Source of the DNA: Acetobacteraceae bacterium AT-5844
Lineage (GTDB): Bacteria; Pseudomonadota; Alphaproteobacteria; Acetobacterales; Acetobacteraceae
Reading direction: 5' to 3'
Assembly: GCA_000245075.1 (NCBI GenBank)
Contig: JH600015.1
Span: forward strand, 15,227 to 53,850
Length of the DNA stretch: 38,624 nucleotides
The position numbers and the translations under genes are program-made. The notes under the pieces were generated by a model. It searched no databases. It was given only the letters and a program-made list of their open reading frames with translations, and had not been told where the DNA came from. Positions 1 through 38,624 of the stretch are shown here, piece by piece (the first letter of the stretch is position 1; every line of letters begins with the position of its first letter).

Positions 1-96
1 GGCGCCCTGCTTGTCGGTCGACACGCGGTAATAGGCGATGAACCCCGGAACGCCGCCGCCGCCACCCAGCCGCTTCAGCGGGGTTTTGCGGGCCAT
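1..96 (-). CDS. Serine recombinase (resolvase/invertase family), N-terminal fragment
   Basis: Only the first 32 codons are in the window; the gene runs off the left edge. The ATG is at 96-94, and the reverse strand reads in frame to base 1. Residues about 20-31 read AYYRVSTDKQGA, the N-terminal strand and nucleophile motif of serine recombinases; the Ser of RVST is the expected catalytic residue that attacks DNA. A glycine-rich stretch precedes it. Large serine recombinases excise or integrate mobile elements, and the phage-type genes to the right fit an element end. Whether the protein is a small resolvase or a large integrase cannot be decided from this fragment. Confidence 0.8.
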   Translation of the reverse strand, partial: MARKTPLKRLGGGGGVPGFIAYYRVSTDKQGA

Positions 97-320
97 TCTG
101 GTTCCCGATTACGGGTGAGAGAGGGTGAACACTACGAAACGGACGTTTGACGAAATGTGCAGTCGAGGCTCGGGCTCTACGAGCCGCATGACGCGACCAA
201 AGTGAGCCCTGACTGACCTCCTGATCACGTTCTACATGGGTTAGTATCGAGGGGTTCTACTACTTGATTAGGCGCCGGTATGCAGCTGGCCCACCTGCAA
301 GCAGAACGTTGGGAGAAAGT

Positions 321-857
321 ATGATTACCGGTCATGTCTTCATTGCGACCAGCCTCGATGGATTCATCGCACGGGAAAACGGGGACATCGAATGGCTGCT
401 CAGCCGCGATGATCCCAGCGAAGAACATGGGTATCATGACTTCATCAAGGATATCGATGGCCTCGTCATGGGGCGCGGGAGCTTTGAGGCTGCTGTGCGC
501 CACGACACCTGGCCCTACGACAAGCCCGTGCTCGTATTGTCCAAGAAGCTAGCCCCGTTGCCAGTTCCGGAACGCCTGAAAGGTCTCGTGCGCTTTTCGG
601 ATCTGGCGCCTCAAGCGGCAATGGATACGCTCGCAGGGGAAGGTTGGCGCCGGGTCTATGTGGATGGTGGCCGGATCGTGCAGTCCTTCCTTCGTGAAGG
701 TCTGATTGCCGATATGGTGATAACGCAAGTTCCGGTCATCATTGGTGCCGGCCGTCCGCTATTCGGACTTACAGCTGACGACATCTCACTTACTCATGTC
801 AGCACGAAGGTGTTTCCATCCGGCCTCGTTCAATCTCATTACAGGGTTGAGAAGTGA
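321..857 (+). CDS. Dihydrofolate reductase / RibD C-terminal family reductase
   Basis: A 178-residue protein of the RibD C-terminal (DHFR-like) family, which uses NAD(P)H in a Rossmann-like fold. Supporting motifs are the N-terminal strand VFIATSLDGFIARENGDIEW, the LVMGRGSFE segment, VYVDGGRIVQSFL (glycine-rich cofactor loop) and the C-terminal VFPSGLVQSHYRV. I chose ATG 321 over an upstream in-frame ATG at 264 because GGGAGA lies just upstream and the family motif begins immediately. The substrate is unknown; many stand-alone members of this family have no known role. The gene is visibly less GC-rich than its neighbours and points opposite to the recombinase on its left and the two genes on its right, which suggests a separate acquisition. 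Confidence 0.85.
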   Translation: MITGHVFIATSLDGFIARENGDIEWLLSRDDPSEEHGYHDFIKDIDGLVMGRGSFEAAVRHDTWPYDKPVLVLSKKLAPLPVPERLKGLVRFSDLAPQAAMDTLAGEGWRRVYVDGGRIVQSFLREGLIADMVITQVPVIIGAGRPLFGLTADDISLTHVSTKVFPSGLVQSHYRVEK

Positions 858-906
858 AGCATCCCTTCTGAATGAGGTGGTGTGGGTTGCGGCAGAGGGC
901 CATGTT

Positions 907-1389
907 TCAACCGCGAACGACCGTTGAGGCCGTTGTTACAGCGGGGCGCTTTTGATTCCCCCGCGCGACCGCGACATCGATCCCGCAGACGACTCTGCCA
1001 ACCTGGCCGTCGACCATCAACTGGCTAAGTGTCGGCGTGGCGACGATACCGCGTTGCTGTAGCGGCCAGCGGAGCCGGTCGATCGCTTCCCGCCACAGCC
1101 GAAGGGCGCCGTGGTGCGCGGACGGCGGCATCATCTGCCGTTCTCCCCAGATCCGCAGCACGCGGAGGTGCGCCTGCTCGATGCGGCGTTGCCGGTAGAG
1201 CCGATCGAGGCATTTCACCACGTCGTCCGGCTCGCAGGGGCGCGCGACCGCATCGAAGCCGACAACGGGACCGGCGCCGTCACGACGCGCAACCAGCGCA
1301 GCCATGGTCCAGATCCACGCATCATCGGCGGAAGCGAAGGGTCGCGCGCCCTCGGACGCGCAGCGATGCGCGTCGGTGAAAAGGGTCAT
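907..1389 (-). CDS. Hypothetical protein, 160 aa, mobile-element associated
   Basis: I do not recognise a named family. The protein is soluble and rich in Arg, Ala and Trp, with a segment near residues 15-35 reading FASADDAWIWTMAALVARRD and a basic central region (CLDRLYRQRRIEQAHLRVLR) that could contact nucleic acid. It follows the DUF6362 gene on the same strand, separated by a strong hairpin with a U tract (1431-1461). ATG 1389 is chosen over an in-frame TTG at 1425; neither has a good ribosome site, and a perfect hairpin (1407-1412 with 1417-1422) lies just ahead of the ATG. The long open frame and shared leader with DUF6362 argue that it is real, but function is unknown. Confidence 0.5.
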   Translation of the reverse strand: MTLFTDAHRCASEGARPFASADDAWIWTMAALVARRDGAGPVVGFDAVARPCEPDDVVKCLDRLYRQRRIEQAHLRVLRIWGERQMMPPSAHHGALRLWREAIDRLRWPLQQRGIVATPTLSQLMVDGQVGRVVCGIDVAVARGNQKRPAVTTASTVVRG

Positions 1390-1430
1390 GCGGATTGTCC
1401 GGTGCTGGCCGCACGAGCGGCCCAAGAACG

Positions 1431-1461
1431 AAAAACGCCCGGGGCCGGGGGGCCTCGGGCG
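1431..1461 (-). terminator. GC-rich hairpin with U tract between two leftward genes
   Basis: Read leftward, an 11-bp stem (1461-1451 with 1446-1436, one A-C mismatch) closes a four-base loop and is followed by five T residues (1435-1431). This is a textbook intrinsic terminator. It lies after the DUF6362 stop but also between a dyad (1489-1505) and the next gene at 1389, so it may act as an attenuator for that gene. A related hairpin sits in the same relative position upstream of DUF6362. Confidence 0.75.
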
Positions 1462-1488
1462 CTTGGCAGGTCAGAATAATGCTTTCTA

Positions 1489-1514
1489 TGCCCAAAACTG
1501 GGGCAAATGGGCAA
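1489..1514 (-). promoter_or_regulatory. Leader dyad, copy A (TGCCC-N7-GGGCA)
   Basis: A perfect inverted repeat of TGCCC and GGGCA with a 7-base spacer spans 1489-1505 and is flanked by a further GGGCAA at 1509-1514. A diverged copy lies at 2231-2255. Both copies are followed on the minus strand, after 26-27 bases, by a GC-rich hairpin and then a gene. This looks like an operator or a structured leader rather than coding sequence. Confidence 0.5.
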
Positions 1515-1521
1515 GTCCTAT

Positions 1522-2052
1522 TTACAGGGCATCGCGGCCCTGCCGCTCCGCTGCCCACAATACGGCCCAATCGGCGCCGGCGAGTTGCTGCGCATAGAGC
1601 GCCTGGGCGATCCAGTCGACGCCTTGGTCATGCCAGCGCTGCACCGCCTTATGGTCGCAGCCCAGCGCCTTGCCGATCTTGCGCAGGCTCCAGATGTGCC
1701 GCTCATTGCGTGGATTCACCAGCGCCCGCATCAGCACGATGCGCCGGATGACGCGCTTGTCGGGCGCGATCAGTTGGACCCAGCGCATCGCCTCGTCCAT
1801 GCGGCTGATAGCGGCAGCGGTTGGTGCCGGCGGCCGGATCGGCTCGTCCGAGCCATAACCCCAGCATTCCGCAGCCACTTCTGCGCCCTGCGGCCAGAAG
1901 GCGCGATACCCCGAAGGGAGGCAGCCGGCGTTTGGCAGCGAGAGCAGCGTGCGTCCCGCTTCTTCCAGACGATACACGATGACCTCGTGATCGTAGATCG
2001 GCTTGGCCCACTCGCCCCCGGCCGGCGGGAGCGGCTTCGACATCATGTTCAT
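1522..2052 (-). CDS. DUF6362 family phage-associated protein
   Basis: A 176-residue protein. The C-terminal half carries the pattern I associate with DUF6362: RVIRRIVLMRALVNPR, then IWSLRKIGKALGCDHKAVQR, then WHDQGVDWIAQAL. The middle of this reads as a helix-turn-helix (GKALGCDHKAVQRW), so DNA binding is likely; some phage small-terminase or regulator proteins have a similar arrangement, but that is inference. ATG 2052 is preceded by GAGGGG at good spacing. Other ATGs follow at 2046 and 2043. The gene is the first of two leftward genes heading toward the serine recombinase at the left edge and is probably cargo or control for that element. No catalytic motif is visible. Confidence 0.7.
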   Translation of the reverse strand: MNMMSKPLPPAGGEWAKPIYDHEVIVYRLEEAGRTLLSLPNAGCLPSGYRAFWPQGAEVAAECWGYGSDEPIRPPAPTAAAISRMDEAMRWVQLIAPDKRVIRRIVLMRALVNPRNERHIWSLRKIGKALGCDHKAVQRWHDQGVDWIAQALYAQQLAGADWAVLWAAERQGRDAL

Positions 2053-2174
2053 GGGGTGGCCCCTCGCCCGTGCATCAAGGATCGAGCATCCGCGTCCAGC
2101 TGGGCGCAGCCGCGCAGGCTCGTGGCCCCGTTGCGCGGGGCGGAATGTTGGGAATGCTGCCGATGAACGGCAAA

Positions 2175-2255
2175 GCGCCCGGGGGCCTTCTGCCCTCCGA
2201 GCGCACCACGCCTCAGCGTAGTGATTTCACTGCCATATTCTGGGGCATTTGGGCC
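2175..2255 (-). promoter_or_regulatory. Leader copy B: dyad plus GC hairpin upstream of DUF6362
   Basis: The dyad TGCCA-N7-GGGCA (2231-2247, one mismatch) followed by TTTGGGCC matches copy A at 1489-1514. Leftward of it, 26 bases away, lies an imperfect GC hairpin (2204-2175) ending in TTT. The bases between dyad and hairpin also align with copy A (GAAA-C-A-T/C-TA--CTGA), so the whole unit of about 84 bases is duplicated. The DUF6362 ATG follows about 122 bases further on. Confidence 0.5.
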
Positions 2256-2571
2256 AGCAGAATGATGGGATGGAAGCGAACGCGGCCATAGCGACACGGA
2301 ACCCTCATGGCGCCGGAGCCCCCTTCGGCGCCCCTGACTTATACGCCGGATAACCGCCTAATAAATATGAGAACTCCCGTGTCCGTCATATTGATCGGCA
2401 GCGCCGCTCGGCAGGAGGCCAGGGTGAGCCACCTCTTTGGCCTATAGCGGGTTCTCACCACTTGGTGAGCAGGGCGCAACTATCAGCAATCGCGCGTTCA
2501 ATGAGAGATAATCGATCCAAGCCTGACCCACTTGGCATCCCGTGCCACCTGGATTTCAGAGGAAACATAAT
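2256..2571. other. Gene-free interval of about 316 bases
   Basis: No convincing gene on either strand. It contains a short AT-richer segment near 2340-2400 and a perfect inverted repeat CTCACCA/TGGTGAG at 2454-2469 with no U tract. GAGGAAA at about 2558-2566 serves as ribosome site for the gene at 2572. This interval probably holds the boundary between the recombinase-associated block and the stress-gene block. Confidence 0.5.
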
Positions 2572-2823
2572 ATGAGTGATACCCACAATGCTGCGCCCGA
2601 TCCCGGGCAACTCACCTTCGCACAGCGGGCCCTTTATGTGGCCGGAGGGCTTCTTCTGGCCGCAGCGGGAGCGAAGCCTAGGCCTAATCCCATTTTGAAT
2701 GTGGTTGCGCTCGCTGCGGGTGGATATCTGGCTTGGAGAGGTGCGGAGGGGTCGTGCCCTGTCAAAGCCTCCCTCACCGGGAACCCGCAGACGGCCTCCC
2801 TGGAAGGCCCAGGGGCGGCTTAG
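2572..2823 (+). CDS. YgaP-like (DUF2892-type) small membrane protein
   Basis: An 83-residue protein with two predicted short hydrophobic segments: RALYVAGGLLLAAAG at about residues 19-33 and NVVALAAGGYLAW at about 43-55. The second is followed by RGAEGSCPVKASL, which matches the G-x-C-P motif that ends the transmembrane domain of YgaP-like/DUF2892 proteins. There is no rhodanese domain, so this is a membrane-domain-only member; such proteins often accompany stress or polyketide-cyclase-like genes. ATG 2572 has AGAGGAAA upstream, so I trimmed an upstream in-frame extension. It converges with the next gene, GlsB-like, with only 22 bases between the stops. The tail after residue 68 looks unstructured. 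Confidence 0.65.
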   Translation: MSDTHNAAPDPGQLTFAQRALYVAGGLLLAAAGAKPRPNPILNVVALAAGGYLAWRGAEGSCPVKASLTGNPQTASLEGPGAA

Positions 2824-2845
2824 CCCCCTCCCTGGGCGGGGTCCG

Positions 2846-3100
2846 CTAAGCTTTTCTGCTGGCAAACTTGCCGTAAATGAACAGCACGATAACCGCCCCA
2901 ACGACGGCGCCAATAAATCCGGCGCCTTCGCCTGCGCGATACCATCCGATGGCCTGTCCCAAATAACTGGCAACAGCGGCGCCGACGATGCCCAGAATCG
3001 TGGTCATGATGAAGCCGGAGGGTTCTTTATCCCCTGGCATGAACCACTTGGCGACCAGTCCAGCCAGAAACCCGATCAAGATCGTCCAGAGCAAGCCCAT
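2846..3100 (-). CDS. GlsB/YeaQ/YmgE family stress-associated membrane protein
   Basis: An 84-residue inner-membrane protein with three hydrophobic segments: LLWTILIGFLAGLVAKWFMPG, the GFIMTTILGIVGAAVASYLGQ segment and GAGFIGAVVGAVIVLFIYGK. Length, the GxxAGxxA-type small-residue packing and the G-D-x-P/G-G-F turn between the first two helices fit the transglycosylase-associated (GlsB/YeaQ/YmgE) family, found across proteobacteria and often induced by stress. ATG 3100 is preceded on its strand by AGGGGA. The molecular role is unknown. It diverges from the sensor kinase at 3226, so the 125 bases between them probably hold both promoters. Confidence 0.85.
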   Translation of the reverse strand: MGLLWTILIGFLAGLVAKWFMPGDKEPSGFIMTTILGIVGAAVASYLGQAIGWYRAGEGAGFIGAVVGAVIVLFIYGKFASRKA

Positions 3101-3225
3101 CTCATAATCCCCTGTCTGTCGCCCCCCATCGTTGCAATGCCAGATGCACTGGGTCAATCATCCTTGACCGGGACCAGTCTTCCCGGCCTCGCCCCGATGG
3201 CATTTAGAAACGGAACTGGTCGCTC

Positions 3226-4314
3226 ATGCATACTGCCAAAGGCGATAGGCCTGCTGACGAGGTCGAACAGCTCTTGGAAAATCCGGACCTGGCGGGAGCA
3301 TTGGAAAGTGACAGGTTCAAGCAGTTCCTGGACTACCTGCCCATCGCCATCGCGGTATCGGACCTTCGGTCCGATGACACCATCATTTACGCGAATGTCG
3401 AGTTTGAGCGGCTCTCAGGGCATGACCGCAGCTCGATCGTAGGCAAGGGCTGGACCACACTGTACTGGAAGCGAGCAGAGGCCGAGGCAGTTGGCACTCT
3501 GGGCGCCTCCGTGGTGGAGGATAACGACTACCTCGGAACCTTTATTGTCGGCGGGGGTGGTGTCGCAGGCCCAGTGGATGCATGGGCGAATGTCATCGAA
3601 GACGATGCCGGCACACCGACCTTTCGCCTCGTAGCCATTGCCACCAAGCAAGACAGCGCGGAGGGGGAGCGGCAGGACCTCAAGGACCTTCTTCGCGAGA
3701 AGGACACCTTGCTGCGGGAACTTCAGCACCGCGTGAAGAACAATCTCCAGATGATTACGGCACTCATCCGGCTGGAGTCGCGAAATGCCTCGAGCTCCAC
3801 CGACGTCGAGCGTTGGGAGCGCCTGGAGGGCCGGGTGCAATCGCTCTCCCTCCTCTATCAGGCGCTGTCAGAGGAGGGATGCTCGGAGGAAGTGGATCTG
3901 GGCGTGTATCTGAGCCAGATCGCCTCCGCGGTGATGGCGGCGCATGCCCCTGAGGGGATACGCCTTCAGCTTCAGGTGGACACCTGGCCAGTTTCGATCA
4001 ACGTCGCCATGCCCGCCGGCCTCGTGGTGAATGAGCTCCTGACCAATGCCCTGAAGCACGCTTTTCCAGGCCGCGACGGTGGGACAATCCGCCTTCACAG
4101 CCTGGTCGACGATGTGGGCTGCACCGTCGTTGTCGCTGACGACGGGATAGGCATGCCGGAGGGAGCCTCTTGGCCAGTGCCCGGAAAGCTCGGGGCCTTG
4201 ATCGTTTCTTCGCTGCGTGAGAATGCGCGGGCCGACTTCGAAATGAGCACCGAGCAGGCAGGTGGCACCACCTTCACCCTTCGCTTCAAGCGGGCCGCAG
4301 CGACAGAGGCATAG
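3226..4314 (+). CDS. PAS - HisKA_2 sensor histidine kinase
   Basis: A 362-residue soluble histidine kinase with no transmembrane segment. Residues about 32-145 form a PAS domain (PIAIAVSD, IIYANVEFERLSGHDRSSIVGK). A short coiled link leads to the HisKA_2 dimerisation domain with LRELQHRVKNNLQMI; His168 is the expected autophosphorylation site. The ATPase has N-box residues N269 and N274 (NELLTNALKH), and G1 DDGIGMP at 305-311. This HRVKNNLQ class in alphaproteobacteria commonly feeds the general stress response (PhyR-NepR-EcfG) or acts as a light/redox sensor. No flavin-binding NCRFL motif is visible, so LOV photochemistry is not supported. No response regulator lies beside it, so the partner is encoded elsewhere. 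The two small stress membrane genes to the left fit a stress role. Confidence 0.88.
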   Translation: MHTAKGDRPADEVEQLLENPDLAGALESDRFKQFLDYLPIAIAVSDLRSDDTIIYANVEFERLSGHDRSSIVGKGWTTLYWKRAEAEAVGTLGASVVEDNDYLGTFIVGGGGVAGPVDAWANVIEDDAGTPTFRLVAIATKQDSAEGERQDLKDLLREKDTLLRELQHRVKNNLQMITALIRLESRNASSSTDVERWERLEGRVQSLSLLYQALSEEGCSEEVDLGVYLSQIASAVMAAHAPEGIRLQLQVDTWPVSINVAMPAGLVVNELLTNALKHAFPGRDGGTIRLHSLVDDVGCTVVVADDGIGMPEGASWPVPGKLGALIVSSLRENARADFEMSTEQAGGTTFTLRFKRAAATEA

Positions 4315-4349
4315 GCAGGAGGCCCTGCCAGCCCCTGAGCCTCTCAGCC

Positions 4350-5345
4350 TCAAGCTGCGGCGGTAGCCAGGGCATCTTCTACCAAGGCCCAGGCTTGGGG
4401 GGCGTAGGCGCGGAGAAAGCTCGCCTTCCGCTCCCTCTCCTGTTGGGTGGACGGCACGGCGCCGGAAAGCATGTCCAGATATTCCCGCGCTCGTGCCTGC
4501 GCCCGCTCGGCCTGCGTCATCGGCGCGAGGACCCCCTCACCTGCCGAGGCAGCCCTCGGCTTCTGAGCCGCCAGCAATTCCTGCACACGCGGCTCGAAAT
4601 ACCCCCAGCCATTCACCCGCTCCGGGGCATAGCTGGCGCGCCCTGCAACCTGCCGCACCGCCTGCCGCAGCAGCTCCGGCGTGGCTCGGCCAGCCAACCA
4701 GGCACGCACCGGCGCCTCGTCGAACCGCCGGCCTTCCACCCGCGCAATCGCGGCCAGTTCCGCCGCCAGGGAAACCGCATCGGTTTCCTCGCGCGGGGTA
4801 CTACCACCACTGCTTTCTATCGAAAGAGAGGTAGTAGGTAGTACCGCGCGCGAGCTTTCCGCATTCGGTTCCGCTTCGGTTTCCTGGGTTTCGGCGCGAG
4901 CGCCCCCGGCAATCGGCATCATGAAGTGGCCCTGCCGCATCCCCTGCTCGCGCTCTCGCGCCTTGCGGGCCTGATATTGCTCGTGCGTTTCGCCCTTTCT
5001 CGGCCTGCCGCCTCGGATTCCATTGGCGCGGGCCGCTTCCACCCGCGCGGCGGCGGCACGGGCGGCCGAGACCCAGAGGCTATGGGTTTCGGCGTCCTCC
5101 TCCACCCAGCCGAGTTGCGCCAGGGTTTCCAAACCGGTTGCCACTTCGGTTTCCGGGATGGAAAGCAACCGGGATAGCGCCGCGGAAACCGGGCCGAGAA
5201 ACCGAAGCCGCCCCTTTTCTGGCGCGGCGGCGGCGAAGGCCAGGATCTCCAGCATCAGCAGCCGGACCATGGGCGGCAGCACGCGGAAGGCGGCGTCGCC
5301 GGCAGCGCGAACGAGCTGCCGCTCACAGGTGGAATTGCGGGCCAT
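4350..5345 (-). CDS. Phage replication-type protein (lambda O position), function unproven
   Basis: A 331-residue protein read away from the cro-like and CII-like genes, in the place where lambdoid phages carry their replication initiator. Residues about 15-85 look like a winged-helix region (MVRLLMLEILAFAAAAPEKG, then a second helix pair ending in TLAQLGWVEED). A basic Arg/Ala helix follows (residues 90-130, with RGGRPRKGETHEQYQARKAR), then a low-complexity Ser/Thr/Glu linker, then an Ala/Arg-rich C-terminal domain with NGWGYFEPRVQELL. I recognise no Walker motif. The reading as a replication initiator or helicase loader rests mostly on position and architecture. It ends the leftward set: the sensor kinase gene converges from the left and no virion gene follows. 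Confidence 0.55.
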   Translation of the reverse strand: MARNSTCERQLVRAAGDAAFRVLPPMVRLLMLEILAFAAAAPEKGRLRFLGPVSAALSRLLSIPETEVATGLETLAQLGWVEEDAETHSLWVSAARAAAARVEAARANGIRGGRPRKGETHEQYQARKAREREQGMRQGHFMMPIAGGARAETQETEAEPNAESSRAVLPTTSLSIESSGGSTPREETDAVSLAAELAAIARVEGRRFDEAPVRAWLAGRATPELLRQAVRQVAGRASYAPERVNGWGYFEPRVQELLAAQKPRAASAGEGVLAPMTQAERAQARAREYLDMLSGAVPSTQQERERKASFLRAYAPQAWALVEDALATAAA

Positions 5346-5488
5346 GGTGGACCTTCAAGCCAGTCGGCGCCGGGGTGCGGCACCAGGGAGGAATTCAGGC
5401 GCCCGCCGCCACTCCTTGGGGGGAGGGGATTGACCGGCGGCGGGCTGCCCCTCGCCCTTGCGTGGGGGAGACGCGGGCGAGATGGCGA

Positions 5489-5509
5489 GGCCGGCCCTCA
5501 TGGCCGGCC
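5489..5509. repeat. Perfect 8-bp inverted repeat GGCCGGCC-CTCAT-GGCCGGCC
   Basis: The stem overlaps the stop codon of the CII-like gene (5498-5500). There is no U tract on either side. It could slow Rho-independent decay or be a weak processing or termination signal between the CII-like and replication-like genes. Confidence 0.5.
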
Positions 5510-5983
5510 GGGGAAGGCTGCTGCTGCCCGCGCAAGGCGGGCGTGGATGTCCGCCATCAGGCCACTGGCCTGGCGGATGACGTCCTGCAGCTCGCGCTCG
5601 ATGCGCAGCTTGTCGTCGCGACACAGCTGGCCGTCTTCCATGCCTTCCGCCGAGACGCGGTGCAGGTCGCTCATCTCCGCCGCCAGCAGGGCGAGGCCGG
5701 AGAGGATGGAAGCCGCTGGCGAGCCCTGCGGGCGCACGGCAACCAGGCCATGCTGCCGCAACAGTTCTTCTGTGAGCGCGGCATCCTCTGCCACGCGCTC
5801 GAGCCGTTGCAGGATGTCGATGGGCAGGAACTGGTCGTGGTGCGGCGAGCAGTAATTGGCCAACTGGGAGCGGCCGACACGACAACAGGATGCAGCAGCA
5901 TCCAGCCCGCCGAGCTTATCGATCAGGTTGCGGGTCAGCGCCTTGAGGGCGAGTTGCTCCGACGAGAGAGGGTACGGCGTCAC
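5498..5983 (-). CDS. CII-like phage regulatory protein
   Basis: A 161-residue protein. Residues about 10-55 read KALTRNLIDKLGGLDAAASC followed by RVGRSQLANYCSP and LPIDILQRLERV. This matches the helix-turn-helix of phage CII-like/CP76 regulators, in which LGG-AA is the first helix and RSQLANY the recognition helix. The C-terminal half (LRIERELQDVIRQASGLM) is helical and could form an oligomerising coiled coil. GTG 5983 is preferred over ATG 6019 because GGGAGG sits seven bases ahead of the GTG. The gene lies between the cro-like gene and the replication-like gene on the leftward transcript, exactly the lambdoid order. In temperate phages such proteins favour lysogeny by activating repressor or integrase transcription; here that is inference from position. 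Confidence 0.65.
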   Translation of the reverse strand: MTPYPLSSEQLALKALTRNLIDKLGGLDAAASCCRVGRSQLANYCSPHHDQFLPIDILQRLERVAEDAALTEELLRQHGLVAVRPQGSPAASILSGLALLAAEMSDLHRVSAEGMEDGQLCRDDKLRIERELQDVIRQASGLMADIHARLARAAAAFPGRP

Positions 5984-6095
5984 GCGTAGCCCTCCCGTAG
6001 AGAGGTGGACCGCGTCCAATTGGCGCGGGAGCCGCAGGGTTCCAAGTTAAGGATCAGCGGTAGTGATCCCAGGCCTTGGGATACAGGAAAGTCGC

Positions 6096-6317
6096 TCATG
6101 CCCCCTCGGCGGAAGGCTGGTGTTGCTGCTGCCAAAGATCAGGGCGGAAAGCGTGACGTGGGATGCCAGTCGATCGCTCCAGCTCAACTGCGCGTTCGGC
6201 CGTGATGCGAAGGCTACGAGAGCGCCACTTTAGGATGGTCTGATGAGACACCTTCATCCGCGCTGCGAGCGGACGTACCCCGCCGGCTATCTGGATGGCA
6301 TCATCGATCGCGCTCAT
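6096..6317 (-). CDS. Cro/YdaS-like DNA-binding protein
   Basis: A 73-residue helix-turn-helix protein: AIQIAGGVRPLAARMKVSHQ, then TILKWRSRSLRITAERAVEL, then RSTGIPRHAFRPDLW. The AGG-R-LA start, the SHQTILKW recognition helix and the conserved RPDLW end match Cro/YdaS-type antitoxin-like proteins encoded by prophages. In that family the protein opposes the lysogenic repressor by binding shared operators. It is divergent from the repressor at 6411, and the first 17-bp operator begins ten bases upstream of its ATG (6317-6315). It heads the leftward CII/replication transcript. The length is normal for the family. Confidence 0.8.
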   Translation of the reverse strand: MSAIDDAIQIAGGVRPLAARMKVSHQTILKWRSRSLRITAERAVELERSTGIPRHAFRPDLWQQQHQPSAEGA

Positions 6318-6326
6318 AGCTCATTT

Positions 6327-6343
6327 GGTACCCTAAAGGTACC
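6327..6343. promoter_or_regulatory. Operator 1, GGTACC-N5-GGTACC
   Basis: The sequence GGTACCCTAAAGGTACC is a near-perfect dyad in the cro-repressor divergent region, ten bases upstream of the cro-like ATG. It matches related 17-mers at 6362, 6772 and 6808. Position and repetition point to the binding site for the repressor and Cro-like proteins of this module. Confidence 0.7.
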
Positions 6344-6361
6344 TTTGCGGTCAAGCCATCA

Positions 6362-6378
6362 GGTACCCTGTGGTGACA
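6362..6378. promoter_or_regulatory. Operator 2, weaker copy in the divergent region
   Basis: GGTACCCTGTGGTGACA shares its left arm with operator 1 but has a degenerate right arm. It lies 35 bases from operator 1, close to the spacing (36 bases) of the pair at 6772 and 6808, and 32 bases ahead of the repressor ATG. A weaker site here would fit autoregulation. Confidence 0.55.
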
Positions 6379-6410
6379 CGCGCTTTCCAATGCTCGGCAA
6401 TGCTGAGCGG

Positions 6411-6767
6411 ATGGATACAGCTAAGCTCTTGCGAACAGAACGGGAACGACGCAACCTTGACCAACATGAGGTCGCGGCGGCCATCGGTGTTTCGCGTCCC
6501 ACAGTGACCCAGTGGGAAGCGGGCACCAAAAAGCCCGGCACTAAGAATGCAAGGAAGCTAGCAATGTTCTTCAGACTGCCCCTGGAAGCGATCCTCGGCG
6601 AGGAATCCTCGGCCGAAGTGATTCGTGCTTCACGGGAGGAGGTGGAGGCGGTGCAGCTCCTTCGGCACGCGCCGCCCCACGTTAGGGAGGCAGTTCTTAC
6701 GCTTCTGCGGTCAGCAGCGAGCACGACCGAGGTACCTGGTAACCCAACATCACGAAATCGTGATTAG
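6411..6767 (+). CDS. XRE-family phage repressor (CI-like, no peptidase domain)
   Basis: A 118-residue repressor. Residues about 5-62 form an XRE helix-turn-helix: LLRTERERRNLDQHEVAAAI, GVSRPTVTQWEAGTKKPGTK and a final helix near LAMFFRLPLEAIL. The C-terminal half (REEVEAVQLLRHAPPHVREAVLTLLRS) is a short helical part probably used for dimerisation. There is no LexA/CI-type serine peptidase, so RecA-driven self-cleavage is not expected; induction would need another route, such as an antirepressor. ATG 6411 is used, trimming a longer open frame. It diverges from the cro-like gene, and operator copies lie on both sides of it, so it probably controls both the leftward operon and the rightward integrase operon. 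Confidence 0.82.
   Translation: MDTAKLLRTERERRNLDQHEVAAAIGVSRPTVTQWEAGTKKPGTKNARKLAMFFRLPLEAILGEESSAEVIRASREEVEAVQLLRHAPPHVREAVLTLLRSAASTTEVPGNPTSRNRD
6749..6764. repeat. Perfect palindrome ATCACGA-AA-TCGTGAT at repressor 3' end
   Basis: Seven-base arms with a two-base centre, ending directly before the TAG stop of the repressor. It differs from the GGTACC operators flanking it. It could be a second regulator's site, for example for the MarR-like protein encoded just downstream, or simply a coding coincidence. Confidence 0.4.
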
Positions 6768-6771
6768 CTAC

Positions 6772-6788
6772 GGTACCTGAAAGTTACC
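6772..6788. promoter_or_regulatory. Operator 3, GGTACC-N5-GTTACC
   Basis: GGTACCTGAAAGTTACC lies just after the repressor stop and upstream of the MarR-like gene. A shortened relative (GGTACCTGGTAACC, 6731-6744) lies inside the repressor's last codons. It shares the 6-5-6 layout with operators 1 and 4, so the integrase-side operon is probably under the same repressor. Confidence 0.65.
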
Positions 6789-6807
6789 AACGAAGCTTGC
6801 CACAAAA

Positions 6808-6824
6808 GGTACCTCTTGGTTACC
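6808..6824. promoter_or_regulatory. Operator 4, GGTACC-N5-GTTACC
   Basis: GGTACCTCTTGGTTACC, 36 bases from operator 3 and 28 bases upstream of the MarR-like ATG. It overlaps the expected promoter of the rightward operon, which ends with the integrase. Confidence 0.65.
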
Positions 6825-6852
6825 TCTGAGGGTCTTTTGTGGAGCAGGTATC

Positions 6853-7257
6853 ATGCAATTGGCTTCTGCCGCCTCTTCGGCAGCTGTCCCTGCCGTTATG
6901 TCAGCGAGGATAGCCCTTCCTCCTGAGCGGCGAATCGGGCTATCCAACTTTGCAGCTGCCATCAGGAATCTTGTGCGCGATGGGCGCCGAGACCTGTCCG
7001 CGCGCCAGCTGGGCGTGCTCACCACCCTGGCCTTGCAGCCGGAGCTGAACACCATCCGCAGCCTCGCGGTGCATCTCCGCGTTTCCAAGCCCGCCATCAC
7101 CCGCGCGGTGGATCGGCTGGAGGCAGAAGGCCTCGCCAAACGGCGGCCTGATCCGAAGGATCGCCGCAGCGTCTGCGTCGGCATCTCGCCCGCTGGCAGC
7201 AGCTATCTTGACGACATCGAAGTCGGCCTTCTCAAGTCGACCATGGCGGAGGCCTGA
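6853..7257 (+). CDS. MarR-family winged-helix regulator
   Basis: A 134-residue protein whose middle matches MarR: LSARQLGVLTTLALQPELNT leads to the recognition helix region HLRVSKPAITRAVDRLEAEG, and the wing is LAKRRPDPKDRRSVCVGISP. The DRRS wing motif and the closing AGSSYL are typical. The N-terminus lacks the long first helix of free-living MarR dimers, and an Ala/Ser-rich start replaces it. GGAG lies eight bases ahead of ATG 6853. It is the first gene of a rightward chain (6853-9936) in which several genes overlap by a few bases, so it may regulate excision or integration genes with the XRE repressor. No ligand can be suggested. Confidence 0.8.
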   Translation: MQLASAASSAAVPAVMSARIALPPERRIGLSNFAAAIRNLVRDGRRDLSARQLGVLTTLALQPELNTIRSLAVHLRVSKPAITRAVDRLEAEGLAKRRPDPKDRRSVCVGISPAGSSYLDDIEVGLLKSTMAEA

Positions 7258-7260
7258 GCC

Positions 7261-7869
7261 ATGCGCGGTTTCGCCATCGACGTCACCGAGCTCATGCGCC
7301 GCCACGCGGAAGGCGCCGGCGAGCACCACAACCCAGCCCTGCCAGAAGCCGAGGCGATGACGCTGCAGGAGCGCTTCACGGAACTGAACGACAATCCCGT
7401 GCAGTTCGCCCCCGGCATGCTCGTTACCTACAAGCCGGGCTTCGAGCAACGGAAGCCCGAATGGGCGGGTCACCCCATGATGGTCGCGGATGTCGATGTC
7501 TCCGGCTACCCGCTGCCGAAGTTCTCTGCACAAAGCTACGTTTTTCGGCCCGACACCGCCGTGCTCGATCTGCGGCCAGACGGCACCGCCGGCATCGCGC
7601 TGCTCGATCACCGCTGGCTGAAGGTATGGGAGCCAGCGCCCGCCATCGGCCCGGCGCCAGAACCGGAGCCCCTTCCGCCGCCACCCCGCAAGTCGGTGGG
7701 CAAGGAGACGCCCGACGAGTTGAAGCCCGAGGCCATGGACATGTTCGCCGCCGGCATGAGCGCGCGCGACGTGCACGACCAGCTCGGCATTGCGCTCAGC
7801 CTCGCCTCGCGCTGGGTGGAGGAATTCCGCCTGAAGCAGGACAAGCCCAAGAAGCGGAGGCGCGGATGA
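7261..7869 (+). CDS. Hypothetical protein with C-terminal helix-turn-helix, 202 aa
   Basis: The ATG follows the MarR-like stop by three bases. The N-terminal 125 residues form a mixed domain with FAPGMLVTYKPGFEQRKPEW and AVLDLRPDGTAGIALLDHRW, possibly a small beta-barrel; I recognise no family. A proline-rich linker (about residues 126-142) leads to a C-terminal stretch, PEAMDMFAAGMSARDVHDQL followed by GIALSLASRWVEEFRLKQDK, which reads as a helix-turn-helix with a basic tail (KPKKRRRG). Its place between a regulator and the excisionase/integrase suggests an element-maintenance or regulatory protein. The end overlaps the next start (ATGA). Confidence 0.65.
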   Translation: MRGFAIDVTELMRRHAEGAGEHHNPALPEAEAMTLQERFTELNDNPVQFAPGMLVTYKPGFEQRKPEWAGHPMMVADVDVSGYPLPKFSAQSYVFRPDTAVLDLRPDGTAGIALLDHRWLKVWEPAPAIGPAPEPEPLPPPPRKSVGKETPDELKPEAMDMFAAGMSARDVHDQLGIALSLASRWVEEFRLKQDKPKKRRRG

Positions 7870-8162
7870 TGCGCTCTCGTCTTCGGCGCTGGCTGGCCGC
7901 GCTGCATCGGCGCGCGCTGCTGCATCGCTCCGCGCAGCTGGCGCGGCGTGCCGCGGGGTTGATGGCCCAGCGAGACGCCCTGCCCCTGGCCAGCCGCGAG
8001 CGCATGCTGCTGAACGCCCAGGCCTTGGAGCTGTGCTGTGAATCCAGCGCGCTCCAAGCCGAAGCCATGGGCGACCAGCTCATGGCGCGCGAGCACCGCA
8101 TCGAGGCCGCCGAGTTCGGCCGCCGCGCCCGCCAACACGCCTGCCTCGGAGCCTTCGCATGA
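7866..8162 (+). CDS. Hypothetical Arg/Leu-rich helical protein, 98 aa
   Basis: It starts at ATG 7866, overlapping the previous stop as ATGA, and its own stop overlaps the next ATG the same way. The composition is strongly helical and basic at the N-terminus (RSRLRRWLAALHRRALLHRS), followed by repeated Ala/Leu/Arg heptads, so a coiled-coil or nucleic-acid-binding helix bundle is likely. I used this start, not a longer frame beginning at 7461, because that longer frame would lie over the preceding gene. No family is recognised. Translational coupling on both sides supports that it is a real gene. Confidence 0.6.
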   Translation: MMRSRLRRWLAALHRRALLHRSAQLARRAAGLMAQRDALPLASRERMLLNAQALELCCESSALQAEAMGDQLMAREHRIEAAEFGRRARQHACLGAFA

Positions 8163-8458
8163 GCGCCACCTTCTCGGCCGAGGCCGCCGCGCTGCGCCTG
8201 CTGCGGCGGAACACCCAGCCCGTGATGCTGGCACCTCCGCCGTTGCGGGAAACGCTGAACCGTCTCCCCTCCGACGTCTTCTGGCGCCTGGGCCATGACG
8301 GCGCCGGGCCAGACCCCAGCCTCTTCCTGGCGGAGGTCATGGTCTGCCGCCCCGGCTTCGAATCCCTGCACCGCCAGCATGGCGCCTCGCCGGAGGAAGC
8401 CCTGCACCGCGCCGCCGAGCGCCTGCTGGCCACGCTGGTGGAACCCGGCCATGCGTGA
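8159..8458 (+). CDS. Hypothetical protein, 99 aa
   Basis: The ATG overlaps the previous stop as ATGA. The protein is small and acidic to neutral; a central segment reads LRETLNRLPSDVFWRLGHDG and a C-terminal helix reads EEALHRAAERLLATLVEPGH. No catalytic or binding motif is visible and I do not recognise the family. Its stop (8456-8458) lies eight bases into the next gene, so it belongs to the same coupled chain leading to the integrase. Confidence 0.6.
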   Translation: MSATFSAEAAALRLLRRNTQPVMLAPPPLRETLNRLPSDVFWRLGHDGAGPDPSLFLAEVMVCRPGFESLHRQHGASPEEALHRAAERLLATLVEPGHA

Positions 8459-8813
8459 CGATGCCGACTGGCCCGGGCCGGAGCCGCGCTACCTCAACCG
8501 CCAGCAGGCGGCCGCCTATCTCGGCGTCTCCACCACGACCTTCGACGAGGAGGTAGCCGCCGGCCTCTGGCCCCAGGCGCGTAGGCGAGGCGCCAAGGGC
8601 CGGCGCCTCACCTGGGACCGCAAGCTGCTCGATAGCTTCGCGGACCGGGATTCGTATGGACCGGATCCACATGCCAACCCGGCCGCCCCAGCCCAACCTG
8701 CCTCGTTGTCCGATGATGCCGTGCGCCAGACCGCCGAGGCCGCGGCCCTGAGAGGTCTTCTGCATGCCGCGCCCCGCAACCGCGCTCAACACCGTCAGCA
8801 AAAAGCGGCGTGA
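8451..8813 (+). CDS. Excisionase-like helix-turn-helix protein (AlpA/HTH_17 type)
   Basis: A 120-residue protein with an N-terminal MerR-like/AlpA-like helix-turn-helix: YLNRQQAAAYLGVSTTTFDE, then EVAAGLWPQARRRGAKGRRL and TWDRKLLDSF. The order (LNRQQAAAYLGVS as helix-turn-helix, a glycine-rich wing, then TWDRKLLD) is what HTH_17 excisionases show. The C-terminal half is low in structure. ATG 8451 is chosen because it follows the family start closely; the upstream frame overlaps a different gene. Its end overlaps the integrase start by 50 bases. In temperate elements such a protein directs the integrase toward excision; here that is inferred from fold and position. Confidence 0.7.
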   Translation: MRDDADWPGPEPRYLNRQQAAAYLGVSTTTFDEEVAAGLWPQARRRGAKGRRLTWDRKLLDSFADRDSYGPDPHANPAAPAQPASLSDDAVRQTAEAAALRGLLHAAPRNRAQHRQQKAA

Positions 8814-9936
8814 CGGCACGGTTGATTACTTTTTCTACTACCGCCCCACCGGCCTCCTGATCGGCCGCAGCCGCGACGGCTGGACGAAGGAGGCGGCACG
8901 CGAGAAAGCAGCGGAAATGCTGCTGGCCGACGAGGCCAAGCGGTCCGGCCCACCCGCCGGGAGCTTTGGCGAGGTCTGTACCCTCTACCTCTCCAGCCCG
9001 CGCTACCGCGACCTGGCCCCGCGCACGCAGGCCGAATACCGCGACCACATCGAGATCATGCGTGGCATGTGGGAGACGGTGCCGGTGGTCGGCATCACCC
9101 GCAAGGTGGTGCGCGCCCTGCACGCCAGCTACGCCGATCGCCGCTGGAGAGGTAATGCCATCCTGCGCACGCTGCGGCTGGTGATGAACTTCGCCATCTA
9201 CGAGCTCGAGATCCCGGGGCTGACGAGCAATCCGGCCGAGCGCATTGCCCACTACCAGACCCGGCCGCGGGAGCAGCTATGGAGCCAGGCGCAGATCGAT
9301 GCCTTCCTGGAGGCGGCCGCTGACCAGCCGGTGATGCGGCGGGCATTCGCGCTGCTGCTCTACACTGTGCAGCGGCCGAGCGACGTGCTGAGCATGGCGC
9401 GCCCGATGCTTCTCGAGAAAGACGGACGCATGTGGATCAGGCTGCAGCAGGCGAAGACGAAGACGCTGGTGGATGTGCCGTGCCATGCAGGGCTGATTGC
9501 GGAGCTGAGGCAGATCGACACCATCAACGAAGGAGAAGAACGAAGCCCATTGCTGGTGGCCAGCCCGAGGGGAAAGGCTTGGCTCTATCGTAACTTTGCG
9601 CGTGCATGGGATCTGGTCCGGCGACGCGCGAACTGGCGAATTGCGCGGCAGGAGATCGAAAATCGCCGAGGTCTGCCCGAGCGTCGGCGCGTGGCGGAGA
9701 GGAAGAAGGCAAAAGAAGCGATCCGCCTAAAGATGCTGGGAAATCTTCAAAGGCGAGACCTGCGCCGGACGGGAATGATTCAGCTGGCGGTGGCTGGCGC
9801 GACAACGCCGCAGATTGCTGCGCTGAGCGGCCATGGCATCGACCGTATCCAGAAAATCCTCGACACCTATTTGCCTAGAAGGGGGGAGGTTGCCTTAGGG
9901 GGAGTGGAAAGGTGGGAAGGTAAGAGGGACCAGTAG
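8764..9936 (+). CDS. Tyrosine recombinase / phage integrase
   Basis: A 390-residue site-specific recombinase. Residues about 65-160 form the SAM-like core-binding domain (GEVCTLYLSSPRYRDLAPRT). The catalytic domain contains R204 (LLYTVQRPSDVLSM), a beta-hairpin Lys region (LQQAKTKTLVDVP), R331-x-x-R334 (RDLRRTGMIQLAVAG), H357 (LSGHG) and nucleophile Y369 (ILDTYLPR). The usual first residue of the H-x-x-R box is His; here it is Arg, a variation seen in some active integrases. It closes the coupled rightward operon and is probably repressed through operators 3 and 4. No att duplication was found in the 275 bases after it, so the integration site is not shown by this window. Confidence 0.9.
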   Translation: MPRPATALNTVSKKRRDGTVDYFFYYRPTGLLIGRSRDGWTKEAAREKAAEMLLADEAKRSGPPAGSFGEVCTLYLSSPRYRDLAPRTQAEYRDHIEIMRGMWETVPVVGITRKVVRALHASYADRRWRGNAILRTLRLVMNFAIYELEIPGLTSNPAERIAHYQTRPREQLWSQAQIDAFLEAAADQPVMRRAFALLLYTVQRPSDVLSMARPMLLEKDGRMWIRLQQAKTKTLVDVPCHAGLIAELRQIDTINEGEERSPLLVASPRGKAWLYRNFARAWDLVRRRANWRIARQEIENRRGLPERRRVAERKKAKEAIRLKMLGNLQRRDLRRTGMIQLAVAGATTPQIAALSGHGIDRIQKILDTYLPRRGEVALGGVERWEGKRDQ

Positions 9937-10211
9937 AGTAGGTCGCCGCCAGAAGATGCTCAGACTGGCTTAGCAATGACCCTTACGAGTGCCCTTCGTT
10001 GGCAGCAAGCGGACTGGCTGCTTGGGCAGGCCAGTCGGTAAGCCGACATTCTCCGCCACGCAGCTGGCGCTTTGGAGACATCAGTCTCCTAGCTCTCGAC
10101 CGGCTAATTTATTCGCGTTACCAACTCGCTGATTTAAGGAATTGATAGAGGCGCTCCGAAAGCGACCACTTGAGAGAGCGGGCTAGACGGGCCCTCTTCA
10201 CGATGGGGGGC
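9937..10211. other. Convergent intergenic region with hairpins
   Basis: It lies between the integrase stop and the convergent defence operon's last stop. It contains an imperfect inverted repeat GACTGG-CTGC / GCAG-G-CCAGTC near 10012-10036 and a perfect GGAGAC-ATCA-GTCTCC at 10074-10089. Neither has a strong U tract. No open frame is convincing. I looked for a copy of the tRNA-Arg 3' end here and found none. Confidence 0.5.
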
Positions 10212-11063
10212 TCACCCGACCTGAGGAAGCTTCAGTGGGATGATCGCGTTTTTCCAGCGCCCCTTGCCGACGTCCTCGGGCATGTGCGGGCCGACTTCGG
10301 CGACCGTTTTCTCATAGAGGCGGGGCTTGTCTCCGGAAAACACCCAGATGTGGAACACAAATGCGTCGCCGAACTTCTTCGCCTGCTCCCACTCGTTTCT
10401 GGACAGCGTGAACGACGGCGGATTGGCGACGGTCGACTTCACCTCGATCAGCTTGTTGCGCGGCCCGTATTCACCCGGCCAATAGGAGAGAACGTCATAG
10501 CCTGCAGTATTGTCGTCGATGGCCATCCAGACTGGAGCTTTGTCGATACCGGCTTTGGCAAGTTCCGCCTTCTCGCGTTCCAGCGACAAAAGCTCGGCGT
10601 CGCGTGCCCGCTTGTTGAACTCCAAATCTCTCTGCAAGCGAACGTGCGTTTGTAGTGCATCCCACCATTGCACGTCATCGAGCTCCGGTGGGTCGTCCAG
10701 CAGCTTCGCCTGGCGGAAGAGGCTGCGGACGTCGCGGAATTCGTCGTCACGAAGACGCTTGATGAACATCCCACGGCCAAGCGTGACGAGTTTCGCCCAG
10801 TCTGGTACGTCGAGGAGAATGACCGTCGAGATGCATTCGCGATAAAATCCGACGCTTCCGTGCGGCGCGTCACGCGAGACCTGTTCGTGTAGAAAGATTG
10901 CTGCCTCGAGGTCGAGGCTGTCCGCGGTCGCTTCGACCTGACGAATAAGCGGAACGAGCTCGCTAGTGACTGCATCCGGCCAATCGGCTCCATACTGCCG
11001 CAGGACCCGGAGGCCCTCGAAGGCGGGCATGGAAAAGAGGCGTGGAAAAGGGAACGGGATCAC
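10212..11063 (-). CDS. DUF3883 (NOV_C) PD-(D/E)XK nuclease-like protein
   Basis: A 283-residue protein, last gene of the leftward defence operon. The C-terminal third matches DUF3883: AGYDVLSYWPGEYGPRNKLI, then EVKS (D190, E207, K209), and FTLSRNEWEQAKKFGDAFVF. D...E-x-K is the PD-(D/E)XK active-site pattern, so a metal-dependent DNA nuclease is likely. DUF3883 often accompanies restriction helicases. The first 150 residues are helical and unassigned. It begins at GTG 11063, overlapping the helicase stop as GTGA; the helicase's terminal Glu codons (AGGAGGAGG) double as a strong ribosome site. An internal ATG at 11030 is a weaker alternative. Probable role: effector nuclease guided by the upstream helicase/ParB-like pair; this is inference. 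Confidence 0.75.
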   Translation of the reverse strand: MIPFPFPRLFSMPAFEGLRVLRQYGADWPDAVTSELVPLIRQVEATADSLDLEAAIFLHEQVSRDAPHGSVGFYRECISTVILLDVPDWAKLVTLGRGMFIKRLRDDEFRDVRSLFRQAKLLDDPPELDDVQWWDALQTHVRLQRDLEFNKRARDAELLSLEREKAELAKAGIDKAPVWMAIDDNTAGYDVLSYWPGEYGPRNKLIEVKSTVANPPSFTLSRNEWEQAKKFGDAFVFHIWVFSGDKPRLYEKTVAEVGPHMPEDVGKGRWKNAIIPLKLPQVG

Positions 11064-12976
11064 TCCTCCTCCTCCTCCTCCTTTGCCTCCGCACGAGCCT
11101 GGTTCTCGAGCTCGGCCACCAGATCGATGAGGTCCTGCATCTCGACTTCGAGCTCGATCGGATCGACCGCCTCATCCTCGTCCATTGCGATGCGCAGCAG
11201 GTCATGATCGTTGAGCAGCTGCTGCAGGCCGTGGATCTTGGCCGATAGTCGCCGCGACACCGATAGGTCGACGCTGCCGATCTCTCTCGGTGCCTTGGTC
11301 CGGTAAATATGGATGTTGGTTTCCGTACCAGGCTTCAGGCCAAGGCGGTGGATACGGTCGATCGACTGAAGATAATGCGTCGAAACATAGCTTCGGTCGA
11401 GATAGATGGCATCGTGGCAGACCTCGTGAAGGCTGATCCCCTCGCCAGCTGCAGCCGGGTTAGCGATCATCACCTGGCAGCTGTCATCGAGGTGGAAGCG
11501 CCGCAAGCGCCCTTCGCGGCTGTTGGGATCGTTAAACTCTCCCGACGGAACAGCGCCGTAAAGCGATACCGGGTTGAGATCGGCGAGCCTCACTTCGAGA
11601 TCGTGGATATTTCCGGTGAATATCGTCCAGATAACCGACTTCTTGCCGTCGCGGGCGAGCGCCCGCGCATGATCGATTACCGCCGCCATCTTTGAGGAGA
11701 TGCCCTCGGCCAAAACCTGGTCGGCGATGCCGCTGCCGAGCCCCGGACTCTCTGTGACCATCGCCTGGAGCGCGAGGATCGGATTCGACGAAAGCTGTAG
11801 CAACCGCATGACCGACCGCCGAGCCTTCACAACGTCCGGCAGTGCATTCGAGTTAATGGTCCTGCTAATCTGCCGCAGCGCCTCGTTGCGCACGATCGAG
11901 TATAGCGCGAGCTGGCCTTTGCGCATGGATACGGAGTAGAAGTGGCGTTTCGCCTTCGGGAGGCCGAGCTCTTCCTTGGTCGTCCGGACATAGAGGTGGC
12001 CGAGAACCTCCCGCGGCGGGCGTCCACGTTCGATCTGCAGGTCGTACCCCGTGCCCGGCCACAAAAAGCCGAGCTGCGAGGCAAGGTCGCTCGGATCCTG
12101 CGGCATGGGTGTCCCGGACAGAATGTCACGCCGCGCGGGCCGGTCGGCGACCGCGAGCAGGAAAGCCCCTCGTTGCGAGGCAAGACCAGCCTTCATCCGG
12201 TGCGATTCATCGAGGATTAGATGGACGGAATTGCGGGCGAGATATTGAGCGATGACGGACTGCTGCCGTACCATCAGGTCGTAGGACATGACGAAGCGCT
12301 TACGCCCGCTGCGAAGCAGCTTGTCAGTCTGCGCTTCGGAGCCGTCGAGGATAGTGAACTCTTCGGCACCGCTGCCCGGCGCGTCGGGGCTCATGCATTC
12401 GGCTACAATCGAACGCCAAGCCGGGAAGGCTGCCTTAGGGCAGATGATGAGCAGAATCTGGCCCTCGGTTGCGGCGAGCAAGTGGAGCGCGAACGCTACC
12501 GTCGTCTTGCCCGCGCCCGGGACGGAAAAGTTGGCACCATGTGACAAGGAGAGCAGGTGCGCTAGGTCTCGCAGCTGAAACGGCTTGAGCTTGCGTCTGG
12601 TAAAGCCCGCTTCGATCAGACGCCGCTCAATCTGTTCTGGCGAGAGCAGGAGAGACAGCTTGTCGCGCTTCGCCCGCGCTTCCTTGTACTCGCGGACAAA
12701 AGCCGAAATTTTCGGTGCCGCCGTCGGGGTCGGACGGAAGCGGAAGTTCAGCGCCTGCTGCGTTGCCCCGCTGCCGAACTCGCGAACGATCTCCAATATC
12801 TTGGGCCAGGGCATCTCGAGCGCCTCGGTCCCAAGCCGTACCTGTGCATCCGTGCTCAGATGCGCGCGCAGCCGCTCCCAGATCGGCGAACTGCCAGTGC
12901 TAGACCTGGTCAGGCGGCCAGCGTTGCGCACCTCATCATAATCAACCTGGATATCCGCCGGGGCCTCGTCCGCCAC
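11060..12976 (-). CDS. SNF2-family DEAD/DEAH helicase
   Basis: A 638-residue superfamily 2 ATPase. Motif I is FSVPGAGKTT (GAGKT 154-158), motif II LILDESH (DESH 256-259), motif III SGTP (287-290); the C-terminal RecA lobe ends with NPAAAGEGISLHEVC and QSIDRIHRLG, the SNF2 motifs V and VI. The first 110 residues are an unassigned extension. SNF2 proteins translocate on double-stranded DNA and in defence systems (for example DISARM DrmD) help recognise foreign DNA. It starts at GTG 12976, six bases after the ParB-like stop, with GGAG upstream. The C-terminus is a Glu run (AKEEEEEE) encoded by a GAG repeat. No HsdR-type nuclease is fused; nuclease activity would come from the DUF3883 partner. 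Confidence 0.88.
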   Translation of the reverse strand: MADEAPADIQVDYDEVRNAGRLTRSSTGSSPIWERLRAHLSTDAQVRLGTEALEMPWPKILEIVREFGSGATQQALNFRFRPTPTAAPKISAFVREYKEARAKRDKLSLLLSPEQIERRLIEAGFTRRKLKPFQLRDLAHLLSLSHGANFSVPGAGKTTVAFALHLLAATEGQILLIICPKAAFPAWRSIVAECMSPDAPGSGAEEFTILDGSEAQTDKLLRSGRKRFVMSYDLMVRQQSVIAQYLARNSVHLILDESHRMKAGLASQRGAFLLAVADRPARRDILSGTPMPQDPSDLASQLGFLWPGTGYDLQIERGRPPREVLGHLYVRTTKEELGLPKAKRHFYSVSMRKGQLALYSIVRNEALRQISRTINSNALPDVVKARRSVMRLLQLSSNPILALQAMVTESPGLGSGIADQVLAEGISSKMAAVIDHARALARDGKKSVIWTIFTGNIHDLEVRLADLNPVSLYGAVPSGEFNDPNSREGRLRRFHLDDSCQVMIANPAAAGEGISLHEVCHDAIYLDRSYVSTHYLQSIDRIHRLGLKPGTETNIHIYRTKAPREIGSVDLSVSRRLSAKIHGLQQLLNDHDLLRIAMDEDEAVDPIELEVEMQDLIDLVAELENQARAEAKEEEEEE

Positions 12977-12982
12977 GCCGGC

Positions 12983-14260
12983 CTACTCCATCTCGGCGAG
13001 CTGCTCCCGCAGCTTCTTGACCAGGGCATCGATCGACTGCAGCTGCTTGCCGATCGCACTATAGCTGCTCGTCGCGGCGCGCGAGAGGTCGACCGACAGC
13101 AGCTTGGTATTGGCCTCGGTGACTGCCTTAAGAGCCGCTTTGCCGTCTTTCTGCCCCTTCGCGACCTCGAGTGCCGTAATGCTCGAATCAATAAGGGCCT
13201 GCGCGGCCTTCTCGCGCAGAACTGAGGACTTTAAGGCCTCGATAATCCCGTCGTAGGAGGGTGCTTCCTGGTCATCGTCGAGATCGATCGAAAGATCATC
13301 TATCTCGGCCTTCTCGGCCCCGGGCGGCTTCGTTGTCGGGATATTGAGCGTCGTCGCGGTGCGTTCTAGCACGTCGGCGGCCAATGCGCCGAACGCGGCG
13401 TTGAAATTGTAAAGACGCCCGCCGAGACTGTCGCGATTGTCGTAGAGCGTCCAGGCAATGACTCGGCTGGCATGAGCGAGCGCCGGGTCCTTCTTCGCCA
13501 CGCGGGCCGGAAGGTCTTTGAACACCTGTTCGGCATCTTCGGTGATCTCGGCATATTGGCCGGGCTTGCGCGCCCACTCCTTGAGGTACAGGTCCGCCTC
13601 GATCATCGCTTGCTCGACATTGGCGATGTCCTTGGGCGACCGGTGCAGCTTCCTGCCGATTTCTTCAGGAGTTCGTCCCATTGCGCGTAGTGCAAGGATC
13701 AGCTGTCCATCACCGATCCAATCATAGTCGAGCTTGGTCTCTGGCTTGCCCTGTAGGCTGGCCTCGATGTCCAGGATGTCGGCCGCAGTCGTGTCCGCAG
13801 GCAGGATCATCAGCTCGACATATTTATACCCCAGCTCGCGCAGGGCTGCGAGGCGGCGGTTGCCGTTGACCATCACCCCCCCCGAAGTCGCCAGCAACGG
13901 CTCAGTCTGCCCTTCCCCCTCGAGCACCTTGATCACCGGCACGACCGAGTCCGCGACACCTTTCTTCGCCAGTCCGACGAGGATGTCGTGTTGGACCTGC
14001 TGTACGCTCTCGACCTCTTGGCCGGCGGTGAAATAGTCGGGTACGAGGTTCTTCTCGGCGATCTCACTCTGCTGATGGCTGTAGGTGCGGAAGTTCGCCA
14101 TACGATAGATCGGAAGTCCGATGTCGACGCGAATGACGGGTAGGCGCGTCGGCTTTCCACGGAAATCGTTGAACGGAAGCATGTCGGCTGGGGATTTCGT
14201 CCCCTTGGCAATCACCGCCTCCCGCTCCGCAGGGGCCTTCAACTTCACTTCGTATGGCAT
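12983..14260 (-). CDS. ParB/sulfiredoxin-fold protein
   Basis: A 425-residue protein. Residues about 70-150 contain the ParB-like core, with VPVIKVLEGEGQTEPLLATS and the signature VNGNRRLAALRELG (GNRRLAAL, 133-140), the nucleotide-binding box shared by ParB CTPases and Srx-fold proteins. A helix-turn-helix region follows (ALRAMGRTPEEIGRKLHRSP, 190-215). The C-terminal 150 residues are helical with an acidic patch (DDLSIDLDDDQEAPS) and probable coiled coil. It is not near parA and sits inside a restriction-type operon, so chromosome partition is unlikely; ParB-like proteins in defence loci may be DNA sensors or nucleases. ATG 14260 is chosen over TTG 14293, leaving 19 bases after the preceding stop. 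Confidence 0.8.
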   Translation of the reverse strand: MPYEVKLKAPAEREAVIAKGTKSPADMLPFNDFRGKPTRLPVIRVDIGLPIYRMANFRTYSHQQSEIAEKNLVPDYFTAGQEVESVQQVQHDILVGLAKKGVADSVVPVIKVLEGEGQTEPLLATSGGVMVNGNRRLAALRELGYKYVELMILPADTTAADILDIEASLQGKPETKLDYDWIGDGQLILALRAMGRTPEEIGRKLHRSPKDIANVEQAMIEADLYLKEWARKPGQYAEITEDAEQVFKDLPARVAKKDPALAHASRVIAWTLYDNRDSLGGRLYNFNAAFGALAADVLERTATTLNIPTTKPPGAEKAEIDDLSIDLDDDQEAPSYDGIIEALKSSVLREKAAQALIDSSITALEVAKGQKDGKAALKAVTEANTKLLSVDLSRAATSSYSAIGKQLQSIDALVKKLREQLAEME

Positions 14261-14279
14261 GGACGTCTTTAGGCTCCGA

Positions 14280-14744
14280 TCATTCGAAGGCAATCAGCAG
14301 GATCGGCACCGTGATGACGCGGTCGAATGCGGTCATTTCCTTGATGACGCGCTCGGCGTTAGCGATGTTGCTGCCTATCCGCGCAGCGGCATCTCGGGTG
14401 GGAAGCGCGAGCGCCGCGGCTTCAATCCGCCGTCCGCTCTCGTAGAGGTGCTGCAGCTTCAACAAATCATAGGGCGCGCGGCTGATGTTGCCGGTCTGCA
14501 GCTGAAAGGCGAGATCGCCTTTCATTGCTGAGATGGTGAGATTGAGACTCTGATCTATGCGGACGTCCTGGCCCCAGCCTTCGGCTTGGAACTCGTCGGC
14601 GATGTGCTCCCGAATGGCAGTCGTGCAGCCTGGCGCGATGCGGATCGCCGGCGCCTCGAATCGGTCTGTGATCCACTCGAGCAGGTCTCGTTTTTCCCAC
14701 TCGGCAATACCGTTGCGATGGTCATGCATGAAGGCAAGCTTCAT
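14280..14744 (-). CDS. BglII/BstYI-family restriction-endonuclease-like protein, possibly inactive
   Basis: A 154-residue protein. The block AFQLQTGNISRAPYDLLKLQ (79-98), then LYESGRRIEAAALALPTRDA and GSNIANAERVIKEM, resembles BglII/BstYI-family proteins, where the conserved core is D-x8-E-x-Q followed by GN and a DLLKLQ helix. Here the equivalent positions appear to read S72, Q81 and Q83, so the acidic metal ligands would be missing. Either it is a DNA-recognition subunit that has lost cleavage, or a related fold with a different active site. Its ATG (14744-14742) overlaps the methyltransferase stop by one base, a very tight coupling. Length is shorter than classical BglII (223 residues). 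Confidence 0.55.
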   Translation of the reverse strand: MKLAFMHDHRNGIAEWEKRDLLEWITDRFEAPAIRIAPGCTTAIREHIADEFQAEGWGQDVRIDQSLNLTISAMKGDLAFQLQTGNISRAPYDLLKLQHLYESGRRIEAAALALPTRDAAARIGSNIANAERVIKEMTAFDRVITVPILLIAFE

Positions 14745-15673
14745 CAATCACTCTTCCCGTTCGGGTCGTAGACCGGCTTGTTCATCGGTCGCGTGCGCAG
14801 GGTTCCCTGGCGCAAAGCCTCGACCCTCTCGAGCGCGACGTCGACATAATCCTGCATGAGGTCGCAGCCGAAGGCATTGCGGTCGTGCTTCAGCGCGGCA
14901 ACGATCGACGAGCCCACGCCCATATAAGGATCGAGCACGTTGTCAGCTGGGTTGGTCAGCCCAAGCACCAGCCTCTCGACCAGTCCAACCGGAAACTGAC
15001 AGGGGTGGATAGTCTTCTCAACATGGTTGGCCTTGACGTTCGGGATTTCCCATACATCAGTGGGATTTTTGCCGAGCGGGTTGCCCGAAATCTGGCCGCG
15101 CTTGGGGCCCTTGAAATGCTTCTTTTCCGGATATTTGGATGGGACGCGCACCGGATCGAGATTGAATGTATAATTATCACCACGCGTGAACCACAGGATG
15201 GTTTCGTGGCGACCGGAGAAGCGTCGCTGTGTGTGGAGTCCGTGACCGAAGGTCCAGATGATGCGGTTACGAAGCTTGAGACCATGGTTCTTGAACAACG
15301 GGTAGAGCAGGATGTCGAGCGGGAAGACCTCGCCGTTGTCGATATGATTGCCCACCTGCCAGCAAATCGATCCCTGGGGATGAAGGAGCCGGGCGGCCTC
15401 GGCTATCGTCTCGGCCTGTTTCTCGACGTAGAGGTCGCGATCTGTCCGTTGCTCGTAGGCCTTGCCGAGATTATACGGCGGGGACGTTACGATGAGCTTC
15501 ATGCTGCCCTTCTCGAGCGAGCGCATGAAATCGATATTGTCCTTGCATTCGACAGTTACGCGAGCGCGCGTCCTGCGGAGTGGGACGACGTTGTCATGAC
15601 TGCTCTGTACACTGCAGAACTCCTGCCGCGGATCATGTGCGGCCCGCTTGGCCATTGAGCGATCAGCCTGCAT
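14744..15673 (-). CDS. Type II DNA methyltransferase (beta class, SPPY motif)
   Basis: A 309-residue DNA methyltransferase. Motif IV (TSPPYNLGK, SPPY 64-67) precedes motif I (DPYMGVGSS, 248-256), the beta-class order. SPPY is typical of N4-cytosine enzymes, though some N6-adenine enzymes share it. Catalysis uses S-adenosylmethionine. The region from about 140 to 220 (HTQRRFSGRHETILWFTRGD, then KNPTDVWEIPN) contains the target-recognition part and the conserved DVW-I motif. Start is uncertain: ATG 15673 has a purine-rich GAGAGAG upstream; in-frame ATGs at 15718 and 15655 are alternatives. It is the first gene of the five-gene leftward operon and lies next to tRNA-Arg. Role: protects host DNA and marks self. 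Confidence 0.88.
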   Translation of the reverse strand: MQADRSMAKRAAHDPRQEFCSVQSSHDNVVPLRRTRARVTVECKDNIDFMRSLEKGSMKLIVTSPPYNLGKAYEQRTDRDLYVEKQAETIAEAARLLHPQGSICWQVGNHIDNGEVFPLDILLYPLFKNHGLKLRNRIIWTFGHGLHTQRRFSGRHETILWFTRGDNYTFNLDPVRVPSKYPEKKHFKGPKRGQISGNPLGKNPTDVWEIPNVKANHVEKTIHPCQFPVGLVERLVLGLTNPADNVLDPYMGVGSSIVAALKHDRNAFGCDLMQDYVDVALERVEALRQGTLRTRPMNKPVYDPNGKSD

Positions 15674-16057
15674 ACTCACTCTCTCACTCACCGGTACTCG
15701 TTCCTGCAACGTTCGCATTTCTCGCAAGGTGGCGCAACTCACCACAGGTGCCCCCGGAGGTAGCCCGTCGAGCGGCATCGGTTGTGGTAAAGGCCGATCC
15801 CTGGCGCAAAGACGTTGAGGCTTGTCGGAGCCATGCGCTCTCCCCGATGCCCACATGCATCGGACCCGGCCCATCTTGTCCAGCCTGAACGAGCGGCTTG
15901 ATCGACATTGTCGCCCGCTTCGGGCGCGAAGCAGGAAACGGGGGTTGGTCCGCTTCAGGCCTGAGATGGCTGGAAGACGCACCGAACTGTTTGCAATTCG
16001 GTTTGCAAAACACGTTTGAGCTGCAAACCGCCACTTCGCTAACCCATTGAAAAGGAA
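15674..16057. other. Upstream region of the defence operon, next to tRNA-Arg 3' end
   Basis: About 384 bases without a supported gene on either strand; short open frames here have no ribosome sites or family resemblance. It must hold the operon promoter on the minus strand. The GTTTGCA repeat cluster (15989-16029) lies at its right end. Confidence 0.5.
15989..16029. repeat. Three GTTTGCA sites beside the tRNA 3' end
   Basis: GTTTGCA occurs in direct orientation at 15989-15995 and 16001-16007 (12-base pitch) and inverted at 16022-16028. The last two are part of a perfect GGTTTGCA/TGCAAACC dyad (16000-16007 with 16022-16029). The cluster lies 29 bases beyond the tRNA 3' end, where integrase arm or core sites of a tRNA-integrated element would be, and also upstream of the methyltransferase, so it could instead be an operator. 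Confidence 0.5.
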
Positions 16058-16131
16058 TGTCCCCGGCGGGATTCGAACCCACGGCCCCCAGATTAGGAAT
16101 CTGGTGCTCTATCCTGCTGAGCTACGGAGAC
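16058..16131 (-). tRNA. tRNA-Arg (CCU anticodon)
   Basis: Read on the minus strand the 74-base cloverleaf has a 7-bp acceptor stem (GTCTCCG with CGGGGAC, one T-G pair), a D-arm GCTCAGCAGGATAGAGC, an anticodon arm CCAGA-TTCCTAA-TCTGG with anticodon CCT at 16097-16095, and a T-arm containing GGGTTCGAATCCC. CCA is not encoded. The 3' end faces the defence operon. tRNA-Arg(CCU) reads AGG and is a frequent integration target; the foreign-looking block begins right after its 3' end. Confidence 0.95.
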
Positions 16132-16272
16132 GCCTTCGGAACGGTGTACCGTCCTCCCGCGCTTTGGTCCACAGCCCTTTCGCGGGAAGCCGGTCCTTTG
16201 CCGCCGGAAAGGGGTCGGCCTGTCGCGCCCTGGTCTCGCTAACGGCGATGGCATCTCCTGGAGGTACGGAAT

Positions 16273-16304
16273 GGCCCCCAAGCTGTTGCCATCCTGCTGA
16301 GCTA
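16273..16304 (-). pseudogene. Decayed tRNA-Arg remnant overlapping pip stop
   Basis: GGCCCCCA (16273-16280) and the 14-mer ATCCTGCTGAGCTA (16291-16304) occur in the same order and strand in the intact tRNA (16083-16090 and 16111-16124), but ten bases closer. This would be a partial copy lacking much of the anticodon arm and all of the T-arm. It overlaps the TAG stop of pip (16304-16302). Coincidence cannot be excluded for such a short match. Confidence 0.45.
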
Positions 16305-17252
16305 GCCTCGCCGGCGAAACCGCTCTACCGCGGCGACCAGCGCCGTACGCACACCGGGCTCCAGGGCCGAATGCCCCGCATCCGACACTACCGTCAGCCT
16401 GGCGCGAGCCCACGCGGCCGCCAGGTCGTAGGCGCTCTCCGCCGGGCAGATCATATCGTATCGGCCCTGGATGATCTCGGCCGGGATATGGTCGATCTCC
16501 GCCATCCCCGCCAGAAGCCCGTCCGGCCTAAGGAACAGGTCGTGGGCGAAGTAATGCGCCTCGATGCGCGCAAGGCCCAAGGCAGAGCGATCCTGCGCGA
16601 AATACGCCACCGTGTCAGGGTTGGGCAGCAGGGTACTGCACAGCCCCTCATACTGGCTCCAGGCATAGGCAGAAGGCAGGTGAATGGCAGGGTCCGGGTC
16701 ACAGAGCCGCTTGAGATAGGCACCGAGAAGGTCCTCCCGCTCCGCCTCTGGCACATGGGAGGCGAAGTTGGACCAGGCATCGGGGAACACTCGCCGCAGG
16801 CCGTAAAGAAACCACTCCACTTCCTGTCGCCGCCCGAGAAACACGCCGCGCAGCACGCAGCCAGTCACGCATTGCGGATGCGCCTGGGCATAGGCCAGCG
16901 CCAAGGTGGAACCCCAGGAACCGCCGAACAACAACCAGTCCTCGATACCCAGGAAGCGGCGCAACAGCTCGATATCGGCCACAAGGTGCGGGGTCGTATT
17001 GTCCCGCAACTCGCCCAGCGGCCGAGACCGGCCAGCGCCGCGCTGGTCAAAGATCACGATGCGCCAGTGGTTGGGGTCGAAGAAACGGCGGTGCACCGCT
17101 CCCGCCCCCGCGCCCGGCCCGCCATGCAGGAACAGCACCGGCTGGCCGCGCGGGTTGCCCACCTGCTCCCAATACATGACATGGCCGGAGGAAAGCGGCA
17201 GCAGGCCGGTCTCATAAGGCGCGATATCGGGGAACAGGTCTCCGCGGGGCAT
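16302..17252 (-). CDS. pip: Proline iminopeptidase
   Basis: A 316-residue alpha/beta hydrolase (peptidase family S33) that removes N-terminal proline from peptides, in the cytoplasm. Motifs: oxyanion-hole HGGPGAGAG, strand WRIVIFDQRGAGRSRPLG, nucleophile elbow GGSWGSTLAL (Ser), acid in GRYDMICP (Asp) and catalytic His in GHSALEPG. The family hallmark DQRGxGRS is present and length is typical (about 315). ATG 17252 begins MPRGDLFPDIAPYETG, matching family N-termini; the open frame upstream runs into a divergent gene and is not used. The stop overlaps a tRNA-like remnant. Stand-alone housekeeping gene; the divergent zinc-ribbon gene begins at 17319. Confidence 0.93.
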   Translation of the reverse strand: MPRGDLFPDIAPYETGLLPLSSGHVMYWEQVGNPRGQPVLFLHGGPGAGAGAVHRRFFDPNHWRIVIFDQRGAGRSRPLGELRDNTTPHLVADIELLRRFLGIEDWLLFGGSWGSTLALAYAQAHPQCVTGCVLRGVFLGRRQEVEWFLYGLRRVFPDAWSNFASHVPEAEREDLLGAYLKRLCDPDPAIHLPSAYAWSQYEGLCSTLLPNPDTVAYFAQDRSALGLARIEAHYFAHDLFLRPDGLLAGMAEIDHIPAEIIQGRYDMICPAESAYDLAAAWARARLTVVSDAGHSALEPGVRTALVAAVERFRRRG

Positions 17253-17318
17253 GCCGAAGTGTGGCCCGGCCCGGGGCACCCATGCAACAGCCCGGAAGGT
17301 AGGGATAATTGCGCGGGC

Positions 17319-18146
17319 ATGACATCGCATCCCCTTCGCGCCGGGCATCTTCCTCCTTACCTTAGCGACATGGCGAGTTCCTCCTCCTCCACCGGCTCGA
17401 AATCCGGCCAGGCCGCCGGGCCGGTGCGCTGCGCGGTCTGCGGCGGCGAGAGCCGCCAGCCCCCCTTCCGTCCCAATCCGCCGGAACAACCGCCGGACCT
17501 GGACCTGCGCCCCGGCGAGCCGCTGCGGAGCACCATGGCGCGCTGGCTGCAACAATGCCCGCATTGCGCCTACGCCGCCCCCGACATCGCCCGCGCCCAT
17601 CCCGCCGCCGCCGAAGCAGTGGCCGCCGGCCCCTTCCGTGCCCTGGTGGCCGAGACTTCCTACCCACCGCTGGCACGCCGCTTCCTGGCCTGGGCCCATG
17701 TGCTGGAGGAAACCGGCGCATTGCACGCCGCAGCCGAGGCCACGCTGCACGCCGCTTGGGTAGCGGACGATTTGAACCGCCCGGATCTGGCCGCTGAGTG
17801 GCGGCGGGACGCCGTAGCGCTGTGGCGCGGCGGGCCGAATTTGGATGCCGAACAGACCGTGCGGGTGATCGATGCCCTGCGCCGGGCCCAGGCGTGGGAG
17901 GACGCCGCCGTCACAGCGGAGGCCCTGACAGCCACCCAACCCTCTTCTCACGTGGCGCAGGTGCTGGCGCTGGAATCTCGGCTGGTGGCAGCAAAGGATA
18001 GCGGGCGCCACACCCTCGCCTCCGCCCTGCCCCCCACCTTTCCCCGCCCGCATGTGGCGCAGCAGCGCGTGGGCCGCCCAGCGCCCCAGGCAGGCCAGGG
18101 CGGCGGCCTCCGCGGCTGGCTCAGGAAACTGTTCCGCCGCGGCTGA
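17319..18146 (+). CDS. DUF2225-like zinc-ribbon protein
   Basis: A 275-residue cytoplasmic protein with two cysteine pairs, RCAVCGG near residue 35 and CPHCAYAAPDI near residue 85, that would form a split zinc ribbon as in DUF2225 proteins. After this come TPR-like alpha helices (RRFLAWAHVLEETGALHAAA, then AEATLHAAWVADDLNRPDLA and RRAQAWEDAAVTAEAL). The C-terminus is basic (GWLRKLFRRG). Function is unknown. ATG 17319 has AAGGTAGGGA upstream at slightly long spacing; ATG 17370 is the alternative but has no ribosome site. It diverges from pip and is followed by the vanX-like gene 67 bases on, on the same strand. Confidence 0.65.
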   Translation: MTSHPLRAGHLPPYLSDMASSSSSTGSKSGQAAGPVRCAVCGGESRQPPFRPNPPEQPPDLDLRPGEPLRSTMARWLQQCPHCAYAAPDIARAHPAAAEAVAAGPFRALVAETSYPPLARRFLAWAHVLEETGALHAAAEATLHAAWVADDLNRPDLAAEWRRDAVALWRGGPNLDAEQTVRVIDALRRAQAWEDAAVTAEALTATQPSSHVAQVLALESRLVAAKDSGRHTLASALPPTFPRPHVAQQRVGRPAPQAGQGGGLRGWLRKLFRRG

Positions 18147-18213
18147 AGCCTGCGGCGGAAAATGCCTTGCCACCGCCGCTGCGCGCCAAGGCGAGCCGTG
18201 GCAGGATGCGGCC

Positions 18214-18762
18214 ATGCTCCAGCCGCTGACAGAGGCCGATGGCCTGCTCTTCGATATCCGCTACGCCACGCCGGACAACCTCTCCGGCCAGCCGATCTAC
18301 CGCCGCCCTGTAGCGATGTTGCTGCCGGACGCCCGCACACGCCTGCTCTCCGTGCGGGACCAGGCTGCCCCGCTGGGCCTCCGCCTCAAGATCTTCGACG
18401 CCTTCCGCCCGATCGAAGCGCAATGGGCGCTTTGGGAGGCGGTGGAGGACAAGCGCTTCGTGTCCGACCCACGCCTCGGCGGCGTGCATCCGCGCGGCGC
18501 AGCGGTGGACCTCACCCTATGCGATGCCGCCACCGGCGCCGAGCTGCCGATGGGCACTGCCTTCGACGCAACGGAAGCCGCCTCCGCCCATGGCAGCCTG
18601 GCGGTGCCGGTGGCAGACCAGCGCAACCGCGCCCTGCTGCTCGGTCTGATGGTGGCGGCAGGCTGGCAGCCCTATCTGCTGGAATGGTGGCACTACCAGC
18701 TACCGGATGCGCGTCGCTATCCGGCCCTCTCGGCCAGCGCCGTGCCGGATGGGCCGATGTAG
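18214..18762 (+). CDS. D-alanyl-D-alanine dipeptidase (VanX/DdpX family)
   Basis: A 182-residue zinc dipeptidase (peptidase M15D) that splits D-Ala-D-Ala. Zinc ligands and catalytic residues are visible: H92 and D99 in GVHPRGAAVDL (the usual S-x-H-x-x-G-x-A-x-D, here starting with Gly rather than Ser) and E157 with H160 in EWWHYQ. The N-terminal strand FDIRYATPDNLSGQPIY and AFRPIEAQ are also family hallmarks. ATG 18214 has AGGA eight bases upstream. No vanH or vanA ligase is nearby, so glycopeptide resistance is not implied; chromosomal DdpX-type enzymes recycle D-Ala from cell-wall turnover. No clear signal peptide, so cytoplasmic. Confidence 0.9.
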   Translation: MLQPLTEADGLLFDIRYATPDNLSGQPIYRRPVAMLLPDARTRLLSVRDQAAPLGLRLKIFDAFRPIEAQWALWEAVEDKRFVSDPRLGGVHPRGAAVDLTLCDAATGAELPMGTAFDATEAASAHGSLAVPVADQRNRALLLGLMVAAGWQPYLLEWWHYQLPDARRYPALSASAVPDGPM

Positions 18763-18787
18763 AAGCGGTCTGCCGGGCGGCACTCAA

Positions 18788-19489
18788 TTATCCCGGGGCG
18801 GAGCACCGGCTGGCGGCCAACCGGCATGTTCCGCGGAAGCGCTGGCGGCACCCAGCCATCGCGTCCTGCTCGGCCTGAGGCTGGGTGGCGCCGCTTCCTG
18901 GCACGGCGATCATCACGTTGAAGGTCGTGGGGCTGTTGGTGAGGAAGAGCCCGCGCGGGATCAGCCCCTGGGCCACGGCGCCACAGCGGTCGGTGAATTC
19001 CTGCGCCAGGCGGCAGGCAGCACCCTGGGGGCCCATGCATTGCTGCTCGGAAAGGCGGTGGGCGGCGTTGCGGTCTGCCAGCCCGACCGTCAGGCCGTAA
19101 TTCCGCGAGGGCGGCGGCGCCAGATAAATGACGCCATAGCGGACCTCCGCCCCCGGTGGCGGGGCGACAGGGGCAGGCCTCGCCGCTGCCGGTGGTGCCG
19201 GCGCGGCCTGGCGGGCATTGGCGCGGCCCTGCTGCCGGGGCGGGCTGGCTGGCGCCTGTCGCACCGCGCGCGAGGGCGGCGGGGGCTGCACCCGCTCCCG
19301 AATCTCGCACCGGGCAAGGCACATCTGGACCTCCTGAGGGTTGTCCTGCCGCCGGGGCAGCCTGGCGCCGCATTGCTGCTGGCAGGTCAGGCTGTCGGTT
19401 GGCGAAGCAGGCTGGGCACGGGCCGGGAGGTCCGACCACGCCAGGGCAGCCAGCAGGGCAAGCGACAGAAAAGCCCGGCGCATGCGCAT
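18788..19489 (-). CDS. Secreted DUF4189 domain protein
   Basis: A 233-residue exported protein. The signal peptide (MRMRRAFLSLALLAALAWSD to about ARA) is followed by a Cys-bearing segment (LTCQQQCGARLPRR, MCLARCEIRE), a Pro/Ala-rich linker (about residues 85-125), and a C-terminal DUF4189 domain (RYGVIYLAPPPSRNYGLTVG, CGAVAQGLI, DAMAGCRQRF). DUF4189 domains contain conserved cysteines that probably form disulphides; function is unknown, and the location would be periplasmic. ATG 19489 follows GGAAAGGG; ATG 19483 is possible. Its end converges with the vanX-like gene. Confidence 0.75.
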   Translation of the reverse strand: MRMRRAFLSLALLAALAWSDLPARAQPASPTDSLTCQQQCGARLPRRQDNPQEVQMCLARCEIRERVQPPPPSRAVRQAPASPPRQQGRANARQAAPAPPAAARPAPVAPPPGAEVRYGVIYLAPPPSRNYGLTVGLADRNAAHRLSEQQCMGPQGAACRLAQEFTDRCGAVAQGLIPRGLFLTNSPTTFNVMIAVPGSGATQPQAEQDAMAGCRQRFRGTCRLAASRCSAPG

Positions 19490-19591
19490 TCCAGCCCTTT
19501 CCAGCGCGCTCACAACCGTTGCCTTAGCAGTATGACGTGCCGCCATAAAGACTGATCCGCACGGAGCAATCAGCCTATCCGCCGACGGCTC

Positions 19592-20428
19592 TCAGCCAGA
19601 GAGCACGAAGCGCAGCCCCCGCCCGACGGCGACCGGAAGTACGGAACCGTGGCTCTCTTCCTGGAAGCACTGGAACCGCGTCTCCGCCCCTCGCGCTGCG
19701 ATGGCATCCGCCATGGCGCGGGCATTGTCCACCATCGCGCGGCGGCCCCGCCGTTCCGCGATGGTGGCGGCATCGGGCCGGTTGGCCTCCCACGGCGTCA
19801 GCGCCTGCTCCCACTCCCCGACGCCGACGAAGACGCGCGGCGGGCGCGGCATATGGAACGCGCCTTCCATCAGCCGGGCCTTATTCCACCAGACGGAGGG
19901 GCTGATGGCGATGTAATCCGTGAAGGCGGCCGTATCATGCGCCAGAACGTCCAGGGCGAAGAACCCCGCCAGGGAATGGCCCATGAGGATCCGCCGCCCC
20001 GCATCCACCGCGCAGCGCTGCGCGATAAGCGCGGGCACCGTATCCCGCAGCAGGGCCAGAAAGGCGTCCCGGCCGCCGCAGGGGTGGGCAACGCTTTCCT
20101 CGGCGGGCGGGCCCGGCGTGTAGTCCAGCCCGCGCCGCGCGCGGTGGTAGGGCGCATCCCCGGGATAGGCGATACCGGCCACCACAACCGCGCCGATGCC
20201 CGTGGCCCCCGCCCGCAAGGCCCCCTGCCGGGCGATTTCCACCACCGTGGCAAAGCTGGCATTGGCATCCAGCAGGGTCAGGACCGGAAAGCCGGCCGGC
20301 GGCGGCGGGCCCGGCGGAATCGCCAGCCACAGCCGGTACTCGCCCGCCGGTGCGTGCAGGATGTGTTCTTCCGTCCCCGGCAGGATAACGGGCGGCGGGG
20401 CGTCAGCCACGCAGCGTGGCGCCGCCAT
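19592..20428 (-). CDS. Siderophore esterase (Fes/IroE-like alpha/beta hydrolase)
   Basis: A 278-residue esterase-D type hydrolase. Nucleophile elbow GHSLAGFFALD (Ser) and a His in EESHGSVLP are visible, with YIAISPSVWWNK, the S-P-S-x-W-W box typical of IroE, BesA and enterochelin esterase-like enzymes. It would hydrolyse the triserine backbone of an enterobactin-like product to release iron or trim the siderophore. There is no signal peptide in the chosen frame, suggesting a cytoplasmic enzyme as with Fes. Start is uncertain: ATG 20428 overlaps the entA stop by 26 bases, GTG 20410 by eight. It is the last gene of the siderophore operon, which supports the substrate assignment. Confidence 0.8.
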   Translation of the reverse strand: MAAPRCVADAPPPVILPGTEEHILHAPAGEYRLWLAIPPGPPPPAGFPVLTLLDANASFATVVEIARQGALRAGATGIGAVVVAGIAYPGDAPYHRARRGLDYTPGPPAEESVAHPCGGRDAFLALLRDTVPALIAQRCAVDAGRRILMGHSLAGFFALDVLAHDTAAFTDYIAISPSVWWNKARLMEGAFHMPRPPRVFVGVGEWEQALTPWEANRPDAATIAERRGRRAMVDNARAMADAIAARGAETRFQCFQEESHGSVLPVAVGRGLRFVLSG

Positions 20429-21164
20429 CGATGTACAGATCCGCCATGGTGATATGCCCCGCACGGTCGGAGAGCAGGAAGGCCACCGCATCGGCGATAT
20501 CATCCGGCGTGGCCAGCTTCTGCAGCGGAATGCCGGTCTTGTACTGCTCGGGAATGCCAGCGATCACGCGGGCGGCGCCATTGGCATCCGCCCACATGCC
20601 GGTCTGCATTGGCGTCAGGGTGGAGCCGGGCGCGATGATATTGCAGCGAATACCGTGCGGCGCCAGTTCCAGCCCCAGGCAGCGGGTGAACATGGTGGTC
20701 GCCGCCTTGGAGGCCGCATAGGCCGCCATGGCGTGGCGCGGAATCCCCGCGGCATTGGAGCTGACGACGACGATGGCGCCCGATTTACGCGGCTGCATCA
20801 CGCGCGCCAATGCGCGGCAAAGATGGAACACGCCATCCGTATTCACCGCGAAGGTACGGCGCCATTCATCATCGCTGGTCTCGGCGACAACATGATTGGC
20901 CAGAATGCCCGCGAGGCTCACCCCGTAGTCGATTGGCCCTTCCTCATGCTCGATGCGGGTGACGAGCGCATTGACGGCGGCGCTGTCCGTCACATCCAGC
21001 CGCTCCGCCCGCACGCCCGGCGCGAGCTGAATGGCGGCGGGGTCGAGATCGGTGGCCACGACGCGCGCGCCCTCCTCCACCAGCAGTCGCACCATGGCCT
21101 GGCCGATGCCGCCGGCCGCCCCGGTCACCAGCGCCAGCTTGCCGGACAATCCGCTCGGTCGCAT
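20403..21164 (-). CDS. entA: 2,3-dihydro-2,3-dihydroxybenzoate dehydrogenase
   Basis: A 253-residue short-chain dehydrogenase. NAD is bound by VTGAAGGIGQAM; catalytic Ser in VVVSSNAAGIPR, then Tyr and Lys in AAYAASKAATTMF (YxxxK). The stretch RCNIIAPGSTLTPMQTGMW and the ending HITMADLYIDGGATLRG match EntA of enteric bacteria closely, as does the operon. The enzyme oxidises the dihydro-diol made by EntB to 2,3-dihydroxybenzoate. Its ATG overlaps the entF stop by one base (TGATG), so translation is coupled. Cytoplasmic. Confidence 0.92.
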   Translation of the reverse strand: MRPSGLSGKLALVTGAAGGIGQAMVRLLVEEGARVVATDLDPAAIQLAPGVRAERLDVTDSAAVNALVTRIEHEEGPIDYGVSLAGILANHVVAETSDDEWRRTFAVNTDGVFHLCRALARVMQPRKSGAIVVVSSNAAGIPRHAMAAYAASKAATTMFTRCLGLELAPHGIRCNIIAPGSTLTPMQTGMWADANGAARVIAGIPEQYKTGIPLQKLATPDDIADAVAFLLSDRAGHITMADLYIDGGATLRG

Positions 21165-24100
21165 CAGGCAGTTTCCTCATCATAGGCAGAGAGCCGCGCC
21201 GCCAGGGAAGGCGCGATCTGCGCCGTGGCCGCGGGGCCGGTCAGTTCCGCATGGTGGGCGGCGACATCCACCACGTCCATCGCCGCCGCGTAAGGGTGCC
21301 ACAGCGTGGGCGAGATGGCACTGCCAGCGTGCTGGGTGGCCGCGTGGAAATGGGTGATGGTGCCATCATAGCGCGCATGGTCATGCTGCCGCACCAGCCG
21401 GTTGTTGCCGCGCACGACGCGCACCACGCCGTTCAGCGCCGCCTCAGGCAGCCGGCCCAGCGGGCTATCTCCGGCACGGAGGAAGGCCACCACCGCCTCC
21501 CGCGTCAACGGCAAATCCTCCGGCAGATTGTCCGGATCGTATCCGGCGATGGCGAGCAGCGCGCGGTAAGGCGCGTTCTCCGCCGGCTCCTCCTGCTGCC
21601 GCCAGACTTCGCTGGGATAGGAATCCAGCATGGCCAGCACGCCGACCTCGCGCCCCATCGCGCGCAGCCGCACGGCCATGGCATGGGCGATGATGCCGCC
21701 GACCGACCAGCCCAGCAGATGCACCACACCTTCCGGCCACACCGCGCCGATGCGCGCGGCATAATCCGCCGCCAGCGCATCCAGGCTCTCCGGGGTCTCG
21801 ATTCCCTCGGCCAGGGCCGGCGCCTGAATGCCATAGACCGTACGGCGCGGAGAAAGCGCCCGCGCCAGCCCGCCATAGCACCAGGAAATGCCGCCGGCCG
21901 GATGCACGACGAAGAGCGGTGCCAGCGCCTCATCGCCTTGCTGCAACCGGACCATGGGGCCAAGCCCGCTGTCGCTGACGGGTTTTTCCTCCATCAGCGC
22001 GGCGAGGCGCTCCACCGTCGGGTGCTCGAACAACGCGCCGAGACCGGGGTCCCAGCCGAATTCCTCGCGCACGCGCAGCATCAACTCCACCGCCAGCAGC
22101 GAGTGGCCGCCCAGCGCGAAGAAATCATCCTCCGCGCCCACGCCCTCCACACCCAGTACAGCAGTGAACAAGGCAGCCACGCGGCGTTCTGTCTGGCTTT
22201 CCACCGCGCGGCCCTTCGCGGCCGCATAGTCCGGCGCCGGCAGGGCGGCACGGTCCAGCTTTCCGCTGCTGTTCACTGGCAACTCCGCCAGGGTGACGAA
22301 GGCCGAGGGCAGCATCGCATCCGGCAGCCGCATCGCGGCATGGGCACGCAGCGCGGCGCTGTCATAGCCCTCCGCCGGCACGACATAAGCGACGAGCCGC
22401 TTATCCCCCGGCCTGTCCTCCCGCGCGACCACCCGCGCCTGGCGCAGCCCCGGATAGGTGGCGAGCGCGGCCTCCACCTCTCCGAGCTCAATGCGCTGGC
22501 CACGGATCTTCACCTGGTGGTCCGAGCGGCCCAGGAAGACGACGGCGCCATCATTCCGCAGGCGCGCGACATCGCCAGTGCGGTACATGCGCTCTCCGGG
22601 GCGGAAGGGGTTCGGCAGGAAGGCCCGCTCTGTCAGGTCCGGGCGACCGAGATATTCCCGCGCCAGTTGCGCACCACCGAGATGGAGATGGCCGGTCACG
22701 CCCGGCGGCACCGGGCGCATCGCCTCGTCCAGCACGTAAAGCTGCGTGTTCCACACGGGATAGCCGATCGGCACCGGCTGGCTGCGGTCCTCCGGCGAGG
22801 CCGGCCAGTAGCTGACATCCACCGCCGCCTCGGTGGGGCCATAAAGATTGTGCAGCTCCGAGGTGACGCGCGCGTGGAACCGGTCCCGCAACTCCGCCGT
22901 CAGCTCCTCGCCACTGCAGAAGACGCGCGAGAGGACCAGCCCCTGGGAAGCCGGCTCCGCCAGAAAGGCGGCGAGCATCGAGGGCACGAAATGCGCGGTG
23001 GTGATGCGGGCGCCGCGCAGCAGGGCCGCGAGCGCCACCGGGTCCTTATGCGCGCCCGGCGGCGCCACCACCAGCGTGGCGCCGGAGAGGAAGGGCAGGA
23101 AGAATTCCCACACCGAGACGTCGAAAGTGGCCGGCGTTTTCTGGACGATGCGGTCCTTCGGGCCGAAGCCGTAATGCTGCCGCATCCACTCCAGCCGGTT
23201 GACAATGGCGCGGTGCTCGATGACCACGCCCTTGGGCTCACCGGTCGAACCCGAGGTGTAGAGCACATAGGCCGCATCGCCCGGCGCCGGGCCATCGGCG
23301 GGGGCCACTCCATCCTTCGGCCAATCGCGCGGCGCCAGCACCGGCACGCCAGCGGGCATCGCCCGTTCGGACAACACCAGGGAAGGCCTGGCATTCTCCA
23401 GAATGCGGGTGATGCGCGCATCGGGGTGCTCGGGGTCCAGCGGCAAATAGGCCGCCCCTGCCCGGATAACGGCCAGCAGCGCCACGACCAGTTCAAAGGA
23501 CCGTTCCAGCGCCACGGCAACGATGCCGCCGCGCCCCACGCCCCGCGCTCGCAAAGCAGCAGCCAGGGCGGCGGTGCGGGCATCCAGCTCGCCATAGCTG
23601 AGCACGGTGCCATTGAACTCCAGCGCCGGCGCATCCGGCTCCGCCACCATGCGGGAGGCGATCAAGGCCGCCAGCGTCGTATCCGGTACGTGGTGCGTGG
23701 TGGCGTTCAATTCCTCCAGCATCCAGCGGGATTCTTCCGCGGTGGCCGTGGGCACGTCGGCCAGCCGCTCCGCCCTGAGCGCCGCGCGGATGAAGCCGGG
23801 CAGCCGCGTGGCATGCGCGGCGACATCGGCGGCATCATAGAGCGCTGGATTGGCCTCGATCTCCAGCCGCAGCCCGGCGGCATCAGGCCCGCCACGGAAG
23901 GTCAGGGTGATGTCATCCACCGGCCCGGTGCCGAGCACATGCTGAATCACCTCAAGCCCCGCGAATTCCGGCGGATTCTCGAAAGGCAGCAGATTCACCA
24001 GAGGCCCGTAGAGGCGGCGCCCCGCGCCCAGTAAGCCGAGATCGCGCCGCAGTTGCTCGCCGCGATAGCGCCCGTGCCGGCGGCCTTTCACCAGCGCCTT

Positions 24101-25063
24101 GGAGGCTTCGGCGAACAGCGTGGAGAGCGGCGCGCCTTCATCCGGCCTCAGACGAAGCGGCAACACATTCATCAGCATGCAGGGCACGCGGGCCGCCCCG
24201 CTGCCGAGCCGCCCCATGAAGGTCATGCCGAGGCAGACTTCCTCCGTGCCGGCATGCCTGCGCACATAGGCCGCGATCAGCGCCGCCAGCACATCCGGCC
24301 AGGGCAGGTCCTGCGCGGCGGAGGCCGTGCGCAGCGCCTCGGAGAAATCATCGTCCAGCAGCAGGGAATGGCGCAGCGCTTTGCGCCCCGTCATGGCATT
24401 GCCGGGTGCCAGGCCCACCACATCGCCCATGCCCTGCATGGCCTGGCGCCAATAGGCGGCATCCTTTTCCCGCCGGGGATCAGCGCGGTAGGAGGCATCC
24501 TCTGCCAGCGCGGCCTCCAGCCCCACCAGCCTTGGCCCGGCCACGCCCTGGCCGATCGCGGCCGCGTAGAGATTGGCCACGCGCCGTGCCACCAGATCCG
24601 TGCCGAAGGCATCCAGCACCACATGGTGCGCGCGCTGATACCAGAAGTGCCGGCGCGGGCTGAGCACATAGAGCCACTCGGCCGCCAGCGCCTGCCGGGC
24701 CGGATCCACCGGCCGCGCCATGTCGCGTTCCATGGCGACCAGCGCCGCCTTCTCCGGGTCCGGCTCGGAGGAGAGATCGACAACCCGCAGCCAGGGCCTG
24801 CGGGCTTCATCCACGCGCTGCACTGGCGCGCCGCCGGCGTCGTCGATCCGCAGCGCCAGCGCGTCGGCCTCGGCCACCGCGCCATTCACCGCCTCGGTAA
24901 AGGCCGCGACATCCAGCGGACCGCGCAGTTCCAGGTAGTGGCCGGTGTTGAAAATCGGGTTCGCCGCGTCCAGCCGCTGCGCATACCACAGCCCGGCCTG
25001 CGCCTCGGTGAGGGGTTGCGGCAGGGTCATGTCCCGCAGAGGCATGGAGAGCGGCGCGTTCAT
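21164..25063 (-). CDS. entF: Enterobactin-type NRPS, C-A-T-TE, serine-activating
   Basis: A 1299-residue nonribosomal peptide synthetase with the EntF layout and length. Condensation domain about 1-430 has HHVVLDA (146-152); the usual last residue Gly is Ala. Adenylation domain about 455-960 has LYTSGSTGEPKG near 602. The ten-residue specificity pocket read by analogy is D-V-W-H-F-S-L-V-D-K, the serine code. Thiolation Ser988 is in ALGGHSLLAVEL, and thioesterase Ser1120 in GWSVGGI. It would join 2,3-dihydroxybenzoyl from the carrier protein to serine and release a cyclic or linear trimer. Start ATG 25063 overlaps the carrier-protein stop (ATGA). A 4'-phosphopantetheinyl transferase must be encoded elsewhere. 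Confidence 0.93.
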   Translation of the reverse strand: MNAPLSMPLRDMTLPQPLTEAQAGLWYAQRLDAANPIFNTGHYLELRGPLDVAAFTEAVNGAVAEADALALRIDDAGGAPVQRVDEARRPWLRVVDLSSEPDPEKAALVAMERDMARPVDPARQALAAEWLYVLSPRRHFWYQRAHHVVLDAFGTDLVARRVANLYAAAIGQGVAGPRLVGLEAALAEDASYRADPRREKDAAYWRQAMQGMGDVVGLAPGNAMTGRKALRHSLLLDDDFSEALRTASAAQDLPWPDVLAALIAAYVRRHAGTEEVCLGMTFMGRLGSGAARVPCMLMNVLPLRLRPDEGAPLSTLFAEASKALVKGRRHGRYRGEQLRRDLGLLGAGRRLYGPLVNLLPFENPPEFAGLEVIQHVLGTGPVDDITLTFRGGPDAAGLRLEIEANPALYDAADVAAHATRLPGFIRAALRAERLADVPTATAEESRWMLEELNATTHHVPDTTLAALIASRMVAEPDAPALEFNGTVLSYGELDARTAALAAALRARGVGRGGIVAVALERSFELVVALLAVIRAGAAYLPLDPEHPDARITRILENARPSLVLSERAMPAGVPVLAPRDWPKDGVAPADGPAPGDAAYVLYTSGSTGEPKGVVIEHRAIVNRLEWMRQHYGFGPKDRIVQKTPATFDVSVWEFFLPFLSGATLVVAPPGAHKDPVALAALLRGARITTAHFVPSMLAAFLAEPASQGLVLSRVFCSGEELTAELRDRFHARVTSELHNLYGPTEAAVDVSYWPASPEDRSQPVPIGYPVWNTQLYVLDEAMRPVPPGVTGHLHLGGAQLAREYLGRPDLTERAFLPNPFRPGERMYRTGDVARLRNDGAVVFLGRSDHQVKIRGQRIELGEVEAALATYPGLRQARVVAREDRPGDKRLVAYVVPAEGYDSAALRAHAAMRLPDAMLPSAFVTLAELPVNSSGKLDRAALPAPDYAAAKGRAVESQTERRVAALFTAVLGVEGVGAEDDFFALGGHSLLAVELMLRVREEFGWDPGLGALFEHPTVERLAALMEEKPVSDSGLGPMVRLQQGDEALAPLFVVHPAGGISWCYGGLARALSPRRTVYGIQAPALAEGIETPESLDALAADYAARIGAVWPEGVVHLLGWSVGGIIAHAMAVRLRAMGREVGVLAMLDSYPSEVWRQQEEPAENAPYRALLAIAGYDPDNLPEDLPLTREAVVAFLRAGDSPLGRLPEAALNGVVRVVRGNNRLVRQHDHARYDGTITHFHAATQHAGSAISPTLWHPYAAAMDVVDVAAHHAELTGPAATAQIAPSLAARLSAYDEETA

Positions 25064-25296
25064 CGTTGGGCGGACTGGTACCGGTTCACGATGGACCACC
25101 AGGCATCCAGCGTCAGCCGCTCGGCGAATTCCGAGAAGTCCAGGCCGAGGCCGGTCTCGTTCCAGCGTGTCAGCAGCTTCATCGCCCGCATGGAATCGAG
25201 GCCGAGGTCCATCAGGTTGTCCTCGCCGCCGATCTCGTCCGGATCCTCATGGATCATCGCGGCGATATCGGCGCGCATGCTCTCGCGCGTCAGCAT
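25060..25296 (-). CDS. Stand-alone aryl carrier protein (EntB C-terminal equivalent)
   Basis: A 78-residue carrier protein with LMDLGLDSMRAMKLLTRWNE, where the Ser of LDSM takes the phosphopantetheine arm, and TLDAWWSIVNRYQ, which matches the end of the EntB aryl-carrier domain. It would hold 2,3-dihydroxybenzoyl for transfer to EntF. In enteric bacteria this domain is fused to isochorismatase; here it is separate and begins where the isochorismatase stops (TGATG overlap). An in-frame GTG one codon earlier (25299) is an alternative start. The acidic, small form is normal for the family. Confidence 0.88.
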   Translation of the reverse strand: MLTRESMRADIAAMIHEDPDEIGGEDNLMDLGLDSMRAMKLLTRWNETGLGLDFSEFAERLTLDAWWSIVNRYQSAQR

Positions 25297-25937
25297 CACA
25301 GGGCTTCCAGAAGCTGGTCGGTGGTCATGGGCACGGCGCAGACGCCAGCAAGGTAGTTCAGCGCCATCATGTGCTTCTCGCGCGAGAAATCGGCCACCGC
25401 ATCCGCCGCGAAGAACGGCTCGATATCGCGCTGGAAGGCTTCGGCCGCCGTCAATGTGCAGCCGATATGCGCATAGATGCCGCAGACCACCAGCTGGTCC
25501 CGCCCCCGCACGCGCATCAGCGTTTCCAGATTGCTGCGCTGGAAGGCGCTGTAGCGGTGCTTCGTCAGCACGAAATCGCCTTTGGCGGGCGCCAGCTCTT
25601 CCAGAATGGGCTGGTGCTCCGGCGCGTCCGACATGCCCGGCCCCCAGAGATCGGCCTGCAGGCCACGGTCCCGCCGGTCCTGGTTGCCATGCTGCGCGGT
25701 GTAGAACACCGGAATACCGTGCGCCCTCGCATGGCCGATGAGACGGGCGATGTTGCGCACCACGCCCAGCATCGGGTCCACATCCCGCACATAGGGCCGC
25801 ACGAAATAATGCTGCATGTCGTGCACCAGCAGCGCCGCGCGGTCGCGTTCCACCTTCCAGGGGGCGCGTGGCGTGGGCAGTTCCTCCGCGCCGGGCAGCG
25901 CATAGGGGGCGATGGTGGGCAAACCCTTGGCGGTCAT
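25296..25937 (-). CDS. entB: Isochorismatase (EntB N-terminal equivalent)
   Basis: A 213-residue isochorismatase that converts isochorismate to 2,3-dihydro-2,3-dihydroxybenzoate and pyruvate. Active-site Asp in LLVHDMQHYFV, Lys in VLTKHRYSAFQ and the CGIYAHIGCTLTAAEAF strand match EntB, as do the later FFAADAVADFSREKH segment and MTTDQLLEAL end. The start ATG 25937 follows the entE stop by 13 bases. The protein ends where EntB would continue into its carrier domain, so the two functions are on separate polypeptides. Cytoplasmic; substrate supplied by entC two genes upstream. Confidence 0.92.
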   Translation of the reverse strand: MTAKGLPTIAPYALPGAEELPTPRAPWKVERDRAALLVHDMQHYFVRPYVRDVDPMLGVVRNIARLIGHARAHGIPVFYTAQHGNQDRRDRGLQADLWGPGMSDAPEHQPILEELAPAKGDFVLTKHRYSAFQRSNLETLMRVRGRDQLVVCGIYAHIGCTLTAAEAFQRDIEPFFAADAVADFSREKHMMALNYLAGVCAVPMTTDQLLEAL

Positions 25938-25950
25938 GCTGGCAAAACTC

Positions 25951-27573
25951 TTACGACTGTTGTTCCAGGAACTCGGCGCGCAGGCGGGCGCGCAGCTCCT
26001 TCCGGCTCACCTTGCCGGCGGCGGTGGTGGCGAAAGCTTCGACGAAGACGATCTGGTCCGGCACCTTGAACTCGGCGATGCCGCGCGTGCGCATCCACGC
26101 CTTCAGCGCCGCGCCCTTCGGCTTCTCCCCATTCGGGATAATGAAGGCGCAGCTCCGCTCACCCAGATATTCATCCGGGATGGAGACGATGGCGACATCG
26201 AACACGCTCGGATGCGCGAGCAGATGGTCCTCGATTTCCTCGGCAGAAATCTTCTCGCCGGCGCGGTTGATGTGGTCCCCGGCGCGCCCCTGCACTTCCA
26301 GATATCCGCCTGGCATCCGCCGGACGATATCGCCCGTGCGATAGAAGCCATCCTCGGTGAAGGAGCGGGCATTGGCGGATTCATCATTGTGGTAGCCGCG
26401 AATGGTATAGGGCCCACGCGCCAGCAGATAGCCCGGCTCGCCTTCCGGTACCGGCTGGCCGAGATCGTCCACCACCAGCACTTCATCATCCGTGCTGATG
26501 GGCCGGCCCTGGGTGGAGACGATGATCTCCTCCGGGTCGTCCAGCCGCGTGTAGTTCACCAACCCCTCGGCCATGCCGAAGACCTGCTGCAAGGTGCACC
26601 CCAGGGTGGGCCGCACACGCCTCGCCACTTCCTGCGTGAACTTCGCGCCGCCCACCAGCAGCACCTCCAGGCTGGAGATATCAGCCGTGCGGTTCGGCGC
26701 CGCCTGCAACCAGAGCAGCGCCAGCGGCGGCACCAGCCCGGTGATGGTCACGCGCTCCCGCTCGATCAGCGCGAAGGCTGTATCCGGGTTTGGCGAGGGG
26801 CTGAGCACGACCCGCGCGCCCGCATAAAGAGCGCCGATATGGCCCGGCGAGGACATGGGAAAATTATGCGCCGCCGGCAGCGCGACGAGAAACACGCTTT
26901 CCGCCGTGACGTTGCAGATCTCGTTGCTGGCCCAGCAGGAATAGAGATAGTCGTCATGCGTGCGGGGGATCAGCTTCGAAAGCCCCGTGCTGCCGCCGGA
27001 AATCTGGATGAACGCGACGTCGGAGGGCGAGGCGTCCTGGGGCAGCGCCACATCCTCTTGTCGCTCGGTCGCCAGCGGCGTGAACTCCGCCGCATCGCCT
27101 GCCACGACGATGACATGCTTCACCGCCGGCACCTCGGCCTGCAGCTTCCGCGCCTGTTCCCGGTAGTCGAAGCCGTCATGACGCTCGGCGATGATGTAGC
27201 CCGCGGCTTCCGATTTCCGCGCGAAATGCGCGATCTCGGTGATGCGGTGCGCCGGCAGAGAGTAGAGCGGGATCATGCGCGCGCGGAACAGGCCGAACAC
27301 GGCGGAAAAGAACTCCGCGATATTGGCAAGCTGCACCACCACCCGGTCGCCCGGCTTCAACCCCGCCTTCAGATAGCCGGCGGCAGCAGCCTCCGCACGC
27401 GCCAGCAGCTCCGCATAGGTCCAGCGCCGGTCACGGTCCACGATGGCGATGGCATCCGGCCGCTCGGCCGCACGCTTGCGCAGGAACGCGGAAAAGGTCT
27501 CTCCGCGCCAGTAGCCCTTCTCGCGATAACGGCGGGCAAACTCTTCGGGCCAGGTCTGACGCAGCGGAATCAC
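25951..27573 (-). CDS. entE: 2,3-dihydroxybenzoate-AMP ligase
   Basis: A 540-residue stand-alone adenylation enzyme that activates 2,3-dihydroxybenzoate with ATP and loads it on the aryl carrier protein. ATP-binding loop [44 protein letters not shown] and the hinge [20 protein letters not shown] are clear; the closing catalytic Lys is in [11 protein letters not shown]. The early segment [12 protein letters not shown] and the PLYSLPAHR strand match EntE/DhbE. It starts at GTG 27573 overlapping the entC stop (GTGA). Length is typical (about 540). Confidence 0.94.
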
Positions 27574-28739
27574 GGGCGGGTCTCTTCCAGTTCAATGCCG
27601 AGCGCGGCCAGCAGCGCGCCATACTTGGCACCGGTCTCCGCGGCCTCCGCCCAGGGGTCGGAGCCGGGAACGATGCCTGCACCGGCATAAAGCCGCGCCG
27701 TCGTGCCCGCAATCTCGGCACAGCGGATGGACACGTACCAGGCGCCATCCCCCGCCGCGTCGCACCAGCCCACGGCGCCGGCATAGAAGTCCCGGTCGTA
27801 GGGCTCGATCTCACCGATCAGCCGTGCCGCCTTGTCACGCGGCAGGCCACAGACGGCCGGCGTCGGGTGCAGCAGGGCCGCCAGCTCGGCGGCATTGATG
27901 GAGGGGTCCTTCAACTCGCCCTCAATGCGTGTGCCCAGGTGCCACATGCTGTTGGTGCTGGTGAGCGTGGTGCCCTGCGGCGCGCTGAGCTGCCTGCAAT
28001 AGGGCGCCAGCGTATCCAGGATGAAATCGGCGACGATGGCATGCTCGCGCCGGTCCTTGTCAGAGCGGGAAAGCGCGGCCGCATTGGCCGCATCCGCTGC
28101 CGCATCCCGCTGCCGCCGGGCGGAACCGGCCAGCGGATGGGAGAGGATGCGGGCACCCTGCTTGGAGAGCAGCAATTCCGGCGTCGCCCCCGCCAGTACA
28201 CGCGGCGCGCCCCCGCGCGGCGGCAGCGGCACCAGGAAGCCCGTCACCGCCGGGTCTGCGGAAAGCCGCCCCAGCAGCGCGCCGAGGTCGATGGCCGCAT
28301 CGGCCGTGGCCAGCAGGCTGCGGGAGAGAACGATTTTCGTCAGGCCCGAGGCCACACCGGTCTCGGCCTGCATGATATCCAGCGCCCGCTGCACGGCAGC
28401 CGCATAACCCGCGGCATCCGGCTCATGCGCCAATTGCCAGCGGGGCGCCGGCGGCCGCCCGGGCGTCAGCGGCTCCGCCGTGCGGGAGACCGCGAGCGGC
28501 TGCACCAGATAGTCTTCCGCATCCCGCGCGAAAGGCAGGGCGCCAGCCAGCAGCGCATCCGCCCCCGCCGCGCGGAAGAAGGCGCCGACACGTGCGCCCA
28601 GCGTCTCCGCCGGGCCGCGTGGCAACACGGCGCGCAGGCCCTGACCTTGCACAACCCCACGCGCCGAACGGAACGCGAAGCTCGGCCCGCCCTCCCCAGC
28701 CTGTGCCAGGGACCGTGCCGTATTCGTCAGGATACCCAC
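27570..28739 (-). CDS. entC: Isochorismate synthase
   Basis: A 389-residue enzyme of the chorismate-binding family that isomerises chorismate to isochorismate, the committed step. Family features: KIVLSRSLLATAD, GATPELLLSKQGARILSHPL, GSARRQRD, HPTPAVCGLPRDKAARLIGE and YAGAVGWCD. The last Glu-rich region (IVPGSDPWAEAAETGAKYGA) carries the Mg-binding residues. GTG 28739 is preceded by GAGGGAGG at seven bases, a strong ribosome site, only 13 bases after the yncE-like stop. It is the first biosynthetic gene of the operon. EntC and the siderophore context distinguish it from menaquinone MenF. Confidence 0.92.
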   Translation of the reverse strand: MGILTNTARSLAQAGEGGPSFAFRSARGVVQGQGLRAVLPRGPAETLGARVGAFFRAAGADALLAGALPFARDAEDYLVQPLAVSRTAEPLTPGRPPAPRWQLAHEPDAAGYAAAVQRALDIMQAETGVASGLTKIVLSRSLLATADAAIDLGALLGRLSADPAVTGFLVPLPPRGGAPRVLAGATPELLLSKQGARILSHPLAGSARRQRDAAADAANAAALSRSDKDRREHAIVADFILDTLAPYCRQLSAPQGTTLTSTNSMWHLGTRIEGELKDPSINAAELAALLHPTPAVCGLPRDKAARLIGEIEPYDRDFYAGAVGWCDAAGDGAWYVSIRCAEIAGTTARLYAGAGIVPGSDPWAEAAETGAKYGALLAALGIELEETRP

Positions 28740-28752
28740 GCGCTGCCCTCCC

Positions 28753-29820
28753 TCAGAAGCGGATCATGCTGACGGTGTCGCCATTCGGATCGTCGATCGG
28801 CGGTTGGCCCCGGCCGGCGCTGCGCGCCTTGTTGGTGACGTAGGCGGCACCCGTGCGGCGATCGACAGCGATGGTGTTGGGATGGGAGCCGGTGGCCAGG
28901 CTCGCCTGCAATTCCAGCTTGCTCCCATCGACGATGCTGACGGTGCCCGCGCGACGGTTGGCCACCAGAATGGTGCCGTTCGTGGGGTGCAGCGTCACGC
29001 CCAGCGCCCCCTCGCCCGTCTCGATGGACTTCACCAGCTGCCCGCTGGCGGCGTCGATCACCGTCAGGGTGTTGGACTTCTGGTTGGTCACGAACAGGCG
29101 CTTGCCCGCCGCGTCATAGGCGGCGTTGATCGGCGTCTCGCCACCGGAGGCGAAGCTGCGCTTCACGGTGCCGCTGCCGAGGTCGATCTCGATGACGTCG
29201 TTGGCCTGCATGCGGGTGGCGAACAGGCGGTTGCCCGCGCGGTCCAGCGTGAGGCCTGTCATGCCTTCGCCCAGCCCGGCCGAGATCACCTGCGCGATCT
29301 CGCCCTTCGCGCCGTCGATCACCCAGACCGAGCTTTCCGCCCCGCGCACCCCGACAACGGAGACATAGATGCGGTTGGCTTCCTCATCCACCACCAGCTG
29401 GCGGACATGGGCCTTCTCCCCATGCGCGAAATGCTTCGTCACCTGGCCGCTCTTCAGGTCGATGGCGGAAACGCTGCCGGTGCGGGTGTTGGTGGTATAG
29501 AGCGTGCCCGTGGGGTCGTTCACGGCGAGGCCGAAGGCCGGGTCCTCCAGCGCGATCCGGCTCTTCACCTCCAGCGTCTGCGGGTCCAGCCCCAGGATGG
29601 CGGCGCCACCACCACCCCGCTGCCCGGCGGCGGCAACATGCACCAGTCCGGTGGTGCTGCTGACCACCACCTCATAGAGCCCGCCCGGCGGTACCAGCCG
29701 GACGCTCTTTTCCACGGCGGCGGCCATGGCGGGGCTGATGCGGCCGGCCGCCAGCAGGCCGGCGAAAAGGCCCAGCGCAGAGCGGCGCGAAAAGCCCGGC
29801 AAGGTGATGGTCGGTTGCAT
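28753..29820 (-). CDS. YncE-like seven-bladed beta-propeller, Tat-type signal
   Basis: A 355-residue exported propeller. Residues 1-35 hold a twin-arginine-like signal (FSRRSALGLFAGLLAAG). The rest consists of repeated blade units such as GTLYTTNTRTGSVSAIDLKS, GKRLFVTNQKSNTLTVIDAA and GTILVANRRAGTVSIVDGSK. E. coli YncE has the same fold, is periplasmic and is iron-repressed. It heads the siderophore operon, 13 bases before entC, so a role in periplasmic siderophore or iron handling is plausible but unproven. Start is uncertain: ATG 29820 gives a clean signal; ATG 29832, or an extended frame to 30006, would bury the Tat motif. Confidence 0.75.
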   Translation of the reverse strand: MQPTITLPGFSRRSALGLFAGLLAAGRISPAMAAAVEKSVRLVPPGGLYEVVVSSTTGLVHVAAAGQRGGGGAAILGLDPQTLEVKSRIALEDPAFGLAVNDPTGTLYTTNTRTGSVSAIDLKSGQVTKHFAHGEKAHVRQLVVDEEANRIYVSVVGVRGAESSVWVIDGAKGEIAQVISAGLGEGMTGLTLDRAGNRLFATRMQANDVIEIDLGSGTVKRSFASGGETPINAAYDAAGKRLFVTNQKSNTLTVIDAASGQLVKSIETGEGALGVTLHPTNGTILVANRRAGTVSIVDGSKLELQASLATGSHPNTIAVDRRTGAAYVTNKARSAGRGQPPIDDPNGDTVSMIRF

Positions 29821-30261
29821 GGAGGGTTCCATCCTGTCGTTCGGCGCGGGCGCGCTGCCCGCCGCAATCCGGGTGAGAGTCTCGCGCGAAGACGCCGCGC
29901 CGCACCCCGGCAGCGCCCCCTGGCCGGGCTGGCCCATTTCGCTGCCGGCACGGCTGGGGCGGAAATTGCTGGAAGGGGAAGGCATCAATGCATCCTTGCA
30001 TCGCAAGGCTTGGCGGAATGTGCCAGACTGCCAGCTAGCTTGACCTCAGCGGGAGCTGCCCGCCTGGCTCGGTGCCAGTGGCGCCGGCTTGCGCAACCCG
30101 CAAACCATGCAAATGAAAAGCATTCTCAAGGCCTGCGACCTAGGCGCCCGCCGTGTCCCTGTCAACCGCGCCACCCGGCCTGCTGCGGCGCCGCACATAG
30201 CATTGAGCTAGATGGCTAAAAAGACATGTAGCGGCCGCCGGCGGCGCTGTTTGGAAAGCGG
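29821..30261. other. Long leader/promoter region of the siderophore operon
   Basis: About 440 bases with no supported gene. The Fur-box-like site at 30109-30127 lies about 290 bases before the yncE-like ATG, so the leader would be unusually long unless translation starts further upstream. No obvious riboswitch motif was recognised. Confidence 0.5.
30109..30127 (-). promoter_or_regulatory. Fur-box-like iron-response site
   Basis: GCAAATGAAAAGCATTCTC matches the classical 19-base Fur consensus at 14 of 19 positions, including the AATGA and CATT cores. It sits upstream of the leftward siderophore operon and nothing else nearby would need it. Binding by Fur (or an alphaproteobacterial relative such as Mur or Irr) in iron-replete cells would shut off the operon. 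Confidence 0.6.
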
Positions 30262-30301
30262 CCGAAAACAAGGCTGCCGGGGCATGAAAGCCCCTGGGCA
30301 G
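30262..30301 (-). terminator. Probable intrinsic terminator of the MFS gene
   Basis: Read leftward after the MFS stop, GGGGC / GCCCC arms with an outer CTGCC / GGCAG pair (30274-30301, small bulge) form a stable hairpin followed by CCTTGTTTTCGG. The U tract is short but present. Confidence 0.55.
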
Positions 30302-30305
30302 TCCC

Positions 30306-31556
30306 TCAGTGCCTGGCACCCGGACGCACCGTCAGCATGACGGCGGCGCCCACAGCCAGGAAGACCAGCACCGTCGCCATGCCCATCCGCTGGCTGCCGG
30401 TCATCGCCGTCACCGCCGCAAGCACCGCCGGCCCGAGAAAGCCGGTAATGCGCCCGGAGAGCGCAAAAAGCCCGAAATGCGCGGAGACCTCCGCTGGCGG
30501 CGCCAGCGCCGCCATGAAGCTGCGGGAAGCCGATTGCGCCGGCCCCATGAAGATGCCGAGCACCAGAGCCAGCGCCCAGAACAGCGCCTTGTTCTCCACC
30601 ACCACCAGGCCTGTCCCGATGACGATCATCGCCGCGAGCGCCGCCAGAATGGTCTGCCGTGCGCCCAGCCGGTCCTCGATCAGCCCGAACCCCGCCGCGC
30701 CCAGCCCCGCAGTCACGTTCAGCGCAATGCCGAACAGCAGGATTTCCTCGAACCCCATGCCGAACACCCCGGCGGCGAAAATGGCGCCGAAGGCGAAGAG
30801 CGTGTTCAGCCCGTCCGTGTAGAACAGCCGGGCAATGAGAAACCGCGCCATATTCGGCCGCCGCGGCAATCCGCGCAGCACGGAGCCGATTTCCGCCAAC
30901 CCGTTCCGCGCCGCTTCCCCCCAGCCGGGGCGTGGCGGCGGCGGGTCCGGCAGCGCCAGCAGCACGGGCCAGCCGAAAGCGATCATCCACAGCGCCACCA
31001 GCACCGCCGTGGCCCGCACATGCTCGGCATTCTCCCGGTCGAGCCCCAGTGGCGATGGGTTGGGCTGCACCAGCAGCACCAGAGACACGGCCAGACAGGC
31101 CAGCCCCCCCGCATAGCCCAGCCCCCAGGCGAGACCGGATACGCGCCCCAGCCGTTCCGGCGGCGCCACCTGCGGCAGCATCGAATTGTAGAAGACGGTC
31201 CCGAGTTCGAACCCCACCGTCGCCACGCCAACACAGGCCAACGCCCACAGCGCGTGGCTCGGATCTGGCTCGGCAAACCAGATGAGGCCGGTGAAGACCG
31301 ACGTCACCACCGTGCAGAGCAGCAGCATGATCCGCCGCCGCCCCCCGGCATCCGCAACCGCGCCCAGCACGGGCGAGAGAAGCGCGATGGCGAGCCCGGC
31401 CGTCGTCTGCATCCAGCCCCACATGGCCTGGCCCGAGGCCGGGTCCGGCGCCACCGCCTGGGCGAAATACGCTGCAATGACAAAGGTGGAGACGACTGTG
31501 GGAAAGGCACTATTGGCCCAGTCATACAACGCCCAGGCCCAGGCCTTCCGGGTCAT
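30306..31556 (-). CDS. MFS transporter, UMF1 (Atg22-like) family
   Basis: A 416-residue membrane protein with about twelve transmembrane segments. The N-terminal ALYDWANSAFPTVVSTFVIA is the UMF1 family signature. Other parts include loop motifs GAVADAGGRRR between helices 2 and 3, a central hydrophilic loop (PDPPPPRPGWGEAARNG) and later FGMGFEEILLFGIAL. Substrates are poorly known for the family. ATG 31556 is used because AGGAGGG lies five bases upstream; GTG 31559 would be too close. It is not in the siderophore operon (about 485 bases and a terminator away), so export of the siderophore is only a weak possibility. Confidence 0.85.
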   Translation of the reverse strand: MTRKAWAWALYDWANSAFPTVVSTFVIAAYFAQAVAPDPASGQAMWGWMQTTAGLAIALLSPVLGAVADAGGRRRIMLLLCTVVTSVFTGLIWFAEPDPSHALWALACVGVATVGFELGTVFYNSMLPQVAPPERLGRVSGLAWGLGYAGGLACLAVSLVLLVQPNPSPLGLDRENAEHVRATAVLVALWMIAFGWPVLLALPDPPPPRPGWGEAARNGLAEIGSVLRGLPRRPNMARFLIARLFYTDGLNTLFAFGAIFAAGVFGMGFEEILLFGIALNVTAGLGAAGFGLIEDRLGARQTILAALAAMIVIGTGLVVVENKALFWALALVLGIFMGPAQSASRSFMAALAPPAEVSAHFGLFALSGRITGFLGPAVLAAVTAMTGSQRMGMATVLVFLAVGAAVMLTVRPGARH

Positions 31557-31624
31557 CACGCCCTCCTTCGCGGTTGCCGAAGGGCAATGTGCCCTGGTTC
31601 AAGCTTTCGCCAAAGGGGGGTGGG

Positions 31625-31650
31625 CACCAAGGGGGCAATACCCCTTGGTG
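31625..31650 (-). terminator. Perfect 10-bp hairpin downstream of gdhB-like gene
   Basis: CACCAAGGGG and CCCCTTGGTG arms (31625-31634, 31641-31650) with a six-base loop lie 16 bases beyond the glutamate dehydrogenase stop. There is no U tract, so it may be a processing or Rho-assisted end. Confidence 0.5.
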
Positions 31651-31665
31651 CGCTTCATCCGGCGC

Positions 31666-34600
31666 TTAGCCCAGAATGCGGGCGAGTTCCCGCATCGCCA
31701 CCGTCACACCGGCTAGATCCGGCCGCAGGGCCGCATCCTGCACGGTTCGCGCCGCAACCTCCGCATCGGGCAGACGGGTGCCGCGCAGCTGCGCCGCCGC
31801 CAGCCTGGCGTGGAGCGCCGCGAGGTCGTCCAGCAGGGCAGCCTTGGCACGCGTGCCGAAGGGGCCTGTCGCATCGGCCTGAATGGCCGCCAGACGCAGG
31901 CTCGGCAGATGGAAGGCCTCGCCCGCCACATGCCATGCATGCCCGGCCTGGGCGGGCGTCACCCCAGCCGCGGCGGCCAGCCGTACAACGGCGGGCGCGT
32001 CCTCCAGCATGGGCGCCGCCGCAGCGAGACGGGCGACATCCTCCGGCAGGCCGGCCTCACGCAGTGCCGTGGCAGCCGGGCTGCTGGCCATCGCACCGGT
32101 GGCAGAGGCCATCAGCTCCGCAATGCCCGGCCGGAGCGCAGCCAAGGACTCCTCCAGGCTTTCCGCACGCGGCAGCGCCAGCAATTCCCGCGCGACGGCA
32201 ATATGCAGGCGGCGGATCGCCAATGCGGCATTCCGACGCGGGCCAGCCGGGGCGGGCGCCGCATCGGCGGCGATGGCGGCAGCGTCCAGACCCAGAAGCT
32301 GATCCGCCAGAATGGCGGCGCGTGCCGCCTCGGCCGGGCTGGTACCCGCCGCCAGCCGGGCCAGCCCGGCGGGGCCAACGCGGTTGGCCACGAGATTGGC
32401 CAGGATGGTCGCCAGCAATTCCCGGCGCAGCCGGTGGTGGGCGATGGCATCCCCGAACTCACGCTGCAACGCCTGCGGGAAGTAATCCTGCAGCAGGGGC
32501 TGCAAGGCCGGGTCGTCCGGCAGGCTGCTTTCCTCGATCGCGTCCGTCAGCCACAGCTTCGCGAAGGGCAGCAGGGCCGCCAGTTCCGGCCGGGTCAGCG
32601 CCTCCCCGGCGGCGATGCGGTCCGCCATGCTGGCGGCATCCGGCAGCCCGGCCACGGCGCGGTCCAGCAGTCCCGCAGCCTCCAGCCGCGCCATCAGCGC
32701 GGCATGGGCGGGCAGGGCCTCGGCACCCGCCGCTTCCTCCAGGCTGACGGCGAGGGACTGTTCCGCGTTATCCCGCAGCACCAGCGCCGCCACCTCATCC
32801 GTCATCTCCCGCAGCAGCGTATCGCGCCGCTGGATGGTGATGGCGCCGGAGGCCTTTACGTCGGCCAGCAGGATCTTGATGTTCACCTCATGGTCGGAGG
32901 TGGAGACGCCGGCCGAATTGTCCAGCGCATCGGTGTTCAGCTTCACGCCCTGCCGCGCCGCCTCGATGCGTCCGGCCTGGGTAACACCGAGATTGGCGCC
33001 CTCGCCGATAACCCGGGCGCGGACATCCTGGCCATCGATGCGGATGGCATCATTGGCGCGATCCCCGGCCTCGGCCTGCGTCTCGCCGCTGGCTTTGATG
33101 TAGGTGCCGATGCCACCGAAATAGAGCAGGTCCACCTGCGCCTTCAGGATGGCGCGCATGACGGTGGCCGGGTCCGGCTTCTGCGCCTCGATGCCGAGCA
33201 GTTCCCGCGCGCGGTCGGAAAGCGGGATGAAGCGGGCATTGCGCGGATAGACGCCGCCGCCCTCACTCACCTTGCGCACGTCGTAGTCGGCCCAGGAAGA
33301 ACGCGGCATGGCGAAGAGGCGCTCGCGCTCCTCATAGCTCAGCACCGGGTCGGGATCGGGGTCGATGAAGATGTGGCGGTGGTCGAAGGCCGCGATCAGC
33401 TTCGTCTGCCTGGAGACCAGCAACCCATTACCGAATACGTCGCCCGACATGTCGCCGACGCCGACACAGGTAAAAGGCTCCTTCTGAATGTCGTGGCCTA
33501 ATTCGGAGAAATGGCGCGCGATCATTACCCAGGCGCCCTTGGCGGTAATGCCCATGCCCTTATGGTCGTAGCCCTGGCTGCCGCCGCTGGCGAAGGCATC
33601 GTCCAGCCAGAAGCCGTATTCCTGCGCCAGGCCGTTGGCGATATCGCTGAAGGATGCGGTGCCCTTGTCGGCGGCGGCAACGATATAGGGGTCGTCACCA
33701 TCCCGCCGCACCACATCCGCCGGCGGCAGCACCTCGGCGCCACGGAGGTTGTCCGTGATGTCGAGCATGCCACGGATCAGCGTCTTGTAGGCGGCGATGC
33801 CGGTGGCCATGAAGGCCTCGCGATCCGTCGCCGGCGGCACCGCGCCCTTCAGGACGAAGCCGCCCTTCGCGCCCGTCGGCACGATGACGACGTTCTTCAG
33901 CCGCTGCGCCTTCATCAGCCCCAGGATTTCCGTGCGGAAATCCTCACGCCGGTCGGACCAGCGGATGCCGCCACGGGCCACCGCACCGGAGCGCAGGTGG
34001 CAGCCTTCCATATGCGGCGCGTGGACGAAAATCTCGCGCCACGGGCGCGGTGCCGGCATCTCGCCAGCGGCCGCGCTGTCGATCTTGAAGGAGAGGTAAG
34101 GCTTCTCCTGGTGAAAATTGGTGCGCAGCACCGCATCCAGCACCGTCCGGAGACGGGAAAGGATGCGGTCCGCATCCGGGTCTTCCACCTGCTCCATCAG
34201 CGTGGACCATTCAGCCTCGATGGCGGCTTCGCGTGCCGCGTCACGCGGGGCGGTGGGGTCGAAGCGCGCCTGGAACAGATCCACCAGCAGGCGCGCCGCC
34301 TTCGGCTCGGCGGCCAGCGCGGCCTCCACACTGCCCTGGGCGAAGGCGAAACCCACCTGCTTCAGCCAGCGGAACAGGGCTCGCAGCAGCCAGGCCTCAC
34401 GCCAGGAGAGGCCAGCACGCGCAACCAGGCGGTTGAAGCCATCAGATTCGGCGCGGCCTTCCAGCAGGGCGGCCAGCGCCTCCAGCAAAGCGGGGAATCG
34501 CGCCTCGGCAATATCCGCCCCGGCTTCCAGCGCGAAGACATGCAACACCGCGCGATGGCCCTCGGGCAGCGTGAAGTGATGCGGCGTCTCTTCGATGGCT

Positions 34601-36351
34601 CGCAGATCGAGGCTTTCGAACAACGGCAACACATCCGCCAGCGGCAGCGGCCCGCCCGGATGGACGAGACGCAAGGAGAGCACCCGCTCCCCCGCCCCTG
34701 GGGCACGTTCCACCCGCGCGGCGCTGCGCCCGCTGGCCAGCGCGGCCTCCGCCATCTGAATATCCGCCACCGCCGTCGTGGTGTTGGTCTGGTTGGCGTA
34801 GAAGCTTGAGAAGGCGTCGGACCAGCGCGCCAGCGTCTCCGCCGCGCGCGCCTCGCCCAGCTCGGCGGTCAGCGTCTCGGAGAGACGGTCGTTGAAGGAA
34901 CGGGCGGCCTGTACCACCGCCGCCTCCAGCGCCGCATCATCCACGGCTGGCACTTCGCCCGGCCTGGTGCCGATGATGTAGTGCACGCGCGCCAGGGGGC
35001 CATCCCCCAGCGCGATGTGGAAGGCGGAAAGCCGGCCCCGGAAGGCCCGCGCCAGGATACGCCCGACACCCTCACGCAGCCGCGTGTCGAATGTGTCCCG
35101 CGGCAGCCAGGCGATGGCGGAGACGAAACGCTCGAACGGATCACGCCGCAGCACCAGCGCGGCACGCGGGCGAATGGAAAGATCCAGCGCCCGCCGGGCA
35201 CCTTCGAGAATCGCAGCCTCATCCGCCTGGAAAAGCTCATCGCGCGGCCAGGTATCGAGGATGTTGCGCAGGGCGCGGCCGTCATGGCTGTCCGGGTTCA
35301 CGCCCGCCGCCGTCAGGATGCGCTCGACCTTGGCGGCCAGCCAGGGAATGCTGCGCGGGTTGCGGTTGTAGGCGCTGGCTGCGAACAGGCCGAGGAACAG
35401 CCGGATGGCCACCACACGGCCATCGGTGCCGAAGACGCGCGTGGCCACCACATCCGCATGCTGCGGCCGGTGGACGCGCGCGCGCATATTCGCCTTGGCG
35501 ATGGTCAGCGCCACGCCATCCTGCAACTGCGCCAGCACCGCCTGCGGAATGGCGTTCAGGTCCCGCAGCGTGTCGAACACCGGCAGGCTTTCATCCCGCA
35601 GCAGGCCAAGCCCGTCCTCGATATGCGGCTTGGGCTCCAGCCGCAGCAGGCGGTGGCCCAGGCAGACGAAATTCTCCTCCGCCATCCAGCGCAGGAAGGC
35701 CTGGCCGGCAGCGGCGTCCGGCGCATGCGCCACCTCCGTGCAGGCTTCCTCCAACCGCTTCAGAATAGCCGGAAAGTCAGAGACGGCAGTGCGCACTTCC
35801 ACCATCGCCTGGCGCAGCGCGGCCTCCACCTCCGCCCAGCTTTCGACGGGCGCGTGGTGATCGCCTGTCAGCCGCACCGGCGCCGGTGCGATCTCGACGC
35901 GCATCATGCTTTCGGCGGCGCCGGCATCGTCCATGCCCAGCAGGTGGCCGGAGGCATCGCGCCGCACCCGCACCACGGGGTGCAGCAGGCGCCGCGCCGT
36001 GCGGCCGGCCAGCGTCAATGCCGCCAGCACGCTCTCCACCAGGAACGGCATGTCATCGGTAACGATTTCCGCCACCGCCACGGCGCCCCGGCCAGGGCCC
36101 GGGGGCAACAGGCGCAGCTTGGCCTCACCCGGCGTGCGGGTCGCGGCATGGGCGTAAAGGCTGGCGGCGGCAGTCGCCAGGCGTTCCGCCGACTCGGTAG
36201 CCAGTTCAGCCGTGGGCAGCGCCTCGGCCAGGCGGTGCAGCAGGGTCGCGGCGTCCTCCGGCAGCGCTGGGGCCTGTTGCTTCAGGCTCTCCACGGCCGC
36301 GCGCAGCAACTCCGCGCGCGCGCCACCTTCCATCGAGCTTCCGTCCGGCAT
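31666..36351 (-). CDS. NAD-specific glutamate dehydrogenase, large (180 kDa) type
   Basis: A 1561-residue enzyme of the GDH-180 family, which oxidises glutamate to 2-oxoglutarate and ammonia with NAD. The catalytic core is in the second half: RGGIRWSDRREDFRTEILGL, then KNVVIVPTGAKGGF with the expected catalytic Lys, GDMSGDVFGNGLLVS, and the NAD-binding segment ARVIGEGANLGVTQAGRIEA. The N-terminal 650 residues are the regulatory region typical of the family, with ACT-like parts, and the C-terminal 350 residues are helical. Length is as expected (about 1600). ATG 36351 has AAAGGTG just upstream; an upstream frame to 36387 is possible. The gene is monocistronic by spacing. Cytoplasmic, catabolic. 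Confidence 0.95.
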   Translation of the reverse strand: MPDGSSMEGGARAELLRAAVESLKQQAPALPEDAATLLHRLAEALPTAELATESAERLATAAASLYAHAATRTPGEAKLRLLPPGPGRGAVAVAEIVTDDMPFLVESVLAALTLAGRTARRLLHPVVRVRRDASGHLLGMDDAGAAESMMRVEIAPAPVRLTGDHHAPVESWAEVEAALRQAMVEVRTAVSDFPAILKRLEEACTEVAHAPDAAAGQAFLRWMAEENFVCLGHRLLRLEPKPHIEDGLGLLRDESLPVFDTLRDLNAIPQAVLAQLQDGVALTIAKANMRARVHRPQHADVVATRVFGTDGRVVAIRLFLGLFAASAYNRNPRSIPWLAAKVERILTAAGVNPDSHDGRALRNILDTWPRDELFQADEAAILEGARRALDLSIRPRAALVLRRDPFERFVSAIAWLPRDTFDTRLREGVGRILARAFRGRLSAFHIALGDGPLARVHYIIGTRPGEVPAVDDAALEAAVVQAARSFNDRLSETLTAELGEARAAETLARWSDAFSSFYANQTNTTTAVADIQMAEAALASGRSAARVERAPGAGERVLSLRLVHPGGPLPLADVLPLFESLDLRAIEETPHHFTLPEGHRAVLHVFALEAGADIAEARFPALLEALAALLEGRAESDGFNRLVARAGLSWREAWLLRALFRWLKQVGFAFAQGSVEAALAAEPKAARLLVDLFQARFDPTAPRDAAREAAIEAEWSTLMEQVEDPDADRILSRLRTVLDAVLRTNFHQEKPYLSFKIDSAAAGEMPAPRPWREIFVHAPHMEGCHLRSGAVARGGIRWSDRREDFRTEILGLMKAQRLKNVVIVPTGAKGGFVLKGAVPPATDREAFMATGIAAYKTLIRGMLDITDNLRGAEVLPPADVVRRDGDDPYIVAAADKGTASFSDIANGLAQEYGFWLDDAFASGGSQGYDHKGMGITAKGAWVMIARHFSELGHDIQKEPFTCVGVGDMSGDVFGNGLLVSRQTKLIAAFDHRHIFIDPDPDPVLSYEERERLFAMPRSSWADYDVRKVSEGGGVYPRNARFIPLSDRARELLGIEAQKPDPATVMRAILKAQVDLLYFGGIGTYIKASGETQAEAGDRANDAIRIDGQDVRARVIGEGANLGVTQAGRIEAARQGVKLNTDALDNSAGVSTSDHEVNIKILLADVKASGAITIQRRDTLLREMTDEVAALVLRDNAEQSLAVSLEEAAGAEALPAHAALMARLEAAGLLDRAVAGLPDAASMADRIAAGEALTRPELAALLPFAKLWLTDAIEESSLPDDPALQPLLQDYFPQALQREFGDAIAHHRLRRELLATILANLVANRVGPAGLARLAAGTSPAEAARAAILADQLLGLDAAAIAADAAPAPAGPRRNAALAIRRLHIAVARELLALPRAESLEESLAALRPGIAELMASATGAMASSPAATALREAGLPEDVARLAAAAPMLEDAPAVVRLAAAAGVTPAQAGHAWHVAGEAFHLPSLRLAAIQADATGPFGTRAKAALLDDLAALHARLAAAQLRGTRLPDAEVAARTVQDAALRPDLAGVTVAMRELARILG

Positions 36352-36520
36352 CACCTTTATCCTTTGGCACCGTTCTGGTTGCCCCAAGGATCGGCCGGCT
36401 CGGCAGCGGGTTCAAGCCATGCCAGTGCCTTTTTCAGTTTCATTTTGCAAAATTTTTGGGCAGCAGAATCCTGAGCGGCGCGCATTCTCAAATCGCCCGT
36501 AACCGGCTTAAGCTGGCCGC

Positions 36521-37074
36521 ATGAGCATGACACTCGCCGACATCCTGGCTCCGATCGCCCCGGAACAGCTCTTCGCCGAGTATTATGACAAGCAACCCCT
36601 GCATGTGCGGGAAGGCGTGGCCGTACCGGCCAGACAGTACTGCACCCGCGCCACCAGCCGCGACGGCCATCCCCTGCCGCGCCAGGATGGAACCGCCGCC
36701 GCACGCTTCGCGTTGACCAGCCGCGCGGCCCAGCTCGGGCAGCGCCTCTCGAAGCTGACGCGGAACCGGAAGGCGATGGAAGTGCTCGGCAAGTTCACGG
36801 CGGACTACCGCTACCGCTGCGGCGGGAACGACCTGCTGGCCGATGCGGCCCCGGCGGCCACCGAGGGTGAAGGCAGCGCCACCTTCCATATCCTCACCCC
36901 CGGCACCAAGGCGCCTTCTGCCACTCTTCCCCTCGCCCCCGCCGAAGCGGAGGCCGCCGGCTGGCTGCTCTCCCGCAACGACGTGGCCGAGGCCAAGCTA
37001 CGCGCCGCTCATCCCGCCATCGATGCCACCGGCCTGCTGGCGAAGCTGGCTGGCGCAGGAGTGCTTGCCCCGAC

Positions 37075-37078
<4 letters not shown>
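36521..37078 (+). CDS. Small protein resembling the two ends of a cupin_4 (JmjC-like) oxygenase
   Basis: A 185-residue protein I cannot assign with confidence. Residues 5-30 (LADILAPIAPEQLFAEYYDK, then QPLHV) resemble the start of cupin_4 ribosomal oxygenases (FxxEYWxKxPLxI). The C-terminal 50 residues (LAPAEAEAAGWLLSRNDVAE, AKLRAAHPAIDATGLLAKLA) resemble their winged-helix tail. The middle (about 35-130) is too short for the jelly-roll and has no HxD...H iron triad, so hydroxylase activity is not expected. It may be a domain-loss relative or unrelated. ATG 36521 and 36527 are both possible. Its stop overlaps the next gene's ATG (ATGA), so the two are coupled. Confidence 0.4.
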
Positions 37079-37656
<578 letters not shown>

Positions 37657-37923
37657 GGTCCGGAACGAGCTTCGTCTCGCTTGGGGCGCTTCGCGACCTC
37701 CGATCAGGCGGGCCCAGCCGCCGTTTCACCCGGCGCGCTGTTTCAGACGGTTGAGGTCACTGCCGCAAAGCATCCTTTTCACTGCCCCGCACAACCGTTG
37801 CGCGCACCATCCAAGCCACACTTGGGGGCCAATCGCACCTTGTTCATGGCGCTTTTCGTTCTGTTCCAAGCCTTTGCCGTGTTAGGCTGACTTCATCGCT
37901 CAGCATCAGTCCGATTGAGGCCC

Positions 37924-38624
37924 ATGTCACGCGCCCTTGCCGACCGTCCCCAGCCTTCCTCATCCGGCGGCCGTTTGGCAGCCAGCGCCCGTAAGTTCGC
38001 CTCACCCGCCGTCAAGGCCGCGCTGCGCCGACGGGGGGCGGAGCTGGCAGGGATGGCGCTGGGCTTGGCGGGTGTAGCCGTGCTGGTGGCATTGATCAGC
38101 TACAACCCGGCAGATCCTTCGCTCTCCACCGCCTCAGCGCGCGAAACCACGAACCTCGCCGGCCCGCCCGGCGCCATCCTCTCCGACCTGATGCTGCAAG
38201 GCTTCGGTTGGGCCGCCATGCTGCCCTCCGCCGTCGCGCTGGGCTGGGCGTGGCGGCTGGCGACGCATCGGGGTCTTGCCCCGCTCGCCGGCCGGGTGGC
38301 GGCGGTCGTCGCCGCCCTGCCGCTGCTGTCCGCCGCTTTCCATCTGGTGCCGGCCGGCGCTCCTACGCTCGCCGGTCCCGGGGGCGCGGTGGGCGACCTG
38401 CTGGCAAGCGCCGTGCTCGGGACGACCGGTGGCCTGTTGGGACCGATCGGAAATCTGGCGGGACAAGTGCTGATCGTGGCGCTGGCAGGCTCTTTGTCTT
38501 TCGCCGCCATCGGTGTGCCGCTGCTCACCTGGATGCAGATGGGCCGCACCGCCGGCCGCGCCGCCAAGGGTGGCGCCGCGCTGACGAGCAGCCTGCTGCG
38601 CCGCCCCGGCACGCCACCGCCCCC
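37924..38624 (+). CDS. ftsK: DNA translocase FtsK, N-terminal part
   Basis: The open frame runs from ATG 37924 to the right edge (233 complete codons) without a stop. It shows the FtsK membrane anchor: helix 1 (GMALGLAGVAVLVALISY) followed by NPADPSLSTASARETTN and the G-P-P-G-A-I-L-S-D turn, helix 2 (GWAAMLPSAVALGWAWRL), then two more helices with short loops, and a positively charged start (KFASPAVKAALRRRGAELAG). The motor and gamma domains lie beyond the window. FtsK anchors at the septum and pumps chromosome ends during division. GAGG precedes the ATG at four bases. The 267 bases before it contain no supported gene. Confidence 0.9.
   Translation, partial: MSRALADRPQPSSSGGRLAASARKFASPAVKAALRRRGAELAGMALGLAGVAVLVALISYNPADPSLSTASARETTNLAGPPGAILSDLMLQGFGWAAMLPSAVALGWAWRLATHRGLAPLAGRVAAVVAALPLLSAAFHLVPAGAPTLAGPGGAVGDLLASAVLGTTGGLLGPIGNLAGQVLIVALAGSLSFAAIGVPLLTWMQMGRTAGRAAKGGAALTSSLLRRPGTPPP

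Follow-up and report, generated by a model that had tools for sequence, protein, structure and literature searches.

The window analysed here, 38,624 nucleotides of DNA from Acetobacteraceae bacterium AT-5844, carries five closely spaced genes beside a tRNA gene, and a sequence-only reading had proposed them as an undescribed defence operon. This raises the question of whether the five genes form one system and, if so, which of their products recognises DNA and which one cuts it.

The locus and its relatives

The five open reading frames lie on the minus strand at the positions and with the spacings first given for them, and the domain names hold in a Pfam scan (N6_N4_Mtase, Endonuc-BglII, SNF2-rel_dom and NOV_C). 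The features are as follows.

14744-15673, minus strand: beta-class N6/N4 DNA methyltransferase (MTase; PF01555)
14280-14744, minus strand: BglII/BstYI/BamHI-fold protein without catalytic residues (Pfam Endonuc-BglII and Foldseek)
12983-14260, minus strand: ParB-like protein (Foldseek; ATG start kept in homologues)
11060-12976, minus strand: SNF2 translocase (SNF2-rel_dom, ATPase motifs)
10212-11063, minus strand: DUF3883/NOV_C PD-(D/E)XK-type nuclease, proposed effector (NOV_C, D-E-K motif)
16058-16131, minus strand: tRNA-Arg(CCT)
8764-9936, plus strand: tyrosine recombinase (integrase) beside the operon (PF00589, below cut-off)
5498-6019: phage CII-like regulator

Read from the MTase gene to the DUF3883 gene, the junctions are an overlap of 1 base (4 with a TTG start), gaps of 19 and 6 bases and an overlap of 4 bases; a scan of the locus for promoters and terminators gave no signal clear of chance. 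The tRNA gene is present as predicted and is likely an insertion hotspot at the edge of an island. Together with its right flank it is also found in all four same-genus genomes examined (of 16 others), and the operon is absent from the 7-8 kb read at this tRNA gene in each of them. The G+C content is 58-64% across 10-16 kb versus 69-72% across 17-25 kb, which agrees with the earlier remark that it is lower than in the right-hand region. The integrase matches PF00589 with an E value of 1.7e-5 and 25.1 bits, slightly below the cut-off of 27.1, and in the window and the first 15.3 kb of the contig the tRNA 3' end occurs only in the tRNA itself, with no second copy that could serve as an att repeat. 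Prophage-like genes adjoin the operon at the tRNA-Arg(CCU) gene.

Twelve other loci have a close ParB relative; nine of them carry all five genes in the same order and on the same strand, so the arrangement is not due to chance and the five families form, as had been suggested, one conserved unit. Identity across these nine loci is 41-73%, and gene-to-gene correlations of pairwise distances are 0.83-0.98 (ten loci). Two of the three remaining loci are interrupted by contig ends, and one is without the BglII gene. L012/L037/L051 (G159), where the stretch read shows just a distant ParB-like gene and nothing that matches SNF2, MTase or DUF3883, was excluded from these counts. Relatives occur on plasmids and beside prophage-like genes; a search of 50,697 phage records did not turn up the ParB-like protein (P0003), and none of its eight pattern matches in viral contigs was confirmed. 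These data support an operon that is conserved, methylation-linked and horizontally spread, in line with the transfer first suspected from its composition.

The five proteins

The BglII-like protein belongs to PF09195 (Endonuc-BglII) by both score (E 4.7e-8, 33.4 bits against a cut-off of 26) and fold. Its model (pLDDT 90) matches BstYI with a Foldseek E value of 2.9e-10 and both BstYI and BglII with a TMq of 0.82, and all 16 PDB matches with an E value below 0.001 are BstYI, BglII, BamHI or OkrAI. Unlike these enzymes, with which it shares the fold, it is without the catalytic D and E, is tied to ParB, SNF2 and NOV_C genes and has about 155 residues versus roughly 200 in the BglII, BstYI and BamHI structures. 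The catalytic positions read S-Q-Q in the window versus D-E-Q in BstYI; they read S/T/F-Q-Q in all 11 operon-linked copies (about nine independent ones, since L014/L024 and L003/L005 are near-identical pairs), whereas eight of eight relatives found to be unlinked within about 1.5 kb of neighbourhood have D-(E/D)-E. As in most unlinked members, an N follows three residues past the last catalytic position, and N86 and S88 are invariant among the 11 linked copies. With a dN/dS of about 0.01 to 0.12 (four pairs with computable dS), the gene is under strong purifying selection. The description of this protein as a separate PD-(D/E)XK nuclease is thus not supported: since all 11 linked members have lost the catalytic residues, the protein is more likely a reader of a site than a cutter. 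An active BglII-like restriction enzyme was accordingly rejected as a candidate and, judged from these residues, the operon would lack the active sequence-specific endonuclease that defines a type II restriction-modification (R-M) system.

The ParB-like protein, whose start was assigned to an ATG conserved in homologues (an alternative TTG lies at 14293), has an N domain with an NGNRR motif, a helix-turn-helix and a long C-terminal part. It has no Pfam match at E 0.1, and the top Foldseek matches of its model (pLDDT 86) are KorB, Spo0J, ParB and Noc structures, led by KorB (E 2.5e-4) and including Spo0J (E 1.4e-3), with two matches below 0.001. The predicted structure therefore contains the N domain and helix-turn-helix fold of the ParB/KorB/Noc clamp proteins; of the traits of CTP-binding clamps, the sequence displays the GNRR-type motif only. 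The idea of a ParB-like sensor survives in its first half, since the fold is borne out by these matches, but for the KorB/ParB/Noc layout a sensor is a poorer fit than a DNA clamp or adaptor, and the latter is the role that we propose from the model.

The remaining proteins keep the motifs of their families. The SNF2 protein (SNF2-rel_dom, E 4.8e-12) has the ATPase motifs FSVPGAGKT, DESH and QSIDRIHRLG and is 55-66% identical across nine five-gene loci. The DUF3883 protein (NOV_C, E 2.8e-13) carries within its NOV_C domain the D..ExK motif of this family, D190, E207 and K209 (GYD...EVK), which all 13 aligned proteins keep, that of the window included; this intact motif upholds the earlier view of the protein as the likely effector nuclease. 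The MTase (PF01555, E 1.5e-49; RsrI methylase match, E 1.4e-35) carries motif IV, TSPPY, and a DPYMGVGSS motif, and is predicted to be the self-marking enzyme. It is 67-77% identical to nine linked homologues and 49% to those of L007 and L013; because several homologues begin about 20 residues later, its true start may be internal.

Recognition and cleavage

The combination of a non-cutting type II homologue with ParB and SNF2 genes extends beyond the BglII family. A second type II family (PADLOC REase_II, E 2.8e-19) precedes ParB-SNF2-DUF3883 in four plasmids; its catalytic positions there read V/I-I-K versus D-(E/D) in six of six canonical Dcm-linked relatives, five of which also keep the catalytic K. 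The canonical relative without the lysine (L045) means that catalytic decay also occurs outside the linked copies. Dcm lies nearby in all four plasmids; the Rhizobium plasmid carries canonical and dead copies together, and those of Mesorhizobium and Azospirillum have Dcm, with the canonical enzyme absent from the stretch read. The second, MutH-like half of Sau3AI is known to be inactive, and in a third family, on two plasmids, a protein matching only this C-terminal half, without the first half, lies near ParB and a PLD-SNF2 fusion; the family differs from that of the window protein, and the same solution is reached by another route. The homologue stands directly before ParB in the first two families, and, apart from the reader gene, a nuclease gene is present in nine of nine complete loci of the first kind (L003 is short at a contig end), in four of four of the second (the Kozakia copy is interrupted and the Mesorhizobium copy lies behind an IS) and in two of two of the third (PLD).

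Such a non-cutting reader occurs in 7 of the 15 plasmid contexts opened. Of the others, one has full Sau3AI instead (L087), two are type III, four have no reader that could be named (L029, L031, L033 and L088) and one looks like a different system (L034). On some Firmicutes plasmids a type III system has the ParB-SNF2 pair attached; L032 and L089 have Res, and L032, where the endonuclease domain was checked, has both Mod and Res by Pfam. The placing of a dead enzyme beside ParB-SNF2 seems to have more than one origin. A stronger version, in which at least three type II families were independently stripped of catalysis to become interchangeable readers for one ParB-SNF2 module, the nuclease being exchangeable (DUF3883, PLD or type III Res), and in which the dead Rhizobium copy, near an active parent-type enzyme and sharing its methyltransferase, forms a second tier of defence, seems to us evenly balanced between true and false.

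For the operon itself, whose context suggests a role in defence, we consider it probable that it is an unbundled, ATP-dependent R-M system with a dead type II enzyme as the reader and DUF3883 as the cutter. The proposed steps are the following: (i) the MTase would mark host copies of a short site, perhaps with a GATC core, which is put forward because a GATC centre is common to the sites of BglII, BstYI and BamHI; (ii) the catalytically dead BglII-fold protein would still bind this site when it is unmethylated; (iii) that protein would next hand over to two partners, the ParB-like protein, perhaps loading on DNA as an NTP-dependent clamp, and the SNF2 motor, which would translocate along the DNA; and (iv) the DUF3883 nuclease would cut away from the recognition site. 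If this is true, the BglII-like protein should bind without cutting at the site protected by the neighbouring methyltransferase.

Other rationales were weighed against this scheme. It is unlikely, though conceivable, that site recognition lies with the MTase or with the ParB-like protein, which has a helix-turn-helix of its own, and that the dead BglII-like protein is a regulator (shielding sites or tuning methylation, for example) dispensable for nuclease targeting. L036 and L050 retain MTase, ParB, SNF2 and DUF3883 with no reader gene seen, as is also the case in L007, so that either the system can do without a reader or reading falls to the MTase or ParB there; moreover, the Mod subunit reads the site in type III systems and could do so in the type III loci. 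Against this stands the non-cutting homologue beside ParB-SNF2 in three families. A type IV-like system, in which the reader binds DNA that carries methylation or another modification and sets the motor and nuclease on invaders so marked, is very unlikely, since a cognate MTase in the operon would mark the host for attack; that our analysis fits the reading of methylated and unmethylated DNA alike speaks weakly for it, and the SNF2-DUF3883 fusion in an R-M operon, as given in part of PMC3710099, favours neither side. An ordinary type II pair of BglII-like enzyme and MTase, sitting with helper genes by chance, would account for the Pfam score and the adjacent MTase gene, but is highly improbable given the loss of both catalytic acids in every linked copy and in no unlinked one, and given that all five genes travel together. 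A maintenance or segregation module of mobile elements, using ParB and methylation marks, is scarcely credible: the ParB fold and carriage on plasmids and beside prophage-like genes would suit it, but none of the five genes encodes a ParA partner, homologues of nucleases, MTases and restriction enzymes occur throughout, and the ParB-like protein is missing from the phage records searched.

Comparison with known systems

DISARM consists of DrmA and DrmB with the DrmC nuclease, BREX of PglZ and BrxC/BrxL, and Zorya of the ZorA/ZorB motor with ZorD. Profile scans (Pfam, PADLOC and NCBIfam) led us to reject membership of these three systems and of type I R-M. No PADLOC system fits the five proteins among the matches listed (for the MTase, the best 25 of 64), which sustains the claim that the operon lies outside known systems. 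Within the same limits, DrmA, DrmB, PglZ, BrxC, BrxL, ZorA, ZorB and any Dpd synthesis gene are absent from the matches listed; the SNF2 protein has weak matches to the DrmD, ZorD and DpdE models, those to ZorD being to its helicase domain only (best E 9.6e-11). Pfam and NCBIfam gave no HsdS or HsdR match in the five proteins and no Mod or Res in the window, apart from a sub-threshold ResIII helicase match in SNF2. The defence candidate PDC-S36 resembles the DUF3883 protein alone (E 6.2e-9, in the last half of a 280-position profile), with no operon model seen, and this protein has weaker PADLOC matches to TmtA, PD-T4-1 and HmaA.

Type I and type III R-M systems combine methylation-marked self, separate recognition, an SF2 motor and a nuclease that acts after translocation, all of which are proposed for the operon; it differs from them in having a dead type II enzyme as the proposed means of recognition, a motor that is a separate protein from the nuclease, and an additional ParB-like protein.

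A full-text literature search found no account of the five-gene system, and it is not described in the relevant parts of PMC3710099, PMC2292703, PMC5512222, PMC12839542, PMC10853773, PMC10952713, PMC3459991 and PMC5608340, which supports the view that the operon is undescribed as far as this search reaches. Related arrangements exist: (i) Anantharaman et al. 2013 (PMC3710099) describe DUF3883 as a novel REase domain that, in an R-M operon, is fused to an SNF2 helicase, and the relevant part of that paper pairs SNF2-DUF3883 with a HEPN/AAA+ protein, with ParB and a dead type II enzyme unmentioned; (ii) the MORC/SNF2 operons (Iyer, Abhiman and Aravind 2008, PMC2292703) also combine an SNF2 helicase, restriction-fold nucleases and methylases, with a GHKL ATPase in place of ParB, and a term search of that text gave neither ParB nor BglII; and (iii) the type II section of PMC5608340, in which ParB does not occur, mentions a methyltransferase gene with an SNF2/RAD54 helicase upstream.

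If the proposed scheme is true, an orthodox restriction enzyme has become the specificity subunit of a translocating machine, which would offer a possible evolutionary route from type II to ATP-dependent restriction, and the ParB clamp fold gains a role in restriction. For annotation, it follows that genes labelled as restriction endonucleases may encode readers instead of cutters.

Composition, conservation and rarity of the operon

In order along the minus strand (15673-10212), the operon encodes a DNA methyltransferase, a small protein of the BglII type, then a ParB-like protein, and last an SNF2 motor and a DUF3883 (NOV_C) protein; both the five genes and the intergenic spacings described from the sequence alone are borne out. 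Four of the five identities are upheld by Pfam. The ParB-like protein gave no Pfam match at E 0.1; the top matches of its predicted structure (pLDDT 86) are chains of KorB, Spo0J/ParB and Noc that span the N domain and the helix-turn-helix, two of them scoring below E 0.001 and the best at 2.5e-4. In PADLOC, the methylase matches type II, orphan and type III methylases (best 25 of 64 matches), the SNF2 protein has weak helicase-domain matches to ZorD, DpdE and DrmD, the BglII-like protein has none, and the DUF3883 protein matches the defence candidate PDC-S36 and, more weakly, TmtA, PD-T4-1 and HmaA. Among the matches listed, no named system fits, in agreement with the sequence-only reading of a candidate undescribed defence operon.

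The five-gene unit is conserved. Outside the window, 12 loci carry a ParB-like relative that is at least 40% identical. Nine were drawn from the genome collection, one lies on a Paracoccus plasmid, and L011/L035 and L024/L038 come from two further genomes. In nine of the 12, all five genes stand in identical order and strand, so that their earlier description as one unit is confirmed by gene order. One of the nine, L003, has a short DUF3883 ORF at a contig end; L006 and L010 are interrupted by contig ends, the remaining part being consistent with the five-gene order, and L007 has a methylase, ParB and a broken SNF2 gene without the BglII gene. Named hosts include Phreatobacter, Hoeflea, Bosea, Asticcacaulis, Oceanicaulis and Paracoccus, and the operon also occurs in metagenome bins labelled Rickettsiales, Gammaproteobacteria, Obscuribacter and Opitutus. 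Across ten loci, the window's included, the pairwise distances of the five proteins correlate at 0.83-0.98. The system is rare: with the ParB-like protein P0003 as query (E 1e-20), matches came from 4 of 385 genomes in the class, two of them distant only; a profile search at E 1e-15 gave 4 of 398 in the phylum, counting the window's genome and a lone ParB in G159; and in the genus it occurs in 1 of 17, namely the window's own.

The BglII-like protein and the proposed division of labour

The modelled BglII-like protein (pLDDT 90) matches BstYI (E 2.9e-10), BamHI, BglII and OkrAI, and chains of these four enzymes make up all 16 structure matches below E 0.001. The profile alignment to BstYI is gapless across the active site and places positions 72, 81 and 83 at D119, E128 and Q130, which we take to be the catalytic residues. 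In all 11 copies linked to ParB-SNF2 genes (ten rows of protein alignment A1, plus L024 from A3), the first of these positions holds S, T or F and the other two hold Q. A search of the phylum (398 genomes) gave eight unlinked PF09195 proteins, whose surroundings to about 1.5 kb contain nothing matching the ParB, SNF2 or methylase of the window (one, L020, sits close to a contig end); all eight carry D-(E/D)-E. The two remaining matches of that search, the window and G552, are linked and lack the acids. Of twelve genomes examined for further PF09195 copies, 10 gave exactly one match and two gave none. Low dN/dS (between about 0.01 and 0.12 for the four pairs with computable dS, three further pairs being saturated) together with N86 and S88, invariant in the 11 linked proteins, shows that the gene is under constraint and not decaying. 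Unlinked members have N in 6/8 and D in 8/8 at the N86 and S88 positions, and the matching residues of BamHI presumably touch bases.

In the DUF3883 protein, G188-D190...E207-x-K209 is kept in 13 of 13 aligned proteins, an alignment that left out L003, L035, L038 and L050; the L050 protein has GYD...EVK in its sequence. With this motif intact and the catalytic residues of the BglII-like protein lost, the operon has a usable nuclease other than the BglII-like protein, and the earlier proposal that the latter is a separate nuclease is not sustained. The ATPase motifs of the SNF2 protein are kept.

We consider it somewhat probable that the operon is a restriction system in which reading, loading, moving and cutting are split, and a defence role alone highly likely. 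In such a system, (i) the methylase would mark self DNA; (ii) the dead BglII-fold enzyme would find unmarked sites, as its residue conservation suggests; (iii) the ParB-like protein would be loaded there and (iv) the SNF2 motor would move on, two assignments made from fold and the weakest of all; and (v) the DUF3883 protein would cut, again judging from conserved residues. Such working resembles ATP-dependent restriction; however, the scans made did not find the defining parts of type I, II or III restriction-modification, DISARM, BREX or Zorya. Full-text searches of an open-access library turned up no description of ParB-SNF2-DUF3883 together with a homologue of a type II enzyme. In the part of the literature seen, the nearest case is an SNF2-DUF3883 fusion within a restriction-modification operon (PMC3710099).

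Plasmid contexts and loci where no reader was seen

A non-cutting reader, that is, a type II enzyme homologue that seems to have lost catalysis and is proposed to read sites, was found in 7 of 15 plasmid contexts opened (L014, L025-L034, L086-L089): L014, L025-L028, L030 and L086. Type III genes accompany the ParB-SNF2 pair in two (L032, L089), a full Sau3AI-family enzyme in one (L087), and no reader could be assigned in four (L029, L031, L033, L088). Of these, L029 has ParB, SNF2 and a DUF3883-like match and L031 a methylase with an IS, while in L033 and L088 no gene could be assigned as nuclease either. The last, L034 (Rhizobium plasmid pR132505), has SNF2 and ParB beside a DGQHR-domain and a radical SAM protein and seems to be another kind of system, possibly one for 7-deazaguanine modification of DNA.

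A second enzyme family takes part in the same arrangement on plasmids of Rhizobium, Kozakia, Mesorhizobium and Azospirillum (L025-L028): ParB, SNF2 and DUF3883 come after a gene some 280-320 codons long, with an IS element ahead of DUF3883 in Mesorhizobium. The product of that gene had no Pfam match in the three of four scanned; that of Rhizobium matches PADLOC REase_II PDLC03501 (E 2.8e-19). Five canonical members, which keep the catalytic acids, occur in 4 of 398 genomes, each adjoining a Dcm methylase. With the Rhizobium paralogue they make six, all having D and E/D and five having K (N in L045); in the four ParB-linked copies, D is replaced by V or I and E by I, and K is kept. The Rhizobium plasmid carries Dcm and the canonical enzyme, with the dead copy and ParB-SNF2-DUF3883 3.3 kb on. 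Kozakia has Dcm, a canonical ORF in two frames in the record (outside the six) and a dead copy, its DUF3883 match being likewise in two frames; Mesorhizobium and Azospirillum have Dcm, and no canonical copy was found in the stretch read.

A third form occurs in Firmicutes. Plasmids of Priestia megaterium (L030) and Lactiplantibacillus plantarum B3 (L086) encode a protein whose similarity to Sau3AI-type enzymes is confined to their C-terminal half (best E 2.9e-47 and 5.8e-53, against 0.1 or worse for the N-terminal halves). We take this half to be non-catalytic, and on alignment it does not keep the N-half ELK motif. The gene lies downstream of SNF2, on the opposite strand in Priestia; ParB is near, the SNF2 protein carries a PLD nuclease domain, and Dcm is close by. 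The full enzyme of L087 adjoins Dcm, the ParB/PLD-SNF2 pair lying past an IS element, so the dead form is not shown by every such locus. ParB-SNF2 is appended to type III mod-res on Enterococcus (L032, 5557-8680) and Limosilactobacillus (L089, 4995-8160) plasmids, where Res can bring its own nuclease; its endonuclease domain was seen by scan in L032, whose ParB matched 66 plasmid records, 52 of them Enterococcus. On the Enterococcus plasmids L033 (2825-5419) and L088 (2324-4906), ParB and SNF2 follow a protein of about 860 residues, annotated as sigma factor-like HTH in L033 and without a Pfam match in L088. Over its last 260 residues it is similar to the end of the Priestia reader (E 3.8e-11), and this common tail is perhaps a shared docking domain.

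At L036 and L050, methylase, ParB, SNF2 and DUF3883 occur with no restriction-enzyme homologue seen in the neighbourhood read; a reader may thus be dispensable, or site reading may fall to the methylase or ParB in these loci. At L050 (5780-13352), a divergent GHKL ATPase and a Methyltransf_35 protein lie beside the four genes, a variant that recalls MORC-type operons.

Genomic setting of the operon

The operon looks mobile. Of 16 other genomes of the genus, four were opened: all retain the tRNA-Arg(CCT) with its right-hand sequence, and none has the operon within the 7-8 kb read at this tRNA. The right flank is present in 17 of 17 genus genomes. Prophage-like genes occupy 4350-9936, left of the operon, and include:

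5498-6019, CII-type phage regulator
6243-6767, HTH regulator
6853-7257, MarR
8764-9936, integrase (Pfam, just under the cut-off)

Short stretches resembling window 6984-7123 or 8486-8633 occur near the same tRNA in two of the four opened genomes, which points to an insertion hotspot.

In four genomes of the genus, the tRNA-Arg(CCT) was matched as two pieces broken at the anticodon loop (G386, G389, G394, G398). One such split tRNA (L082) had no Rfam group I intron match; the others gave RF00028 matches at L083 220-422, L084 265-461 and L085 228-483, at 26.6-35.4 bits, under the gathering score of 50.
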